A program made the position numbers and the translations under genes. From contig NZ_JOAK01000001.1 in assembly GCF_000720455.1 (NCBI RefSeq), forward strand, positions 434,001 to 498,000: a stretch of DNA of 64,000 bases, written 5' to 3'. The stretch comes from Streptomyces virginiae (GTDB lineage: Bacteria > Actinomycetota > Actinomycetes > Streptomycetales > Streptomycetaceae). Below, piece by piece: positions 1 to 64,000 of the stretch. Every line of letters starts with the position of its first letter. Position 1 is the stretch's first letter. The notes under the pieces were generated by a model. The model was not told where the DNA came from. It was given only the letters and a program-made list of their open reading frames with translations, and did no database searches.

Positions 1-300
1 GCGCGCAGGGCGGCCGAGAGCGGCTCCCTGGAAGTGCTGATCGGCTACGACCTGCGCTTCTGGCGGGAACTGAGCGGGCTGGTCGCCAACACCTACATCA
101 CCGAGTTCCTGCACCGCATCCGTGTGCAGTGCTGGGTCTTCGCCGTCCCCCACCTCCAGCGCGAGGAGCAGCTGCGCGAAGCGCTATGGGACGGCCACAG
201 CGCTCTGGTGGACGCCGTGACGCTGGCGGACGCCGACGCGGTGCGCCGCATCGTGCAGGGCTACAACGAGCACGCGCTGGCCTGGGCCGCCCGGCTCTGA
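1..300 (+). CDS. GntR-family regulator, C-terminal FCD domain (5' truncated)
   Basis: The open frame enters from the left edge and ends at TGA 298-300, so only about the last 99 residues are visible. They are helix-rich, with the spacing and the R-x-H/N-rich end helix typical of an FCD ligand-binding domain of FadR-type GntR regulators. The DNA-binding winged helix would lie upstream of the window. The ligand cannot be told from this fragment. The GTG at 34 is internal to the domain and is unlikely to be the true start. Confidence 0.6.
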   Translation, partial: ARRAAESGSLEVLIGYDLRFWRELSGLVANTYITEFLHRIRVQCWVFAVPHLQREEQLREALWDGHSALVDAVTLADADAVRRIVQGYNEHALAWAARL

Positions 301-404
301 CCCCGGGGGCGTCCCCGCGGCCCGTAGTTCTGCGCACCCCTTCGCGGAGGGTGTCCGGCACACTACGCTGGCCGAATCGGCGACAACGACTGATCGGAGG
401 CCGA

Positions 405-1055
405 GTGGCCTGTGACCTGTGGCTGGTCCCCCTTGTCGACGTGCTGTGCCACAGCCCCGACAACCCCTTCGCGGAAGAGATCGCCTCGTACGACAAGGCG
501 CTGGGTGAGGCCGGACTCCCGTCCGTGCCCGTGTTCGCGTACATGCCGGGTCTGAGCGGGGACGTCGCCCCGGTCGCCGGTTTCGACTACGACGCCCTGC
601 ATTTCCTGAGACGGGCCTACCTGCTCCAGCTCTGCGGCCTGCCGGTGACCCCGGTGGACGAGCTGGGCGGGGACTACGAACAGCTGCTGGAGATGTTCGA
701 ACCCACCGCGCAGCAGTCGCACCTGGTGTGGCACTACGACCACGCGGGCGCGTACGTGCCGGTGGACTTCGCGGCGCCGCTGGCGAACGAGGAGCTGCTC
801 GCCGGAGGCGGACCGCTGGGGTCCGCGCAGGGGCTGCTGCGGGAGCTGCTGTTCGTCGCCCCCGCCATCGGAATAGACCCGGGGAACCCGCCCGCGGCGC
901 CGGCGCCGCCCGGGCGGCCGACGTCGCTGGAGGAGCCGGCGGGACCGGTCCCGTACGACGGCAGCCCCTTCGCCCGTGAGCGGCACGTCTGGCTGGGACT
1001 GCACGCGGCGGCGACGCGCAGTCTCGGACAGGGCTCGATGATCATCTTCAGCTGA
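405..1055 (+). CDS. Conserved hypothetical protein, 216 aa
   Basis: GTG at 405 is preceded by GGAGG at 396-400, a short spacing, and is the first good start after the preceding stop. The 216-residue product has no signal peptide or membrane segment. It has a mixed, acidic N-terminal half and a Pro/Ala-rich linker near residues 165-190 before a final segment ending in SMIIFS. I do not recognise the family. Coding is supported by strong third-position GC and by the lack of a competing frame with a ribosome-binding site. It stands alone between an FCD regulator and a convergent SLATT gene. Confidence 0.6.
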   Translation: MACDLWLVPLVDVLCHSPDNPFAEEIASYDKALGEAGLPSVPVFAYMPGLSGDVAPVAGFDYDALHFLRRAYLLQLCGLPVTPVDELGGDYEQLLEMFEPTAQQSHLVWHYDHAGAYVPVDFAAPLANEELLAGGGPLGSAQGLLRELLFVAPAIGIDPGNPPAAPAPPGRPTSLEEPAGPVPYDGSPFARERHVWLGLHAAATRSLGQGSMIIFS

Positions 1056-1094
1056 CCGGTGGGCGGGGCGGCCCCGCCCCGCCCCTCGGCCGGA

Positions 1095-1841
1095 TCAGCG
1101 CGGCTGCTCCGGCGGCCGCTGGCGCGGCATGTTCGGGCGGGTGCCGGGCGGCAGCGGGAAGCGGGCCGGCGGGACGTACGCGTCCGCGCGGGCCCCGGAG
1201 GCCCCCAGCGACTGCATCACCAGCGGCGCCGGGCCCGACCGGAACTCCACCATCCAGTCCGCCGTCTCCGACCGCACCAGCTCCGTGATGTCCTCGGAGA
1301 AGCGGCGCAGCACGGTCAGGCACCGCTCGGCGGCCTCGCTGGCGGTGCCCTCGGTGGGGCCGAGCACCTCGCGGACGTTCTCCGACGCCCAGTCGAACTG
1401 GAGGGTCTGCAGCCTGCGCTGCACCGCCTGGGCGGTGGCCACGTCCCGCATCCACCCCGACGTCAGCCCGAAGAACCGGTCGCAGGCCAGCGCGGCCGCA
1501 CCCAGCAGCAGCGCCAGGTACCCGTACGTCGACCCGCCCGGCGCCGAGCCCGTCAGTTCCAGCACCGGCATCGCGGCGCCGGTGACGGCCCCCAGGGCCG
1601 CGCCGACGCGCAGGACGCGCGCCCCCCGGCGCTTCCACGCCCGGTCGGACAGATACCACTCGGCGGTGCGCAGCGCGTCGGCCTCGACCCGCCGGTAGAG
1701 CTCGTCGAGCCGCTCGGCGGGTTCCCCCCAGTCCCCGAGGGGGAAGGGCCGACCGGTCAGATCGCCCGCCGCCATCGGTCCGCCGCCTTCCTCCCGGGGA
1801 TCCCGGGGTGGCCCCTCGGGCTGCATCTCCGGCTGGCTCAC
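1095..1841 (-). CDS. SLATT-domain two-helix membrane protein
   Basis: GTG at 1841 is preceded by AGGGAG at good spacing and gives 248 residues. After a Pro/Gly-rich N-terminus, a helical segment leads to two hydrophobic segments around residues 78-120, followed by a long amphipathic helix and a Pro/Arg-rich tail. This 2TM-plus-helices layout is that of the SLATT fold, a family often coupled to nucleotide second-messenger defence systems. No SMODS, SLOG or nuclease gene is next to it, so it is a solo SLATT protein. Solo copies occur in many Streptomyces and their role is unknown. Confidence 0.6.
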   Translation of the reverse strand: MSQPEMQPEGPPRDPREEGGGPMAAGDLTGRPFPLGDWGEPAERLDELYRRVEADALRTAEWYLSDRAWKRRGARVLRVGAALGAVTGAAMPVLELTGSAPGGSTYGYLALLLGAAALACDRFFGLTSGWMRDVATAQAVQRRLQTLQFDWASENVREVLGPTEGTASEAAERCLTVLRRFSEDITELVRSETADWMVEFRSGPAPLVMQSLGASGARADAYVPPARFPLPPGTRPNMPRQRPPEQPR

Positions 1842-2131
1842 CCGGCACTCCCTCTGCCTGCGCTGACGTGTGGTGGTGCGCGTGTGCGCAATGATGCGCA
1901 TGCTCTTCCTACCTTCGAATGACGGGCGATGGACAACGAATCCCGCGATTTCCGCTCGCAAGGAGGTCTCCATCAGGTACGCGTACGCCCCGACTCTCAC
2001 TCGAAAGAGTTGGTCCTCACGGCGTAGGGCGCGGCGCGCGGGGAGCACGTAGGCTCGGATTGACCAAGCGTTCCGAAGGTCTCGGGGCTGCGAAGGTCCC
2101 GACGGTACCGACGTACGGAAGTGAGTGCCCT
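1842..2131. other. Intergenic region upstream of ybaB and the SLATT gene
   Basis: This 290-bp divergent gap holds no convincing gene. A TAGGCT hexamer at 2050-2055 resembles a streptomycete -10 box for ybaB, and TTGACC lies at 2060-2065. A strong Shine-Dalgarno-like AAGGAGG near 1961 is not followed by a usable start. A short inverted repeat, ACTCT/AGAGT, lies near 1993-2010. Confidence 0.3.
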
Positions 2132-2476
2132 GTGATTCCCGGTGGTGGCCAGCCCAACATGCAGCAGCTGCTCCAGCAGGCCCAGAAGATGCAGCAAGAC
2201 CTCGCCGCGGCCCAGGAGGAGCTGGCGCGGACCGAGGTCGAGGGCCAGGCAGGCGGCGGCCTGGTCAAGGCGACCGTCACGGGTTCCGGCGAGCTGCGTG
2301 CGCTGGTGATCGACCCGAAGGCCGTGGACCCGCAGGACACCGAGACGCTCGCCGACCTCGTGGTCGCGGCGGTCCAGGCCGCGGGCGAGAACGCCCAGGC
2401 GCTCCAGCAGCAGAAGCTGGGCCCCCTCGCGCAGGGACTGGGCGGCGGCAGCGGCATTCCCGGGCTGCCGTTCTAG
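2132..2476 (+). CDS. ybaB: YbaB/EbfC family nucleoid-associated protein
   Basis: This 114-aa protein has the family signature: an N-terminal [12 protein letters not shown] helix, a V-x-G-x-A-G-G-G-L-V segment, a V-x-I-D-P central motif, and a C-terminal [10 protein letters not shown] tail. YbaB proteins are small dimeric DNA-binding proteins almost always encoded next to recR, as here, where recR starts 55 bp downstream. The GTG at 2132 is chosen because GGAAG lies about 10 bp upstream and earlier GTGs are out of frame. The gene is not preceded by dnaX, unlike in many other bacteria. Confidence 0.9.
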
Positions 2477-2531
2477 CAGTACCCTCCTGCGTCTCCCGTT
2501 CCTCCCCCATCCGACGAAAGAAGGCAGTCCG

Positions 2532-3131
2532 TTGTACGAAGGCGTGGTCCAGGACCTGATCGACGAACTGGGCAGGCTGCCCGGCGTCGGGCCCAAGAGC
2601 GCGCAGCGGATCGCCTTCCACATCCTGCAGGCCGAGCCCACCGACGTCCGCCGCCTCGCGCACGCGCTGCTGGAGGTCAAGGACAAGGTCCGCTTCTGCG
2701 CCGTGTGCGGGAACGTGGCGCAGGAGGAGCGGTGCGGCATCTGCCGCGACCCGCGCCGCGACGCGACGGTCATCTGCGTCGTGGAGGAGCCGAAGGACGT
2801 GGTCGCGATCGAGCGGACCCGCGAGTTCCGGGGGAAGTACCACGTCCTCGGCGGCGCGATCAGCCCGATCGAGGGCGTCGGCCCGGACGACCTGCGCATC
2901 CGCGAGCTGCTGGCGCGGCTGGCGGACGGCGAGGTGACCGAGCTGATCCTCGCCACCGACCCGAACCTGGAGGGCGAGGCGACCGCCACCTACCTCGCCC
3001 GCATGATCAAGCCCATGGGCCTGAAGGTCACCCGCCTGGCCAGCGGGCTCCCCGTCGGGGGAGACCTGGAGTACGCGGACGAGGTCACGCTGGGGCGGGC
3101 CTTTGAAGGAAGGCGACTTCTCGATGTCTGA
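2532..3131 (+). CDS. recR: Recombination mediator RecR
   Basis: 199 aa, normal family length. An N-terminal helix-hairpin-helix (L-P-G-V-G-P-K-S-A, near residues 16-25) is followed by a four-cysteine zinc finger (C56, C59, C68, C71) and a Toprim domain with the V-V-E-E and A-T-D-P-N motifs. The C-terminus has the usual [16 protein letters not shown] sequence. RecR acts with RecO/RecF to load RecA on SSB-coated gaps. The TTG start at 2532 follows GAAAGAAGG; it removes a competing frame and gives the canonical MYEG N-terminus. The stop overlaps the next start by 8 bp, so the two genes are probably coupled. Confidence 0.95.
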
Positions 3132-3771
3132 CGCAACGCTGCACGCACTCGGCCAGGACCCGGACGACTTCGCCGCCTCGATCGCCGACCAGATCGAGTC
3201 GTTCATCGTCGCGGTCACCGAGGTGGCCAAGGGCGAGGACCCGGACAGCGCGGTGCCCTTCCTCCTCCTGGAGGTGTCGCAGCTGCTGCTCGCGGGCGGC
3301 CGGCTGGGCGCGTACCAGGACGTGCTGCCCGACGAGCGCTACGAGCCCGACCTCGGCCCGGAGCCGGACGTCGACGAGCTGCGCGAGCGCTTCGCGCACA
3401 TGCTGGAGCCGGTCGACGTGTACTCGGAGGTGTTCGACCCCTACGAGCCGCGCAAGGCCCCGGTCGCGCACCGGATCTCCGACGACCTGGCGGACGTCGT
3501 CGCCGACCTGCGGCACGGCCTCATCCACCACCAGGCCGGCCGGATCACCGAGGCGCTGTGGTGGTGGCAGTTCTCGTACTTCACCAACTGGGGCCCGACG
3601 GCCTCGGCGACCCTGCGCGCCCTCCAGTCGCTGATCTCGCACGTGCGGCTGGACCAGCCGCTGGCGGCCCTGGACGGCCTGGACACGGACGAGGACATGA
3701 CCGAGGACGACCTCGCGGAGCAGGCCGGACAGGTGATGGCGCAGGAGCTCGGCGGCCTGGGCCGCACCTGA
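3124..3771 (+). CDS. DUF5063 family protein
   Basis: The ATG at 3124 lies inside the end of recR and is preceded by GAAGGAAGG. The 215-aa product is acidic and cytosolic. It has the DUF5063 pattern of a D-D-L-A-D-V-V-x-D-L segment, a [12 protein letters not shown] aromatic block near residue 145, and an R-A-L-Q-S-L helix. No function is known to me. Its constant place behind ybaB-recR in streptomycetes suggests a link to DNA metabolism or simple co-expression, which is inference only. Confidence 0.85.
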
Positions 3772-3805
3772 CCCTCCCGCGCGGGAACCCGGACTCTGAT
3801 CTTTT

Positions 3806-3855
3806 CGTCTCATGATGTGGTACGAGACGGTCGGATCCCGGGCGCTCGTTACACT
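3806..3855 (+). promoter_or_regulatory. Putative ask promoter and dyad element
   Basis: TACACT at 3850-3855 is a good vegetative -10 box 36 bp before the ask start; a clear -35 is lacking. Upstream, CGTCTC (3806-3811) and GAGACG (3824-3829) form a 6-bp inverted repeat with a 12-bp spacer, a possible operator or weak hairpin. Confidence 0.45.
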
Positions 3856-3891
3856 GCACCAGCAATGAGACGGACTGAGCGAGGAGCGCAC

Positions 3892-5166
3892 GTGGGCCTT
3901 GTCGTGCAGAAGTACGGAGGCTCCTCCGTAGCCGATGCCGAGGGCATCAAGCGCGTCGCCAAGCGGATCGTGGACGCCAAGAAGAACGGCCACCAAGTGG
4001 TCGTCGTGGTGTCCGCGATGGGCGACACGACGGACGAGCTGATCGATCTCGCCGAGCAGGTTTCACCGATGCCTGCCGGGCGCGAATTCGACATGCTGCT
4101 GACCGCCGGAGAGCGGATCTCCATGGCCCTGCTGGCCATGGCGATCAAAAACCTGGGCCACGAGGCCCAGTCGTTCACCGGTAGCCAGGCAGGCGTCATC
4201 ACCGACTCGGTCCACAACAAAGCGCGCATCATCGATGTCACGCCGGGCCGTATCCGCACCGCGCTGGACGAGGGCAACATCGCCATCGTCGCCGGTTTCC
4301 AGGGCGTGTCCGCGGACTCCAAGGACATCACCACCCTCGGCCGCGGCGGGTCGGACACCACCGCCGTGGCGCTCGCCGCGGCGCTGGACGCCGAGGTCTG
4401 CGAGATCTACACCGACGTCGACGGCGTCTTCACCGCGGACCCCCGCGTCGTGAAGAAGGCGAAGAAGATCGACTGGATCTCCTCCGAGGACATGCTGGAG
4501 CTCGCCGCCTCCGGTTCCAAGGTGCTGCTGCACCGCTGTGTCGAGTACGCACGCCGATACAACATCCCGATCCACGTCCGCTCGTCCTTCTCGGGACTGC
4601 CGGGCACCTGGGTCAGCAACGAGAATCCGCAAGGGGACGAGCAGGTGGAGCACGCCATCATCTCCGGAGTCGCTCACGACGTCTCCGAAGCCAAGATCAC
4701 GGTCGTCGGCGTCCCGGACAAGCCGGGCGAGGCCGCGGCGATCTTCCGCGCCATCGCGGACGCCGAGATCAACATCGACATGATCGTGCAGAACGTCTCC
4801 GCGGCCTCGACGGGCCTCACCGACATCTCCTTCACGCTCCCCAAGGCCGAGGGCCACAAGGCCATCGACGCCCTGGAGAAGGCGAAGGGCGCGATCGGCT
4901 TCGACTCCCTGCGCTACGACGACCAGATCGGCAAGATCTCCCTGGTCGGCGCCGGCATGAAGACGAACCCGGGCGTCACCGCCTCGTTCTTCCAGGCGCT
5001 GTCCGACGCGGGCGTCAACATCGAGCTGATCTCCACCTCGGAGATCCGCATCTCGGTCGTGACCCGCCAGGACGACGTCAACGAGGCCGTCCGCGCCGTG
5101 CACACGGCCTTCGGCCTCGACTCCGACAGCGACGAGGCCGTCGTCTACGGAGGCACCGGACGATGA
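3892..5166 (+). CDS. ask: Aspartokinase (alpha subunit, with internal beta start)
   Basis: 424 aa. The GTG at 3892 has GAGGAG five bases upstream and gives the canonical N-terminus with K-Y-G-G-S-S at residues 7-12. The kinase domain has the R-G-G-S-D-T-T-A motif near residue 150. Two ACT regulatory domains follow, from about residue 255 and 340, so lysine/threonine feedback control is likely. It phosphorylates aspartate, the first step to lysine/DAP, threonine and methionine. An in-frame GTG at 4645 with AAGGGG eight bases upstream would start a 173-aa beta subunit, as in other actinobacterial alpha2beta2 aspartokinases. The stop overlaps asd (ATGA). Confidence 0.95.
4645..5166 (+). CDS. Aspartokinase beta subunit from internal in-frame start
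   Basis: GTG 4645-4647 is in frame with ask, is preceded by AAGGGG at 4631-4636, and begins V-E-H-A-I-I-S-G-V, the position where the beta subunit of Corynebacterium LysC starts. The product is 173 aa and consists of the two ACT domains only. The start site is inferred from this similarity and the ribosome-binding site. Confidence 0.55.
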
Positions 5167-6239
5167 CGGCACCCCGGTCGACCCCGGCTCCGGCTCTCGC
5201 CGTCGTCGGGGCGACCGGAGCAGTCGGTTCGGTCCTGCTCCGGATGCTGTCCCAGCGGGCGGACGTCTGGGGCGACATACGCCTGATCGCCTCCGTGCGC
5301 TCGGCGGGCCGCATGCTGTCCGTCCGCGGGCAGGAGTGCGAGGTGCTCTCCCTCACCGAGGACGCCTTCGACGGCCTCGGCCCGGGCGACGTCGCGGTCT
5401 TCCTGACCCCGGCCGAGGTCTCGGCCCGGTGGGCCCCCGTCGTCACCGCGCGCGGCGCGGTCGTCGTCGACCAGTCCGCCGCCTTCCGGGACGATCCCGA
5501 GGTGCCGCTCGTGGTGCCCGAGATCAACGCCCACGCGGCCCGGATCCGGCCGCGCGGGATCGTCGCCGCCCCCGACACCGTCACCGCCGCGATGATCGCC
5601 TCCCTGGGCGCGCTGCACGCCGAGTACGGGCTGACCGAGCTGGCCGTTTCCACGTACCAGGCGGCGAGCGCCGCCGGCCGGGCCGGCTCCGAGGCGCTGC
5701 GCCGCCAGCTGTCGCTCGTCGCGGGGACCCCGCTGGGCGAGCAGCCCGGCGACGTGCGCCGTGCCGTGGGCGAGGACACGGGCCCCTTCGCGGCCCCCCT
5801 GGCCCTCAACGTCGTGCCGTGGTGCGGCGAGCTGAACGAGGACGGCTGGTCCTCGCACGAGCTGGCCGTACGGGCGCAGACCCGCCGGATCCTCCAGCTG
5901 GAGGCGCTCCCGGTGTCGGTGACCTGCGTCCGGGTGCCGGTGCTGACCGGGGACTCGCTGACGGTGCGGGCCGGTTTCCAGAACGAGGTGAAGGCCGCGC
6001 GCGCCCGGGAGATCCTCGAGGCCGCGCCCGGCGTCGTGCTCGTGGACGACCCCGCGGCGGGGGAGTTCCCCACTCCCGTGGACGCCGCCGGGACGGATCC
6101 TGCCTGGGTGGGGCGGGTGCGGGCCTCGCTCGACGACCCCTACGCGCTGGAGTTCTTCGTGTGCGCCGACAATCTCCGCCAGGGGGCGGCGCTGAATGCC
6201 ACGCAGATCGCGGAACTGATCGCGGGTGAATTTGCGTAA
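5163..6239 (+). CDS. Aspartate-semialdehyde dehydrogenase-like protein lacking catalytic residues
   Basis: 358 aa, coupled to ask by an ATGA overlap. The fold is clearly ASADH: an N-terminal G-A-T-G-A-V-G NADP-binding loop, D-Q-S-A-A-F-R, S-T-Y-Q-A-A-S with the active-site Gln, P-T-P-V, and a C-terminal D-N-L-R-x-G-A-A motif. The normal S/N-P-N-C-T/S active-site segment reads A-P-D-T-V-T, so the nucleophilic Cys is Thr139. The catalytic His of T-x-H-S is Asp264, and the Glu of the D/N-E-T/S-R-K segment appears as Gln239. By eye this is a pseudoenzyme, so a functional Asd must be encoded elsewhere. It may have a regulatory or structural role with Ask. Confidence 0.85.
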
Positions 6240-6408
6240 TTCGCTTTGTAGGATCGGTGCCGATCCCTTGATCAAGGTGATGGCCCGACTGCCGTTTCGC
6301 TGGACGGGGCAATCGGGAAGAGCGGGTACGCATGAGCGCAATACGGATTTCTCTGGTGAGGCTTCCACGCGCGTACAACCCTGACGGGGGGACGCGTGTC
6401 CTACAGGC

Positions 6409-7227
6409 GTGGCAGAGGCACTGCTCGAACTGGCCGTCCTACCGGCACGCACGGGGATCCTCCCGCCGCGCCGGGACTTCCGCACGCCCGGCGGCGGTCT
6501 TCCTGTGATCGTTCCCGTCCCGCCGACGGGGACCCCCGAGGCTCCCGCCGGGACCGCCGCACCACTCCCGGGCGGCCTCGTGCCCACACAGCGCGACAGC
6601 GCTGAGGCGGACGGGAGCGGCAAGGACTCGACGGCCGTGGCCGTCGCCGATGCGGCCGTCGCCGATGCGGTCGTGGCCGATGCGGTCGTGGCCGATGCGG
6701 TCGTGGCCGACGCGGTCGCCGACGTGGTGGCCGGCACCACCGTCGACCACCTCACGGCGACGTACCAGGCGCACTACCGCTCCCTCCTCGGCCTCGCGGC
6801 GCTGCTCCTCGACGACACCGCCTCCTGCGAGGACGTCGTGCAGGAGGCGTTCATCCGGGTGCACTCGGCCCGCAACCGGGTCCGCGACCGCGAGAAGACC
6901 CTGGCGTACCTGCGCCAGACCGTCGTGAACCTCTCGCGTTCCGCCCTGCGCCGGCGCATCCTCGGTCTCAAGCTGCTGTCGAAGCCCATGCCGGACATGG
7001 CGAGCGCCGAAGAGGGCGCCTACGACCAGCTGGAACGGGACGACCTGATCAAGGCGATGCGGGGGCTCCAGCGTCGCCAGCGCGAGGTGCTGGTGCTGCG
7101 CTACTTCGCGGACATGACGGAGTCCCAGGTCGCCGAGACCCTCGGGATATCGCTCGGCTCGGTCAAGGCGTACGGATCGCGGGGCATTGCCGCGCTGCGG
7201 GTGGCGATGGAGGCTGCGCAGTCATGA
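6409..7227 (+). CDS. ECF (SigE-family) RNA polymerase sigma factor
   Basis: Region 2 (Y-Q-A-H-Y-R through E-D-V-V-Q-E-A-F-I-R-V, about residues 120-180) and region 4 (L-x-x-R-Q-R-E-V-L-V-L-R-Y, then an L-G-I-S-L-G-S-V-K helix-turn-helix, about 215-262) identify a group IV sigma factor. The N-terminal ~110 residues are not part of the fold and contain a tandem pentapeptide repeat. The start is uncertain: GTG 6409 opens the frame with a weak CAGG upstream, while GTGs at 6505 and 6580 are alternatives. The stop overlaps the next gene (ATGA), whose membrane protein is probably its partner or regulator. Confidence 0.85.
   Translation: MAEALLELAVLPARTGILPPRRDFRTPGGGLPVIVPVPPTGTPEAPAGTAAPLPGGLVPTQRDSAEADGSGKDSTAVAVADAAVADAVVADAVVADAVVADAVADVVAGTTVDHLTATYQAHYRSLLGLAALLLDDTASCEDVVQEAFIRVHSARNRVRDREKTLAYLRQTVVNLSRSALRRRILGLKLLSKPMPDMASAEEGAYDQLERDDLIKAMRGLQRRQREVLVLRYFADMTESQVAETLGISLGSVKAYGSRGIAALRVAMEAAQS
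6634..6726 (+). repeat. 15-bp tandem repeat in the sigma-factor gene
   Basis: Four to five near-identical copies of a 15-bp unit (GTCGTGGCCGATGCG) encode repeated V-V-A-D-A pentapeptides in the N-terminal extension of the ECF sigma factor. The copies are almost identical at the DNA level, so copy number is likely to vary between strains. Confidence 0.85.
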
Positions 7228-8315
7228 TGGACGACCACACGGCGCCGGACGGCGCGAGCGGCGAAGAGGAGCTGCGCATCCTCCTGCGCGGCGCCGTCGA
7301 GGGCCTGCAGCCCTCCGAGGACGCACTGGAGCGGCTGCTCCACGCCGTCCCCGCCCGCCGGGCCCGCAGGCGCCGGGCCGTCGTCGGCGCGGCCGCGGCC
7401 GCGCTGCTCGCGGGGACCGCGATCCCGGCCGCACTGCACCTGAGCGGCGGCGGGAGCACGTCCACGGACCGCCAGGCGATGGCCGGCCACGAGGCGCACT
7501 CCGGCGACAAGCAGGGCGGCGCGTCCGACCCGCACCAGAACGGCTACGGGTCCTACCCGAAGGCCGGCGGCTCCCCCGGCGGCTCCCCGGACGCGGGCGG
7601 CGCCACCGGGCAGCCGGACCCCTCGCAGGGCGGCGCCCCGGCGGGCGGCCTGACGTCCGGCCCGGCGGGCACCGGCACCTCGGGCGGACCGGCCGGTTCC
7701 GCGGCCGGCTCGGGGACGGGCACGGGCCCGATGCCGCCGGTGGCCGCTCCGGGCGTGCCCGGGTGCGGTGCCGAGCAGCTCGGCGTCGTGGGCTTCGTGC
7801 GCAATCCGGAGACCGACGGCCGGGTGGCGGGCGGCTTCCGGGTCACCAACGTCTCGTCCCAGGGCTGCGCGGTCACCGGCCGGGACACCGTGAAAGCGGC
7901 CTCCACGCCCGTCGCGGCGCTCGGCCCGGGCTCCGGGGTCGCCGTGGTCGGCCACACCGCGGGCGGCCCCGGCAGCGGGCTGCTGCCCGACCCGTCGGCG
8001 GAGGCGTCGGTGGTGGTGCTCCCGCCGAACAAGTCCTACGAGGTCCGCTTCGCGTGGGTGCCGCCGGGCGAGCCCTGTACGGCGAACGGCTCGGACGGGT
8101 CCGGCAAGCCGCCGCAGACCGGCTCGGCCGGCACCTCGGGCGGTCCGGGCAGCGGGTCGGCGTCGGAGCCCCAGACGGGCACGCCCCAGGCGCCGAGCGT
8201 CGTCGAGGTGTCCCACACCCCGCAGACGAGCGGCGCACCGACGACGCGGACGTCGATCCCCGACGCCTGCGGCGGCACGGTCTACCGGACGGGTGCGATC
8301 CCGGTCGACGACTGA
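7224..8315 (+). CDS. Single-pass membrane protein, putative anti-sigma/sensor partner of the ECF sigma factor
   Basis: 363 aa, translationally coupled to the sigma gene (ATG 7224 overlaps its TGA). Residues 1-48 are cytosolic and acidic then Arg-rich, residues 52-70 form one transmembrane helix, and a long Gly/Pro/Ser/Thr-rich extracellular linker (about 75-180) follows. A globular domain with C-x-x-x-x-L and G-x-F-x-V-x-N-x-S-x-x-x-C patterns (about 185-290) resembles DUF4232 secreted domains. A second low-complexity linker and a short C-terminal end complete it. There is no zinc-binding H-x3-C-x2-C anti-sigma motif, so the anti-sigma role is inferred from context only. Confidence 0.7.
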   Translation: MMDDHTAPDGASGEEELRILLRGAVEGLQPSEDALERLLHAVPARRARRRRAVVGAAAAALLAGTAIPAALHLSGGGSTSTDRQAMAGHEAHSGDKQGGASDPHQNGYGSYPKAGGSPGGSPDAGGATGQPDPSQGGAPAGGLTSGPAGTGTSGGPAGSAAGSGTGTGPMPPVAAPGVPGCGAEQLGVVGFVRNPETDGRVAGGFRVTNVSSQGCAVTGRDTVKAASTPVAALGPGSGVAVVGHTAGGPGSGLLPDPSAEASVVVLPPNKSYEVRFAWVPPGEPCTANGSDGSGKPPQTGSAGTSGGPGSGSASEPQTGTPQAPSVVEVSHTPQTSGAPTTRTSIPDACGGTVYRTGAIPVDD

Positions 8316-9133
8316 TCCTCCGACGCGGTCGCGGTCGCGGTGGCGGTGGCGGTGGCGGTCTCGGTCGCGGCCGGCGCGGAGGGGTCGAGCAGACCCGCCT
8401 CCGCGTCGCGGAGCGTCTCCACCTCGCGGCGGTAGAGCCGGAACCACATGAAGAGCACGAAGGCGACGAAGACGAACCACTCGCCGGTGTAGCCGAGGTT
8501 CTGGAAGGCCTTCAGGTCGAGCCCGGTGTTGGCCGGAGCCTGCGCGGGCACCGGAAGCATCCCGTCCACCGGGGTCTGCACGGTCAGCCAGGCGTCGTAC
8601 AGGTCGTGCGGGACGAGGTTGACCAGCGTGGCCGCCGCGATCACGCCGAGCTGCCCGGAGGGCAGACCGCCCTGGGCGTGGACTCCCTTCGTGCCCGCGT
8701 TCTCCGAGGCCTGGAGGGCACCCGTCACCTCCACCCGGCCCGTCGGCGCGGCCGGCGCCTTCGCGGGGTCCGCCACGCCCGGCAGCCAGCCCCGGACCAC
8801 CGGGACGGCCTTGCCGGAGTCGGTCTTCAGCAGCGTCAGGACGTAGAAACCGGACGCCCCGTCGAGCCGCCGCTCGGGCACCAGCATCTGCTCGCCGTAC
8901 TCACCGGACGCCGAAGCCAGCCGCCCCGAGGTCTGCGTGTCGACCGGGAGCAGCGAGTCCAGGGGGGCGGCCGCCCGGTCGACGGGCCGTTCGGCGGTCG
9001 CTTCCCGGTGGCTGTCCACGCGGGCCTCGAACCGGCCGAGCTGCCAGGACCCCATGAACAGGCAGAAGGGGACCGCGAGCGCGACGAAGACGTTGATCCC
9101 CCACCAGCGCGGGGTCAGGAGAAACCGGTGCAC
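8282..9133 (-). CDS. SURF1-family cytochrome oxidase assembly protein
   Basis: The GTG at 9133 gives 283 aa starting M-H-R-F-L-L-T-P-R-W-W, the usual actinobacterial SURF1 start; a GTG at 9157 is an alternative. One transmembrane helix lies near residues 13-30 with the G-S-W-Q-L-G-R-F motif after it, and a second near 205-225. Between them lies the periplasmic SURF1 domain with V-V-R-G-W-L-P. SURF1 proteins assist haem/copper insertion into aa3 oxidase. The C-terminus is an A-T repeat encoded by a hexanucleotide repeat. The 3' end overlaps the convergent membrane-protein gene by 34 bp. Confidence 0.9.
   Translation of the reverse strand: MHRFLLTPRWWGINVFVALAVPFCLFMGSWQLGRFEARVDSHREATAERPVDRAAAPLDSLLPVDTQTSGRLASASGEYGEQMLVPERRLDGASGFYVLTLLKTDSGKAVPVVRGWLPGVADPAKAPAAPTGRVEVTGALQASENAGTKGVHAQGGLPSGQLGVIAAATLVNLVPHDLYDAWLTVQTPVDGMLPVPAQAPANTGLDLKAFQNLGYTGEWFVFVAFVLFMWFRLYRREVETLRDAEAGLLDPSAPAATETATATATATATASEDQSSTGIAPVR
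8322..8370 (-). repeat. Hexanucleotide repeat encoding (Ala-Thr)n in the SURF1 tail
   Basis: On the plus strand GCGGTC/GCGGTG units are repeated about seven times, giving E-T-A-T-A-T-A-T-A-T in the SURF1 C-terminus. It is a simple-sequence tract, probably length-variable, outside the conserved domain. Confidence 0.8.
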
Positions 9134-9170
9134 CCCACCACCGTACGGGGGGTGCACCGGCCACCGGTCC

Positions 9171-10982
9171 TCAGGGTCGGGCGGGCAGGTGCTTCAGCGC
9201 GAACTCCAGCTCCATGCGGACCTGCTTGATCCGCTCCTCCACGACCAGCGAACCGTGCCCCGCGTCGTACCGGTACACCTCGTGCACCGCCCCGCGCGCC
9301 GCGAGCCGGTCCACGTAGTTGTCGATCTGCCGGATCGGGCAGCGCGGATCGTTGACGCCGGCCGCGATGTACACGGGCGCCGTCACCCGGTCCACGTACG
9401 TCAGCGGCGAGGACGCCTCGAAGCGGTCCGGGACCTCCTCCGGCGTACCGCCGAAGAGCGTGCGGTCCAGGGCCTTCAGCGCCTCCATCTCGTCGTGGTA
9501 GGCCGTCACGTAGTCCGCGACCGGTACGGCGGCCAGGCCCACGGCCCACGCCCCGGGCTGCGTGCCCAGGCCCAGCAGCGTCAGGTACCCGCCCCAGGAG
9601 CCGCCCGACAGGACCAGGCGCGCCGGGTCCGCGAGGCCGCAGGAGACCGCCCACGCGCGGACCGCCTCGATGTCCTCCAGCTCGATCAGGCCGACCCGGT
9701 GCTTGAGGGCGTCCGTCCACGCGCGGCCGTAGCCCGTCGAGCCCCGGTAGTTGACCCGGACCACCGCGAAGCCGTGGTCCAGCCAGGCCGCCGGGGCCGC
9801 GGCGAAGGCGTCGCTGTCGTGCCAGGTCGGCCCGCCGTGGATCTCGAAGACGGTCGGGAAGGGGCCGTCGCCGTGGCCCGCCGGACGCTGCACGAGCGCG
9901 TGGATCCGCCCGCCCGGACCCTCCACCCAGGCGTCCTCCACCGGCAGCGAGCCCGGCGGCCGGAAGCCCGGCGGGTCCAGGACGACGCCGCCCGCGGTGG
10001 ACCGCACCGCCGAGGGCTCGGCGGCCGAGGACCACATGTACTCCACCGTCCCGTCGGGCCGCGCGGTGGCGTCCGTCACCGACCCCGGCGGCGTGTCCAC
10101 GCGTACGAGCTCCCCCGCGGCCAGGTCGTAGCGCCACAGCTCGCTGCGCGCCTCGAAGCTGTGCGCGATCAGCAGCGCGGAGCCGTCCGGATACCACTCG
10201 GCGCTGACGTCGCCCGGCAGGTCGATCGCGAGCTCCTGCTCGGTGCCGGTCGCCACGTCCCAGACCAGCGGCTCCCAGCGGCCGCGCCGCTGGTGGCCGA
10301 TGAGCAGCCGCGTGTCGCCGGCGACGGGGGCGAAGCCGAGCACCTCCAGGCCGAGCTCCTGCGTTCCGCCCCGGGAGTCGTCCAGCTCGGCGACGGTGGT
10401 CCCGTCGAGGGTGAGGACGCGCAGGGCCGAGTGCATCGCGTCGCCGTGCTCGGTGTGCTCGACGGCCACGAGCGTCCCGTCGTGCGACAGGTCGCCGACG
10501 CCGGCGGACTCCCGGTGCCGGTAGATCACCGTGGGCGCGGACCCGTCCGGGCGGACCACGTGGATGGTCGAGCCGTCCTCGTCCGTGGAGCGCCCGACCA
10601 CCGTGGTGCCGTCGCGCCCGATGGCCAGCCCCGCCGGGTACGAGGGCTCCAGGCCGGGGGTGGCCGGCTCGTCCGGGCCGCCCGCGAAGGGCTGGCGCAC
10701 CCACGTGCCGAACTCGTCGCCGTCGGTGTCGGAGAACCACCAGATCCACTCGCCGTCGGGGGAGAGGGCGCCGTCGGTGGTGCCGTTGGGCCGGTTTGTG
10801 GCCTGCCGCTGCAGGCCGGTGGCGCGGTCCCAGGCGTAGATCTCGAACGTGCCGGTCGCGTTGGAGACGAAGAGCGAACGGTCCGGGGCGTCCTCCGCCC
10901 AGTCGGGCAGCCCGACGCGCGGCGCCCGGAACCGCTTCTCCCAGTCGGGCATCTCGGGGGTGATCTCGCTGTCGCTGGTCAT
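9171..10982 (-). CDS. S9 family prolyl oligopeptidase-type serine peptidase
   Basis: 603 aa. The first ~350 residues carry repeated S-P-D-G and W-D-x-A-T-G blades of a beta-propeller. The C-terminal alpha/beta hydrolase domain has the nucleophile elbow G-G-S-W-G-G-Y (Ser about 461), an oxyanion/entry motif I-H-G-G-P-T, the acid in G-V-N-D-P-R-C-P (about 543) and the base in D-A-G-H-G-S (about 576). There is no signal peptide, so it is a cytosolic oligopeptidase or acylaminoacyl peptidase. The ATG at 10982 has little ribosome-binding sequence and may be leaderless. Confidence 0.9.
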   Translation of the reverse strand: MTSDSEITPEMPDWEKRFRAPRVGLPDWAEDAPDRSLFVSNATGTFEIYAWDRATGLQRQATNRPNGTTDGALSPDGEWIWWFSDTDGDEFGTWVRQPFAGGPDEPATPGLEPSYPAGLAIGRDGTTVVGRSTDEDGSTIHVVRPDGSAPTVIYRHRESAGVGDLSHDGTLVAVEHTEHGDAMHSALRVLTLDGTTVAELDDSRGGTQELGLEVLGFAPVAGDTRLLIGHQRRGRWEPLVWDVATGTEQELAIDLPGDVSAEWYPDGSALLIAHSFEARSELWRYDLAAGELVRVDTPPGSVTDATARPDGTVEYMWSSAAEPSAVRSTAGGVVLDPPGFRPPGSLPVEDAWVEGPGGRIHALVQRPAGHGDGPFPTVFEIHGGPTWHDSDAFAAAPAAWLDHGFAVVRVNYRGSTGYGRAWTDALKHRVGLIELEDIEAVRAWAVSCGLADPARLVLSGGSWGGYLTLLGLGTQPGAWAVGLAAVPVADYVTAYHDEMEALKALDRTLFGGTPEEVPDRFEASSPLTYVDRVTAPVYIAAGVNDPRCPIRQIDNYVDRLAARGAVHEVYRYDAGHGSLVVEERIKQVRMELEFALKHLPARP

Positions 10983-11069
10983 GCGCCCATTGTTGCCGCA
11001 GAGCCCTCCGGGATGCCGACTGCTCCGAACGGGCGCACAGTGGAACCCGTACTCCAAGGAGGAACGATC

Positions 11070-11237
11070 ATGGCCAAGAAGGCTCGCACCGGCCACCACA
11101 TGCACCAGGACTCCGAACGCGCGCTGGCGAAGAACACGGCGGCCGAGGCCCGTGCGAAGGCCGCGTTCAGGGACGCGCACTCCACGGCGGCGAAGACGCG
11201 CGGCATGCAGCAGAAGGCCCAGGCCAAGCGCGGCTGA
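11070..11237 (+). CDS. Small basic hypothetical protein, 55 aa
   Basis: A perfect AAGGAGG sits seven bases before the ATG at 11070. The 55-residue product is Lys/Ala/Arg/His-rich (starts M-A-K-K-A-R-T-G, ends Q-A-K-R-G), highly charged and probably disordered or a single helix. I know of no function; its composition suggests nucleic-acid binding. It lies 26 bp before codA. Confidence 0.75.
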   Translation: MAKKARTGHHMHQDSERALAKNTAAEARAKAAFRDAHSTAAKTRGMQQKAQAKRG

Positions 11238-11262
11238 GCGCCTTCGTCCGTACGCTGGCGCC

Positions 11263-12564
11263 ATGCGGATGATCGTCCGGGGTGCCCGGCTGCTCCACAC
11301 ACCAGGTCTGTCCGACGTCGAGGTCGGGGAGGACGGCCGCATCGCGCGGGTGATCCCCCACGACGACCAGAAGGAACCGCCGGCCACCGGTCTCCTCGTC
11401 GAGGCGCACGGCAGCCTGCTCACCGCACCCTTCGTCGACCCGCACATCCACCTCGACACGGCGCTGACCGCCGGCGAGCCGCGGCCCAACGCCTCCGGCA
11501 CCCTGTGGGAGGGCATCGCCTGCTGGAGCGAGCGCAAGCGCACCCTCACCCGCGAGGACGTCGTCGAGCGGGCCACCGAGGTGCTGCGCTGGCAGGCGGC
11601 CAACGGCGTGCTGCACGTCCGTACGCACTGCGACGTCACCGACCCGTCCCTCACCGCGCTCGACGCGCTGCTGGAGGTCCGCGACCGGGTGCGGGACGTG
11701 ATGACCCTGCAGATCGTCGCCTTCCCCCAGGAGGGCATCGTCTCCTTCCCCGACGGCGAGGCCCTGCTCCGCGAGGCCGCCCGGCGCGGGGCGGACGTCG
11801 TCGGCGCGATCCCGCACTTCGAGGACACCCGCGAGGACGGCGTCGCCTCACTGCACACCGCGTTCGCCGTGGCCGAGGAGCACGGGCTGCGCGTGGACGC
11901 CCACTGCGACGAGATCGACGACGAGCAGTCCCGTTTCGTGGAGGTGCTGGCCACCCTCGCGCTGCGCTCGGGCCTGCGCGAGCGCGCCACCGCCTCGCAC
12001 ACCACGGCCATGGGCTCCTACAACGGCGCCTACAGCTTCAAACTCCAGCGGCTCCTGTCCCGTTCGGGAATCAACCTGGTCGCCAACCCCTTCGCCAACC
12101 TCAACCTCCAGGGGCGCTTCGACGCCTACCCCAAGCGGCGCGGCCTCACCCAGGTCCGGGAGATGCTGGCGGCCGGGGTCAACGTTGCCTTCGGGCACGA
12201 CGACGTGATGGACCCGTGGAACGCCCTCGGCACCGCCAATCCCCTCCAGACCGCCCTCGTCGGCCTGTACGCCGCCCAGCTCACCGGCGCCGACGACATC
12301 CCGGTGGCCTTCTCGATGGTGACGGACCGTGCGGCGCGGGTCCTCGGCCTCGGCGCCGAGGAGTACGGCATCACCGAGGGCGCGCCCGCCTCCTTCGTGC
12401 TCCTGCCCGCCCCCTCGCCCGAGGAGGCGCTCCGCCGCCAGGTCCGCCCCCGCTACGTGGTCTCGCGCGGCTCCGTCCTCGCCGAGACCCCGCCCGCACC
12501 GACCCGGCTGTCCTGGCCGGGGGAGCCCCGGTCGGACGTCGACTTCACCCGCCGCCTAGGCTGA
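11263..12564 (+). CDS. codA: Cytosine deaminase
   Basis: 433 aa, aligning by eye along its whole length with E. coli CodA. Metal and catalytic residues are conserved: H61 and H63 in P-H-I-H-L-D, the H-C-D-E-I-D-D-E-Q-S block (metal His and catalytic Glu), S-H-T-T-A-M, and G-H-D-D-V-M-D-P-W with the metal Asp. It converts cytosine to uracil and ammonia in pyrimidine salvage. No cytosine permease (codB) is adjacent, so uptake must be supplied elsewhere. The ATG at 11263 has no good ribosome-binding site and a second ATG lies two codons later. Confidence 0.92.
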   Translation: MRMIVRGARLLHTPGLSDVEVGEDGRIARVIPHDDQKEPPATGLLVEAHGSLLTAPFVDPHIHLDTALTAGEPRPNASGTLWEGIACWSERKRTLTREDVVERATEVLRWQAANGVLHVRTHCDVTDPSLTALDALLEVRDRVRDVMTLQIVAFPQEGIVSFPDGEALLREAARRGADVVGAIPHFEDTREDGVASLHTAFAVAEEHGLRVDAHCDEIDDEQSRFVEVLATLALRSGLRERATASHTTAMGSYNGAYSFKLQRLLSRSGINLVANPFANLNLQGRFDAYPKRRGLTQVREMLAAGVNVAFGHDDVMDPWNALGTANPLQTALVGLYAAQLTGADDIPVAFSMVTDRAARVLGLGAEEYGITEGAPASFVLLPAPSPEEALRRQVRPRYVVSRGSVLAETPPAPTRLSWPGEPRSDVDFTRRLG

Positions 12565-12570
12565 CGTGCC

Positions 12571-13155
12571 ATGACGTGGACGCTTGACACCCCATCAGCC
12601 CGGGCCGCCCTGGAGATCGCGTCGGAGTACGCGGACACGGCGCTCCTGAACCACTCCGTGCGCTCCTACGCCTTCGGGGCGCGGTACGCGGCCGACCACG
12701 GACTGGATCACGACGAGGAGCTCTTCTACGTCGCGGCCCTCCTGCACGACCTGGGCCTGACCGTGCCGTTCGACAGCCACACCCTGCCCTTCGAGGAGGC
12801 GGGCGGCCACGTGGCGCGCGTCCTGACGGCGGGCCTGGGCTGGCCGGCGGAGCGCCGGGCCCGCGCCGAGGAGGTCATCGTCCTGCACATGCGGGACGAC
12901 GTGAGCGCGGCCGAGGACGTGGAGAGCCACCTCCTCCAGGTGGGCACGAGCGCCGACGTCTCGGGTCTGCGCGTCGCCGAGTTCGACCCGTCCTTCACGG
13001 CCCGCCTCCTCGGCGCACACCCACGGGCCGGCTTCGGCCCCGTCTTCACCGCCCTCGTAGAGGACCAGGCCCGCCGCAAGCCCGACTGCGCGGCCGCCGC
13101 CTACGTCGCGGGCGGCGCGGCCACCCGCATCGCGGCCAACCCCCTGGACGCGTGA
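12571..13155 (+). CDS. HD-domain protein (cyanamide hydratase/metal phosphohydrolase type)
   Basis: 194 aa. The HD superfamily metal ligands are visible: H28 in N-H-S-V-R-S, H59-D60 in A-L-L-H-D-L-G, and a later E-E-x-G-G-H. The spacing and an H-x-R/R-S-Y segment resemble the cyanamide-hydratase-like HD subgroup often seen beside deaminases. A TAGGCT -10-like hexamer at 12557-12562, inside the end of codA, would allow leaderless transcription from the ATG at 12571. The substrate is unknown. Confidence 0.75.
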   Translation: MTWTLDTPSARAALEIASEYADTALLNHSVRSYAFGARYAADHGLDHDEELFYVAALLHDLGLTVPFDSHTLPFEEAGGHVARVLTAGLGWPAERRARAEEVIVLHMRDDVSAAEDVESHLLQVGTSADVSGLRVAEFDPSFTARLLGAHPRAGFGPVFTALVEDQARRKPDCAAAAYVAGGAATRIAANPLDA

Positions 13156-13226
13156 GGCGGCTGCGGCGGCTGCGGCGCCGGCGCAGGGTCACGTGGATCC
13201 GTCACCGCTTCGGATAGCGTGCCCGC

Positions 13227-13724
13227 ATGTCGTGGGACGAGGACGGAACACCGCACCCGCTCGCACAGCGCCGCACCGGCCGCAGCGAACTGGACCCGGA
13301 CCGGCTTCCCGAGATGCGGGAGCTGGAGGTGCTCGGCTGGGAGCCGGCCCCCGAGGACCTGCGCTGGGTCTACCTCCCCTACGTCTGGCCGCCGGCGGCC
13401 CGTACCTGGATCCCCGACCGCTCCACCCACTGGGCGGTGGACACCGAACTGGACGGGCACGGCCACATCACCGGCGTGGAGTGCGCCCCGCTGCCCGAGC
13501 CGGACCTGCGCGACCTCGACCGGGAGGCCGACGAGGCCCTCGCCGCCCTCGGCCTCCCGCCACGGCCCGGGGGGCGCATCTGGCTGCTCCGGCCGGTCGG
13601 CCCCTTCACCACCGTCGCCGCGGTCCTCGACCACCTCGACGCCGCCCTGGCCGCGGCGGGCCCCTCCCCGGACCTGCCGGCCCTGGCCCGCGCGGAACTG
13701 GCCGCCCTCGACGCCACCCCGTAG
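13227..13724 (+). CDS. Hypothetical protein, 165 aa
   Basis: The ATG at 13227 lies seven bases after TAGCGT, a leaderless-promoter arrangement. The product is cytosolic, acidic and Pro/Leu/Trp-rich, with a W-V-Y-L-P-Y-V-W-P-P-A-A-R-T-W block near residue 47 and an R-P-V-G-P-F segment before a C-terminal helix. I do not recognise the family. Confidence 0.6.
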   Translation: MSWDEDGTPHPLAQRRTGRSELDPDRLPEMRELEVLGWEPAPEDLRWVYLPYVWPPAARTWIPDRSTHWAVDTELDGHGHITGVECAPLPEPDLRDLDREADEALAALGLPPRPGGRIWLLRPVGPFTTVAAVLDHLDAALAAAGPSPDLPALARAELAALDATP

Positions 13725-13783
13725 GCGCTCCGGTGCTCCGCTGACTACCCTGGACCTCGGGGGCAGCGGCGGGAGGCGGTCTC

Positions 13784-14062
13784 ATGAGGCGGCGGCATCA
13801 CTTCCACATCGACCACGCGGGGCACTCCGTCAGCGCCACGGTCCAGACCGGCCGCACCGCCGTCGTCGAGGTCCTGGTCGACGGCAAGGAGACGGGCCAC
13901 GCGACGACGCACCACGACCACCCCGTGACCGTCCGCATCGAGCTGCCGACGGACCCGCCGACGAAGGTCTCCGTCCGCGCGACCCCGGGCCCGGGCATCC
14001 CCCGCTGCGTATTCGAGGCCCCGGCGATCGAGCCGCACATCATGTCGCCCCGCCCCTACTGA
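13784..14062 (+). CDS. Hypothetical His-rich small protein, 92 aa
   Basis: GGGAGG precedes the ATG at 13784. The protein begins M-R-R-R-H-H-F-H-I-D-H and carries further His clusters (T-T-H-H-D-H), with alternating hydrophobic residues suggesting a small beta-sandwich. TACCCT near 13745 may be a -10 box. The function is unknown; metal binding is possible but untested. Confidence 0.6.
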   Translation: MRRRHHFHIDHAGHSVSATVQTGRTAVVEVLVDGKETGHATTHHDHPVTVRIELPTDPPTKVSVRATPGPGIPRCVFEAPAIEPHIMSPRPY

Positions 14063-14077
14063 CGCCCCAAACGCAGG

Positions 14078-14111
14078 AAGGGCCTGATCCGATTTCTCGG
14101 ATCAGGCCCTT
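14078..14111. terminator. Bidirectional terminator hairpin
   Basis: A perfect 15-bp stem (14078-14092 with 14097-14111) and a TTTC loop lies between the small hypothetical gene on the plus strand and the tRNA-Pro gene on the minus strand, serving both. Confidence 0.85.
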
Positions 14112-14128
14112 GACCTGGTCTTACTCTG

Positions 14129-14202
14129 TCGGGGTGGCGGGATTTGAACCCACGACCTCTTCGTCCCGAACGAAGCGCGCTGCCAAGCTGCGCTACACCC
14201 CG
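14129..14202 (-). tRNA. tRNA-Pro (anticodon CGG)
   Basis: The minus strand folds as a 74-nt cloverleaf: acceptor CGGGGTG/CACCCCG with discriminator A at 14129, D-arm with the AGC...GGCAGC pattern, an anticodon stem CTTCG/CGAAG with loop TTCGGGA (anticodon CGG, reading CCG), and a T-arm with GGGTTCAAATCCC. CCA is not encoded. Confidence 0.96.
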
Positions 14203-14302
14203 ATCGTCGCCCTGAAGTGTTGCTGTCCTGGCGACATCGATTACTTTAGCGGACCTCTCGCCGGAGACGAAATCCGGTTTTCGCGGAGTGGGCGCGCGGT
14301 CG

Positions 14303-15241
14303 CTACTCCTTCGGGGTCAGCGTCAGGAGCGTCGCCTCCGGCGGGCAGGCGAAGCGGACCGGGGTGAAGCGGTTGGTGCCGCAGCCGGCCGAGACGTGCA
14401 GGTAGGAGCGGTGGCCGGCCGCCTCGTGCGTGGACAGCCCCTTCACCCGCCCGGTGTCCAGGTCGCAGTTGGTGACCAGCGCCCCGTAGAAGGGGATGCA
14501 CAGCTGCCCGCCGTGGGTGTGGCCCGCGAGGATCAGCGGGTACCGGTCGGCGGTGAAGGAGTCCAGGACGCGCAGGTACGGAGCGTGCACCACGGCCAGC
14601 GAGAAGTCCGCGTCCGCCTCCGGGCCGCCGGCGACGCTCTCGTAGCGGTCCCGCTTGATGTGCGGGTCGTCGAGTCCGGTGAAGGCCAGCTCCAGGCCTT
14701 CCAGCTTCATCCGGGCCCGGGTGTTGGTGAGGTTCAGCCAGCCGGCCGCGTCGAAGGCGTCCCGCATCTCCTCCCACGGGTTGTGCACCGCGCCGACGAC
14801 CGGCTTGTTGCCGTTCAGGCCGTGCCGGCCCTGGACCTTCTCGACCAGGTAGCGCGCGGGGTTGCGCAGCCGCGGCCCGTAGTAGTCGTTCGAGCCGAAG
14901 ACGTAGACGCCGGGGAAGGACATCAAGGGGCCCAGCGCGTCGAGGACCTCGGGAACGCCCTCGGTGTCGGAGAGGTTGTCGCCGGTGTTCACGACGAAGT
15001 CGGGGCGCAGGCCGGCCAGCGACTGCAGCCAGGCCCGCTTCTTGCGCTGCCCGCCGACCATGTGGATGTCCGACACCTGGAGTACGCGCAGCGGGCGCAT
15101 CCCCCGGGGAAGCACCGGCACCGTGATCCGGCGCAGTCGGAAGGACCGCGCCTCGAAACCGGCGGCATAGGCCACACCCGCGGCCCCCACCGCAGCGATT
15201 CCGGCAGCCGCTTTCAGGGGTACTCCGTAACGCGCACGCAT
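14303..15241 (-). CDS. Metallophosphoesterase, membrane-anchored
   Basis: 312 aa. An N-terminal hydrophobic helix (about residues 8-28) acts as anchor. The calcineurin-like motifs follow: D-I-H, G-D-N, G-S-N-D/Y (replacing GNHE), a single H in V-V-H-A-P, and G-H-T-H-G-G. This is the YkuE-like class of dimetal phosphohydrolases at the membrane. The substrate is unknown. The gene is transcribed divergently from yqeY, 67 bp away. Confidence 0.88.
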   Translation of the reverse strand: MRARYGVPLKAAAGIAAVGAAGVAYAAGFEARSFRLRRITVPVLPRGMRPLRVLQVSDIHMVGGQRKKRAWLQSLAGLRPDFVVNTGDNLSDTEGVPEVLDALGPLMSFPGVYVFGSNDYYGPRLRNPARYLVEKVQGRHGLNGNKPVVGAVHNPWEEMRDAFDAAGWLNLTNTRARMKLEGLELAFTGLDDPHIKRDRYESVAGGPEADADFSLAVVHAPYLRVLDSFTADRYPLILAGHTHGGQLCIPFYGALVTNCDLDTGRVKGLSTHEAAGHRSYLHVSAGCGTNRFTPVRFACPPEATLLTLTPKE

Positions 15242-15308
15242 GGACCCATCGTCGCAGACCCGAAAACAGGTGGGCGCCATCGTCCCCGCACCTGGCACAC
15301 TCACCTGC

Positions 15309-15770
15309 ATGACCACGCTCAAGGCCAAGCTCCAGGAAGACCTCACGACCGCCATCAGGGCGCGCGACGAGCTGCACTCGTCCACGCTCCGCCTGACCCT
15401 CGCCGCCATCACCAAGGAGGAGGTCGCGGGCAAGGAGGCCCGTGTGCTCTCCGACGAGGAAGTCCTCAAGGTGATCGCCAAGGAGGCGAAGAAGCGCCGC
15501 GAGGCCGCGGACGCCTTCGCCCAGGGCGGTCGTCCCGAGCAGGCCGCGCGCGAGAGTGCCGAGGGCGAGTTCCTGGACACCTACCTGCCCAAGCAGCTCT
15601 CCGACGAGGAGCTCGCCGGGATCGTGGCGGAGGCCGTCGAGGAGGCCCGGTCGGCGGGTGCCGAGGGGCCGCGGGCCATGGGCGCCGTCATGAAGATCGT
15701 GACCCCGAAGGTCGCCGGGCTGGCGGAGGGCGGGCGCGTCGCCGCCGCCGTGAAGAAGGCGCTCTCCTAG
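15309..15770 (+). CDS. yqeY: GatB/YqeY domain protein
   Basis: 153 aa, the usual length. The sequence starts M-T-T-L-K-A-K-L-Q-E-D-L and ends in the helical GatB/YqeY tail with P-R-A-M-G-A-V-M-K. The fold is shared with the tRNA-binding tail of GatB, but free-standing YqeY has no settled role. There is no evident ribosome-binding site, so it may be leaderless. It ends at a strong palindromic terminator. Confidence 0.9.
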   Translation: MTTLKAKLQEDLTTAIRARDELHSSTLRLTLAAITKEEVAGKEARVLSDEEVLKVIAKEAKKRREAADAFAQGGRPEQAARESAEGEFLDTYLPKQLSDEELAGIVAEAVEEARSAGAEGPRAMGAVMKIVTPKVAGLAEGGRVAAAVKKALS

Positions 15771-15797
15771 GGGTGCCTCGCCGAAGACGCACGACAT

Positions 15798-15837
15798 GAG
15801 GGAGGGCCCCAGCCGGATCCGGCTGGGGCCCTCCCTC
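15798..15837. terminator. Strong bidirectional terminator (40-bp palindrome)
   Basis: A 40-bp perfect palindrome, centred on GGATCC, lies between the convergent ends of yqeY (plus) and the penicillin-binding protein gene (minus). Confidence 0.9.
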
Positions 15838-15860
15838 GTGCTGGCGCCGCGTACGGCCCG

Positions 15861-18152
15861 TTACGGGCCCTGGCCGCCGATCACGGCGCCCGGGTCGATC
15901 GTGATCCCGGGGAAGGGGGTGTCCGGTCCGCCGGTGCCGCCGCCCGTGGCGCCGCCGCCCGGGCCGCCCGTCTGGCCTGCGGTCTGACCGCCCGGCCGTC
16001 CGCCGGGCTTGCCGTCGCCGCCGGGCTTGCCGGGCCGGCTCGGATTGGTGGACGGCTTGTTGCCGCGGGAGCCGCCGGAGGGGACGCTCGGTTCGGCGAT
16101 GTGGACCGTGGCGAAGCGCAGGGCCTCGCGGCCGGACAGCGCGCCCGTGATCGCGTCCTTCCAGATCGGGCCGGGCAGGCCACCGCCGAAGACCTTCTCG
16201 AAGGGCTTGCCGCCGATCACGATGTTCTCCATCGTGATCTTCTTCGCGCCGCCCGAGCCGACCCACACCGCGCCGGAGACGTTCGGGGTGTAGCCGACGA
16301 ACCAGGCGTTGTAGCGGGAGTCCGTCGTACCGGTCTTGCCCGCGCTGTCGCGGTCGGTCAGGCCGGCCCGCTCACCGGTACCGGAGTCGACCACGCCGCT
16401 CAGCAGGGTGTTGATGGTGTCGGCGGTGTTCTGCGACATCGCCCGCTCGCACTTGGTCTTGGGCACCGCGAGCGCCTTGCCGTGCGCGTCGGTGATCGAC
16501 TCGATGGCGACCGGGGTGCAGTAGACGCCGCGGTTGGCGAAGGCCGCGTAGGCGTTGGCCATCGTCAGCGGGGACATCTCCTCCGAGCCGAGCGCGATGG
16601 CGGGGCCGTCGGCCAGCTTCGCGCCGCTCGCCGGGACCACGCCGAGCTTCTGCGCCATCTCCGACACCGGGCACAGGCCGATCTCGGAGATCATCTCGAC
16701 GAAGTAGGTGTTGATCGACTTCTCCATCGCCGTACGCAGCGCGTACGGGCCGACCTCGTCCTCGGTCTCGTTCTCCGCGGATTCCTTCTGGGTGTTGACG
16801 TACTGCGAGCCGTCGCAGCGGGAGATCGGGCTCGGGTAGTCCATCTTGTTCGGGGCCCCGTAGACCTTCGTCGGCGGCATGCCCCGCTCCAGGGCGGCGG
16901 CGGCGATGAACGGCTTGAAGGTCGAACCGACCTGGAAGCCGAAGTTCGAGCCGCCCATCCGCTTGTCCACGGAGTAGTTGATCTGCGTCTCGTTCTTGCC
17001 GAAGCCGTACGGCTTGGACTGGCCCATCGCCAGCACCCGTCCGGTGCCCGGCTGGACCATGGTCACAGCCGTCGCGATGGAGTCCTCCTGGTAGACGTGG
17101 TCCTTGATCGACTCGTTGGCCGCGTCCTGCGACTGCGGGTCCAGGGTCGTGCGTACGGTCAGGCCGCCCTTGTTCCAGAGCTTCGCCCGCTCCTCGCGCG
17201 TCTTGCCGAAGACCGGGTCGGTCAGGAAGGAGTTGCGCACGTAGTCGCAGAAGAAGCCCGCGCCCTTGACCGCCGTGATGCAGCCGTTCTTGGGCCTGGT
17301 GACCTTCAGGGCGACCGGCTTGGCCTTCGCGGCGTCGGCCTCCGCCTGGGAGACGTCCTTGGTGTCGGCCATCCGCTGGAGGACGACGTTGCGGCGCTTC
17401 GTCGCCTCCTGGTTGTCGTTCACCGGGTCGTAGCGGCTCGGCGACTGCACGACGCCCGCCAGCAGCGCGGACTCGTCCAGGGTGAGGTCCTTGGCCGGCT
17501 TGCTGAAGTAGCGCTGGGCCGCGGACTCGATGCCGTAGGCCTGCTGGCCGAAGTAGGTGATGTTGAGGTAGTTCTCGAGGATCTTCTTCTTCCCGAGCTC
17601 CTCCTCGACCTGGATCGAGTACTTCAGCTCGCGGATCTTGCGGCCGAGGCTCTTCTCCTGGGCCTCGCGCACCTTGGTCTCGTCGTCGCCGGCCTCTTCG
17701 ACGAACACGTTCTTCACGTACTGCTGGGTGAGCGTGGACGCGCCCTGCGCCGCCCCGCCCTCCTGCGCGTTGCGGTTGACCGCGCGCAGGATGCCCTTGA
17801 GGTCGACCGCGCCGTGCTCGTAGAAGCGCGAGTCCTCGATCGCGACGATCGCCTTCTGCATGTACGGCGAGATCGACGTGAGCGGGACCACCTGCCGGTC
17901 ACGCGAATAGACGGTGGCGATCAAGCCACCCTCGGCGTCCAGAATCGTGGTCCGCTGGCTCAGCGGTGGAGTCTTGAGATTGGCCGGGATCTCGTCGAAT
18001 CCCTCGACCGTGCCCTTGGCGGCCAGTCCCAGGGCGCCTGCAGCCGGAATCGCCATGCCCGCCAGCACGACTCCGGAGAGAACCGACACCCCGAGGAACT
18101 TGGCGGCCTGCTGGCTCCCGGTGAGCCCGCCGCCCGAGCGCTTCTTTCCCAT
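15861..18152 (-). CDS. Bifunctional penicillin-binding protein (class A PBP)
   Basis: 763 aa. A short cytosolic stretch and a TM helix (about residues 19-45) are followed by a GT51 transglycosylase domain with E-D-S-R-F-Y-E-H-G (catalytic Glu106), G-A-S-T-L-T-Q-Q and R-K-I-R-E-L-K. The transpeptidase domain has S-T-F-K (Ser about 409), S-I-N and K-T-G-T (about 605). A Gly/Pro-rich low-complexity C-terminal tail is extracellular. It polymerises and cross-links peptidoglycan. ATG 18152 is chosen over GTG 18185 because it gives the conserved M-G-K-K-R-S start. It is divergent from wblA. Confidence 0.95.
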   Translation of the reverse strand: MGKKRSGGGLTGSQQAAKFLGVSVLSGVVLAGMAIPAAGALGLAAKGTVEGFDEIPANLKTPPLSQRTTILDAEGGLIATVYSRDRQVVPLTSISPYMQKAIVAIEDSRFYEHGAVDLKGILRAVNRNAQEGGAAQGASTLTQQYVKNVFVEEAGDDETKVREAQEKSLGRKIRELKYSIQVEEELGKKKILENYLNITYFGQQAYGIESAAQRYFSKPAKDLTLDESALLAGVVQSPSRYDPVNDNQEATKRRNVVLQRMADTKDVSQAEADAAKAKPVALKVTRPKNGCITAVKGAGFFCDYVRNSFLTDPVFGKTREERAKLWNKGGLTVRTTLDPQSQDAANESIKDHVYQEDSIATAVTMVQPGTGRVLAMGQSKPYGFGKNETQINYSVDKRMGGSNFGFQVGSTFKPFIAAAALERGMPPTKVYGAPNKMDYPSPISRCDGSQYVNTQKESAENETEDEVGPYALRTAMEKSINTYFVEMISEIGLCPVSEMAQKLGVVPASGAKLADGPAIALGSEEMSPLTMANAYAAFANRGVYCTPVAIESITDAHGKALAVPKTKCERAMSQNTADTINTLLSGVVDSGTGERAGLTDRDSAGKTGTTDSRYNAWFVGYTPNVSGAVWVGSGGAKKITMENIVIGGKPFEKVFGGGLPGPIWKDAITGALSGREALRFATVHIAEPSVPSGGSRGNKPSTNPSRPGKPGGDGKPGGRPGGQTAGQTGGPGGGATGGGTGGPDTPFPGITIDPGAVIGGQGP

Positions 18153-18537
18153 GGAGGGCAGCCTACGTTCTGATTCGCCGGACACACGCGAATGCCTTGG
18201 CCTAAGCTGTCCCCAACTGTCACAGCAGTCCGGTGCGACATCAACCCCTCGGCTTGATTTTCACCCTTCCCGAATGGGGTGGACTGATGTCCGAATCTCG
18301 CTGCCCCGGTGAACTCGATCTGCCGATTGCACCCGAATCGTCGGAATGGTCGGGCATGTCGCCGGATCACTCCGTCGGGTGATCTGCCGCTTACCCATAG
18401 TCCGTTCGGACCATTCAAGATTGGGCCCGTCGGGGGTGTTGCACTGTGCCCGCCTTCCGTAACGTCCTCAACTGGCAGCGGTGAATATGCCGCTACCGCC
18501 GTGGGGGAGCCTCGATTCGGGAGAGGACGGCGCCGGG
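18153..18537. promoter_or_regulatory. Divergent control region of the PBP gene and wblA
   Basis: This 385-bp stretch has no gene and is less GC-rich than its flanks. Near-palindromic GTCCGTTCGGAC at 18400-18411 is an operator candidate. TTGCAC near 18440 with TAACGT about 15 bp downstream is a weak promoter candidate for wblA, which would give a leader of roughly 70 nt. GAGAGGA at 18521-18527 is the wblA ribosome-binding site. Confidence 0.4.
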
Positions 18538-18888
18538 ATGGGCTGGGTTACCGACTGGAGTGCGCAGGCAGCCTGCCGCACTACCGATCCGGATGAACTG
18601 TTCGTTCAAGGAGCGGCACAGAACAGGGCCAAGGCGGTGTGCACCGGATGTCCGGTGCGGACCGAATGCCTGGCCGATGCGCTCGACAACCGCGTCGAGT
18701 TCGGCGTGTGGGGCGGAATGACCGAGCGGGAACGACGTGCGCTGTTGCGCCGGCGTCCCACCGTCACCTCGTGGCGACGGCTGCTCGAAACCGCCCGTAC
18801 GGAGTACGAGCGCAGCACGGGCATCCTCACCATGGATGCAGACGCGGAGATCGACGTTCCGTACGAGACGTACGCGGCAGCCGGGTAG
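18538..18888 (+). CDS. wblA: WhiB-like developmental regulator WblA
   Basis: 116 aa. Four iron-sulphur ligands C13, C35, C38 and C44 and the G-V-W-G-G turn (about residues 56-60) define the Wbl family, and the flanking sequence is the near-invariant streptomycete WblA. In Streptomyces WblA acts as a pleiotropic regulator required for sporulation and generally represses antibiotic production, binding DNA with the principal sigma factor. ATG 18538 is chosen for its spacing to GAGAGGA and the M-G-W-V-T-D start. It is convergent with the ArsA-type ATPase pair. Confidence 0.96.
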   Translation: MGWVTDWSAQAACRTTDPDELFVQGAAQNRAKAVCTGCPVRTECLADALDNRVEFGVWGGMTERERRALLRRRPTVTSWRRLLETARTEYERSTGILTMDADAEIDVPYETYAAAG

Positions 18889-18918
18889 AACACGCGGCCG
18901 CCACCTTCGTACGAACGC

Positions 18919-20181
18919 CTACGCTCCGGCCGGCACCCCGGCCGCGAGTCGTTCTCCGATGGCCCGCAGCCCGGCGAGGTCGTGCACATCGCCGGGCAGG
19001 GCGGCCACTTCGGCCACCGCCACCTCTGGGTGAAGCGAGGTGAAGCGATCACGCGTGCGCTGCTCACGCGCGATCACCTGCATCCGTTCGGCGTGCAGGC
19101 GCAGCAGTCCTGCCGTGATCCGGTCGACGGCCGTGGTGTCGTCATCGGCGCCGGGGGGTTCGGCGGCCGTGTCACGAAGTCCAGCTTTCCCGGACTCCTG
19201 ATCGACAATGCCGCCTTCTTCAAGATTCTCTGCGGCGGCCAACGCCCGTTCGGCGGACAGCTGGTCGGCGCCGCTGCCGTGCACCCGGTTGAGCACCAGA
19301 CCGGCCAGCGGCATGCGCTCCGCGGCAAGCCGCTCCACGAAGTACGCGGCCTCGCGCAGGGCGTCCGGTTCGGGCGCGGCGACCACCAGGAAGGCCGTAC
19401 CGGGTGCCTGGAGCAGCCGGAAGGTCGCGTCGGCGCGCGTGCGGAAGCCGCCGAACATCGTGTCCATCGCCGCCACGAAGGTCTGTACGTCCTTCAGCAG
19501 CGAAGCGCCCATCAGCTTGCTGAGGGTGCCGGTCATCATCGACATGCCGACGTTGAGGAACTTCATCCCGGCCCGGCCGCCGACCTTCGCCGGAGCCATC
19601 AGCACCCTGATGAACTTCCCGTCCAGGAAGGACCCGAGACGTTTCGGCGCGTCCAGGAAGTCCAGTGCCGACCGGCTCGGCGGGGTGTCCACGATGATCA
19701 GGTCCCAGTCGTCCCGGGCCCGCAGCTGCCCGAGCTTCTCCATCGCCATGTACTCCTGCGTGCCCGCGAATCCGGCCGACAGCGACTGGTAGAAGGGGTT
19801 CGCGAGGATGGCCCGGGCGCGTTCGGCGTCCGCGTGCGCTTCGACGATCTCGTCGAAGGTGCGCTTCATGTCCAGCATCATGGCGTGCAGTTCGCCGCCG
19901 TCCTCGCCGGCGCCCGCGACCCTTCGCGGGGTGTTGTCCAGCGAGTCGATGCCCATCGACTGCGCGAGCCGCCGCGCCGGGTCGATGGTCAGCACGACCG
20001 CTTTCCGCCCGCGCGCGGCCGCCCGTACGCCCAGTGCCGCGGCCGTGGTGGTCTTGCCGACGCCGCCCGCCCCGCAGCACACGATGATGCGGGTCTCCCG
20101 GTCGTCCAGCAGCCGGTCGACCGCCAGCGGCGGCGGAGTGTCCAGGCCCACCGTGTCCACTCCCTCGCGTCCCTCGCTCAT
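18919..20181 (-). CDS. ArsA/GET3-type P-loop ATPase (second of pair)
   Basis: 420 aa. A deviant Walker A, G-A-G-G-V-G-K-T-T (residues 37-45), is followed by T-I-D-P-A-R-R, a D-T-P-P-S switch II region and a C-terminal helical domain. The family binds ATP as a dimer and moves or chaperones clients. No arsenite-binding cysteine set or arsR/arsB gene is nearby, so arsenic export is unlikely. Its start overlaps the stop of the upstream paralogue (ATGA), so the pair probably forms a heterodimer. Equivalent paired genes sit beside WhiB-like genes in other actinobacteria. Confidence 0.85.
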   Translation of the reverse strand: MSEGREGVDTVGLDTPPPLAVDRLLDDRETRIIVCCGAGGVGKTTTAAALGVRAAARGRKAVVLTIDPARRLAQSMGIDSLDNTPRRVAGAGEDGGELHAMMLDMKRTFDEIVEAHADAERARAILANPFYQSLSAGFAGTQEYMAMEKLGQLRARDDWDLIIVDTPPSRSALDFLDAPKRLGSFLDGKFIRVLMAPAKVGGRAGMKFLNVGMSMMTGTLSKLMGASLLKDVQTFVAAMDTMFGGFRTRADATFRLLQAPGTAFLVVAAPEPDALREAAYFVERLAAERMPLAGLVLNRVHGSGADQLSAERALAAAENLEEGGIVDQESGKAGLRDTAAEPPGADDDTTAVDRITAGLLRLHAERMQVIAREQRTRDRFTSLHPEVAVAEVAALPGDVHDLAGLRAIGERLAAGVPAGA

Positions 20182-21158
20182 TCGGCCACCGACTGCTTCC
20201 GGAGTTCCTTGGCCAGCTCGTACAGCCCGGCCAGGTCCATCCCCGCCCCGAGCAGGGGCAGTTCGTACGTCGGCAGGTCCAGGCCCGCCAGTACGGCGCG
20301 CTGCGCGCGCTCCAGCTCCACCCGGCCCGCGTGCTCGGAGGCCTGCGCGAGCAGCGGCTCGACCAGCCGCTCGGCCAGCCCGCCGCGGCGCGCGCCGCCC
20401 AGGCCCGCCCGCGACAGCGCCTTCGCGACCCCGGCGCGGTGCTCCTCGGCCGCGGTGCGCAGGGTGTCCTCGTCGAGGTGGTGCGGGCGGACCATGTTGA
20501 CGACGACCCGGCCCACGGGCAGCCCCGCCTCGCGCAGTTCCTCGATGCCGTCCGCGGTCTCCTGGACGGGCATCTCCTCCAGGAGGGTGACCAGGTGCAC
20601 CGCCGTCTCGGGGGACTTGAGCACCTTCATCACGGCCTGCGCCTGGTTGTGGATCGGGCCGAACCGGGCCAGGCCCGCCACCTCGTCGTTGACGTTCAGG
20701 AACCGGGTGATGCGCCCGGTCGGCGGCGCGTCCATGATCACGTGGTCGTAGACGTACTGGCCGGCCTTGTCCTTGCGGCGCACCGCCTCGCACGCCTTGC
20801 CGGTCAGCAGCACGTCGCGCAGGCCCGGGGCGATGGTCGTGGCGAAGTCGATGGCGCCGAGCTTCTTGAGCGCGCGTCCGGCGGAGCCGAGCTTGTAGAA
20901 CATCTGGAGGTAGTCCAGCAGCGCCCGTTCGGCGTCGATGGCGAGCGCGAAGACCTCGCCCCCGCCGGGTGCCACCGCGATCTTCCGCTCCTCGTAGGGG
21001 AGCGCCTCGGCGCCGAAGAGCTGCGCGAGCCCCTGCCTGCCCTCGACCTCCACCAGAAGAGTCCGTCTGCCCTCGCGCGCGAGGGCAAGCGCGAGTGCCG
21101 CGGCGACCGTGGTCTTGCCGGTGCCGCCCTTGCCGCTGACCACCTGGAGCCTGCTCAC
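20178..21158 (-). CDS. ArsA/GET3-type P-loop ATPase (first of pair)
   Basis: 326 aa from GTG 21158, chosen because it gives M-S-R-L-Q-V-V with the canonical G-K-G-G-T-G-K-T-T (residues 9-17) right after. Other motifs are V-E-V-E-G-R and M-D-A-P-P-T-G-R. It is shorter than its partner and lacks the long insert, as usual for the first member of the pair. There is little ribosome-binding sequence. It is divergent from the DUF4177-RidA operon, 72 bp away. Confidence 0.85.
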   Translation of the reverse strand: MSRLQVVSGKGGTGKTTVAAALALALAREGRRTLLVEVEGRQGLAQLFGAEALPYEERKIAVAPGGGEVFALAIDAERALLDYLQMFYKLGSAGRALKKLGAIDFATTIAPGLRDVLLTGKACEAVRRKDKAGQYVYDHVIMDAPPTGRITRFLNVNDEVAGLARFGPIHNQAQAVMKVLKSPETAVHLVTLLEEMPVQETADGIEELREAGLPVGRVVVNMVRPHHLDEDTLRTAAEEHRAGVAKALSRAGLGGARRGGLAERLVEPLLAQASEHAGRVELERAQRAVLAGLDLPTYELPLLGAGMDLAGLYELAKELRKQSVAE

Positions 21159-21230
21159 ATCGCCCGAGCCTAACCACTCGGGTCCCGGGGCGCGCATGAG
21201 CCCCGCATCTCAGGCACTACCCTCGCTCCC

Positions 21231-21392
21231 ATGACCAAGAAGTTCGAATACGCGACGGTCCCGCTGCTGGTCCACGCCACCAAGCAGATCCTGGACACCT
21301 GGGGCGAGGACGGCTGGGAGCTCGTCCAGGTCGTGCCCGGCCCGAACAACCCCGAGCAGCTCGTGGCCTACCTCAAGCGGGAGAAGGCATGA
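21231..21392 (+). CDS. DUF4177 small protein, 53 aa
   Basis: Starts M-T-K-K-F-E-Y-A-T-V-P-L and contains G-E-D-G-W-E-L-V-Q-V, the DUF4177 hallmark, ending L-K-R-E-K-A. Its stop overlaps the RidA start (ATGA), giving tight coupling. Function unknown. Confidence 0.85.
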   Translation: MTKKFEYATVPLLVHATKQILDTWGEDGWELVQVVPGPNNPEQLVAYLKREKA

Positions 21393-21862
21393 GCGGCGTC
21401 GTCGACGCGAAGCTGGCCGAGCTCGGCCTGACCCTGCCCGAGGTCGTCCCGCCGCTGGCCACGTACCAGCCGGCCGTGCGCTCGGGTGCCTACGTCTACA
21501 CCGCGGGCCAGCTCCCGATGGTCAAGGGCAGCATGCCGGTCACCGGCAAGGTCGGCGCCGAGGTCTCGCCGGAGCAGGCCAAGGAACTGGCCGCCACCTG
21601 CGCGCTGAACGCCCTGGCCGCCGTCAAGTCGGTCGTCGGTGACCTCGACAAGATCGCGCGTGTCGTGAAGGTCGTCGGCTTCGTCGCCTCGGCCCCCGAC
21701 TTCACGGGCCAGCCCGGCGTGCTGAACGGCGCGAGCGAGCTGCTGGGCGCCGTCCTCGGCGAGAAGGGCGTGCACGCCCGCAGCGCCGTCGGTGTGGCGG
21801 TCCTGCCGCTCGACGCGCCCGTCGAGGTCGAGATCCAGGTCGAGCTGGTCCCCGGAGCCTGA
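21389..21862 (+). CDS. RidA family protein
   Basis: 157 aa, a longer RidA/YjgF subfamily. Visible family features are P-A-V-R-S-G-A-Y-V-Y-T-A-G-Q-L-P, N-A-L-A-A-V-K and a C-terminal V-E-V-E-I-Q-V-E-L-V. Classical RidA enzymes deaminate reactive enamines from PLP enzymes. This subgroup lacks the classic C-terminal I-E-x-x-A-x-A motif, so the activity is not certain. Confidence 0.85.
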   Translation: MSGVVDAKLAELGLTLPEVVPPLATYQPAVRSGAYVYTAGQLPMVKGSMPVTGKVGAEVSPEQAKELAATCALNALAAVKSVVGDLDKIARVVKVVGFVASAPDFTGQPGVLNGASELLGAVLGEKGVHARSAVGVAVLPLDAPVEVEIQVELVPGA

Positions 21863-21885
21863 CCCCTGCGGTGAGCCGTACGCAT

Positions 21886-21909
21886 CCGGGTGGCGGCGCC
21901 GCCACCCGG
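21886..21909. terminator. GC-rich palindrome after ridA
   Basis: A perfect 24-bp palindrome (12-bp half-sites, CCGGGTGGCGGC and its complement) lies 24 bp after the RidA stop; it has no T-tract. It probably ends the DUF4177-RidA transcript. Confidence 0.6.
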
Positions 21910-22064
21910 ACTGCGCCCCGGCGCCGGGCCCGGCCCCCGTGGGCTTTGCCCGGAGCGGGGCGCGGGCCGGGGCGCCGTCCAGCCCGGCCGCACGTCGCGC
22001 GGCGCGCGGCGGGTGCCGGGAGGGGGCCCTCGAACATCGGGCCGGATGGCCGTAGCATCCGGCC

Positions 22065-22967
22065 ATGCCGAATGGTCAGCAGCAGCCCCCCGCCGGGGGC
22101 CAGTGGTACCCGCCCGAATGGCCCGACCGCATCCGCGCGCTCGCGGACGGCTCGCTCACCCCGGTGCCACCGCGGCTCGCCGCCACCGTGATGCTCCTGC
22201 GCGACACCCCGGACGGCGGCCCCGTCGTCCACATGCTGCGCAGACGGGCCTCCATGGCCTTCGCCGGCGGCGCGTACGCCTATCCGGGCGGTGGGGTCGA
22301 CCCGCGCGACGAGGAGCACCACGTCGGCTGGGCGGGGCCCTCCCAGGCGGACTGGGCGGCCCGGCTCGGGACCGATCCCCGCACCGCCCAGGCCATCGTG
22401 TGCGGCGCCGTACGGGAGACCTTCGAGGAGGCGGGCGTCCTGCTCGCCGGCCCGGCCCCGGACACGGTCGTCGGCGACACCACCGGCGACGACTGGGAGG
22501 CGGACCGGCAGGCCCTCGTGGCGCGCGAGCTGTCCTTCGCGGACTTCCTCCACCGCCGCGGCCTGTGGCTGCGCTCCGACCTGCTCGGTGCGTGGGCCCG
22601 CTGGATCACCCCCGAGTTCGAGCCGCGCCGCTACGACACCTGGTTCTTCGTCGCCGCCCTCCCCGAGGGGCAGCGCACCCGCAACGCCTCCACCGAGGCC
22701 GACCGGACCGTATGGATCCGCCCGGCCGACGCGGCCGACGGTTACGACAAGGGCGAGCTGCTGATGATGCCGCCCACCATCTCCACCCTGCGCTCCCTGG
22801 AGCCGTACGGGAGCGCCGCGGACGCGCTCACCGCGGCCGCTGCCCAGGACCTCGCCCCGGTGCTGGCCCAGGCCGTGCTGGAGGGCGGCGAGGTGGTGCT
22901 CAGCTGGCCGGGCCACGACGAGTTCACCAAGCGCGTCCGCCTCGGCCGTCCCGGAGGCCCCGCATGA
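22065..22967 (+). CDS. Nudix hydrolase (NUDT19/acyl-CoA-type)
   Basis: 300 aa. The Nudix box is split by an insertion: G-G-G-V-D-P-R near residue 72, then R-E-T-F-E-E-A-G-V-L-L near residue 120 with the metal-binding R-E-x2-E-E. This extended box and the P-P-R/L-A-A-T-V-M-L-L-R N-terminus match the NUDT19-like group, often active on CoA derivatives. It begins an operon: its stop overlaps the MBL gene (ATGA). Confidence 0.88.
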   Translation: MPNGQQQPPAGGQWYPPEWPDRIRALADGSLTPVPPRLAATVMLLRDTPDGGPVVHMLRRRASMAFAGGAYAYPGGGVDPRDEEHHVGWAGPSQADWAARLGTDPRTAQAIVCGAVRETFEEAGVLLAGPAPDTVVGDTTGDDWEADRQALVARELSFADFLHRRGLWLRSDLLGAWARWITPEFEPRRYDTWFFVAALPEGQRTRNASTEADRTVWIRPADAADGYDKGELLMMPPTISTLRSLEPYGSAADALTAAAAQDLAPVLAQAVLEGGEVVLSWPGHDEFTKRVRLGRPGGPA

Positions 22968-23809
22968 GCGACGCCGCCGCACTGCCGGGACAGCCCCGCG
23001 GATTCGTCACCTCCGGGCCTGCGACCGCCCGCGCGGTGAACGTCCTGGCCCCCAACGCCTCCGCGATGACCCTGGACGGCACCAACACCTGGCTGGTGTC
23101 CGAGCCCGGCTCGGACCTGGCCGTCGTCATCGACCCCGGACCGCTGGACGAGGCACACCTGCGGGCGGTCGTCGCCACCGCCGAGGAGGCGGGCAAGCGG
23201 GTCGCGCTCACCCTGCTCACCCACGGCCACCCCGACCACGCGGAGGGCGCCGGCCGCTTCGCCGAGCTCACCGGTACCAAGGTCCGCGCGCTGGACCCGG
23301 CCCTGCGGCTCGGCGACGAGGGCCTGGCCGCCGGGGACGTGATCCGGACCGGCGGGCTGGAGCTGCGCGTCGTCCCGACCCCCGGCCACACCAGCGACTC
23401 GCTCTGCTTCCACCTGCCGGCCGACCGGGCGGTGCTGACCGGCGACACCATCCTCGGCCGCGGCACCACGGTGGTCGCGCACCCCGACGGCCGCCTCGGC
23501 GACTACCTGGACTCCCTGCGCCGCCTGCGCTCGCTCACGGTGGACGACGGGGTGCACACGGTCCTGCCGGGGCACGGGCCGGTCCTGGAGGACGCGCAGG
23601 GCGCCGTCGAGTACTACCTGGCCCACCGGGCGCACCGGCTGGCGCAGGTCGAGACGGCCGTCGAGAACGGCTTCACCACCCCCGAGGCGGTCGTCGCCCA
23701 GGTGTACGTGGACGTGGACCGCTCCCTGTGGCCGGCGGCGCAGTGGTCCGTCCGGGCCCAGCTCGAGTACCTTCAAGATCACGGACTGATCCCCGGAGGG
23801 CCCGAATGA
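22964..23809 (+). CDS. MBL-fold metallohydrolase (LACTB2-like)
   Basis: 281 aa. Metal ligands H87, H89, D91 and H92 lie in T-H-G-H-P-D-H, followed by T-P-G-H-T, T-G-D-T-I-L-G and L-P-G-H-G. The C-terminal winged-helix-like extension with E-Y-Y-L-A-H-R is that of LACTB2/beta-lactamase-like 2 proteins, which include RNA endonucleases. Coupled by ATGA overlaps to both neighbours. Confidence 0.88.
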   Translation: MSDAAALPGQPRGFVTSGPATARAVNVLAPNASAMTLDGTNTWLVSEPGSDLAVVIDPGPLDEAHLRAVVATAEEAGKRVALTLLTHGHPDHAEGAGRFAELTGTKVRALDPALRLGDEGLAAGDVIRTGGLELRVVPTPGHTSDSLCFHLPADRAVLTGDTILGRGTTVVAHPDGRLGDYLDSLRRLRSLTVDDGVHTVLPGHGPVLEDAQGAVEYYLAHRAHRLAQVETAVENGFTTPEAVVAQVYVDVDRSLWPAAQWSVRAQLEYLQDHGLIPGGPE

Positions 23810-24108
23810 ACACCGTGTTCCTGCTCGTGATGCTGATAGGCACGGCCGGGTGGATCACCTCGACCGTGTCCCTGCGCGTGAAGAGCCTCCAGCTGCAGGC
23901 GGAACGGGCGGAGCGCCGTCTGGCGCTGCTGCTGGACCACCTGGGCATCGAGGAGCCGGAGCCGGCGGGCATGGACGAGGTGCGGGCCCTGATCCGGGAG
24001 GACCGGCTGATCTCGGCGATCAAGAGCTACCGCCGCATCACCGGCGCGGGCCTGGCGGAGGCCAAGCTGGCCGTCGAGGCCCTCGCCCTCACCGTCAAGA
24101 AGGACTAG
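23806..24108 (+). CDS. Membrane-anchored ribosomal L7/L12 C-terminal-like protein
   Basis: 100 aa, coupled to the MBL gene by ATGA. Residues 4-24 form one hydrophobic helix, then a charged coiled segment (L-Q-A-E-R-A-E-R-R-L) leads to a motif like the L7/L12 C-terminal domain: I-K-x-Y-R-x-I-T-G-A-G-L-A-E-A-K-x-x-V-E. True L7/L12 lacks a membrane anchor, so this is not the ribosomal stalk protein. Function unknown. Confidence 0.75.
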   Translation: MNTVFLLVMLIGTAGWITSTVSLRVKSLQLQAERAERRLALLLDHLGIEEPEPAGMDEVRALIREDRLISAIKSYRRITGAGLAEAKLAVEALALTVKKD

Positions 24109-24904
24109 GGCGCGTCTTGGTGCCGTGGCGCGCCGTGTACTCGTCCGCGAGCCACGGCCCGAGGTCCTCGACGTAACCGCGCGGCACGGCCGGGTCCTCG
24201 ACCGGATCCAGGGCCACCGCGGCCGCGGCCCGCATCTGGGCGGCGCGCTCGGGGTAGTAGGCGCCGAAGACCTCCGCGGACTCGGTCAGATCGCTGGTCC
24301 AGCCGCCCCACCGCGGCATGACCAGGGTGAATCCCGTGCGCACCAGGCGCCGGGCGAACAGGCGGCTCAGCCGCCGGTACTCCTCCGGGGCGACGGCCTC
24401 CCTCAGCCTCGTGCGCCACGCGGGCAGGAGCGCGGCGAGGTCGCCGTTGGTCTCACGGGCGAGCAGGCTGTCCGGGCGGTAGCGGGGCAGGTGCTCGGCC
24501 AGGTCCGCGCCGAGCAGCGGGGTGCACAGGCAGGCGAGGAACCAGCCCAGGTCGAATCGTTCCTCCTCGCTCAGCACGGTGCCCTTGTCGTGGAGCAGCA
24601 CACCGACCCCGTCGATCTGCTCGAAGTCCTCGTCGATGCCGCGCGCGAGGACCTCGGCGGTGTCGCGGTCCTCGTCCGAGGGCGCGCGGTGCAGGACGAG
24701 CAGCAGGTCGAGGTCGGAGCGCCCGGGCACCGCGGTGCCGCGCGGCACGGACCCGTACAGGTACGCGCTGTGCAGCCGCCGCCCGTACGCCTCGGCCGTG
24801 CGCTCGCGCGCGGCGGCCACGACCTCGCGGAACTCGCCCTGTACCTGCCCGAGGGAGCCCTCCCGCTCGAAGTACCCGTACGCGTCCAGACCCCTGTGCT
24901 CCAT
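24095..24904 (-). CDS. Nucleotidyltransferase, aminoglycoside adenylyltransferase-like (DUF4111-type)
   Basis: 269 aa. The nucleotidyltransferase motif Y-L-Y-G-S-V-P-R-G-T-A with S-D-L-D-L-L-L after 13 residues gives the two catalytic aspartates. A helical C-terminal half resembles the DUF4111 region of AadA-type enzymes. Whether it acts on an antibiotic is not known; it could be a general nucleotidyltransferase. ATG 24904 is used. The 3' end overlaps the L7/L12-like gene by 14 bp in convergent orientation. Confidence 0.75.
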   Translation of the reverse strand: MEHRGLDAYGYFEREGSLGQVQGEFREVVAAARERTAEAYGRRLHSAYLYGSVPRGTAVPGRSDLDLLLVLHRAPSDEDRDTAEVLARGIDEDFEQIDGVGVLLHDKGTVLSEEERFDLGWFLACLCTPLLGADLAEHLPRYRPDSLLARETNGDLAALLPAWRTRLREAVAPEEYRRLSRLFARRLVRTGFTLVMPRWGGWTSDLTESAEVFGAYYPERAAQMRAAAAVALDPVEDPAVPRGYVEDLGPWLADEYTARHGTKTRPSPS

Positions 24905-24998
24905 GCTTCCACTGTGCACAGGTCGGCCCCGTAGGCGTACGAGGCGCGGGGGCCCGGGGGACACGACCCCCGCCGATGGAGTCGCGGCGGGTACGCGG

Positions 24999-25029
24999 AA
25001 GGGCCCTGTCCGGTGCGGACGGGGCCCTT
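24999..25029 (-). terminator. Terminator hairpin downstream of crp
   Basis: An imperfect hairpin with arms AAGGGCCC...GGGGCCCTT, 20 bp after the crp stop on the minus strand. Confidence 0.7.
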
Positions 25030-25048
25030 GCGACGGGTGCTGAGGGTG

Positions 25049-25723
25049 TCAGCGGGAGCGCTTCGCGAGGCGCTCCACGTCCAGCAGGATCACGGCACGC
25101 GCCTCCAGGCGGAGCCAGCCGCGGCCCGCGAAGTCGGCGAGGGCCTTGTTCACGGTCTCGCGCGAGGCGCCGACGAGCTGTGCGAGCTCTTCCTGCGTGA
25201 GGTCGTGCACCACGTGGATGCCCTCCTCCGACTGCACGCCGAAGCGGCGCGACAGGTCGAGGAGCGCCCGGGCCACGCGGCCGGGAACGTCGGAGAAGAC
25301 CAGGTCGGACATCTGGTCGTTGGTCTTGCGCAGGCGCCGGGCCACGGCGCGCAGCAGCGCGGTCGCGACCTCGGGCCGGGCGTTGAGCCAGGGCTGGAGG
25401 TCGCCGTGGCCGAGGCCGAGCAGCTTGACCTCGGTCAGCGCGGTGGCGGTGGCGGTGCGCGGGCCCGGGTCGAAGAGCGACAGCTCTCCGATCAGCTCGC
25501 CGGGGCCGAGGACGGCCAGCATGTTCTCGCGGCCGTCGGGGGAGGTGCGGTGCAGCTTCACCTTGCCCTCGGTCACGACATACAGCCGGTCGCCGGGGTC
25601 GCCCTCGTGGAACAGGGCGTCACCGCGTGCGAGGGTCACCTCGCCCATGGAGGCGCGGAGCTCCGCGGCCTGCTCGTCATCGAGCGCCGCGAAGAGCGGG
25701 GCGCGCCGCAGAACGTCGTCCAC
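25049..25723 (-). CDS. crp: Crp/Fnr-family transcriptional regulator
   Basis: 224 aa from a GTG preceded by AGGAGA. An N-terminal cyclic-nucleotide-binding barrel (about residues 10-115) includes G-E-L-I-G-E-L-S-L-F and P-R-T-A-T-A, which match the cAMP-contact phosphate-binding cassette. A central dimer helix and a winged helix-turn-helix (L-T-Q-E-E-L-A-Q-L-V-G-A-S-R-E-T-V, about 170-190) follow. It is the Streptomyces Crp, which controls germination, development and antibiotic production. Divergent from nth across 180 bp. Confidence 0.93.
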   Translation of the reverse strand: MDDVLRRAPLFAALDDEQAAELRASMGEVTLARGDALFHEGDPGDRLYVVTEGKVKLHRTSPDGRENMLAVLGPGELIGELSLFDPGPRTATATALTEVKLLGLGHGDLQPWLNARPEVATALLRAVARRLRKTNDQMSDLVFSDVPGRVARALLDLSRRFGVQSEEGIHVVHDLTQEELAQLVGASRETVNKALADFAGRGWLRLEARAVILLDVERLAKRSR

Positions 25724-25891
25724 GAGTCTCTCTCCTATGTCGACCTGCTCAGGGGACCGCTCCCCATTTTGCCGGACGGCTCAAACAGTGCGATCAATCA
25801 CAAGGATGCCGGACGGACGGGCGTGCTGTGCGGCGAGAGGCCAATCGGAGTGGTGTTACCTGAGGTCCGGGCGGGTGTCAGCGGCCGGCCT

Positions 25892-25904
25892 TAGGCTGGC
25901 CGGG
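25892..25904 (+). promoter_or_regulatory. Leaderless promoter -10 of nth
   Basis: TAGGCT at 25892-25897 lies six bases before the GTG start, the spacing expected when transcription begins at the start codon. Confidence 0.5.
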
Positions 25905-26851
25905 TGTCCAATAAGCCGGTGAGAGCACAGGCCAAGGGGTCCGCAGGAGTGACGGACGCCCAAAATTCAGCCGTGGGCGAACAAGCACCCTCGAAGGTGC
26001 CCCCGAAGGCCGCGACCGCCCCTCAGGGCAAAGTTTCGGCCAAGAAACCGAAGCCGGCCAAGCCGGAATCCCGCCTGGCCATGGTGCGCAGGGCGCGCCG
26101 CATCAACAGGGAGCTGGCCGAGACCTACCCGTACGCCCATCCGGAGCTCGACTTCCGCAATCCCTTCGAGCTCCTCGTCGCGACGGTGCTGTCCGCGCAG
26201 ACCACCGACCTGCGGGTGAACCAGACGACCCCGGCCCTCTTCGCGGCCTACCCGACCCCCGAGGACATGGCCGCGGCCGTCCCCGAGGATCTGGAGGAGC
26301 TCATCCGGCCGACCGGGTTCTTCCGGATGAAGGCCAGGTCGCTGATGGGCCTGTCGCAGGCGCTGCGCGACGACCACGGCGGGGAGGTGCCCGGCCGGCT
26401 GGAGGACCTGGTGAAGCTGCCGGGCGTCGGCCGCAAGACCGCCAACGTGGTCCTCGGCAACGCCTTCGGCGTTCCCGGGATCACGGTGGACACCCACTTC
26501 GGCCGGCTGGTGCGCCGCTGGAAGTGGACGGAGCAGGAGGACCCGGAGAAGGTCGAGGCGGAGATCTGCGCGATCTTCCCGAAGAGCGAGTGGACGATGC
26601 TGTCGCACCGGGTCGTCTTCCACGGCCGCCGCATCTGCCACGCCCGCAAGCCCGCCTGCGGGGCCTGCCCGATCGCCCCGCTCTGCCCGGCGTACGGGGA
26701 GGGCGAGACGGACCCGGAGAAGGCGAAGAAGCTGCTCAAGTACGAGAAGGGCGGCCAGCCGGGCCAGCGGCTGAGCCCGCCCCCGGACTACCCGGGCCTG
26801 CCGGCGCCGCCGTTGGGCGCGGACCTCGCGCAGGAGTCGCCGGAGTCCTAG
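25904..26851 (+). CDS. nth: Endonuclease III
   Basis: 315 aa. The core has the helix-hairpin-helix [12 protein letters not shown] with catalytic Lys (about residue 178), the catalytic Asp in T-V-D-T-H-F, and the C-x6-C-x2-C-x5-C 4Fe-4S cluster (starting at C-H-A-R-K-P-A-C). It removes oxidised pyrimidines from DNA and nicks abasic sites. Unlike E. coli Nth it has a ~60-residue Lys/Ala/Pro-rich N-terminal extension and a Pro-rich tail. No ribosome-binding site is present; the start is probably leaderless. Confidence 0.94.
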
Positions 26852-26938
26852 GCGGCAGTCCCAGGAACGATTCGGTACCCGGACCGCGTTTGCGGTGTGG
26901 GAGACGCTGTTGACAGTAGAACGCGGACAGAGGTGCCT

Positions 26939-27661
26939 ATGACGCGCGGTACACGGGACGAGGCCGGGGTCACTGCGGGAGTGCGCGAGGGGGGCGGCCC
27001 GGCCGTCACCACCGCCGGGCTGCCCGACTGGCTGGATCCCGTCGTCGAGGCCGCCCGGACCGTGGAGCCGCGGCAGCTGAGCCGGTTCCTGCCGCCCGAG
27101 GACGGCCGGGGACGGCAGTCCGCCGTCCTCATCCTGTTCGGCGAAGGGGCCCGCGGCCCGGAGCTGCTGCTGATGGAGCGCGCCGGCACCCTGCGCTCGC
27201 ACGCGGGCCAGCCGTCCTTCCCGGGCGGCGCGCTGGACCCCGAGGACGGGGATCCGCAGACCACGGGCCCGCTGCGGGCCGCGCTGCGCGAGGCCGAGGA
27301 AGAAACCGGACTTGATCCTTCCGGTGTTCAGCTCTTCGGGGTGCTTCCCCGGCTCTACATCCCGGTCAGCGAGTTCGTCGTGACCCCGGTCCTCGGCTGG
27401 TGGCACACCCCGAGCCCCGTCGGTGCCGTGGACCCGGCCGAGACGGCCCGGGTGTTCACGGTCCCGGTGGCCGATCTCACGGATCCCGGGCACCGGGTCA
27501 CGACGGTCCACCCGCGGGGGCACCTGGGGCCCGGTTTCACCGTCGAATCGGCCCTCGTCTGGGGTTTCACGGCCGGGGTGATCGACCGGATCCTGCACTT
27601 CGCCGGCTGGGAACGTCCGTGGGACCGATCACGCCAGGTCCCGCTCGACTGGCACGCGTGA
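26939..27661 (+). CDS. Nudix hydrolase, CoA pyrophosphatase type
   Basis: 240 aa. The CoA-specific UPF0035 signature L-x-x-H-A-G-Q-P-S-F-P-G-G is followed by the Nudix box G-A-L-D...A-A-L-R-E-A-E-E-E-T-G-L. Related enzymes split CoA to phosphopantetheine and 3',5'-ADP. ATG 26939 is preceded by AGAGG; a GTG at 26897 is an alternative. The MarP-like gene starts four bases after the stop. Confidence 0.88.
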   Translation: MTRGTRDEAGVTAGVREGGGPAVTTAGLPDWLDPVVEAARTVEPRQLSRFLPPEDGRGRQSAVLILFGEGARGPELLLMERAGTLRSHAGQPSFPGGALDPEDGDPQTTGPLRAALREAEEETGLDPSGVQLFGVLPRLYIPVSEFVVTPVLGWWHTPSPVGAVDPAETARVFTVPVADLTDPGHRVTTVHPRGHLGPGFTVESALVWGFTAGVIDRILHFAGWERPWDRSRQVPLDWHA

Positions 27662-27665
27662 GACG

Positions 27666-28877
27666 GTGGCCCACGTGAACGTGCTGGACATCCTGTTGCT
27701 GCTCGCCGCCGTATGGTTCGCGATCGTCGGTTACCGCCAGGGCTTCGTCGTCGGCATCCTGTCGGTGATCGGCTTCCTGGGCGGTGGCCTCGTCGCCGTT
27801 GCCCTGCTCCCGCTGATCTGGGACCGGGTGACGGACAACGGCACCCAGGTGTCCACCACGGTCGTCGTCATCGCCGTCGTGGCGATCATCATCTGCGCCT
27901 CGGTCGGCCAGGCGCTGACCACCCATCTCGGCGGCAAACTCCGCCGCCAGATCACCACGACGCCGGCGCGCGTGCTCGACGCCACCGGCGGGGCCCTGGT
28001 CAACGTGGTCGCGATGCTGCTGGTGGCCTGGCTGATCGGCTCGGCGCTCGCCGGGACCTCACTGCCCACGCTGGGCAAGGAGGTCCGCAACTCCAAGGTC
28101 CTCCTGGGCGTTTCGCGGGTGCTGCCAGACCAGGCGAACAACTGGTTCTCGGACTTCAGCTCCACCCTCGCGCGCAACGGCTTCCCACAGGTGTTCAGCC
28201 CGTTCTCCAACGAGCCCATCACCGAGGTCAGGGCGCCCGACCCGGCGCTCGCCACCAGCCCCGTCGCGGACGTGGCCAAGCGCTCCATCGTGAAGGTCGT
28301 CGGTACGGCGCCCAGCTGCAGCAAGGTGCTGGAGGGCACGGGCTTCGTCTTCGCACCCGGCAAGGTCATGACCAACGCGCACGTCGTCGGCGGCGTCGGC
28401 GAGCCGACCGTCCAGATCGGCGGCGAGGGCAAGCTGTACGACGGCAAGGTCGTGCTCTACGACTGGGAGCGCGACATCGCCGTCCTGGACGTGCCCAAGC
28501 TGAAGGCGCCGCCGCTGGAGTTCACCGACAAGGACGCGGCGAGCGGCAGCGACGCGATCGTCGCAGGCTTCCCCGAGAACGGCGCGTACGACGTCCGCGC
28601 GGCCCGCGTCCGCGGCCGGATCAACGCCAACGGACCGGACATCTACCACCGCGGTACTGTCCGACGGGACGTCTACTCGCTGTTCGCGACGGTCCGCCAG
28701 GGCAACTCCGGCGGCCCGCTGCTGACGCCCGACGGCAAGGTGTACGGGGTGGTGTTCGCGAAGTCCCTCGACGACCCGAACACCGGCTACGCGCTGACCG
28801 TGGACGAGATCCGCGACGACATCCAGAACGGCCGGACCGCCGAGCGCCGGGTCGAGAGCCAGGGCTGCGCCCTCTGA
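27666..28877 (+). CDS. MarP-family membrane serine protease
   Basis: 403 aa. Four N-terminal hydrophobic helices (about residues 5-135, CvpA/colicin V-like) precede a periplasmic trypsin-like protease domain with His in T-N-A-H-V-V (about 238), Asp in E-R-D-I-A-V-L-D (about 269) and Ser in G-N-S-G-G-P (about 347). Two cysteines (C near 213 and near 401) could form the regulatory disulfide of MarP. M. tuberculosis MarP protects against acid and processes a cell-wall hydrolase. The MarP-nth-crp neighbourhood is also conserved in mycobacteria. Confidence 0.92.
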   Translation: MAHVNVLDILLLLAAVWFAIVGYRQGFVVGILSVIGFLGGGLVAVALLPLIWDRVTDNGTQVSTTVVVIAVVAIIICASVGQALTTHLGGKLRRQITTTPARVLDATGGALVNVVAMLLVAWLIGSALAGTSLPTLGKEVRNSKVLLGVSRVLPDQANNWFSDFSSTLARNGFPQVFSPFSNEPITEVRAPDPALATSPVADVAKRSIVKVVGTAPSCSKVLEGTGFVFAPGKVMTNAHVVGGVGEPTVQIGGEGKLYDGKVVLYDWERDIAVLDVPKLKAPPLEFTDKDAASGSDAIVAGFPENGAYDVRAARVRGRINANGPDIYHRGTVRRDVYSLFATVRQGNSGGPLLTPDGKVYGVVFAKSLDDPNTGYALTVDEIRDDIQNGRTAERRVESQGCAL

Positions 28878-28898
28878 CGGGGCGCCCGCGCCGGGCCC

Positions 28899-29072
28899 CT
28901 ACGTCCGTGGATGCCGCAGGCGTGCGGAGACCCAGCGGGCCCGGCGGCGCAGGATGCGGGGGATCCCCAGGTGTGGGTCGTGGCCGTGTCGGCCGGCCCT
29001 CTCGTGCGTGCCCGGCGTAGCGGCCGAGCGGCGTTCGTGCGCGGTGTCACCGAAGTCGTGCGTCCAGCTCAT
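28899..29072 (-). CDS. Putative small basic protein, 57 aa
   Basis: ATG 29072 to TAG 28899, starting M-S-W-T-H-D-F-G-D-T and ending in an Arg-rich helix with L-R-R-R-A-R-W-V. Third codon positions are mostly G or C, as in real local genes. GGAG lies only a base or two before the ATG, so initiation is uncertain. The gap between marP and the hydrolase has no better gene. It is unrecognised. Confidence 0.45.
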   Translation of the reverse strand: MSWTHDFGDTAHERRSAATPGTHERAGRHGHDPHLGIPRILRRRARWVSARLRHPRT

Positions 29073-29199
29073 ACTCCGAGCTGTGCCCGGGCCCCAAGGT
29101 CCGTAATCCCTCCCGGCGCGGCCAATTGGCCTATGCGCCAGGCATTTGAATGCTCGTAAGACGAACCGGCGAGTGAACTGCCGTTCGTACGAGGGGTGG

Positions 29200-30159
29200 T
29201 CAGCGGTCCGGCTCGGGGTCCTTCAGCCAGTTCACCAGCTCGGTCGAGAAGGCGACGGGGTCCTCCTCGTGCGGGAAGTGCCCGAGCCCGTCGAACAGCC
29301 GCCACCGGTAGGGGGCTTCGACGTACTCGCCGGATCCGGCGGCGCTGCGGGTGCGCATCACCGGGTCGAGCGAACCGTGCAGGTGCAGCGTGGGCACCCG
29401 TACCGGGCGCTTCATGCGCCGGTTGAACTGGAGCCCGTCCGGCCGGGCCATCGACCGCATCATCCAGCGGTACGGCTCGACCGAGCAGTGCGCGGTGGAC
29501 GGGATGCACATGGCCCGCCGGTACACGGCGAGGTCCTCCTCCTCGGGAGGCCGCGGCCCCGACCAGTCGCGGATCAGGTCGCCCACGAGGGCACCGCCGT
29601 CGGCGACGAGCTGCCGCTCGGGCACGAACGGCCGCTGGAAGCCCCAGATGTGCGAACTCGCCCGGGTCTGCCCGAAGTCCGACAGCATCGCCGAGCGCCA
29701 CCGCCGCGGATGCGGCATGGAGGAGACGACGAGCCGGCGCACCAGCTTGGGCCGCATCACGGCAGCCGTCCAGGCGAGGTACCCGCCCAGGTCGTGCCCG
29801 ACGAGCGCGGCGTCCGGCTCGCCGAGGGACCGTACGACCCCGGTGATGTCGAGCGCCAGGTTGGCGGGGTCGTAGCCGCGCGGGGTGCGGTCGCTGCCGC
29901 CGACCCCGCGCAGGTCCATCGCGACGGCCCGGTACCCGGCGTCGGCGAGCGCGGTCAGCTGGTGCCGCCAGGTCCACCAGAACTGCGGGAAGCCGTGCAG
30001 CAGCAGTACCAGCGGTCCGTCACCGAGCTCGGCGACGTGGAAGCGCGCGCCGTTGGCGGCCACGTCCCGGTGCGTCACCGCTTCCCCGCCGGGGAGGCCG
30101 AGCCGCACCGCCGTGGCAGCGGTGGGCGGAATGCTGGGGTCCGGCGTGGGCGCTGTCAT
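29200..30159 (-). CDS. Alpha/beta hydrolase (epoxide hydrolase-like)
   Basis: 319 aa. H-G-F-P-Q-F-W-W-T-W is the epoxide-hydrolase oxyanion motif, the nucleophile is the Asp of V-G-H-D-L-G-G, and the base is the His of G-L-G-H-F-P-H. An Asp nucleophile points to an epoxide hydrolase or haloalkane dehalogenase mechanism. The start overlaps the upstream gene's stop (ATGA). Confidence 0.85.
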   Translation of the reverse strand: MTAPTPDPSIPPTAATAVRLGLPGGEAVTHRDVAANGARFHVAELGDGPLVLLLHGFPQFWWTWRHQLTALADAGYRAVAMDLRGVGGSDRTPRGYDPANLALDITGVVRSLGEPDAALVGHDLGGYLAWTAAVMRPKLVRRLVVSSMPHPRRWRSAMLSDFGQTRASSHIWGFQRPFVPERQLVADGGALVGDLIRDWSGPRPPEEEDLAVYRRAMCIPSTAHCSVEPYRWMMRSMARPDGLQFNRRMKRPVRVPTLHLHGSLDPVMRTRSAAGSGEYVEAPYRWRLFDGLGHFPHEEDPVAFSTELVNWLKDPEPDR

Positions 30160-30614
30160 GAGGACGAGCGTGCCACACCCACAGCCTTGTCACTCACCGG
30201 CCGCGGGTGCGGCTTGACGGTCCCGACCAGTGCGGCGGTCTGCTTGACCGAGGCGATGGACTTCTCCGGCGGCTTGACCTTCTTGAACTTCCGTACGGCG
30301 ATCAGCGCGAGGATGCCGGCGATCAGCAGGAACGCGCCGCCGACGATCAGGAAGGACCAGGCGAGGCCGAGCCCGAGGTTGTGGATCCCGTACGCCGCGG
30401 CGAAGGTCAGCACCGGGAGGGAGAAGACCGCGAACACTCCCGCGGCGGCGATGGAGGCGGAGCCGCTGCCCACGCGCTTGGCGTCCTCGCGGAGTTCCGC
30501 CTTGGCCAGGGCGATCTCGTCGTGAACCAGGGCGGACATCTCGGCGGTGGCCGAGGCGACCAGCTGGCCGAGTGTGCGCTCGGCTCCCTGCGCCTCTTGG
30601 TCCACTGCGCTCAT
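30156..30614 (-). CDS. Phage_holin_3_6 (PF07332)-type membrane protein
   Basis: 152 aa with GGGAGAGAG upstream. An N-terminal amphipathic helix (E-R-T-L-G-Q-L-V-A-S-A-T...E-I-A-L-A-K-A-E-L) is followed by two TM helices (about residues 50-75 and 82-108). This is a common actinobacterial housekeeping membrane family; the holin name is only a database label and nothing phage-like is nearby. Confidence 0.85.
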   Translation of the reverse strand: MSAVDQEAQGAERTLGQLVASATAEMSALVHDEIALAKAELREDAKRVGSGSASIAAAGVFAVFSLPVLTFAAAYGIHNLGLGLAWSFLIVGGAFLLIAGILALIAVRKFKKVKPPEKSIASVKQTAALVGTVKPHPRPVSDKAVGVARSSS

Positions 30615-30714
30615 CGCTCTCTCCCTCTGTCGTCTGCTGCCGGGCGGCCGTCCCCGCGGCCGCCGCCCGGCCGGCGTGCGGCTGTCCCGCGTCGGTCCTG
30701 CGTCGTCACTCAGA

Positions 30715-32148
30715 TCATGCCGGACGGTCGGCCTCGGTGGTGGACCCGGCTGCGGTTTGGAGCGCGGCGGCGGCCGCCTTCTCCGCCTTGCGGCGGTGTT
30801 CCGCGGCCCGGTCCTCGTAGATCTTCGCCATCCGCAGGTGGTACTCGGGCTTGTCCTCCTCGTAGATGTCCGGGATGCCGTCGTGGTCCTCGTCGCGCTC
30901 CTCGGCCTCGGTGAGCGTCCGGTAGCGGCGGTTGCGGAGCTTGAGCAGGACGCACGCGATGACGGCGGCGATGAGGGACCCGATCAGGACGGCGGCCTTG
31001 ATCTCGTCGGTGAGGGTCTCGTCGCCCGCGAAGGCGAGCTCGCCGATGAGGAGGGAGACGGTGAAGCCGATTCCGGCGAGCGTGGCCACGGCGAGTACGT
31101 CCGGCCAGGCCAGGTCCTCGTTCAGCTCGGCCCTGGTGAAGCGGGCGGCCAGCCAGGTCCCGCCGAAGATGCCCGCGGCCTTGCCGACGACGAGGCCGAG
31201 GACCACGCCGAGGGTCTCGGGGCGGGTGAAGACCTGCGCGATGGCCTCGTCGGAGAGGGAGACCCCGGCGGACAGCAGCGCGAAGAGGGGGACGGCGAGA
31301 CCGGCGGAGACGGGCCGGACGAGGTGCTCGATGTGTTCGCCGGGTGAGGTCCGCTCGCCCTCCGCGCGGGTGCAGCGGAGCATCAGGCCCATGGCGACGC
31401 CGGCGATGGTGGCGTGGACGCCGCTGTTGTACATCAGGCCCCAGATGACCAGGGCGAGCGGGACGTAGACGTACCAGCCCCGGATGCCGCGGCGCAGCAG
31501 GAACCAGAAGAGGACCAGTCCCACGAGTGCGCCGCCCAGCGCCAGGAAGTCGATCTCGCTGGTGAAGAACACCGCGATGATCATGATGGCGAAGAGGTCG
31601 TCGACGACGGCGAGGGTCAGCAGGAAGGCGCGCAGGGCCGAGGGCAGGGAGGTGCCGATGACGGCGAGGACGGCGAGCGCGAAGGCGATGTCGGTGGCCG
31701 TCGGGACGGCCCAGCCGTCCATCGATCCGTTGCCGGTGAGGTTGACCAGCGCGTAGACGAGCGCGGGCACGGCCATGCCGCAGAGGGCTGCGATCACCGG
31801 GAGCGCGGCGGCCTTGGGATCGCGCAGGTCGCCCGCGACGAGCTCGCGCTTGAGCTCGATGCCGGCGACGAAGAAGAAGATGGCGAGGAGTCCGTCGGCC
31901 GCCCAGTGCTGCAGCGAGAGGTCCAGGCCGAGGGAGGCGGGGCCGATGTGGAAGGACCGCACGCTCGCGTAGCTGTCCGAGACGGCGGGGATGTTGGCCC
32001 ACAGCAGGGCTGCGATCGCGGCCACGAGCAGCAGGATGCCGCCCACCGTCTCGGTGCGCAGGGCATCGGCGATGTAGCGGCTCTCGGGCAGTGAGAGGCG
32101 GCCGAGCAGCTTGCGGCTCTTGTGGTCGGTGGGGCTGGGCGCGGCCAC
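30715..32148 (-). CDS. nhaA: Na+/H+ antiporter NhaA with C-terminal Ca-binding-like loop
   Basis: 477 aa. About twelve TM helices, with the ion-binding aspartate pair in V-V-D-D-L-F-A-I and the T-A-T-D-I-A-F-A-L discontinuous helix. GTG 32148 is chosen because GGAGG (32161-32157) is eight bases upstream; the GTG at 32157 overlaps that site and cannot be used. After the last helix, a ~75-residue cytosolic tail contains D-E-D-H-D-G-I-P-D-I-Y-E, a perfect EF-hand-type D-x-D-x-D-G-x2-D-x2-E loop, then an Ala/Lys/Glu helix. The tail is absent in E. coli NhaA. Confidence 0.92.
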   Translation of the reverse strand: MAAPSPTDHKSRKLLGRLSLPESRYIADALRTETVGGILLLVAAIAALLWANIPAVSDSYASVRSFHIGPASLGLDLSLQHWAADGLLAIFFFVAGIELKRELVAGDLRDPKAAALPVIAALCGMAVPALVYALVNLTGNGSMDGWAVPTATDIAFALAVLAVIGTSLPSALRAFLLTLAVVDDLFAIMIIAVFFTSEIDFLALGGALVGLVLFWFLLRRGIRGWYVYVPLALVIWGLMYNSGVHATIAGVAMGLMLRCTRAEGERTSPGEHIEHLVRPVSAGLAVPLFALLSAGVSLSDEAIAQVFTRPETLGVVLGLVVGKAAGIFGGTWLAARFTRAELNEDLAWPDVLAVATLAGIGFTVSLLIGELAFAGDETLTDEIKAAVLIGSLIAAVIACVLLKLRNRRYRTLTEAEERDEDHDGIPDIYEEDKPEYHLRMAKIYEDRAAEHRRKAEKAAAAALQTAAGSTTEADRPA

Positions 32149-32296
32149 GAGGGGCACCTCCGGGGGCTGTTGGACGGCATGGCGGAACTCGTTGCCGACC
32201 AGACTTCCCGGCGCACCCTGAGGTCTTTCTTTACGCTTTCAATATTTTACAGGGTGCACGCGAGGGTGTATCCGGCGATCATCACTTTATGCGCGA

Positions 32297-32331
32297 AAGG
32301 GGCACCCGGCGCGTCGCGCCGAGTGCCCCTT
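32297..32331 (-). terminator. Terminator downstream of acsA
   Basis: Arms AAGGGGCAC-CGGCGC and GCGCCG-GTGCCCCTT with one mismatch and a GTC loop lie about 30 bp after the acsA stop. Confidence 0.85.
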
Positions 32332-32358
32332 CCCGTGTGGGTCGCCGGTGTCGCCCTG

Positions 32359-34314
32359 TCAGTCCTCGCTGCCAGCGGCCGGGAGCTTGCTCTGGATCAG
32401 GTCCATGACCGAGGAGTCGGCGAGCGTGGTGACGTCGCCAACCGCGCGGTTCTCCGCGACGTCGCGCAGCAGGCGGCGCATGATCTTGCCCGAGCGGGTC
32501 TTCGGCAGCTCCTGCACCGGCAGGATCCGCTTGGGCTTGGCGATCGGGCCGAGCGTGCTGCCCACGTGGTTGCGCAGGTCCGCGACCAGGCCCTCGGTCT
32601 CGGAGGCGCTGCCGCGCAGGATGACGAAGGCCACGATGGCCTGGCCGGTGGTCTCGTCGGCGGCGCCGACCACGGCCGCCTCGGCGACCGACGGGTGCGA
32701 GACGAGGGCCGACTCGACCTCGGTGGTCGAGATGTTGTGGCCGGACACGAGCATCACGTCGTCCACCCGGCCCAGCAGCCAGATGTCGCCGTCGTCGTCC
32801 TTCTTCGCGCCGTCGCCCGCGAAGTACTTGCCCTCGAAGCGCGACCAGTAGGTGTCGATGAAGCGCTGGTCGTCACCCCAGATGGTGCGCAGCATCGACG
32901 GCCACGGCTCGGTGAGGACCAGGTAGCCGCCGCCGCCGTTCGGGACCTCGTGCGCCTCGTCGTCCACGACGGTGGCGGCGATCCCGGGCAGGGCGCGCTG
33001 GGCGGAGCCCGGCTTGGTGTGCGTGACGCCCGGCAGCGGGGAGATCATCATCGCGCCGGTCTCGGTCTGCCACCAGGTGTCCACGATCGGGCAGCGGTCG
33101 CCGCCGATGTGCTTGCGGTACCAGACCCAGGCCTCGGGGTTGATCGGCTCGCCGACCGAGCCCAGGACGCGCAGGCTCGACAGGTCGAACTTCGCGGGGA
33201 TGTCGTCGCCCCACTTCATGAACGTGCGGATGGCCGTGGGCGCCGTGTAGAGGATCGTGACGCCGTACTTCTGCACGACCTCCCAGAAGCGGCCCTGGTG
33301 CGGGGTGTCCGGCGTGCCCTCGTACATCACCTGCGTGGCGCCGTTCGCGAGCGGCCCGTAGACGATGTAGGAGTGCCCGGTGACCCAGCCGATGTCGGCC
33401 GTGCACCAGTAGACGTCGCTCTCCGGCTTCAGGTCGAAGACCGCCTGGTGGGTGTACGCCGCCTGGGTGAGGTAGCCGCCGGAGGTGTGCAGGATGCCCT
33501 TCGGCTTACCCGTCGTCCCCGAGGTGTAGAGGATGAACAGCGGGTGCTCGGCGTCGAACGCCTGCGGGGTGTGCTCGGCGGACTGGCGGCCGACCACCTC
33601 GTGCCACCAGACGTCGCGGCCCTCGGTGAAGGCGGTGTCCTGGCCGGTGCGGCGTACGACGAGCACGTGCTCGACCTGCGGGCACTTGGCGACGGCCTCG
33701 TCGATGGCGGGCTTCAGGGCGCTGGGCTTGCCCCGGCGGTAGCCGCCGTCGGCGGTGATGACCAGCTTGGCGTCGGCGTCCTGGATGCGGGAGGCGACGG
33801 CGTCGGCGGAGAAGCCGCCGAAGACCACGGAGTGCGCGGCGCCGATGCGGGCGCACGCGAGCATGGCGACGACCGCCTCGGGGATCATCGGGAGGTAGAC
33901 GGCGACACGGTCGCCGGCCTCGACGCCCAGTTCGGTGAGGGCGTTGGCGGCCCTGGAGACCTCGTCCTTGAGCTCGGCGTAGGTGATCGCGCGGCTGTCG
34001 CCGGGCTCGCCCTCGAAGTGGATGGCCACGCGGTCGCCGTTGCCGGCCTCGACGTGGCGGTCCACGCAGTTGTACGCGACGTTGAGCTTGCCGTCGGCGA
34101 ACCACTTCGCGAAGGGCGGGTTGGTCCAGTCGAGCGTCTCGGTCGGCTCGGTGGCCCAGGTCAGCCGCCGGGCCTGCTCGGCCCAGAAGCCCAGCCGGTC
34201 CGCGTCGGCCTGTGCGTACGCAGCCTCTTTCACATTGGCGGCGGCGGCCAGATCGGCAGGCGGTGCGAACCGCCGCTCCTCCTTGAGCAGATTGGCCAGG
34301 CTCTCATTGCTCAC
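32359..34314 (-). CDS. acsA: Acetyl-CoA synthetase
   Basis: 651 aa, typical length. The AMP-binding P-loop Y-T-S-G-T-T-G-K-P-K-G, the W-W-Q-T-E-T-G block and the C-terminal P-K-T-R-S-G-K (Lys about 609, the site acetylated by Pat-type enzymes in this family) are present. It makes acetyl-CoA from acetate, ATP and CoA. GTG 34314 is preceded by GGGAGA. A DasR-like operator lies about 85 bp upstream. Confidence 0.96.
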   Translation of the reverse strand: MSNESLANLLKEERRFAPPADLAAAANVKEAAYAQADADRLGFWAEQARRLTWATEPTETLDWTNPPFAKWFADGKLNVAYNCVDRHVEAGNGDRVAIHFEGEPGDSRAITYAELKDEVSRAANALTELGVEAGDRVAVYLPMIPEAVVAMLACARIGAAHSVVFGGFSADAVASRIQDADAKLVITADGGYRRGKPSALKPAIDEAVAKCPQVEHVLVVRRTGQDTAFTEGRDVWWHEVVGRQSAEHTPQAFDAEHPLFILYTSGTTGKPKGILHTSGGYLTQAAYTHQAVFDLKPESDVYWCTADIGWVTGHSYIVYGPLANGATQVMYEGTPDTPHQGRFWEVVQKYGVTILYTAPTAIRTFMKWGDDIPAKFDLSSLRVLGSVGEPINPEAWVWYRKHIGGDRCPIVDTWWQTETGAMMISPLPGVTHTKPGSAQRALPGIAATVVDDEAHEVPNGGGGYLVLTEPWPSMLRTIWGDDQRFIDTYWSRFEGKYFAGDGAKKDDDGDIWLLGRVDDVMLVSGHNISTTEVESALVSHPSVAEAAVVGAADETTGQAIVAFVILRGSASETEGLVADLRNHVGSTLGPIAKPKRILPVQELPKTRSGKIMRRLLRDVAENRAVGDVTTLADSSVMDLIQSKLPAAGSED

Positions 34315-34398
34315 GACATCTCCCTTTCCCAGGGTGTCCGTTGTGTCCCCGGGCATAGCTCATCAGTCTGCGGCCCAGGTGACAAGGGGTAGCCTGAA

Positions 34399-34414
34399 AT
34401 TGGTTTAGACCTAT
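34399..34414 (-). promoter_or_regulatory. DasR-responsive element-like site upstream of acsA
   Basis: ATTGGTTTAGACCTAT matches the 16-bp dre consensus A-Y-TGGTCTAGACCA-R-T at most positions (two changes in the core). It lies 85-100 bp before the acsA start, where it would overlap a promoter. DasR is the GlcNAc-6P-responsive GntR regulator of chitin/GlcNAc use. Confidence 0.5.
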
Positions 34415-34451
34415 ATCACGCAGACGGCCCGCACGAGAACGGCGTGCGAAC

Positions 34452-34485
34452 GGCCCCTCCCCGCTGCAGGGCGCGGGAAGGGGCC
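34452..34485 (-). terminator. Terminator downstream of the SulP-carbonic anhydrase gene
   Basis: Arms GGCCCCT-C-CCCGC and GCGGG-A-AGGGGCC form a GC-rich hairpin about 35 bp after the gene's stop on the minus strand. Confidence 0.75.
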
Positions 34486-34517
34486 AATCGATGGCACGGA
34501 TACCGGAGAGTATCGGT

Positions 34518-37034
34518 TCAGGCGTGCTGGCCGACGGTGTCGAAGACCCTGCAGTCGAAGAAGTCCTCACCCTCGGACAGCAGGTACGCCTGGGCCTCGC
34601 CCACGTGGAAGTACATCCCGTGCAGCTCCAGGGTGCCCTCGGCGAGCCGCCGGGCCACCGATTCGTGGGCCCGCAGGTGCTCCAGCTGCTGGACCACGTT
34701 GGTCAGGCACAGCTGCTCCACGGCGTCGGCGGGGAGCCGGCCCGAGATCCGGGCCCAGGCGTGGTGGCGGCTGGCCATCCGCTCCAGGCTGGGCAGGCCG
34801 TGCCGCAGCCAGCGGCGCAGCGGGGTCATCGCGACCCCCGGCGCGGAGCTGAGCAGGGCCTGCATGGCCCCGCAGCCCGAGTGCCCGCAGACCGTGATGC
34901 TGTCGACCTTCAGCACGTCCACCGCGTACTCGATGGCCGCCGCGACGGAGTCGTCCGTGGACTCCGCGCCCGGCAGCGGCACGAGATTGCCGACGTTGCG
35001 GACGGTGAACAGGTCTCCGGGACCGCTCGCCGTGATCATGCTGGTCACCAGCCGGGAGTCCGCGCAGGTGATGAAGAGCTGCGAGGGCCGCTGCCCTTCG
35101 CGGGCCAGCCGGGCCAGCTCGTCCCGTACGTGGGGTGCGGTGTCCCGTTGGAAGGCGCTGATCCCGCTGGCCAGTTGGCCCGCGCCGCGCCGCCGGGGCG
35201 CCGGCGAGACGTCCGGCGACCCGCCGTGCTCGGCCCCGCTCTCCCCGTCCGTGGCCGCCGCTGCCGCCATGGTCGCCGCGGTGGCAGTTGCCGTACGGGC
35301 GCTCGTGGCGCGGTGGTCGCAGTGGTTCTGCCAGGGGGTCCAGGGGCGGCAGCACTGGTGCGTTCCGCGGTGCTGCCCGCGCCGGGACCGGTCGGCCTGG
35401 TGGCCGCCCTCGCCGTGGCGGGCGTCGTGGCCGCGGTCGGCCCCGTGCCCGCCGCCGGCCCCCTCCGCCCCGTCTGCTCCGTCCGGCCCGTCGGGGGAGC
35501 CGGCCCCGCCGGCCGCGGCGGGGTCCGTCCCGTTGATCTGGGCGGCCTGCCCCGAGCGGCCGGTGACCTCCAGGGTTCCCCCGTGCGCCAGGTGGGACTG
35601 CTGCCAGTCCTGGATCGTCTCGTAGGCCGCGTGGTCCATGAAGGAGCCGTCGAGCTCGACCACGGCGTGCGCGTCGTACGGGATCTGGTTCAGCACCCGG
35701 CTGAGCCGCGGTACCGCCAGGAAGGTCAACTGCCCGCGCGCCCGCACCCGGTGGACGCCGTCGGCCGTCCGCTCAAGGGTGATGCGGGTCCGGGCGAGCC
35801 GGTGCAGGGCCAGGGCGACGGCCACCGCGATGCCCACGGCCACGCCCTCCAGCACCCCGCCGAGCACCACGGCCACGATGGTCGTGCCGTAGACGAGGGC
35901 CTCCCGGTGCCGGGTGACGCTGCGCAGGTGGGTGATGCTGACCATCTGCACGCCCACCGCCATCACCAGGGCGGCCAGCGTGGCCAGCGGGATCAGGTCG
36001 AGGAGCGGGACCAGCAGGAAGGCCGCGAGCAGCACCCAGAAACCGTGCATCATCGACGACTTCCGGCTGGCCGCACCGGACTTGACGTTCGCCACGCTGC
36101 GCACGGCCACACCGGTGATGGGCAGCCCGCCCAGGGCCCCGGAGACGATGTTCGCCGCACCCTGCCCGCGCAGTTCCCGGTCGAGGTCGGCGCGCGGCGG
36201 GCGGTTGTCCGTACCCCGCTCGGAGGCGATCAGCTTGTCGGTCGCGACCGCGGAGAGCAGCGACTCCACGCTGCCGACCAGGGTGATGGTCAGGACGGCG
36301 GCGATGAGCCCGAGGACCGGCCCTTCGGGCATCTCGGGAAGGGCATGGCTGCGCCAGGACGGCAGGTCCACCCGGGGCAGGCTGAGCCCGGCCAGTGCGG
36401 CGAAGGCGGTGGCGGCGGCGACGGCGGCCAGCGGCGCCGGCAGCTTGCGCAGGGCGCGGCCGGCCCGTCCGGGCAGCCGCGGCCAGCCGAGCAGGACGAC
36501 CAGGGTCAGTGCGCTGACCCCGAGCGCCACCGGGTGCAGGTCCGCCAACTGGGCAGGCAGGCCGACGACGTTCGCCACGGCCGAGCTCTGCGGCGTGCCG
36601 CCGAGCACGATGTGCAGCTGGGCCAGCGCGATGGTCACACCGATGCCCGCGAGCATGCCGTGCACGATGGCCGGGCTGACCATGAGCGCGGACCGGGCGG
36701 TGCGCAGGGCGGCGAGGCCGAGCTGGCAGACCCCGGCGAGCACGGTGATGGCGCACGTGGTGCGCCATCCGTACCGCTGGATCAACTCCGCGGTGACCAC
36801 GGTCAGTCCGGCTGCGGGCCCGCTCACCTGGAGCGGAGCGCCACCCAGGCGTCCGGCGACGATCCCGCCCACCGCGGCTGCGACCAGACCCGCCTGGAGC
36901 GGCGCTCCGGTGGCCAGGGCGATGCCGAGGGAGAGGGGCATGGCGATCAGGAAGACGGCGATGGAGGCGGAGAGGTCCGCCGGGAAGTCTTTGCGGACCC
37001 CTTCGGGTGCGCGTGTGGGGGAGGTGGCTGTCAT
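34518..37034 (-). CDS. SulP-STAS-beta-carbonic anhydrase fusion (bicarbonate transporter)
   Basis: 838 aa from ATG 37034 (GAGGAGA upstream). Residues ~18-400 are a SulP transporter with ~10-12 TM helices. Residues ~415-500 are a STAS domain (V-V-E-L-D-G-S). Residues ~505-620 are a His-, Cys- and Gly-rich linker. Residues ~624-838 are a beta-carbonic anhydrase with the zinc site C-A-D-S-R and H-S-G-C-G. Such fusions couple bicarbonate or anion transport with CO2 hydration. The transcript is divergent from the lipoprotein gene across an AT-rich 238-bp region. Confidence 0.93.
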   Translation of the reverse strand: MTATSPTRAPEGVRKDFPADLSASIAVFLIAMPLSLGIALATGAPLQAGLVAAAVGGIVAGRLGGAPLQVSGPAAGLTVVTAELIQRYGWRTTCAITVLAGVCQLGLAALRTARSALMVSPAIVHGMLAGIGVTIALAQLHIVLGGTPQSSAVANVVGLPAQLADLHPVALGVSALTLVVLLGWPRLPGRAGRALRKLPAPLAAVAAATAFAALAGLSLPRVDLPSWRSHALPEMPEGPVLGLIAAVLTITLVGSVESLLSAVATDKLIASERGTDNRPPRADLDRELRGQGAANIVSGALGGLPITGVAVRSVANVKSGAASRKSSMMHGFWVLLAAFLLVPLLDLIPLATLAALVMAVGVQMVSITHLRSVTRHREALVYGTTIVAVVLGGVLEGVAVGIAVAVALALHRLARTRITLERTADGVHRVRARGQLTFLAVPRLSRVLNQIPYDAHAVVELDGSFMDHAAYETIQDWQQSHLAHGGTLEVTGRSGQAAQINGTDPAAAGGAGSPDGPDGADGAEGAGGGHGADRGHDARHGEGGHQADRSRRGQHRGTHQCCRPWTPWQNHCDHRATSARTATATAATMAAAAATDGESGAEHGGSPDVSPAPRRRGAGQLASGISAFQRDTAPHVRDELARLAREGQRPSQLFITCADSRLVTSMITASGPGDLFTVRNVGNLVPLPGAESTDDSVAAAIEYAVDVLKVDSITVCGHSGCGAMQALLSSAPGVAMTPLRRWLRHGLPSLERMASRHHAWARISGRLPADAVEQLCLTNVVQQLEHLRAHESVARRLAEGTLELHGMYFHVGEAQAYLLSEGEDFFDCRVFDTVGQHA

Positions 37035-37272
37035 CGGGTCCCGTCTCCTCTGGGATGAGGGTCGAAGCGGCGGGAATCTCAACACTCGGTAAATGAACGG
37101 TAATGGAGAGTAAAGATGAGTGGTGGAAAATTCGGGCAAATGGCTTATGAATTAACACTCAAGGGTGATTAAGCATTTTGTCCGGCTTGTCCTACCTTCC
37201 TCACGGTGGACCGCGTGGGACGTTGCGGCGCGGAAGTCCTGCGATGGCAACTGCGAGGGAGAGGTGGGGCGG
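37035..37272. promoter_or_regulatory. AT-rich divergent promoter region
   Basis: These 238 bp between the SulP-CA and lipoprotein genes are clearly less GC-rich than the flanks, with runs such as GGTAAATGAACGGTAATGG and TATGAATTAACACTC. TACCTT near 37193 is a plausible -10 for the lipoprotein gene. I see no clear operator. Confidence 0.35.
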
Positions 37273-38574
37273 ATGATCGCCGCCACGAAGAAGATCGCCG
37301 GCGGCCTGGTCGCCACGGCGCTGGTCCTGGGCGTCGCCGGGTGCACCGCCTCGGAACCCGCGAAGTCCCCGCCCGCCGGCGGCCCGAACGCGCGGAAGGG
37401 CGCCGCGGAGGCCCCCGGCAGCGTCAACCGCCCCATCGGCGACGGTTCGACCGTGTACACCGGGCCGCAGCCGAACGTGGTGAAGCCGCAGAAGCTGAAG
37501 CCGGGTGAGAAGCCCCCGCAGTTCGTGGTGTTCTCGTGGGACGGGGCCGGCGAGGACAGTCAGAAGCTCTTCTCGCACTTCCGCGAGGTCGGCAAGAAGT
37601 ACAACGCCCGAATGACGTACTTCCTCAGCGGCGTGTACATGCTTCCGGAGGAGAAGCGTTTCCTCTACACCGCTCCGCAGCATTCGCCGGGCCGCTCCGA
37701 CATCGGCTTCGGCGATCTCCAGGGCATCAAGGACACCGCCACCCAGGTCCGCGCGGCCTGGCTGGAGGGCAACGAGATCGGCACCCACTTCAACGGCCAC
37801 TTCTGCGGGCCGGACGGTGGCGTCGGCACCTGGTCCGTGGACGAGTGGAAGAGCGAGATCAACCAGGCCAAGTCCTTCGTCAAGAACTGGAAGACCAACG
37901 CGGGCCTGAAGCAGGAGGAGGGGCTCCCCTTCGACTACGACAAGGAGCTCGTCGGCGCCCGCACCCCCTGCCTCGAAGGCCAGAAGAACTTCATGCTGGC
38001 GGCGAAGGGCATGGGCTTCCGCTACGACTCCAGCGGAATCAGCAAGCAGATCTGGCCCAAGAAGACGGACGGGCTCTGGGACGTCCCGCTCCAGCTGGTG
38101 CCCATGCCGGGACGCGCCTTCGACACGCTGAGCATGGACTACAACTACATGGTCAACCAGTCCGGTACGACCTCGCAGGGCGACCCCTCGCAGCACACCT
38201 ACTGGGGCGACCAGATGCGTGACGGCCTGCGGCAGGCCTTCGACCGCGTCTACCAGGGCAACCGTGCCCCGCTGATCATCGGCAACCACTTCGAGTCCTG
38301 GAACGGCGGCACCTACATGCGTGCCGTCGAGGAGTCCATCAAGGGCATGTGCACCCAGAAGGAGGTCCGCTGCGTGCCGTTCCGGGAGCTGGTGGACTGG
38401 CTGGACGCCCAGGACCCGAAGGTCCTGGAGTGGATGCGCACCCTCGACGTCGGCGAGGCGCCGAAGGAGGGCTGGACGAAGTTCCTGACCGCGGGGCCTC
38501 CGGCGCCGCCGGCCGCCCCCGCTGGCGTCAAGCCGGCTGCGGAGCCGGCTGATGGGTCTGGGGACGAGGGCTGA
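37273..38574 (+). CDS. Secreted lipoprotein with polysaccharide-deacetylase-like fold
   Basis: 433 aa from ATG 37273, giving a signal peptide with lipobox V-A-G-C (Cys23). A disordered Pro/Lys linker leads to a NodB-like barrel: F-S-W-D-G-A-G with the catalytic/metal Asp, then G-T-H-F-N-G-H-F (metal His pair), and later G-N-H-F-E-S-W. Some NodB motifs are unusual, so deacetylase activity is likely but not sure. It ends in a Pro/Ala tail that overlaps the convergent ATPase gene by 47 bp. Confidence 0.8.
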   Translation: MIAATKKIAGGLVATALVLGVAGCTASEPAKSPPAGGPNARKGAAEAPGSVNRPIGDGSTVYTGPQPNVVKPQKLKPGEKPPQFVVFSWDGAGEDSQKLFSHFREVGKKYNARMTYFLSGVYMLPEEKRFLYTAPQHSPGRSDIGFGDLQGIKDTATQVRAAWLEGNEIGTHFNGHFCGPDGGVGTWSVDEWKSEINQAKSFVKNWKTNAGLKQEEGLPFDYDKELVGARTPCLEGQKNFMLAAKGMGFRYDSSGISKQIWPKKTDGLWDVPLQLVPMPGRAFDTLSMDYNYMVNQSGTTSQGDPSQHTYWGDQMRDGLRQAFDRVYQGNRAPLIIGNHFESWNGGTYMRAVEESIKGMCTQKEVRCVPFRELVDWLDAQDPKVLEWMRTLDVGEAPKEGWTKFLTAGPPAPPAAPAGVKPAAEPADGSGDEG

Positions 38575-39586
38575 CGATCTCCTCGACGCCCGCGCCGCCG
38601 TCGAACGCGTCGAGGGCGTCGAGGCCCTCGCGCAGGACGAAACCGGGGTCGACCTGATCCGCCAGGTCGGCCCCGGTCTTGGCGTTGCCCCAGCTCTCCG
38701 CGTTCTTGAGGTGGAAGCTCACCATCTGCTCGGTGTACCGGGCCCAGTCGCGGTGGGCGTAGGAGTCGTCGGCGGCGTCCTGGAGCGCCTGGAGGGCGAA
38801 CCGGTTGGTCGCCTCCAGCAGTTCGAAGGGGGCCGGGCGGCCCTTCTCCATCGCCCGCACCCAGTCGGAGTGCCCGACGGTGACCAGCAGGTCCTCGCCC
38901 ACCTCGTCCTGGAGGAACTCGATGTCCTCGGGGCCCTGCACCTTGTTGCCGATGACCTTGAGCGCGACCCCGAAGTCCCGTGCGTACTCCTTGTACTGGC
39001 GGTAGACGGAGACGCCCTTGCGGGTCGGTTCGGCGACGAGGAAGGTCACGTCGAAGCGGGTGAACATGCCCGAGGCGAAGGAGTCCGAGCCCGCCGTCAT
39101 GTCGACGACCACGTACTCGTCCGGTCCGTCGACGAGGTGGTTGAGGCAGAGCTCGACCGCTCCGACCTTGGAGTGGTAGCAGGCCACGCCCAGGTCGGCC
39201 TCGGTGAACGGCCCGGTGGCCATGAGGCGCACGGGCTCCCCGTCGAGCAGGACCGTGCGCGCGCAGGCCTCGTACACCGGGTTGTCCTCGGTGACGCGCA
39301 GCAGGCGCGAGCCGCGGCCGGGCGGCGTGGTCTTGATCATCGTGTCGGCGGACGCGATGCGCGGGTTGGAACCCCGCAGGTACTCCTTGATCAGGGGCAG
39401 GTGCGCGCCCAGGGCGGGCAGTGCGGCGGCCTCGTCCTCGCAGAGTCCGAGCGCGGCGCCCAGGTGCTGGTTGATGTCGGCGTCCACCGCGACGACGGGG
39501 GCTTCATTGGCAGCGAGGTGGCGGATGAAGAGGGAGGACAGCGTCGTCTTGCCGCTGCCGCCCTTTCCCACGAAAGCGATCTTCAT
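38528..39586 (-). CDS. CooC/MinD-like P-loop ATPase
   Basis: 352 aa. M-K-I-A-F-V-G-K-G-G-S-G-K-T-T is the MinD/CooC deviant Walker A, followed by V-D-A-D-I-N and V-V-V-D-M-T-A-G. CooC proteins insert nickel into CO dehydrogenase, but no such enzyme is encoded here, so the client is unknown. In-frame TTG 39595, GTG 39592 and ATG 39586 compete. TACGCT just upstream of 39592 would allow leaderless initiation at the GTG. Confidence 0.82.
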   Translation of the reverse strand: MKIAFVGKGGSGKTTLSSLFIRHLAANEAPVVAVDADINQHLGAALGLCEDEAAALPALGAHLPLIKEYLRGSNPRIASADTMIKTTPPGRGSRLLRVTEDNPVYEACARTVLLDGEPVRLMATGPFTEADLGVACYHSKVGAVELCLNHLVDGPDEYVVVDMTAGSDSFASGMFTRFDVTFLVAEPTRKGVSVYRQYKEYARDFGVALKVIGNKVQGPEDIEFLQDEVGEDLLVTVGHSDWVRAMEKGRPAPFELLEATNRFALQALQDAADDSYAHRDWARYTEQMVSFHLKNAESWGNAKTGADLADQVDPGFVLREGLDALDAFDGGAGVEEIVSPRPQTHQPAPQPA

Positions 39587-39681
39587 GTTCACCAAGCGTA
39601 GTGGGTGAGTAGCGCTCAGTTGTCAAGGTGAGTGAAGAAGACCACTCCAAGGAGGGGTCGGTGCCATGCCCGCGCAGTGCG

Positions 39682-39696
39682 TAGGCTCCCTACTTA
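39682..39696 (+). promoter_or_regulatory. Leaderless promoter -10 of the Fic-like gene
   Basis: TAGGCT at 39682-39687 is eight bases before the ATG at 39696, with no ribosome-binding site between. The 11-mer TGAGTAGCGCT occurs at about 39605 and again at 39697. Confidence 0.5.
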
Positions 39697-40517
39697 TGAG
39701 TAGCGCTTCTGACCCGTTGGCCGCCCTCGCCGGGCTGCCGGGTGTCGCCGATTCCGTGGATTCCGTACGCAAGGCCGTGGACCGGGTCTACGGGCACCGG
39801 GTGATGCGCCGCCGCAGCGCTGAGATCACCTCGGAGGCCGCCCTGCGCGGCGCCCGCGGCAGCGCGGCGCTGTCCGGCGCGGACTGGGCGCTGGAGGAGG
39901 TGCGGCGGCGGACCGACTTCGGCGCCGAGCAGGAGGCGCTGACCGTGGGCGCCGCTCTGCGCCTCACGGCGGAGGCCGGCCAGCTGCTGAGCATCTGGCG
40001 CCAGTCGCCGCTGCGGGTCCTGGCGCGCCTGCACCTGGTGGCGGTCGGATCGACCGCCGAGGGGGACGTGGTGGGCCGCCCGCGCCTCGCGGGCGAGCCG
40101 GTGGTCGAGCCCCTGGTGGAGGCGCCGCTGCCGAGTGCCGAGGAGGTGGCCGGCAGGCTGGACGGCCTGTCCCGGCTCATCATCGCGGGCGGTTCGGCCC
40201 CGGCCCTGGTCACGGCGGCGGTGGTGCACGGCGAGCTGCTGGCCCTGCGGCCGTTCGGCTCGTACAACGGGCTGGTCGCGCGGGCGGCCGAGCGCATCGT
40301 CCTGATCAACAGCGGGCTGGACCCCAAGGCGATCTGCCCGGCGGAGGTGGGTCACGCGGAGCAGGGGACCGAGGCCTACCTGGCGGCCTTCGACGGCTAT
40401 CTCTCCGGGACGGCGGAGGGCATGGCCGCCTGGATCGGTCACTGCGGCCGGGCGATCGAGCTCGGGGTGCGGGAGTCGACCGCGGTCTGCGAGGCCCTGC
40501 AGCGCGGCGCGGCCTGA
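39696..40517 (+). CDS. Fic-fold protein with degenerate active-site motif
   Basis: 273 aa. The segment H-G-E-L-L-A-L-R-P-F-G-S-Y-N-G-L-V-A-R-A lines up with the Fic core H-P-F-x-D/E-G-N-G-R-x-x-R. The catalytic His is Arg, the Asp/Glu is Ser/Tyr and the first Arg is Leu, while P-F, N-G and the last Arg remain. It is therefore probably unable to transfer AMP, or uses another chemistry. Streptomyces copies are usually mislabelled oxidoreductase. It lies next to the HAD-6C-ssd-tad locus. Confidence 0.75.
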   Translation: MSSASDPLAALAGLPGVADSVDSVRKAVDRVYGHRVMRRRSAEITSEAALRGARGSAALSGADWALEEVRRRTDFGAEQEALTVGAALRLTAEAGQLLSIWRQSPLRVLARLHLVAVGSTAEGDVVGRPRLAGEPVVEPLVEAPLPSAEEVAGRLDGLSRLIIAGGSAPALVTAAVVHGELLALRPFGSYNGLVARAAERIVLINSGLDPKAICPAEVGHAEQGTEAYLAAFDGYLSGTAEGMAAWIGHCGRAIELGVRESTAVCEALQRGAA

Positions 40518-40564
40518 GCCCTCGCCCCCGCCGCAAGGGGCCCGGAAGTGCCCGGACATGGGTT

Positions 40565-40596
40565 GCGGCGACACCGTCTTGCTTTGGTGTCGCCGC
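40565..40596. terminator. Hairpin after the Fic-like gene
   Basis: An 11-bp perfect stem (GCGGCGACACC/GGTGTCGCCGC) with a 10-nt loop; no strong T-tract on either strand. Confidence 0.7.
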
Positions 40597-40904
40597 TGGC
40601 ATTCACGCCCAGGTACCAAGCGTCCTCGAAAAGTTGCCCATCAGGTCGGGTACTTTGCCCGTCACCTGGTGCGGCTGGCCCGTAATCGACGGGTCGACGT
40701 CGCGTGGGTGCTCGGCGTTCATGCTTCGGTCCGTGGGCCTTACTGCGGTTTAAAGATGATCCTCTCGGATGTTCTTTGGTCTCGCGGGCCGTTGCTTTAT
40801 TTGTACTCCGCTTTGCTCCTATGCGAAACCCCTGGCTCCACTTTTTACTTTCCGGGACGAGCGGGGGCGAACCGGACAGCCCTCATGAGGTGCAGGCGGG
40901 GCAA
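40597..40904. ncRNA. Candidate structured small RNA region (6S-like position)
   Basis: This ~300-bp gap between the Fic-like and HAD genes has no credible ORF and is much less GC-rich than its flanks (TTTAAAG, TTTATTTGTAC, CTTTTTACTTT). Nested complementarity is visible: CCAGGT 40609-40614 with ACCTGG 40664-40669, enclosing CGGG/CCCG at 40647-40661, and CCCGT/ACGGG nearby. As I recall, S. coelicolor has a 6S-like small RNA (scr3559) at the syntenic spot. The strand and ends cannot be set from sequence: TACAAA on the minus strand near 40800 is a -10 candidate. Confidence 0.45.
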
Positions 40905-41750
40905 TCAGCCGGAGGCGGCCGACAGCGCGGCCCGGCGCCGGCTCGCGTACCAGACCAGCCCGGCGGTGGCGGCAGCGGCGCCCACCGCGGCCGCCGCGAT
41001 CAGGGCGGGGCGTGCGGGCATCGACAGCCCGGGGAGCCGCTGCTTCAGCCGCACGGGCCGGTTGAAGACCAGGACCGGCCACTCCCGCGCCGTCGCCTCG
41101 CGGCGCAGCGCGCGGTCGGGGTTGACGGCGTGCGGGTGTCCGACCGCTTCCAGCATCGGGATGTCGGTCGCCGAGTCGCTGTAGGCATAGCACCGGGCGA
41201 GGTCGTAGCCCTCGGACTCGGCGAGCTCCCGCACGGCCTCCGCCTTGGTGGGGCCGTAGGCGTAGTAGTCGATCTCGCCGGTGAAGCAGCCGTCCTCGCC
41301 CACGACCATGCGCGTGGCGACGACCCGGTCCGCGCCGAGCATCTCCCCGATCGGCTCGACCACCTCCGCTCCGGAGGTCGACACGATCACCACGTCACGG
41401 CCGGCCGTGTGATGGGCCTCGATCAGGGACGCGGCCTCGTCGTAGATGATCGGGTCGATGAGGTCGTGCAGGGTCTCCGCGACGATCTCCCGCACCTGCT
41501 GCACGTTCCACCCCTTGCAGAGGGCGGACAGGTACTCCCGCATCCGCTCCATCTGATCGTGGTCGGCGCCTCCGGCCAGGAAGATGAACTGGATGTAGGC
41601 GGTGCGCAACACGGCTCGCCGGTTGATCAGGCCGCCTTGGTAGAAGGACTTGCTGAACGTCAAGGTGCTCGACTTCGCAATGACCGTCTTGTCCAGGTCG
41701 AAGAAGGCTGCGGTGCGAGGCGAGGAGTGCGGCAAGGGCTGATTTTCCAC
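40905..41750 (-). CDS. HAD-superfamily phosphatase, SerB-like, with C-terminal membrane anchor
   Basis: 281 aa from GTG 41750. HAD motifs: F-F-D-L-D-K-T (nucleophile and acid/base Asp), S-T-S-G-A-E (motif II), and Y-S-D-S-A-T-D-I-P-M-L (motif IV). A hydrophobic helix near residues 250-272 anchors it to the membrane. It is the morphological-differentiation-associated HAD protein found beside ssd, like M. tuberculosis Rv3661. GTG 41750 is preferred because TATGCT lies six bases upstream (leaderless); ATG 41774 is an alternative. Confidence 0.88.
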   Translation of the reverse strand: MENQPLPHSSPRTAAFFDLDKTVIAKSSTLTFSKSFYQGGLINRRAVLRTAYIQFIFLAGGADHDQMERMREYLSALCKGWNVQQVREIVAETLHDLIDPIIYDEAASLIEAHHTAGRDVVIVSTSGAEVVEPIGEMLGADRVVATRMVVGEDGCFTGEIDYYAYGPTKAEAVRELAESEGYDLARCYAYSDSATDIPMLEAVGHPHAVNPDRALRREATAREWPVLVFNRPVRLKQRLPGLSMPARPALIAAAAVGAAAATAGLVWYASRRRAALSAASG

Positions 41751-41839
41751 GCCCCGAGCATATGCGCCCTCCATTCGGCGTAAGGTGTGGCGCGTGGGTT
41801 TGCCTGAGAGGGCTCTCGGGTACACCATGGAAGTCACGG

Positions 41840-41932
41840 ATCGTTCGCGACCGTGCTAACCCGGTCTGGCTCCTCCCCCCCCGAGTCGGACCGTGGGGAC
41901 GACCCCCGCTCTCCCCCCCGGCGGGGGTCGTC
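41840..41932 (+). ncRNA. 6C small RNA
   Basis: Two consecutive hairpins with C-rich loops define the actinobacterial 6C motif. The first pairs CGGTC-GGCT (41862-41871) with AGTC-GACCG (41884-41893) and has eight Cs in its loop. The second pairs 41898-41909 with 41921-41932 and has seven Cs in its loop, also serving as terminator. TACACC near 41820 with TTGCCT upstream is a plausible promoter. The gene sits between the HAD gene and ssd, as in mycobacteria (6C/B11). Confidence 0.88.
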
Positions 41933-42099
41933 GCATGTCCGGACGCGGTTCGCGTCCCCGGCTCCGGCCCTGACCGACCATCTCCTCGGTCCTTCCTCTT
42001 CTGTGCGGCCCGTCTGCCGCAGGCCCTCACCACGTCGAACTCGTCACGCTGCGTAGTGGTTCCGCCGCGCTCCGGAACTCACCTGTGAGGGTGACCGGG

Positions 42100-42126
42100 T
42101 TATTCACAATCGATGGGTTGTCCACA
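42100..42126 (+). promoter_or_regulatory. Two DnaA-box-like sites upstream of ssd
   Basis: TTATTCACA (42100-42108) and TTGTCCACA (42118-42126) lie in direct orientation with 18-bp start-to-start spacing. The second is an exact Streptomyces-type DnaA box and the first fits the general TTATNCACA consensus. They lie ~100 bp before the ssd start. Confidence 0.6.
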
Positions 42127-42227
42127 GTTATTGGGCAAGATCCACTTCTTTTTCCGGATCGCTGCACGGTGATTCCAGCCGCGAAGTCCGCGGTGCTGGG
42201 ATTTGCAGTGAGAAGGGGGCGGAGATC

Positions 42228-43475
42228 GTGGCTCGATCGAAGTCGTGCGAAACGCCGAAGACCGTGTCGACCGGAGGGGTGGCGGGGACGGGGGGAGCGG
42301 CCGCGGGGGCCGCCGCGGACGCGCCCACCGGGCGCCGGCCGCTGATCATCACCGAAGATCCCCTGCTGCTCGACGACTTGCTGAGGCTGTGCGCGGCGGC
42401 GGGGGCCGATCCGCACGTGCTCGCCGCGGCGCCGGGGCGCGGCGGCGAGGCCGCGGAAGCGGAGGCCGCCCCCGCCGGAAGCGGGGGCGATGTGCCGGTT
42501 TACCCAACTGGCTTTAATGATACGGGAGTTGGCTGGGAGTCGGCCCCGCTGGTGCTGGTCGGGGACGACGCCGCGCGACGCGTGCGGGGCGCTCCGCGCC
42601 GGGCCGGGGTCTTCCTCGTCGGCCGGGACCTCGACGATCCCCTCGTGTGGCAGCGGGCGGTGGAGATCGGCGCCGAGGAGGTGCTGCGCCTCCCCGATGC
42701 CGAGAGCCGGCTCGTGGACCGGATCGCCGACGTCGTCGAAGGGGCCGGACGGCCCGCACTCGCCGTCGGCGTGATCGGAGGCAGCGGCGGGGCGGGCGCC
42801 TCCACCCTCGCCTGCGCCCTCGCCGTCCGGGCCGCCCGCGCCGGCGAGCGGACCATGCTCATCGACGGTGATCCCCTCGGCGGCGGCATGGACGTGCTGC
42901 TCGGCGGCGAGGGCGCCGAAGGACTGCGCTGGCCGGACTTCGCGGCCTCCCGGGGGAGGGTGGGCGCCGGAGCGCTGGAGGAGTCCCTGCCCGAACTGCA
43001 CGCGTTGCGGGTACTCAGCTGGGACCGGGGGGACCGGGTGGTCGTGCCGCCCGCCGCCGTCCGCTCGGTGGTCGCCGCGGCGCGCCGACGGGGCGGCGTC
43101 GTCGTGGTCGACCTCCCGCGCCGGGTGGACGAAGCCGTGGCCGAGGTGCTGTCCCAGCTCGACCTGGTGCTGATGGTCGTGCCCGGCGAGCTGCGGTCGG
43201 TGGCCGCGGCCGGCCGGGTGGCCGCCGGGGTGCGGATGGTGGCCCGGGACGTCCGCGTCGTCGTACGGGGCCGCTGCCCCGGCGGTCTCGATCCGGAGGA
43301 CGTGGCCGGGCTGTTGGGGGCACCGCTGGCCGGTGAGGTGCCGGTCGAAGTGGGACTTCCGGGGCGGGTGGCCGAAGGGGAGCCGCCGGGGTCGCAGGCG
43401 CGCGGCGCCCTGGCCCGTTTCTGCGACGGCTTCTGGCAGCGGGCCCTCGGCGCCGCCCAGGGGGTGCCGGTATGA
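42228..43475 (+). CDS. ssd: Septum site-determining protein Ssd (CpaE/MinD-like)
   Basis: 415 aa. A receiver-like N-terminal part (I-I-T-E-D-P-L-L-L...A-P-L-V-L-V-G-D-D) precedes a MinD-type domain with V-I-G-G-S-G-G-A-G-A-S-T (about residues 182-193), D-G-D-P-L-G-G-G and V-V-V-D-L-P. The Walker A signature lysines are absent, as in mycobacterial Ssd, so ATPase activity is doubtful. Ssd affects septation and dormancy in mycobacteria; here it starts the Tad pilus operon in the CpaE position. GTG 42228 follows AAGGGGGCGGAG. A short AT-rich patch with unusual codons lies at 42490-42537. Confidence 0.9.
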   Translation: MARSKSCETPKTVSTGGVAGTGGAAAGAAADAPTGRRPLIITEDPLLLDDLLRLCAAAGADPHVLAAAPGRGGEAAEAEAAPAGSGGDVPVYPTGFNDTGVGWESAPLVLVGDDAARRVRGAPRRAGVFLVGRDLDDPLVWQRAVEIGAEEVLRLPDAESRLVDRIADVVEGAGRPALAVGVIGGSGGAGASTLACALAVRAARAGERTMLIDGDPLGGGMDVLLGGEGAEGLRWPDFAASRGRVGAGALEESLPELHALRVLSWDRGDRVVVPPAAVRSVVAAARRRGGVVVVDLPRRVDEAVAEVLSQLDLVLMVVPGELRSVAAAGRVAAGVRMVARDVRVVVRGRCPGGLDPEDVAGLLGAPLAGEVPVEVGLPGRVAEGEPPGSQARGALARFCDGFWQRALGAAQGVPV

Positions 43476-44620
43476 GCGCGGTGCTCCTGGACGCGGTGCG
43501 CAGGCGGCTCGCCGAGAGCGGGGCGGAGCCGACCCCGGCGCGGGTGGCGGCGGCCCTGCGCGCACAGGGCCGGCTGCTGGGTGACGAGGAAGTGCTCGGC
43601 GCGGCCGCCGAGTTGCGTTCCGAACTGGTCGGCGCGGGGCCGCTGGAGCCGCTGCTGGCCGACCCGGAGGTGACGGACGTGCTGGTGGCGGCCCCCGACC
43701 GGGTGTGGGTGGACCGCGGTGGCGGGCTGGAGCTGACCCGCGTGACCTTCGCCGATGCGGGGGCCGTGCGCAGGCTCGCCCAGCGCCTGGCCGCCGTGGC
43801 CGGTCGCCGTCTCGACGACGCCCGCCCGTGGGTGGACGCCCGGATGCCCGACGGCACACGGCTGCATGCCGTGCTGCCGCCGGTCTCGGTCGGCTCGGCC
43901 TGTCTCTCGCTGCGGGTGGTGCGGCCGCGGGCGTTCACGCTGGAGGAGCTCGTCGCGGCGGGCACGCTGCCGCCCGGCGGGCAGCGGCTGCTCCGGGAGA
44001 TGGTCGAGGCCCGGCTGTCGTTCCTCGTCTCGGGTGGGACGGGGACCGGCAAGACCACCCTGCTCAGTGCCCTGTTGGGGTTGGTGGGCCCGGGAGAGCG
44101 GATCGTGCTCGCCGAGGACTCGGCCGAGTTGCGACCCGACCATCCGCACGTGGTGCGGCTGGAGACCCGGCCGGCCAACCAGGAAGGGGCCGGTCTGGTC
44201 ACCCTGGCGGATCTGGTCCGGCAGGCGCTGCGGATGAGGCCCGACCGGCTGGTGGTCGGCGAGGTGCGGGGCGCCGAGGTCGCGGACCTGCTCGCCGCCC
44301 TGAACACCGGCCATGAGGGCGGCTGCGGCACGGTGCACGCCAATGCCGCCGCCCATGTCCCGGCCCGGCTGGAGGCGCTGGGGACGGCCGCCGGGCTCGA
44401 CCGGGGCGCCCTGCACAGCCAGTTGGCCGCCGCGCTGACCCTGGTGCTGCACCTGGTCCGGGATCGGGAGGGGCGGCGCCGGGTGGCCGAGGTGCACGTG
44501 CTGGAGCGGGACGCCGCCGGACTGGTGGTGACCGTACCCGCGCTGCGGTGGGCCGCCCGGGGCTTCGTGCGGGAGCAGGGCTGGGACCGGCTGCGTCCGC
44601 TGCTGCGAGGTGTCCGGTGA
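43472..44620 (+). CDS. tadA: TadA-type secretion ATPase
   Basis: 382 aa, coupled to ssd by ATGA. Walker A G-G-T-G-T-G-K-T-T (about residues 187-195), an Asp box L-A-E-D-S-A-E-L, Walker B L-V-V-G-E-V-R-G-A-E and the His box G-T-V-H-A-N. It would power assembly of the Flp-type fibre together with TadB and TadC. Confidence 0.95.
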   Translation: MSAVLLDAVRRRLAESGAEPTPARVAAALRAQGRLLGDEEVLGAAAELRSELVGAGPLEPLLADPEVTDVLVAAPDRVWVDRGGGLELTRVTFADAGAVRRLAQRLAAVAGRRLDDARPWVDARMPDGTRLHAVLPPVSVGSACLSLRVVRPRAFTLEELVAAGTLPPGGQRLLREMVEARLSFLVSGGTGTGKTTLLSALLGLVGPGERIVLAEDSAELRPDHPHVVRLETRPANQEGAGLVTLADLVRQALRMRPDRLVVGEVRGAEVADLLAALNTGHEGGCGTVHANAAAHVPARLEALGTAAGLDRGALHSQLAAALTLVLHLVRDREGRRRVAEVHVLERDAAGLVVTVPALRWAARGFVREQGWDRLRPLLRGVR

Positions 44621-45501
44621 GCGCCGGGGCGGGGCTGCCGCTGCCGCTGTTCGCGGGAGTGCTGTGCGCGGGCGCGGCCGCCTGGGGGATCGCCGGGTGC
44701 GACCGGGTGTCCCGGCGGGCCCGGGTGGTGCTCGTCGGCGGGGGGAGGCCGCCGGTGTGCGGGCCGCCGCGCCGGGAGCTGCTGCTGGGCGCCGTGCGGG
44801 TGCGGGCCGTGCGGTGGCGGGAGTGGGCCTGCCTCGCGGCCGGGCTGTTGATCGCGCTCCTGGGCGGGTCGGTGTTCCCGCTGCTGGCGGGAGGGGCCGC
44901 GGTGCCGCTGGTGCGGCGGTGGCTCCGGGCGCGGGCGCGCGAGCGGGCCCGGTCCGCGCGGGCCGCCGAGGTGGTGGCCCTGTGCGGGGCGGCGGTGGGC
45001 GAGCTGCGGGCCGGGGCCCAGCCCGGGCAGGCGTTGACGGCGGCGATACGGCGGACGGCCGCGGGCCCGGGCGGGCCGGGTGCGGCGGAGGCGGGAGTGC
45101 TGGCCGCCGCGGCGTTCGGCGGGGACGTGCCCGGGGCGCTGCGGCAGGCGGCGCGGGAGCCCGGCGCGGAGGGACTGGCCGGGATGGCCGCCTGCTGGCG
45201 GGTGTCGGTGGACGGCGGAGCGGGACTGGCCGCCGGGCTGGACCGGTTGGAGGGGGCCCTGCGGGCCGAACGGGACCGGCAGGAGTCGCTGCGGGCCCAG
45301 TTGGCGGGGGCGCGGTCGACGGTGCTGGTGCTCGCCCTGCTGCCGCTGGTGGGCCTGTTGATCGGCACCGGGCTGGGCGCGGATCCGCTGCGGGTCCTGC
45401 TGCACACGCCGATGGGGTGGGGCTGTCTGCTGGCGGGCGGGGTGCTGGAGGCGATGGGACTGCTGTGGTGCCGGCGGATCGTCCGGGCGGGTGAGCGGTG
45501 A
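44617..45501 (+). CDS. tadB: TadB-type pilus assembly membrane protein
   Basis: 294 aa from GTG 44617 overlapping the tadA stop. About four TM helices (near 10-25, 65-90, 230-250, 262-282) flank a cytosolic T2SSF domain with E-V-V-A-L-C-G-A-A-V-G-E-L-R-A-G and W-R-V-S-V-D-G-G-A-G-L. Confidence 0.88.
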   Translation: MSAGAGLPLPLFAGVLCAGAAAWGIAGCDRVSRRARVVLVGGGRPPVCGPPRRELLLGAVRVRAVRWREWACLAAGLLIALLGGSVFPLLAGGAAVPLVRRWLRARARERARSARAAEVVALCGAAVGELRAGAQPGQALTAAIRRTAAGPGGPGAAEAGVLAAAAFGGDVPGALRQAAREPGAEGLAGMAACWRVSVDGGAGLAAGLDRLEGALRAERDRQESLRAQLAGARSTVLVLALLPLVGLLIGTGLGADPLRVLLHTPMGWGCLLAGGVLEAMGLLWCRRIVRAGER

Positions 45502-46274
45502 TGGCCGGATCCTCCGTCCACAGGCTGGGGATGGTCCTGAGCCTGGTGGCGGCCCTGTGGACGGTGTCGGCGGTGGTGGCACGGGTCAGGGCGCGCGCCC
45601 TCCGGCGCAGGACCGCCGCGGTGCTGGGGACGCGTCTGCGGTCTCGCGGGCCGGTGTCCGGTGCCGCGCTGCGGGATGCGGTGGTGGCGTGGGCCGGTCC
45701 GGCCGGGGCGCTGCTGGCGGGCTGGGTGCTCGTCGGCGGGGTGGCCGGGGTGGCCGCCGGCTGCCTGGTCGCGGTCGGGGTGCTGCGCCGGCGGGCCCGG
45801 CCGCGGCCGCCGGCCGGGGTGGACCATCGGGAGGCGGAGCGCCAGCTGCCGTTCGCCGCCGACCTGCTGGCCGCGTGCCTGGCGGCCGGCGCCGGGCCGG
45901 TGGAGGCCGCGGAGGTGGTGGGCGAGTCGCTGGGCGGGCCGGTGGGCGAGCGGCTCGCGAGCGCCGGGGCGGAGCTGCGGCTCGGCGGTGAACCGGGCTC
46001 GGGGTGGGGGAGGTTGGCGGAGATACCGGGTGCCCGGGCACTCGCCGACTGCCTGGAGCGTGCCGCGCGGACCGGGGCGCCCGCGGCGGAGCCGATGTCC
46101 CGGCTCGCCGCCGGGCTCCGGGAGGACCGGGCCCGCCGGGCCGGAGCCAGGGCGCAGCGGGCGGCGGTCCTCGTCACCGCCCCGGTGGGGCTGTGTTTCC
46201 TCCCCGCTTTTCTCGCGATCGGGGTCGCGCCGGTGGTGATCGGTATGGCCTCGGGACTTCTCTCGAGCACCTGA
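45501..46274 (+). CDS. tadC: TadC-type pilus assembly membrane protein
   Basis: 257 aa; the ATG at 45501 overlaps the tadB stop by one base, with a GTG three bases earlier as an alternative. T2SSF-like: P-F-A-A-D-L-L-A-A-C-L-A-A-G with TM helices near 8-25, 68-95 and at the C-terminus. Confidence 0.87.
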   Translation: MAGSSVHRLGMVLSLVAALWTVSAVVARVRARALRRRTAAVLGTRLRSRGPVSGAALRDAVVAWAGPAGALLAGWVLVGGVAGVAAGCLVAVGVLRRRARPRPPAGVDHREAERQLPFAADLLAACLAAGAGPVEAAEVVGESLGGPVGERLASAGAELRLGGEPGSGWGRLAEIPGARALADCLERAARTGAPAAEPMSRLAAGLREDRARRAGARAQRAAVLVTAPVGLCFLPAFLAIGVAPVVIGMASGLLSST

Positions 46275-46321
46275 AGTCGCATTGACCACACATCAACAAC
46301 GGAAATACACAGGAGGTTGCC

Positions 46322-46519
46322 ATGAGGATCATCTGGTTTCGTGTGCGGACGGCGCTCGGCGGTCGCGGGAGCGACGCGGGGATGTCCACTTCGGAATACG
46401 CCATGGGCACGATCGCGGCCTGCGCATTCGCGGCTGTTCTCTACAAGGTGGTGACGAGCGAAGTCGTCGCCACGGCCCTCCAGTCGACCATCGGGAAGGC
46501 GCTCGATGTGCCGTTCTGA
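46322..46519 (+). CDS. Flp-type pilin (DUF4244)
   Basis: 65 aa with a perfect AGGAGG seven bases upstream. D-A-G-M-S-T-S-E-Y-A-M-G is a Flp prepilin processing site, cleaved after Gly with Glu at +5, followed by one hydrophobic helix. It is the presumed major pilin of the locus. The strong ribosome-binding site fits higher expression than its neighbours. Confidence 0.88.
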   Translation: MRIIWFRVRTALGGRGSDAGMSTSEYAMGTIAACAFAAVLYKVVTSEVVATALQSTIGKALDVPF

Positions 46520-46544
46520 GGGCTCGTCAGGGGGAGGCCGGGGA

Positions 46545-46892
46545 ATGCGGGATCGCGGATATGTGACCGCGGAGGCCGCCCTGGTGATTCCGGCGCTGGT
46601 GCTCTTCGCGGCGATGCTGGTGTGGGCGCTGATGGCGGCTGCCGGACAGATCCGGTGCGTGGACGCGGCCCGGGCCGGTGCCCGGGCGGCGTCCAGGTCG
46701 GAGCCCGCGGAGGTGGCGGTGGCGGCGGCGCGCGAGGCCGCGCCGCCGGGGGCGCGGGTGGAGCTGGAGCGGGTGGGCGACCTCTGGCGGGTCCGGGTGG
46801 CGGCGCCCGTTCCGGGGCCGGCCGGGATCCCGCTGCGGCTGGGCGCGCAGGCGGTGGCACTCGCCGAGGACAGCGTGGGGCCGCCGCCGTGA
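46545..46892 (+). CDS. TadE-like minor pilin
   Basis: 115 aa from ATG 46545 (GGGGGAGG upstream). G-Y-V-T-A-E-A-A-L-V-I-P-A-L is the TadE processing motif, then one TM helix and a small extracellular domain. The stop overlaps the next start. Confidence 0.87.
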   Translation: MRDRGYVTAEAALVIPALVLFAAMLVWALMAAAGQIRCVDAARAGARAASRSEPAEVAVAAAREAAPPGARVELERVGDLWRVRVAAPVPGPAGIPLRLGAQAVALAEDSVGPPP

Positions 46893-47317
46893 GCCGGGAC
46901 CGGGGCTCGGCCACGGTCTGGGCGGCGCTCGTGGCGACGGTGCTGGGGGCGGTGTTCGCGGGGGTGCTGCTGCTCGGCCAGGCCGTCGTGGCCCGCCACC
47001 GGGCGGCGGCGGCCGCGGACCTGGCGGCGCTCGCGGCTGCGGCCACCTGGGCGCACGGCCCGGACACCGCCTGCGCCGCGGCGCTCCGGGTGGCCCGGGC
47101 GCAGGGCGCGGAACTCGCCGGGTGCCGTCTCGGGGGCGAGGTCGCCGAGGTGGAGGCCCGGGCCGCGGCGGGCCCCTTCGCGCCCCTGATACGGGCCCGC
47201 GCGGGCCCGCCCCGGGAGCCGCCCGCCCCGAGGACCCGCGGAGCCGTCAGGGCAGGCCCGACAGTCCGCCCGGAGCAGCCGGCTCGCGGGCGGCTCGGGG
47301 CCCGCAGCGTCCCGTAG
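46889..47317 (+). CDS. TadE/TadG-like secreted membrane protein
   Basis: 142 aa from GTG 46889 (GTGA overlap). R-G-S-A-T-V-W-A-A-L is the degenerate pilin-like N-terminus, followed by one TM helix, an Ala-rich helix (A-D-L-A-A-L-A-A-A-A) and a Pro/Arg-rich tail. It matches the helicase/secretion-neighbourhood TadE-like family found beside the DUF1998 helicase, which is the next gene here. Confidence 0.85.
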   Translation: MSRDRGSATVWAALVATVLGAVFAGVLLLGQAVVARHRAAAAADLAALAAAATWAHGPDTACAAALRVARAQGAELAGCRLGGEVAEVEARAAAGPFAPLIRARAGPPREPPAPRTRGAVRAGPTVRPEQPARGRLGARSVP

Positions 47318-47342
47318 GGCCGCCCGCGGCAGGCCCGGCAGC

Positions 47343-47377
47343 CCGCCGCAGCTCCCAGCGCCTGGGAGCTGCGGCGG
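47343..47377. terminator. Terminator of the tad operon
   Basis: A 16-bp perfect stem (47343-47358 with 47362-47377) and a CGC loop, 26 bp after the last tad gene. Confidence 0.85.
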
Positions 47378-47544
47378 CGGCAAAGGGCCCGCAGGGTCCC
47401 GTGGGGTCCCGTGGGGCCCGTCCGGGGCGGCCCTGGGTGGGGCGGGGCCCGGGGTCTGCCGGGGGGCGCCAGGGGCGCCTGCCGGGGACGGCCCGGGGGT
47501 GTCCGGGGCGCGGCTCAGCACGGGGCTGGGGCCAGGACGGGGCT
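47378..47544. other. Low-complexity intergenic DNA
   Basis: This G-rich stretch repeats GGGTCCCGTG and GGCCCGGGG units. Neither strand holds a plausible gene or promoter. Confidence 0.5.
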
Positions 47545-47667
47545 GGGGCGTGTCTTTCGGATCCTCGGTGCCGTGCCTTGCCTCGCAAGGCGGAGGAGCT
47601 CCCCGCCGACGTGGCGAGGCGCGGTGCCGGGCAGCGCGGGCCCGGCAGGATCCGAAAGACGCCCCCT
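47545..47667. repeat. MITE-like imperfect inverted repeat, ~123 bp
   Basis: The arms GTCTTTCGGATCCT (47552-47565) and AGGATCCGAAAGAC (47647-47660) are exact complements. The complementarity extends outward to GGGGCG/CGCCCC, apart from a 2-base insertion, and inward through GCCTCGC/GCGAGGC. The right end carries the helicase stop codon. It has no coding capacity; the form is that of a small mobile or extragenic palindrome. Confidence 0.7.
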
Positions 47668-50062
47668 AGGGCCGGTCCGGGGCGGACACGTCAGGGGGGC
47701 TTTCGGAGAGGAGGCGGGTGAGCAGGCGGATGGCGCCGCGCTTGTGGAGGGGGTCGTTGCCGTTGCCGCACTTGGGGGACTGGATGCAGGAGGGGCAGCC
47801 GGCCTCGCACTCGCAGGCGGCGATGGCGTCGCGGGTGGCCGTCAGCCAGGCGCGGGCCGTGTGGAAGGCCCGCTCCGCGAAGCCGGCGCCGCCGGGGTGG
47901 CCGTCGTAGACGAAGACTGTGGGGAGGAGGGTGTCGGGATGCAGCGGCACGGAAACGCCGCCGATGTCCCAGCGGTCGCAGGTGGCGAACAGCGGCAGCA
48001 TGCCGATGGAGGCGTGTTCGGCGGCGTGCAGGGCGCCGCCGAGGATCTCCGGGTTGATCCGGGCCTCGTCGAGCTGGTCCTCGGTCACCGTCCACCAGAC
48101 GGCCCTGGTGCGCAGGGTGCGGGGCGGCAGGTCCAGCTTGGCCTCGCCGAGGACCTCGCCGGTGATCAGCTTGCGGCGCAGGTAGGACACGACCTGGTTG
48201 GTCACCTCCACGGAGCCGAAGCAGAGCCGGGCCGAGCCCCAGGGGATCTCGGTCTCGGTTTCCAGGATGGAGATGGAGGTGGTGTCGCGGGCCGTGGTGG
48301 AGAAGGGCGGGTCCGCCGCCTCCACGAGGGCCGCAGAGCCCTCCAGGTCCAGGTGCTGCACGAGATACGTGCGGCCCTGGTGGAGGTGGACGGCCCCCTC
48401 GTGGACGGTGGTGTGGGCGGCCGACTCGTCGACCGTGCCCAGCAGCCGGCCGGTGGAGGCCTCGACGATCTGTACCGGGCGGCCGCCGCCGCCCCGGATG
48501 TCGGTCAGGTCGGAGGCCCGCTCCCGGCGGGTCCAGTGCCAGCCGGACGCCCGGCGGCGCAGCAGCTTCGCCGCTTCGAGCTGGGGGAGGAGTTCCTCGG
48601 TGGTCGGGCCGAAGAGGTCCAGGTCCGCGTCGGTCAGCGGGAGCTCCTCGGCCGCCGCGCACAGGTGCGGGGCGAGGACGTAGGGGTTGTCGGGGTCCAG
48701 GACGGTGGCTTCCACCGGTTGGCGGAACAGCGCCTCCGGATGGTGGACCAGGTAGGTGTCGAGCGGATCGTCGCGGGCGATCAGCACGGCCAGGGCGCCC
48801 TGGCCCGAGCGGCCGGCGCGGCCCGCCTGCTGCCACAGGGAGGCCCGGGTGCCCGGGTAGCCGGTGATCAGTACGGCGTCCAGGCCGGAGACGTCCACGC
48901 CGAGCTCCAGGGCGGTCGTGGCGGCCAGCCCCAGCAGCTCTCCGGAGTGCAGGGCCCGCTCCAGGGCCCGGCGCTCCTCGGGCAGGTAGCCGCCCCGGTA
49001 GGCCGCGACCCGCCGGGGCAGGGACCGGTCCACTTCCGCGAGGCGCTCCTGCGTGATCACGGAGATCAGCTCGGCGCCGCGCCGGGAGCGCACGAAGGCG
49101 ACCGTACGGACCCCCTGGAGCACCAGGTCGGTCAGCAGGTCGGCGGTCTCCGCGGTGGCCGTACGGCGTACGGGAGCGCCCTTCTCGCCCCGCAGCTCGG
49201 TGAGCAGCGGGGGCTCCCAGAGGGCGAAGACCAGCTCGCCGCGCGGTGAGGCGTCGTCGGTGATCTCGATCACCGGTACGCCGGTCAGCCGGGAGGCGGC
49301 GGCCGCCGGGTCGCTGGCGGTGGCGGAGGCCAGCAGGAACACCGGGTGCGAGCCGTAGCGGGCGCACAGCCGCCGCAGGCGGCGCAGCACCTGGGCCACG
49401 TGGGATCCGAAGACGCCGCGGTAGGTGTGGCACTCGTCGACCACCACGTAGCGCAGGGCGCGCAGGAAGGAGGACCAGCGGGGGTGGGCGGGGAGGATCC
49501 CGCGGTGCAGCATGTCGGGGTTGGTGAGGACGTGATTGGCGTACTGGCGCACCCATTCGCGCTCCTCGAAGGGCGTGTCCCCGTCGTAGACCGCGGGGCG
49601 GACGGCGTTGCCCAGCGGGGCGGCCAGGTCCCGTACGGCGCGCCGCTGGTCGGCCGCCAGGGCCTTGGTGGGGGCCAGGTACAGGGTGGTCGCGCCCCTG
49701 CCGTTCGGCGCCTGGGCGCCGTCCACGAGGGCCGAGAGCACGGGCGCGAGGTAGGCCAGGGACTTGCCCGAGGCGGTGCCGGTGGCCACGACCACGGATT
49801 CTCCGTCCAGGGCGTGTTCGGCGGCCGCGGCCTGGTGTTCCCACGGATGGCCGATCCCGGCGGACTGGATGGCGGCTACTACATCCGTTCGGATGCGGTC
49901 GGGCCAGACTGCATGACGGCCCTCCCGAGGGGGCAAGTGCTCCGTATGGGTGATGCGCGCAGAGCGGAAAGGCCCCCGTGACAGGCGGTCCAGGACCGTG
50001 CCGGGGGTGGGTCGGGAGTCCGCGTCTGCCGTGGGCCGTCCGGGACCGTGAGTGTTGGCCAT
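47666..50062 (-). CDS. DUF1998-type DEAD/DEAH helicase (MrfA-like)
   Basis: 798 aa. Walker A A-T-G-T-A-S-G-K-S (residues 93-101), V-V-D-E-C-H (motif II), S-A-T (motif III) and Q-Q-A-G-R-A-G-R-S-G (motif VI). The C-terminal DUF1998 region carries a four-Cys metal site in C-E-C-E-A-G-C-P-S-C...P-K-C. MrfA-type helicases take part in mitomycin-damage repair in Bacillus; the actinobacterial homologue is usually beside tad genes. ATG 50062 has no clear ribosome-binding site. Its stop codon lies inside the inverted repeat. Confidence 0.92.
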   Translation of the reverse strand: MANTHGPGRPTADADSRPTPGTVLDRLSRGPFRSARITHTEHLPPREGRHAVWPDRIRTDVVAAIQSAGIGHPWEHQAAAAEHALDGESVVVATGTASGKSLAYLAPVLSALVDGAQAPNGRGATTLYLAPTKALAADQRRAVRDLAAPLGNAVRPAVYDGDTPFEEREWVRQYANHVLTNPDMLHRGILPAHPRWSSFLRALRYVVVDECHTYRGVFGSHVAQVLRRLRRLCARYGSHPVFLLASATASDPAAAASRLTGVPVIEITDDASPRGELVFALWEPPLLTELRGEKGAPVRRTATAETADLLTDLVLQGVRTVAFVRSRRGAELISVITQERLAEVDRSLPRRVAAYRGGYLPEERRALERALHSGELLGLAATTALELGVDVSGLDAVLITGYPGTRASLWQQAGRAGRSGQGALAVLIARDDPLDTYLVHHPEALFRQPVEATVLDPDNPYVLAPHLCAAAEELPLTDADLDLFGPTTEELLPQLEAAKLLRRRASGWHWTRRERASDLTDIRGGGGRPVQIVEASTGRLLGTVDESAAHTTVHEGAVHLHQGRTYLVQHLDLEGSAALVEAADPPFSTTARDTTSISILETETEIPWGSARLCFGSVEVTNQVVSYLRRKLITGEVLGEAKLDLPPRTLRTRAVWWTVTEDQLDEARINPEILGGALHAAEHASIGMLPLFATCDRWDIGGVSVPLHPDTLLPTVFVYDGHPGGAGFAERAFHTARAWLTATRDAIAACECEAGCPSCIQSPKCGNGNDPLHKRGAIRLLTRLLSESPPDVSAPDRP

Positions 50063-50142
50063 CGGAACCGAGTGTGTCACCGGCGTGCGGGACAATGGTC
50101 GGAAGGCGTCGTGCGCGCCTGCCGGTAAGTGATTGAATGCCA

Positions 50143-50170
50143 TTGCGGCAGCCAATCCCTCACCTACCTT
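50143..50170 (+). promoter_or_regulatory. Putative bldG promoter
   Basis: TTGCGG (50143-50148) and TACCTT (50165-50170) are spaced by 16 bp, about 55 bp before the bldG start. Confidence 0.45.
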
Positions 50171-50224
50171 CGGGTGGGGAGGCCCCTGGGGGGCGCCGCT
50201 CGATAGCAAGGTGCTGGAGGATCC

Positions 50225-50566
50225 GTGGACCTGTCCCTGTCGACTCGCACTGTCGGCGACCGTACGGTCGTGGAGGTCGGTGGCGAGATTGATGTGTATA
50301 CCGCGCCCAAGCTGCGCGAGCAGTTGGTCGAGTTGGTGAACGACGGCAGCTACCACCTGGTCGTCGACATGGAGCGAGTGGACTTCCTCGACTCCACCGG
50401 ACTTGGTGTGCTCGTGGGAGGCCTCAAGCGCGTCCGCGCGCACGAGGGTTCGCTCCGCCTGGTGTGCAACCAGGAGCGCATCCTGAAGATCTTCCGCATC
50501 ACCGGTCTGACCAAGGTGTTCCCGATCCACACCACGGTGGACGACGCCGTCAACGCCACCGACTGA
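50225..50566 (+). CDS. bldG: Anti-anti-sigma factor BldG
   Basis: 113 aa, nearly identical to known streptomycete BldG. The STAS fold has the phosphorylation site Ser57 in D-F-L-D-S-T-G-L-G. BldG is needed for aerial growth and antibiotic production and partners several anti-sigma factors, including that of the stress sigma factor. GTG 50225 has GGAGG upstream. Confidence 0.97.
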
Positions 50567-50688
50567 CGGCTCCAGGCGGCCCCCGGCAGTCTCCGGGCAG
50601 CTGGGGGCCGACAAGGAGAGCGGGGGTTCCGGGCCATGGATGGCCCGGGCCCCTGTCAAGGCACGCCCGTAGTCCGAGGGGGACGCGC

Positions 50689-51129
50689 ATGGCCACCGTT
50701 GAACTGCGCTTCAGCGCCCAGCCCGAACACGTCCGGACGGCCCGCCTGGTCGCGGCCGCCGTGGCGCGCAGGGCCGGCGTGGAGGAAGCCGTCCTCGACG
50801 AGGTCCGCCTCGCCGTGGGCGAGGCCTGTTCGCGTGCCGTCGGACTCCACCGGACCAACGGCCTGACCGCACCCGTCCGGGTGGTGCTGACCGAAGAGGA
50901 CAAGTCGTTCTCCATCGAGGTCGGCGACGAGGTCCCCGGCCCGGGCGGGAGTCCGGCCGAGACCGTGTCCGGCCTGGCCGCGGTCCAGGACTCCGACGGG
51001 GACACCGAGGACGAGATGGGTCTCGCGGTGATCAGCGGGCTCGTCGACGACGTCGAGGTGACCAGTGGGGAATCGGGCGGGACCATCCGGATGAGCTGGC
51101 CCGTCTCGGGGTCCTCCGACCTTCCCTGA
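50689..51129 (+). CDS. Anti-sigma factor kinase-like protein (ApgA-type, BldG partner)
   Basis: 146 aa with a GHKL/HATPase-like N-terminal segment: D-E-V-R-L-A-V-G-E-A-C-S-R-A (N box, with Asn replaced by Ser) and G-L-A-V-I-S-G-L-V-D-D-V-E (G box). The degenerate N box raises doubt about kinase activity. It is cotranscribed with bldG. ATG 50689 follows GAGGGGG. Confidence 0.87.
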   Translation: MATVELRFSAQPEHVRTARLVAAAVARRAGVEEAVLDEVRLAVGEACSRAVGLHRTNGLTAPVRVVLTEEDKSFSIEVGDEVPGPGGSPAETVSGLAAVQDSDGDTEDEMGLAVISGLVDDVEVTSGESGGTIRMSWPVSGSSDLP

Positions 51130-51172
51130 GATCAATGGCGCGCACAAACCCTCCTATCTTCTGATCTTTATC

Positions 51173-51198
51173 AAGGCCCTGCTGAGCAGGGCCTTTTT
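51173..51198 (+). terminator. Rho-independent terminator after the bldG operon
   Basis: AAGGCCCTGCT/AGCAGGGCCTT stem followed by five Ts. Confidence 0.92.
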
Positions 51199-51342
51199 CA
51201 TTCCTCTAGATCAATGAGCATCCGTCAATGCCTTTGCCCCATTACTACTTTCGGGGGTAATGGAGTGACGCGATCTATTGCTGAGGAGCAGGAGCACGCC
51301 AATTGCGTTTCCTGCGCACTGTTTTGATCGGGGCGCGCTCCC

Positions 51343-51348
51343 TACAAT
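51343..51348 (+). promoter_or_regulatory. -10 box of hppA
   Basis: TACAAT at 51343-51348 is a near-consensus -10 box 38 bp before the hppA ATG; the -35 (TGTTTT about 17 bp upstream) is weak. Confidence 0.55.
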
Positions 51349-51386
51349 CCGTCCACATCTTGAGCTCATCACGTCAAGGAGGACGA

Positions 51387-53795
51387 ATGACGGGGCTCTT
51401 CACCCCTCTCGCGCCGGATAGCACCACTGATCTGGCATCCGCAGTACTCACCGATGACAATCGGCTCATCGTGATGGTCATTGCGGCCGTGGCACTCGCC
51501 GCACTCGTCGTCGCGCAGATCCTGGTCCGCCAGGTCCTCGCCGCCGACGAGGGAACCGACAGCATGAAGAAGATCGCCGCGGCCGTCCAGGAAGGCGCCA
51601 ACGCCTACCTCGGCCGACAGCTGCGCACCCTCGGCATCTTCGCCGTCGTGGTCTTCTTCCTGCTCTTCCTGCTCCCCGCCGACGACTGGAACCAGCGGGC
51701 GGGACGCTCCGCCTTCTTCCTCGTCGGCGCCATCTTCTCGGCGGCCACCGGCTACATCGGCATGCGCCTGGCGGTCCGCGCCAACGTCCGCGTCGCAGCT
51801 GCGGCGCGCCGGGCCACCCCGGCCGAGGGGGAGCCCGCCAAGGACCTGACCGAGGTCTCCCACCAGGCGATGAAGATCGCCTTCCGCACGGGTGGCGTGG
51901 TCGGCATGTTCACCGTCGGCCTCGGCCTCCTCGGCGCCTCCTGCGTCGTCCTGGTCTACGCCGCCGACGCCCCCAAGGTCCTGGAGGGCTTCGGTCTCGG
52001 CGCCGCCCTGATCGCGATGTTCATGCGCGTGGGCGGCGGAATCTTCACCAAGGCCGCCGACGTCGGCGCCGACCTGGTCGGCAAGGTCGAACAGGGCATT
52101 CCGGAGGACGACCCGCGCAATGCCGCGACCATCGCCGACAACGTGGGCGACAACGTCGGAGACTGCGCCGGAATGGCGGCCGACCTCTTCGAGTCCTACG
52201 CCGTCACCCTCGTGGCCGCGCTCATCCTCGGCAAGGCGGCCTTCGGCGACCTGGGCCTCGCCTTCCCGCTGATCGTGCCCGCCATCGGCGTCGTCACCGC
52301 GATGATCGGCATCTTCGCGGTCTCCCCGCGCCGCAGCGACCGCAGCGGCATGACCGCCATCAACCGCGGCTTCTTCATCTCGGCCGTGATCTCCCTGGTG
52401 CTGGTCGCGATCGCCGTCTACGCCTACCTCCCGGCCACCTACGCGGACCTCGTCGGCGTCGACAACGAGGCCATCGCCAACCACTCCGGTGACCCGCGCG
52501 TCCTGGCCGTCGTCGCAGTCGCCATCGGCATCGTGCTGGCGGCCCTGATCCAGCAGCTCACCGGCTACTTCACCGAGACCAACCGCCGTCCCGTCCGGGA
52601 CATCGGCAAGTCCTCCCTGACCGGCGCGGCCACCGTCGTCCTCGCCGGCATCTCCGTCGGCCTGGAGTCCGCCGTCTACACGGCGCTGCTCATCGGCCTC
52701 GGCGTCTACGGGGCGTTCCTGCTCGGCGGCACGTCGATCCTGCTCGCCCTCTTCGCGGTGGCCCTGGCCGGCACCGGCCTGCTCACCACCGTCGGCGTCA
52801 TCGTCGCCATGGACACCTTCGGACCCGTCTCCGACAACGCCCAGGGCATCGCCGAGATGTCCGGGGACGTCGAGGGCGCGGGTGCCCAGGTCCTGACCGA
52901 CCTGGACGCCGTGGGCAACACCACCAAGGCCATCACCAAGGGCATCGCCATCGCCACGGCCGTGCTCGCCGCCGCCGCGCTCTTCGGCTCGTACAACGAC
53001 GCGATCGCCACCGCGGTCAAGGAGGTCGGGGCCAAGGCCGGGGAGATGAACCTCAGCCTGGACATCGCACAGCCCAACAACCTCGTCGGGCTGATCCTGG
53101 GCGCGGCCGTGGTCTTCCTGTTCTCCGGCCTCGCCATCAACGCGGTCTCCCGCTCCGCGGGCTCGGTGGTCTACGAGGTGCGCCGCCAGTTCCGCGAGCA
53201 CCCCGGGATCATGGACTACAGCGAGAAGCCCGAATACGGGCGCGTCGTCGACATCTGCACCAAGGACGCGCTGCGCGAGCTCGCCACGCCCGGCCTGCTC
53301 GCCGTCCTGACGCCGATCGCGGTGGGCTTCAGCCTCGGCGTGGGCGCGCTCGGGTCCTTCCTCGCCGGCGCCATCGGCACGGGCACGCTGATGGCGGTCT
53401 TCCTCGCCAACTCCGGCGGCGCGTGGGACAACGCGAAGAAGCTGGTCGAGGACGGCCACCACGGCGGCAAGGGCAGCGAGGCCCACGAGGCGGTCGTCAT
53501 CGGCGACACGGTCGGCGACCCGTTCAAGGACACCGCCGGTCCCGCGATCAACCCGCTGCTCAAGGTCATGAACCTGGTGGCACTGCTGATCGCGCCCGCC
53601 GTCGTGCAGTTCAGCTACGGCGCGGACACCAGCCCGACCGTACGGGCGATCGTCGCTGTCCTCGCGATCGGCGTCATCATCGGCGCGGTGTACGTCTCCA
53701 AGCGCCGCGGCATCGCCGTGGGCGACGAGAGCGACGAGAGCGACGGGACGGCCGAGCGGGTGGCCCAGTCGGCAGACCCGGCGACGGTCTCCTGA
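51387..53795 (+). CDS. hppA: Membrane H+-translocating pyrophosphatase
   Basis: 802 aa with about 16 TM helices and a perfect AAGGAGG site. The pyrophosphate-binding motif D-V-G-A-D-L-V-G-K-V-E and D-N-V-G-D-N-V-G-D-C-A-G are present. G-N-T-T-K-A (Lys about 515) at the selectivity position marks the K+-independent class (Ala in K+-dependent enzymes). It uses pyrophosphate hydrolysis to pump protons. The C-terminal tail with repeated D-E-S is cytosolic. Confidence 0.96.
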   Translation: MTGLFTPLAPDSTTDLASAVLTDDNRLIVMVIAAVALAALVVAQILVRQVLAADEGTDSMKKIAAAVQEGANAYLGRQLRTLGIFAVVVFFLLFLLPADDWNQRAGRSAFFLVGAIFSAATGYIGMRLAVRANVRVAAAARRATPAEGEPAKDLTEVSHQAMKIAFRTGGVVGMFTVGLGLLGASCVVLVYAADAPKVLEGFGLGAALIAMFMRVGGGIFTKAADVGADLVGKVEQGIPEDDPRNAATIADNVGDNVGDCAGMAADLFESYAVTLVAALILGKAAFGDLGLAFPLIVPAIGVVTAMIGIFAVSPRRSDRSGMTAINRGFFISAVISLVLVAIAVYAYLPATYADLVGVDNEAIANHSGDPRVLAVVAVAIGIVLAALIQQLTGYFTETNRRPVRDIGKSSLTGAATVVLAGISVGLESAVYTALLIGLGVYGAFLLGGTSILLALFAVALAGTGLLTTVGVIVAMDTFGPVSDNAQGIAEMSGDVEGAGAQVLTDLDAVGNTTKAITKGIAIATAVLAAAALFGSYNDAIATAVKEVGAKAGEMNLSLDIAQPNNLVGLILGAAVVFLFSGLAINAVSRSAGSVVYEVRRQFREHPGIMDYSEKPEYGRVVDICTKDALRELATPGLLAVLTPIAVGFSLGVGALGSFLAGAIGTGTLMAVFLANSGGAWDNAKKLVEDGHHGGKGSEAHEAVVIGDTVGDPFKDTAGPAINPLLKVMNLVALLIAPAVVQFSYGADTSPTVRAIVAVLAIGVIIGAVYVSKRRGIAVGDESDESDGTAERVAQSADPATVS

Positions 53796-53852
53796 CCGAG
53801 GAACCGACCCGAGGACGGGCCGGGCCGGGCAGGGCCGGCCGTGCGCCCGAAC

Positions 53853-53895
53853 GGCGGACAGGCGGCGCGGACTGACGCGCCGTCTGTCCGCCTTT
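53853..53895 (+). terminator. Terminator of hppA
   Basis: A 17-bp stem with one G-T pair (GGCGGACA...TGTCCGCC) and GACTGA loop, followed by TTT, 58 bp after hppA. Confidence 0.85.
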
Positions 53896-53957
53896 CTGCG
53901 TCCCCGGATGGCGGGCGTGTATCTTCCGGGCCGAGAGCCTTCGAAGGGACCAATCCG

Positions 53958-54524
53958 GTGAACAAGAAGCTTGCGGCCGCGTTGTCGGGCAGTGCGGTGC
54001 TGATGCTCGTCCTGTCCGGCTGCGGCGGAGACGACGGCGACGAGAAGGCCAACGCCTGGGCCAAGAAGGTCTGCGACCAGTGGCAGCCCGAACTCAAGAA
54101 GATCGAGACCGCCAACGCCGACATCAAGCGGGTGGCGACGGAGAGCAGCAAGCCCGACGAGGTCAAGCAGACGGACGCGGCGGCCTTCGCGACCATGTCG
54201 GAGTCGTACAAGACGATGGGCAGCGCCCTGCAGCAGGCGGGGGTGCCGCCCGTCAAGGACGGCGCCACGACCCAGGCCGCGGCGGTCAAGGGCTTCGAGT
54301 CGACCTCCAAGGGGTACGCCGACCTGAAGGCGAAGATGGACACCCTCGACCCCGCGGACCAGACGAAGTTCGCCGACGGCCTCAAGGAGGTCGCGGGCGG
54401 GCTGGAAGCGGCGACGAAGGGCGGCCAGGACGCGCTCGCCACGCTCAACGAGGGCGGCCTGGACAAGGCCATCAACAGCCAGAAGGGCTGCCAGGTCGCG
54501 GCGCCTTCGGCATCGCCCAAGTAG
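53958..54524 (+). CDS. Small secreted lipoprotein, helical
   Basis: 188 aa from GTG 53958 (AAGGGA upstream). The signal peptide has the lipobox L-S-G-C (Cys22), then an acidic G-G-D-D-G-D-E stretch and a helical domain (A-N-A-W-A-K-K-V-C-D-Q-W). Two cysteines, near 39 and 181, could pair. Resembles small actinobacterial lipoproteins of unknown function. Confidence 0.8.
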   Translation: MNKKLAAALSGSAVLMLVLSGCGGDDGDEKANAWAKKVCDQWQPELKKIETANADIKRVATESSKPDEVKQTDAAAFATMSESYKTMGSALQQAGVPPVKDGATTQAAAVKGFESTSKGYADLKAKMDTLDPADQTKFADGLKEVAGGLEAATKGGQDALATLNEGGLDKAINSQKGCQVAAPSASPK

Positions 54525-54562
54525 CCCGGCCCGCAGGGGCGCGTAGCGCTGTAGGAAGACCC

Positions 54563-54603
54563 GGGCGGCCGGGCTCCCGTGAGGGGGCCGCGGCCGCCCT
54601 TTC
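54563..54603 (+). terminator. Terminator after the lipoprotein gene
   Basis: GGGCGGCC/GGCCGCCC stem with a GC-rich internal loop, followed by TTT. Confidence 0.7.
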
Positions 54604-54659
54604 GTGCGTACGGGCCCGCGGTGAGCCGTAGTACGGGCCCCAGCGGACACAATGGACGC

Positions 54660-56174
54660 GTGAGTACCACGAGCCTCCCCACTCCCGACCATGCCGCCGA
54701 GCTCCGCAGCGCCATGCTGGCCGCCGGCTTCACCGCCGACGGGCTGCTCGACCTGCTCGGCGCCCCCGCCTACGCCGCGCTCGCCCGCAGCGAGACCGTG
54801 CCCGCCCTGCGCGCCACCCGGGGCGGCGGCGACGGACCGCTCGCGACCCTGGTCCGGCTGTTCCTGCTCCAGCAGCCCGTGCCGTACGTGCACGCCGCGT
54901 CGGCGATGCCGGTCGAGGCCGCGCTCGCGGACGGCTGGCTGCGGCGCGAGGGCGACGAGGTGCACGCCACCGTCGACGTGCGCCCGTACGGCGGCCCGGA
55001 CGGCGAGGACTGGTTCATCGTCTCGGACCTCGGCTGCGCCGTGGGCGGGGCCGGCGGGATCGGCAGCCGGGAGGAGGGCGTCGTCCTCGGCGTCGGCGGC
55101 GCCTCCACCACCCTGGCCGGGATCACCGTGCGCATCCCGGTCGGCTCCGCCCTCGACCTCGGCACCGGATCCGGCATCCAGGCGCTGCACGCCACCCGGC
55201 ACGCGACGCGGGTCACCGCCACCGACGTCAACCCCAGAGCCCTCGGATTCACCCGTTTGACGCTGGCGCTCTCCGGGGCACCGGCGGCCGAGCTGCTCAC
55301 CGGCTCGCTCTTCGAACCGGTCGGCGAGGCCACGTACGACCTGATCGTGTCGAACCCGCCGTTCGTGATCTCCCCCGGCGCCCGGCTGACGTACCGCGAC
55401 GGCGGGATGGGCGGCGACGACCTGTGCCGGACCCTGGTCCGGGAGGCGGGCGCGCGGCTCAACCCCGGCGGGTACGCGCAGTTCCTCGGCAACTGGCAGC
55501 ACGTGGAGGGCGAGGACTGGCACGACAGGCTCCGCTCCTGGGTGCCGCGCGGCTGTGACGCCTGGATCGTGCAGCGTGACGTGCAGGACGTGACGCAGTA
55601 CGCCGAGCTGTGGCTGCGCGACGCGGGCGACCACCGCACCGACCCCGCCGAGTACGCCCAGCGGTACGAGGACTGGCTGGACGAGTTCGACGCCCGCAAG
55701 ACCAGGTCGGTCGGCTTCGGATGGATCACCTTGCGCCGGACGGACGCGGCCGAGCCCTCGATCGTGGTCGAGGAGTGGCCGCACACGGTGGAGCAGCCGC
55801 TCGGCGATGCCGTGCTCGCCCACTTCGCCCGCCAGGACTACCTGCGCGAGCACGACGACGCCGCCCTCCTGGAGGCCCATTTCACGCTGGTGGAGGAAGT
55901 GGTCCAGGAGCAGGTCGGCCCGCCCGGCGCGGAGGACCCGGAACACGTCGTGCTCCGGCAGAACCGCGGAATGCGGCGCGCCACGAAGGTCGACACGGTC
56001 GGCGCGGGCTTCGCGGGAGTGTGTGACGGCTCACTGAGCGCCGGGCGGATCCTGGACGCGATCGCGCAGCTGATGCAGGAGGACCCCGTCGTGCTGCGGG
56101 ACCGGACCCCGGAGGCCATCCGGCTGCTGGTCGAGCAGGGCTTCCTGGAGCCCGTGACGCGCCCCGGGCAGTAG
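54660..56174 (+). CDS. Class I SAM-dependent methyltransferase (DUF7059/HemK-like)
   Basis: 504 aa. A helical N-terminal domain (about 1-130) precedes the SAM fold with D-L-G-T-G-S-G-I-Q-A-L, an acidic T-D-V-N-P-R-A-L, and the N-P-P-F motif used for N-methylation of Gln, Asn, adenine or guanine. The C-terminal ~200 residues are a winged-helix-like extension specific to actinobacteria. The GTG at 54660 follows CACAAT by seven bases, a leaderless promoter pattern. The substrate is unknown. Confidence 0.85.
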   Translation: MSTTSLPTPDHAAELRSAMLAAGFTADGLLDLLGAPAYAALARSETVPALRATRGGGDGPLATLVRLFLLQQPVPYVHAASAMPVEAALADGWLRREGDEVHATVDVRPYGGPDGEDWFIVSDLGCAVGGAGGIGSREEGVVLGVGGASTTLAGITVRIPVGSALDLGTGSGIQALHATRHATRVTATDVNPRALGFTRLTLALSGAPAAELLTGSLFEPVGEATYDLIVSNPPFVISPGARLTYRDGGMGGDDLCRTLVREAGARLNPGGYAQFLGNWQHVEGEDWHDRLRSWVPRGCDAWIVQRDVQDVTQYAELWLRDAGDHRTDPAEYAQRYEDWLDEFDARKTRSVGFGWITLRRTDAAEPSIVVEEWPHTVEQPLGDAVLAHFARQDYLREHDDAALLEAHFTLVEEVVQEQVGPPGAEDPEHVVLRQNRGMRRATKVDTVGAGFAGVCDGSLSAGRILDAIAQLMQEDPVVLRDRTPEAIRLLVEQGFLEPVTRPGQ

Positions 56175-56809
56175 CCGGCACCGGGATGTAACCCGGGGTT
56201 CGCCCGGCGTACCCCGGGGTCCGGCAGTGTGCCGGACAGCGGGGTCCGGGGGGAGCCCGAGAGCGGCCCGGGGGTGAGGGGGAGCGGCACGGAAGGCGGT
56301 ACGGCGATCTTCGCCGGGGCCGTGTTCCCGCTGTTCGGGGCCGCTCCGCAGGCCTGGACGGGAGCGCGCGCCGGCCACCGTGCGCCGGTGGAGCGAGGTG
56401 CGCGCCCCGTCGTGGTCGAAGCGGCGACTCCGCTTTTTCGGCGGGATTCCGGCGGGGTTCCGGCAGGGTTCCGGTGAGGGTTTCGACACCCTTCGGGGCC
56501 CGGGGCGCCGCACGGCTCCGGCGCCGCCGCGGGGGGTCCGCCGACGGCCGTGGCACCGGCCCGGAAAGCCGGTGCGGGACGGGCTGCGGGACGGACCGCG
56601 GGCGGGGGGCCAGACGGCCCCCCGGCCACTCGGCCCGGTGATCGGGAAGGGGCGGGCGCGGCATCCGGGCGGCAGAAACGGCACTTGTCGGGTTACCGTT
56701 CGAGTGGCCGTTGCGGGCTTGTGCCGTTTGACACGGGGGCGGGTTGTACCGTCACACTCCGCAGCGTCGCCGTACCGCGACCGAGTGCCGACCGGAGAGA
56801 AGAGCCAAG
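56175..56809. other. Intergenic region between the methyltransferase gene and topA
   Basis: 635 bp without a credible gene. An 8-bp stem (CCCGGGGT 56192-56199 with ACCCCGGG 56211-56218) likely ends the methyltransferase transcript. The middle is GC-rich low complexity. Near topA, TTGACA (56728-56733) and TACCGT (56747-56752) are only 13 bp apart, an odd spacing that may make the promoter sensitive to supercoiling. GGAGAGAAG precedes the TTG start. Confidence 0.4.
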
Positions 56810-59641
56810 TTGTCCCCGACTAGCGAGACCGCAAAGGGCGGCCGCCGACTCGTCATCGTCGAGTCCCCAGCCAAGGCGAAGACGATCAAGGGCTACCTCG
56901 GCCCGGGATACGTCGTCGAGGCGAGCGTCGGGCACATTCGCGACCTCCCGAACGGCGCGGCCGAGGTTCCCGACAAGTACACCGGCGAGGTCCGCCGCCT
57001 CGGCGTGGACGTCGAGCACGACTTCGCGCCGATCTACGTCGTCAACGCCGACAAGAAGGCCCAGGTCAGGAAGCTCAAGGAGCTGCTGGCCGAGTCCGAC
57101 GAACTCTTCCTCGCCACCGATGAGGACCGCGAGGGCGAAGCCATCGCGTGGCACCTGCAGGAAGTCCTCAAGCCCAAGGTCCCCGTCCACCGGATGGTCT
57201 TCCACGAGATCACCAAGGACGCGATCCGCGACGCCGTCGCCAACCCGCGCGAGCTCAACCAGCGCATGGTCGACGCCCAGGAGACCCGCCGCATCCTCGA
57301 CCGCCTCTACGGCTACGAGGTCTCGCCGGTCCTGTGGAAGAAGGTCATGCCGCGCCTGTCGGCCGGCCGCGTCCAGTCGGTGGCCACCCGCCTCGTCGTC
57401 GAGCGGGAGCGCGAGCGCATCGCCTTCCGCTCCGCCGAGTACTGGGACCTGACCGGAACCTTCTCCACCGGCCGCGCCGGGGACCCGTCCGACCCGTCCT
57501 CACTGGTCGCCCGCCTGAACATGGTGGACGGCAAGCGCGTCGCGCAGGGCCGTGACTTCGGTTCGAACGGGCAGCTCAAGAGCGAGGTGCTGCACCTCGA
57601 CGAGGCGGGCGCCCGGGCGCTGGCCGCCGCGCTGGAAGGTGCCTCGTTCGCCGTCCGGTCCGTCGAGTCCAAGCCGTACCGCCGCTCCCCGTACGCCCCG
57701 TTCCGTACGACGACGCTCCAGCAGGAGGCCTCGCGCAAGCTGGGCTTCGGTGCGAAGGCGACGATGCAGGTGGCGCAGAAGCTGTACGAGAACGGCTTCA
57801 TCACCTACATGCGTACGGACTCCACCACGCTGTCCGACACCGCCGTGTCGGCCGCCCGGGCTCAGGTCACCCAGCTCTACGGAGCCGACTACCTGCCGGA
57901 GAAGCCGCGCGTCTACGCCGGCAAGGTCAAGAACGCGCAGGAGGCGCACGAGGCGATCCGTCCTTCGGGTGATCGTTTCCGCACCCCGGCCGAGACGGGT
58001 CTGACCGGCGACCAGTTCCGCCTGTACGAGCTGATCTGGAAGCGCACCGTCGCCTCCCAGATGAAGGACGCCGTCGGCAACAGCGTCACCGTGAAGATCG
58101 GCGGCCGGGCGTCCGACGGCCGCGACGCCGAGTTCAGCGCGTCCGGCAAGACGATCACCTTCCACGGCTTCATGAAGGCCTACGTCGAGGGCGCGGACGA
58201 CCCGAACGCCGAGCTCGACGACCGCGAGCGGCGCCTGCCGCAGGTCGCGCAGGGCGACGCGCTCACCGCCGAGGAGATCACGGCGGACGGCCACTCGACC
58301 AAGCCGCCGGCCCGCTACACCGAGGCCTCGCTGGTCAAGGAGCTCGAAGAGCGGGAGATCGGCCGGCCGTCGACGTACGCGTCGATCATCGGCACGATCC
58401 TCGACCGCGGCTACGTCTTCAAGAAGGGCACGGCCCTCGTGCCGTCCTTCCTGTCGTTCGCCGTGGTCAACCTGCTGGAGAAGCACTTCGGCCGGCTCGT
58501 CGACTACGACTTCACCGCGAAGATGGAGGACGACCTCGACCGCATCGCGCGGGGCGAGGCCCAGTCCGTGCCGTGGCTGAAGCGGTTCTACTTCGGCTCC
58601 GAGGACGCCACCGAGGTCGTACCGGCCGACGGCGACCACCTCGGCGGTCTGAAGGAGCTGGTCACGGACCTGGGCGCGATCGACGCCCGGGAGATCTCCT
58701 CCTTCCCGGTCGGCGAGGGCGTCGTGCTGCGCGTCGGCCGCTACGGCCCGTACGTGGAGCGGGGCGAGAAGGACGCCGAGGGCCACCAGCGCGCCGACGT
58801 CCCCGACGACATGGCTCCGGACGAGCTGACGGTCGCCTATGCGGAGGAGCTGTTCGCGAAGCCGAGCGGCGAGTTCCAGCTCGGCAAGGACCCGGTCAGC
58901 GGGAACGAGATCGTCGCCAAGGACGGCCGCTACGGGCCGTACGTGACGGAGATCCTGCCCGAGGGCACGCCCAAGACCGGCAAGAACGCGGTCAAGGCGC
59001 GGACGGCCTCGCTCTTCAAGTCGATGAGCCTGGACACGGTCACCCTCGACGACGCCCTGAAGCTGATGTCGCTGCCGCGGGTCGTCGGCGCGGACGCCGA
59101 GGGCGTGGAGATCACGGCGCAGAACGGCCGCTACGGCCCGTACCTGAAGAAGGGCACGGACTCGCGGTCGCTGGAGACCGAGGACCAGCTCTTCACGATC
59201 ACGCTGGACGAGGCCCTCGCCATCTACGCGCAGCCCAAGCAGCGCGGGCGGGCAGCGGCCAAGCCGCCGCTGAAGGAGCTGGGCACGGACCCGGTCAGCG
59301 AGAAGCCGGTGGTGGTCAAGGACGGCCGCTTCGGGCCGTACGTGACGGACGGCGAGACGAACGCGACGCTGCGGCGGGACGACGACGTCGAGACGATCAC
59401 ACCGGAGCGGGGCTACGAGCTGCTCGCGGAGAAGCGGGCGAAGGGCCCGGCCAAGAAGACGGCGAAGAAGACCGCCGCCAAGAAGGCCCCGGCGAAGAAG
59501 GCGACCGCGACGAAGACCGCGGCCGCGAAGAAGACCGCCGCGAAGAAGACGACGACCGCCAAGACGACGACCGCCAAGAAGACGGTCGCGAAGAAGACGG
59601 CGGCGAAGAAGACGGCCGCGGCCCCGGCTGCGGACGAGTAG
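56810..59641 (+). CDS. topA: DNA topoisomerase I
   Basis: 943 aa from TTG 56810, which gives the conserved S-P-T-S-E-T start. The Toprim domain has I-V-E-S-P-A-K-A and D-E-D-R-E-G-E; the active-site Tyr is in I-T-Y-M-R-T-D-S (about 333). Four C-terminal TopA repeats with G-R-Y/F-G-P-Y are followed by a Lys/Ala tail of ~60 residues instead of zinc fingers. It relaxes negative supercoils; the Lys-rich tail is known to raise processivity in Streptomyces TopA. Confidence 0.97.
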   Translation: MSPTSETAKGGRRLVIVESPAKAKTIKGYLGPGYVVEASVGHIRDLPNGAAEVPDKYTGEVRRLGVDVEHDFAPIYVVNADKKAQVRKLKELLAESDELFLATDEDREGEAIAWHLQEVLKPKVPVHRMVFHEITKDAIRDAVANPRELNQRMVDAQETRRILDRLYGYEVSPVLWKKVMPRLSAGRVQSVATRLVVERERERIAFRSAEYWDLTGTFSTGRAGDPSDPSSLVARLNMVDGKRVAQGRDFGSNGQLKSEVLHLDEAGARALAAALEGASFAVRSVESKPYRRSPYAPFRTTTLQQEASRKLGFGAKATMQVAQKLYENGFITYMRTDSTTLSDTAVSAARAQVTQLYGADYLPEKPRVYAGKVKNAQEAHEAIRPSGDRFRTPAETGLTGDQFRLYELIWKRTVASQMKDAVGNSVTVKIGGRASDGRDAEFSASGKTITFHGFMKAYVEGADDPNAELDDRERRLPQVAQGDALTAEEITADGHSTKPPARYTEASLVKELEEREIGRPSTYASIIGTILDRGYVFKKGTALVPSFLSFAVVNLLEKHFGRLVDYDFTAKMEDDLDRIARGEAQSVPWLKRFYFGSEDATEVVPADGDHLGGLKELVTDLGAIDAREISSFPVGEGVVLRVGRYGPYVERGEKDAEGHQRADVPDDMAPDELTVAYAEELFAKPSGEFQLGKDPVSGNEIVAKDGRYGPYVTEILPEGTPKTGKNAVKARTASLFKSMSLDTVTLDDALKLMSLPRVVGADAEGVEITAQNGRYGPYLKKGTDSRSLETEDQLFTITLDEALAIYAQPKQRGRAAAKPPLKELGTDPVSEKPVVVKDGRFGPYVTDGETNATLRRDDDVETITPERGYELLAEKRAKGPAKKTAKKTAAKKAPAKKATATKTAAAKKTAAKKTTTAKTTTAKKTVAKKTAAKKTAAAPAADE

Positions 59642-59648
59642 TCACCAC

Positions 59649-59678
59649 GGGAGCCCCGTGCCCTGGCACGGGGCTCCC
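59649..59678 (+). terminator. Terminator of topA
   Basis: A 14-bp perfect stem (GGGAGCCCCGTGCC/GGCACGGGGCTCCC) with a two-base loop starts 8 bp after the stop; there is no T-tract. Confidence 0.75.
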
Positions 59679-59787
59679 GCGCGTCCGGATCCGGCCGCTC
59701 CGGCGTTTGACGCACGGGGTTCGGGGCAGAGTGCCGCAACGGCGCCGGGCCGCTTCCCGGAAGGTGGGTCCGGGGTCACACCCGGGC

Positions 59788-59796
59788 TTGTCCACA
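59788..59796 (+). promoter_or_regulatory. DnaA box upstream of tmk
   Basis: TTGTCCACA is an exact Streptomyces-type DnaA box, 41-49 bp before the ATG, just upstream of the leaderless promoter. Confidence 0.55.
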
Positions 59797-59824
59797 GGCT
59801 TCCGCAGCCGCCAAGCGCAGCGGA

Positions 59825-59837
59825 TAGGCTGGGCGGA
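59825..59837 (+). promoter_or_regulatory. Leaderless promoter -10 of the tmk fusion gene
   Basis: TAGGCT (59825-59830) lies six bases before the ATG at 59837, with no ribosome-binding site between. Confidence 0.55.
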
Positions 59838-62800
59838 TGACGCGAGCCGAGCAGCCGGCGGTCGTGACCGCCCCGGCGAACCCCACCTACGACGAAGCCC
59901 TAGCCGCGGATTCCCGTGAGCGTGCGGTGCGCGCACTGCTGCGCACCCCCCGGCTGCGCCGGCTGTGGAGCGCCCAGCTGGTGAGCGGCATCGGCGATGC
60001 CCTCGCCCTGCTGGTGCTGGTTCTGCTGGCCCTTCAGGCAGCCGCCTCCGAAGGGGCCTTCGGCGGTGGGTACCGCGGTGCGGCCCTCGCCGTCGCCGCC
60101 GTCTTCGGTGTCCGGATCCTCGCCACCCTGTTCTTCGGCGCCGTCCTGCTCGGCCCGCTGGCCGGACTGCTCGGCGCCGGCGGCAAGCTGGACCGCCGCT
60201 GGACGATGATCGGCGCCGACGGGGTCCGCCTCGCGCTCTTCGTCGTCGCCCCGCTGTGGCTCGACTGGATCCCGGCCCACGCGCTCACCGCGCTGCTGGC
60301 CACCGTCTTCGTGTCCGGCGCCGCCGAACGGCTGTGGACGCTGGCGAAGGAGAGCGCGGCGCCCGCCCTGCTGCCCGAGCCGCCGCCGGAGGGGGCCACC
60401 GTAAGGCCGCTCCCGGACCACATGGACGCCCTGCGCCGGCTGACCCTGCGTACGGCCTTCGCGGCGCTGCCCGTCGCGGCGGCCGCGCTGCTCGCGGCGA
60501 CCCTGGTCGGCAAGGCCCTCGGCCTCGGCGTGGACTGGTTCGCCGCGAACCAGGCCGCCCTCGGCTCGTACGTCGCCGCCGGCCTGTTCGCCGCGTCGGT
60601 CTCCCTGCTGCTGCCGCTGGTGCTGCCCACCGGGGCGACCCCGCGGCCCCGTTCCCCGCTGGAGGGCCTGCGCGCCCCCAAGGCGGGCGACCGGCCCGAC
60701 AAGGGCCGTACCGGCGTCGTCCCCCTGCTGGTCCTGAGCTGCGCCGCGGTCGCCGGAGCGGTGTCCAGCGCCGTCGCCGTGGCCGTCCTGCACGCCTTCG
60801 ACCTGGGCGGGGGCCCGGCCGCCTTCGCACTGTTCGTCCTGGCGCTGGTCGGCGGCACCGCCGCCGGCATCCGCGCCACCCAGGCCGGCAAGGTGCTGCC
60901 CGGCCTGTCCCGGCGCCGGCTGCTGGCCCTCGCCATAGCGGTGACCGGCCTCGCGCTGCTGCTGAGCGGCCTCGTCCCCGACACGGCGACGGTGCTCTTC
61001 CTCTCGCTGCTCGCCGGCACCACCGCGGGCGTCGCCGCCAACACCGGCCACACGCTGCTGGACCAGGAGACCGAGGAGTTCCGCCGGGCCCGGGTCACCG
61101 AGCACCTCCAGGCCGTCGTACGGGTGGCCGTGGCCGTCGGCGCCGTCGCCGCGCCGGTCCTGGCCGCGGTGATCGGCCCGCACCGGCTGACCGGCGCCGA
61201 GATCGTCTTCTCGCACGGCGGAGCCGCCTTCACCCTGATGCTCGTCGGCGCGCTGCTGCTGCCGGTCGCCGTGGTCGTGCTCACCAAGGCCGACGACCGC
61301 AGCGGCGTGCCGCTGCGCCGCGACCTGCGCGACGCGCTGCGCGGCGGGGAGCCCGTACAGGCCCCGGCCACCACCGGTTTCTTCATCGCCCTGGAAGGCG
61401 GCGACGGAGCCGGCAAGTCCACGCAGGTCCAGGCACTGGCCGAGTGGATACGGGGCAAGGGGCACGAGGTCGTCGTGACCCGTGAGCCGGGAGCCACCCC
61501 GGTCGGCAAGCGGCTCCGCTCGATCCTGCTCGACGTGTCCTCGGCCGGACTGTCGAACCGTGCCGAGGCCCTGCTCTACGCGGCCGACCGCGCGGAACAC
61601 GTGGACACGGTGGTGCGCCCGGCCCTGGAGCGCGGCGCGGTCGTCATCTCCGACCGCTACATCGACTCCTCGGTGGCCTACCAGGGCGCCGGCCGCGACC
61701 TCTCCCCGACGGAGATCGCCCGGATCTCCCGCTGGGCCACCGACGGGCTCGTACCGCACCTGACCGTGCTGCTCGACGTGTCGCCGGAGGCGGCGCGCGA
61801 GCGGTTCACGGAGGCGCCGGACCGGCTGGAGTCGGAGCCGGCGGAGTTCCACCAGAGGGTGCGGGCCGGCTTCCTGACCCTCGCCGCGGCCGACCCCGGC
61901 CGCTACCTGGTGGTCGACGCCGGGCAGGACCCGGACTCGGTGACCACCGTCGTACGGCACCGCCTGGACCGGATGCTCCCGCTCTCCGAGGCGGAGGTGG
62001 CCGCGCAGGCGGAGGCCCGGCGCCTCGCCGAGGAGGAGGCGCGGCGCAAGGCTGAGGAAGAGGCGGCGCGCAAGGCCGAGGAGGCGCGGCTGCGCGCCGA
62101 GGAGGAAGCGCGCCTGGCCCGTGAGGCCGAGGAGGCGCGGATCAGGGCCGAGGCCGAGGCCGCCCGCAAGGCGGAGGAGGAGCGGCTTCGCCTGGAGGAG
62201 GAGGCCCGGGCGCGGGCCGAGGCCGAGCGGCTGCGCGTGGAGGCCGAGGCGAAGGCGCGCGCGGCGGAGGCCGAGCGGCTGCGCAGGCAGGCCGAGGAGG
62301 AGGCCCGGCTGCGGGCCGAGGCCGAGGAACGGCGGCTGGAGAAGCAGCGGCGGGCCGAGGAGGCCCTGCTGAAGGCCGAGGAGGCGCGCCGGCTGGTGGA
62401 GGCCTCGGCGGCCGAGGCGGCGGCGAAGGCGGCTGCCGCCGCTGCGGCGGAGGCCCAGGCGGCTGCGGCAGAGGAGGCCCGGGCGGCTCAGGCGGCGCCG
62501 GCGTCCGGTCCGGCGGCGTCCGGTCCTGCGGGGGGTTCCGCCGCGGCGGACGCGCCCCGGATCGACATGACGAAGGAGCCGCACCCGGACGACGCGGTGA
62601 CGATCGAGACCCCGTCGGTCAAGCGGGTCGTGCGGCCGGACGACGTCACCCAGACCGTGCCGGTGCCGAAGGTCGACCCGCAGGCTGCGGCGCCCGACGC
62701 GGCGGAGACGGCGGTGCTGCCGCCGGTGCGTCCGGCCGACGAGACGGCGGTGCTGCCGCCGGTGCGTCCGGCCGACGAGACGGCGGTGCTGCCGCCCGTA

Positions 62801-63127
62801 CGCCCGGACGACCAGCGGGGCTCCGGTTCGGCCGGCGGCTCCGGCAGTGGCGGACGTGCCCATTCCGCCACCCGGCCGACGGCCCGCCGCCCCGAGGAGG
62901 ACCCGGCCGACCGGGTCCCGTCGGGCATCTTCCGGGATGCGAGCAACGACCGGACCCGGGAGCTCCCCGTCGTCGACGACGACGGGCGGCCGCGCCGCCC
63001 CCGCCCGGACTGGGCGGAGGAGACCCCGCTCGACGACCTGCCGACCCTGGCGGACGAACTGCTCGGCCGCCGCCGGGACGACGAGGACGACGACGAGGGC
63101 GAACGCGGAGCGCGCCGCCGCCGCTGA
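59837..63127 (+). CDS. tmk: MFS-like membrane domain fused to thymidylate kinase with coiled-coil tail
   Basis: 1096 aa. Residues ~35-490 are an MFS-like membrane domain with about 10-12 helices. Residues ~512-725 are thymidylate kinase: E-G-G-D-G-A-G-K-S-T (about 519-528), T-R-E-P-G and S-D-R-Y-I-D-S-S. Residues ~728-895 are an Ala/Glu/Arg coiled coil, and the rest is a Pro/Asp-rich tail with three copies of E-T-A-V-L-P-P-V-R-P. The kinase makes dTDP from dTMP, and the membrane part is characteristic of Streptomyces. holB follows 71 bp downstream, a common tmk-holB pairing. Confidence 0.93.
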   Translation: MTRAEQPAVVTAPANPTYDEALAADSRERAVRALLRTPRLRRLWSAQLVSGIGDALALLVLVLLALQAAASEGAFGGGYRGAALAVAAVFGVRILATLFFGAVLLGPLAGLLGAGGKLDRRWTMIGADGVRLALFVVAPLWLDWIPAHALTALLATVFVSGAAERLWTLAKESAAPALLPEPPPEGATVRPLPDHMDALRRLTLRTAFAALPVAAAALLAATLVGKALGLGVDWFAANQAALGSYVAAGLFAASVSLLLPLVLPTGATPRPRSPLEGLRAPKAGDRPDKGRTGVVPLLVLSCAAVAGAVSSAVAVAVLHAFDLGGGPAAFALFVLALVGGTAAGIRATQAGKVLPGLSRRRLLALAIAVTGLALLLSGLVPDTATVLFLSLLAGTTAGVAANTGHTLLDQETEEFRRARVTEHLQAVVRVAVAVGAVAAPVLAAVIGPHRLTGAEIVFSHGGAAFTLMLVGALLLPVAVVVLTKADDRSGVPLRRDLRDALRGGEPVQAPATTGFFIALEGGDGAGKSTQVQALAEWIRGKGHEVVVTREPGATPVGKRLRSILLDVSSAGLSNRAEALLYAADRAEHVDTVVRPALERGAVVISDRYIDSSVAYQGAGRDLSPTEIARISRWATDGLVPHLTVLLDVSPEAARERFTEAPDRLESEPAEFHQRVRAGFLTLAAADPGRYLVVDAGQDPDSVTTVVRHRLDRMLPLSEAEVAAQAEARRLAEEEARRKAEEEAARKAEEARLRAEEEARLAREAEEARIRAEAEAARKAEEERLRLEEEARARAEAERLRVEAEAKARAAEAERLRRQAEEEARLRAEAEERRLEKQRRAEEALLKAEEARRLVEASAAEAAAKAAAAAAAEAQAAAAEEARAAQAAPASGPAASGPAGGSAAADAPRIDMTKEPHPDDAVTIETPSVKRVVRPDDVTQTVPVPKVDPQAAAPDAAETAVLPPVRPADETAVLPPVRPADETAVLPPVRPDDQRGSGSAGGSGSGGRAHSATRPTARRPEEDPADRVPSGIFRDASNDRTRELPVVDDDGRPRRPRPDWAEETPLDDLPTLADELLGRRRDDEDDDEGERGARRRR
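62701..62815 (+). repeat. 36-bp tandem repeat in the tmk tail
   Basis: Three copies of a 36-bp unit encode E-T-A-V-L-P-P-V-R-P-A-D. They lie in the disordered C-terminal tail after the coiled coil; the third copy is slightly diverged at the DNA level. Confidence 0.85.
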
Positions 63128-63198
63128 GGGCGGACGTACGGGATTGTCAGTGGCGCCCGCGACAATGGGTGCACGGAGAGTGAGAGGTGGTGGGCGGG

Positions 63199-64000
63199 AT
63201 GTCCGTGTGGGACGACCTGGTGGGCCAGGAGCGGATCCAGACGCAGCTGGCCGCCGCCGCCCGCGATGCCGATGCGCAGGTCACGGCCGCCACGGACGGG
63301 ACCGCGCCGCCCGCCGCGTCGAAGATGACCCACGCCTGGCTCTTCACGGGACCGCCGGGATCCGGGCGGGTCACCGCAGCCCGGGCCTTCGCGGCGGCCC
63401 TGCAGTGCACCAGCCCGGACCGCGCCCTCGGCGGTGAGCCGGGCTGCGGGTTCTGCGACGGCTGCCACACCACGATGGTCGGCACGCACGCGGACGTCTC
63501 CAGCATCGCCGCGGTCGGCAGCCAGATCCTCGTCGACGACATGCGGGACACCGTCCGCAAGTCCTACACGTCCCCCGCCACGGGCCGCTGGCAGATCATC
63601 CTGGTCGAGGACGCCGAGCGGCTGAACGAGAAGTCCGCCAACGCGGTCCTCAAGGCGGTGGAGGAGCCCGCGCCGCGCACGGTCTGGCTGCTGTGCTCGC
63701 CCTCCCTGGAGGACGTGCTGCCCACCATCCGCTCCCGCTGCCGGCACCTCAGCCTGAGCACCCCCTCGGTCGCGGCCGTCGCCGACACGCTGGTGCGGCG
63801 CGACGGCGTCGAGCCGGCGGTGGCGCTGGCCGCCGCCCGGGCCACGCAGGGGCACGTCGACCGCGCCCGTCGGCTCGCCACGGACGAGGCGGCCCGGGAG
63901 CGCAGGGCGACGGTCCTGAAGCTCCCGCTCCGGGTGGACGACATCGGAGCCTGTCTCAAGGCCGCCCAGGAGCTGGTGGACGCCGCCGGCGAGGACGCCA
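63199..64000 (+). CDS. holB: DNA polymerase III delta' subunit (3' truncated by window)
   Basis: Open from ATG 63199 to the window edge (267 codons seen). The N-terminus W-D-D-L-V-G-Q-E is the clamp-loader signature. The P-loop reads G-P-P-G-S-G-R, with Arg replacing the catalytic Lys, so this subunit is unlikely to hydrolyse ATP, as is usual for delta'. Zinc-ligand cysteines lie in C-G-F-C-D-G-C with an upstream Cys. The sensor region V-E-D-A-E-R-L and S-R-C-R-H follow. It is part of the clamp loader. Confidence 0.93.
   Translation, partial: MSVWDDLVGQERIQTQLAAAARDADAQVTAATDGTAPPAASKMTHAWLFTGPPGSGRVTAARAFAAALQCTSPDRALGGEPGCGFCDGCHTTMVGTHADVSSIAAVGSQILVDDMRDTVRKSYTSPATGRWQIILVEDAERLNEKSANAVLKAVEEPAPRTVWLLCSPSLEDVLPTIRSRCRHLSLSTPSVAAVADTLVRRDGVEPAVALAAARATQGHVDRARRLATDEAARERRATVLKLPLRVDDIGACLKAAQELVDAAGEDA

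Follow-up and report, generated by a model that had tools for sequence, protein, structure and literature searches.

In the window, by which we mean the whole 64,000-nucleotide stretch of Streptomyces virginiae DNA that was analysed, the aspartokinase gene (ask) is followed by a homologue of aspartate-semialdehyde dehydrogenase (ASADH; gene asd) whose catalytic residues have been replaced. We consider it probable, at about 0.6, that this ask-linked Asd is a pseudo-ASADH that has been retained and whose role is non-catalytic. About half of that probability is assigned to a pathway partner, itself a guess, and the remainder to another non-catalytic role.

The gene runs on the forward strand from an ATG at 5163 to a TAA at 6237–6239 and encodes 358 amino acids with no internal stop. 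Its start overlaps the stop of ask (3892–5166, forward strand; probable GTG start at 3892, start codon inferred) in the ATGA at 5163–5166, so that the intact, ask-coupled frame proposed in the original prediction was borne out. A GGAGG within the 3′ end of ask (5149–5153, forward strand) is its likely ribosome-binding site, and no sigma-70-like promoter was found in 3750–6700. The Ask proteins of 18 other Streptomyces genomes are 86–97% identical to that of the window. Further downstream, a 15-base repeat occurs five times at 6642–6718 and encodes V-A-D-A-V repeats close to the N terminus of the next open reading frame (6409–7227), which is sigma-factor-like and whose true start is uncertain.

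The encoded protein has the ASADH fold, as judged by Pfam domains PF01118 and PF02774, a curated-model match and a predicted structure. It matched the curated Asd model PRK14874 over its full length (346 bits, cutoff 223) and scored just below the cutoff of TIGR01296 (312.2 bits, cutoff 324.2), which a Cys-bearing sister (L017, 317.1) also fails and which the canonical linked copies L034 (381.9) and L070 (392.3) pass. The fold was predicted with a mean pLDDT of 86 and was weak at residues 171–220, including 195–209. The PDB matches listed first by Foldseek were ASADHs, with a best TM of about 0.8 and an rmsd of 4.5–7 Å.

To assign catalytic residues, we aligned the protein with solved ASADHs, with other ask-linked copies and with the second asd of its own genome; all codons below are on the forward strand. 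The segment P-D-T-V-T occupies residues 137–141, with codons from 5571 (5571–5582 covers P-D-T-V). Within it, Thr139 (5577–5579) replaces the nucleophile Cys135 (E. coli numbering) and Asp138 (5574–5576) replaces Asn134. Gln239 (5877–5879) replaces Glu241, Arg242 (5886–5888) replaces Lys244, and Asp264 (5952–5954) replaces the acid–base His274. Thr139, Gln239 and Asp264 had been named in the original prediction, and the alignments confirmed all three at the residue numbers given there; N134D and K244R are two further replacements that it did not contain. The protein thus lacks the nucleophile Cys of a catalytic ASADH, and likewise the acid–base His and the substrate-binding Glu. It retains Arg109 (5487–5489; R102, phosphate binding), Gln166 (Q162) and Arg257 (5931–5933; R267, substrate carboxyl), the last of which was kept or regained and is Gln in most near relatives.

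The same residues are present in S. yangpuensis (L003), S. amritsarensis (L004) and NRRL F-2664 (L032). Among 121 proteins, comprising the query and 120 relatives listed of 7999 candidates scored in a search that admits only proteins of similar length, 17 combined Thr139 with Asp or Glu at 264, and three further Thr139 proteins had His or Asn at 264. The recurrence of these residues in three other named genomes and in 17 of the 121 proteins rules out a sequencing error at 5571–5582. We also looked for a nucleophile Cys elsewhere: Cys255 is a common family Cys, Cys59 and Cys334 are variable, and Cys221, in P-W-C-G (5823–5825, alignment of listed relatives), is at most a speculative candidate. 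In Table 1 of PMC3276109, the kcat left in single mutants of the Haemophilus influenzae enzyme is <0.01% for C136S, 1.0% for H277N, 1.2% for E243D and 3.3% for K246R. Because these substitutions differ from those in the window, inactivity of the window protein is an inference, and a strong one; we regard the protein as very likely to be catalytically inactivated.

The replacements are concentrated at the catalytic sites. We defined 86 sites that are strictly invariant in 18 linked copies from outside Streptomyces and 32 second-type copies, references picked by lineage that left out the third-type L141 and L179–L181 as well as L178 and the split L081/L128. In the window protein, 5 of the 8 catalytic sites were changed compared with 9 of the 78 other invariant sites (Fisher p = 0.0024). 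The 14 changes are N104Q, I134V, N138D, C139T, T140V, G170A, A221C, E232H, K235A, E239Q, K242R, P247E, H264D and K340Q. The 72 unchanged sites include the DNLR-GAALN block and residues 16–19, 21 and 22 of the motif G-A-T-G-A-V-G (residues 16–22, 5208–5228), which we take to bind NADP as elsewhere in the family. Tyr165-Gln166 (5655–5660), which correspond to the intersubunit Tyr and to Gln162 and whose role is described in PMC3276109, are also kept.

We next measured conservation in ten-residue blocks for 95 canonical and 11 Cys-less copies from Streptomyces, two sets unmatched for divergence. Conservation dropped most in the Cys-less copies at 221–250 and 131–150 (0.14–0.26), and by about 0.14–0.16 also at 51–60, 71–90, 101–110, 321–330 and 351–358. 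By contrast, the drop was at most 0.07 at 181–220, the region with the linked-type element PGDVRRAVG. Residues 195–209 (5745–5789, forward strand) form a linked-type Asd element that is still conserved in Cys-less copies but missing from the genome's own second Asd; this comparison marks them as a candidate contact surface.

The genome (G000) contains one other asd match, which lies unlinked at G000:C2:155632-156645, is 43% identical and carries P-N-C-T, E-S-R-K and G-H-S; the search for a second asd with P-N-C that had been proposed as a check therefore returned a gene with canonical residues. In a census of 150 evenly drawn Streptomyces genomes, each at least 95% complete, 149 contained an asd of this second type (E ≤ 1e-110). 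The sole exception (G008) has a fully canonical linked copy, and since its assembly is in 740 contigs, an assembly gap is possible. Catalytic residues of second asd genes were read in fetched sequences only, and Asn, Cys, Gln, Glu, Arg and His were kept in all 36 distinct second- or third-type sequences (32 second, 4 third). For census genomes with a Cys-less linked copy, the second asd was read in G000, G014, G030 and G139 (via L121; G139 and G066 have identical coordinates), and is known from a high-scoring match only in G003, G006, G131, G135, G164 and G192. Five further genomes with Cys-less linked copies (G061–G065) have a canonical second asd. The presence of a second, unlinked asd in Streptomyces means that the ask-linked copy could lose catalysis; this redundancy accounts for catalysis being lost, not for the protein being kept.

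Additional ASADH genes were seen in several genomes. S. yangpuensis (the genome of L003) has a third asd (L129, G061:C3:608862-609890) with canonical residues, 69% identical to the second type. A further ASADH type (L141 and L178–L181) shares roughly 40% identity with both the linked and the second type and has Cys and His in all five sequences. In one genome, two equal-scoring second-type asd genes lie in opposite orientation 20 bases apart (G156:C140:564358-566417), a pair that may be an assembly artefact.

Loss of the linked copy itself was also evident in part of the genus. A linked-type match was missing in 14 of the 150 genomes, in about six lineages. In 13 of these, the roughly 1.5 kb after ask contained no Asd-like DNA (best E 0.48), and in the remaining one (L294) the contig ends 47 bases past ask. 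One genome without linked asd (G115) has an Ask 97% identical to that of the window. The linked asd was frameshifted in a single genome (G005), a one-contig assembly in which it lies in two overlapping frames covering residues 1–220 and 209–357 (L161, G005:C1:3462900-3465000); this is a real pseudogene in the same genus. Split matches in G137 and G162 were each found to be one open frame, which rules out a frameshift there.

Among the 135 readable linked copies, 72 had all eight catalytic residues. The Cys was missing in 10 (Asp in six, Ser in two, Ala in one and Thr in one), Glu241 was Gln in 9 and Arg267 was missing in 32. The His was missing in the window copy only, and with five of eight catalytic residues changed this copy is the census maximum, the next having four. 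On a FastTree phylogeny, Cys-less copies (21 rows, duplicate loci included) formed 8 groups, an approximate count because of the weak inner support of the tree. Outside Streptomyces, all 18 linked copies used were canonical, and the linked type was the sole match in 17 of 24 genomes.

These losses were stepwise. Setting aside the Thr139/acid group left 104 near relatives among the 120 listed, of which 98 had Asp138, 98 Arg242 and 96 Gln or Leu at R267. These relatives are mostly altered at Asn134, Lys244 and Arg267 with the Cys mostly kept, so that binding residues were lost ahead of the nucleophile. The changes Asn to Asp, Glu to Gln and Lys to Arg are common to Cys-bearing relatives, as stepwise decay entails. 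The 17 window-clade proteins in the 121-protein set still vary, with one R102L, three Q162E and one Glu for Asp at His274. Position 257 is Gln in P0017, the most divergent protein of the Thr139/acid group, as it is in most near relatives, so the Arg257 of the window protein may be a reversion.

Although catalytic residues were lost, the protein remained under purifying selection. We wrote codon models for the present analysis (GY type, F3x4) and used DNA from four window-clade genomes. In a ten-genome comparison, the window-clade crown dN/dS of the linked gene was 0.078, compared with values of 0.047 and 0.008 for the second asd and ask, respectively; the linked-gene clade did not differ significantly from its background of 0.112 (LRT 3.1). 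With 17 linked copies on a tree rooted outside the foreground, dN/dS was 0.103 on the background, 0.298 on the stem and 0.080 in the crown, and three rates fitted better than one (LRT 9.5, 2 df). A dN/dS of 1 was rejected for the crown (LRT 193) and more weakly for the stem (LRT 5.6). In an 11-sequence set, stem and crown jointly gave 0.108 compared with 0.102 on the background. A looser stem followed by a tight crown is the trace expected from a change of role, but is suggestive only because it concerns one branch.

Two other Cys-less clades behaved similarly. The Cys-to-Asp clade (four genomes, crown length 2.3) had a crown dN/dS of 0.059 with neutrality rejected (LRT 603); its stem value of 7.4, which had reached the highest rate that the fit allowed, was discarded. 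The Cys-to-Ser clade (crown length 0.13) gave 0.114, again with neutrality rejected (LRT 43), from a thin sample of three rows, two of which are the same genome, leaving two distinct sequences. Simulations on the real-data tree, four runs each, returned 0.84–1.09 for a true value of 1.0 and 0.064–0.078 for a true value of 0.08. Retention of the protein by selection after Cys loss is therefore supported in three lineages, one of them thin, and the window protein has lost catalytic residues while purifying selection continues elsewhere in its sequence, as in a retained pseudoenzyme. The low dN/dS could also reflect avoidance of harmful misfolding or an unrecognised enzyme activity. The description 'inactivated but retained' in the original prediction is thus supported by the H. 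influenzae mutants and by purifying selection after the loss.

Selection after Cys loss bears directly on whether the linked gene, its reaction covered by the second asd, is a functionless redundant copy in passive decay towards a pseudogene. Such decay would fit the near-universal second asd (149 of 150), the missing (14 of 150) and frameshifted (1 of 150) linked copies and the catalytic residues that still vary among the 17 window-clade proteins of the 121-protein set. However, dN/dS was 0.06–0.11 after Cys loss in three clades, with neutrality rejected in each, and all 17 window-clade proteins are 358 amino acids long, although the search admits only similar lengths; we consider passive decay distinctly unlikely. 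A related possibility, and a special case of the reading that we favour, is that the dead protein is a prozyme-like subunit that tunes the active second Asd in mixed dimers. The two proteins belong to the same family (43% identity), the Tyr-Gln of the intersubunit network is kept, and a dead twin that acts as an activator has been described in another family, the AdoMetDC prozyme of PMC6221367. Yet the genome's own second Asd has nothing that corresponds to the 195–209 loop, and the second asd manages without a linked copy in 14 genomes, making this version unlikely.

It is very unlikely, in our estimate, that the altered pocket (Asp138, Thr139, Gln239, Arg242 and Asp264) catalyses another reaction, possibly via Cys221. 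An altered pocket is common among the 104 listed near relatives, in which the Cys is mostly kept, and Cys221 occurs in all 17 proteins that combine Thr139 with Asp or Glu at 264 and in none of the three Thr139 proteins without the acid. The Cys replacement differs by lineage, however (Thr, Ser, Asp, Ala or Pro), which would be expected of loss rather than gain, and residue 221 aligns with Ile in the Streptococcus pneumoniae enzyme. Cys221 as a displaced nucleophile is only speculative. Outside the group with Thr139 and an acidic 264, we saw Cys221 only in L037 and P0112, both with Cys139.

We return to the favoured reading, a pseudo-ASADH retained in a non-catalytic role. The unlinked second asd left the ask-linked copy free to lose its catalytic residues, which it did stepwise in several lineages, the window clade having gone furthest in our sample. 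What remains would be a folded, probably dimeric, NADP-binding protein that keeps a non-catalytic job, most likely as a partner of other proteins that act early in the aspartate pathway. Translational coupling would make such a partner in step with Ask, and contact with Ask or with the active second Asd may occur via linked-type surfaces such as residues 195–209. Tentatively, every Streptomyces ask-linked Asd could have a non-catalytic job in the ask operon that predates the loss of catalysis; the unlinked asd would then have made the catalytic site optional, and the roughly eight losses would have laid the second job bare.

We also compared Ask between genomes with and without linked asd. Only P60, S105 and I345 passed our filter, each in three of six lineages; residue 60 is Pro in 4 of the 14 genomes without linked asd versus 98% of 153 others. 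These three sites are too weak to use as evidence that Ask co-changes with loss of linked asd, and Ask thus shows no visible dependence on it, which argues mildly against an essential Ask regulator. Regulation of aspartokinase, as originally proposed, accordingly gained no support and was not refuted: the operon link is kept and only three Ask sites differ. So the original interpretation stands for an inactivated, retained protein and lacks support for Ask regulation. The equivalents of E241 and K244, assigned to the substrate amino group and to phosphate, are replaced, which makes literal binding of aspartyl phosphate, also proposed, less likely; the R102 and R267 equivalents stay. Several observations count against the favoured reading: the linked gene is dispensable over evolutionary time, Ask hardly changes in its absence, the gene is under weaker constraint than ask and the second asd, the two-rate comparison of the window clade with its background was not significant, and catalytic positions still vary within the clade.

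Among titles, abstract openings and open PMC text, we found no catalytically dead Asd copies in Streptomyces, nor, in open PMC text, repeated loss beside a second asd together with continued constraint. The ask and asd genes of S. clavuligerus and S. akiyoshiensis are reportedly the subject of older studies. All the named entries viewed among the 120 listed relatives are labelled aspartate-semialdehyde dehydrogenase, so that a dead gene would be taken for an enzyme in metabolic models and in strain engineering. PMC5801464 names aspartate-semialdehyde dehydrogenase as one of the functions that have expanded in Streptomyces and attributes every expansion except two to horizontal transfer. With its graded and repeated loss, and with intact and degraded forms found at the same place within a single genus, the linked asd offers a ready comparative system for roles of Asd besides catalysis. 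If the non-catalytic job is indeed the older one, the enzyme would be a moonlighting biosynthetic one and the window clade its natural separation-of-function mutant.

Compared with Asd proper (PRK14874, TIGR01296; M. tuberculosis 3tz6 and S. pneumoniae 2gz1), the window protein is alike in fold, NADP motif, Tyr/Gln network, length and position after ask, and differs in that the active-site Cys, His, Glu, Asn and Lys are replaced. The Cys-bearing linked Asd proteins of the S. lavendulae group (L017 and L005; 85–86% identity) occupy the same operon place and share Asp138, Val140, His232, Ala235 and Arg242 with it; they differ in keeping Cys139, Glu239 and His264 and in having Gln at Arg267. E. 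coli Usg (b2319, NP_416822; PRK08040), annotated 'putative', is an ASADH relative that adjoins truA. Like the window protein, it has P-D as the first two letters of P-N-C (P-D-S in Usg), and, like many Streptomyces linked copies, it has Gln for Arg267. Unlike the window protein, Usg keeps the equivalents of Glu241, Lys244 and His274 and is without those of R102 and Q162. The two belong to separate lineages; against PRK08040 (cutoff 273), the window protein scored 177.1 bits and Usg 683.5. Usg is altered at Asn134, Cys135 and Arg267, positions that also vary in the Streptomyces copies, and is thus a convergent precedent for a protein of the ASADH family that lacks the nucleophile. The Streptomyces copies may also help to establish whether Usg-type proteins share such a job.
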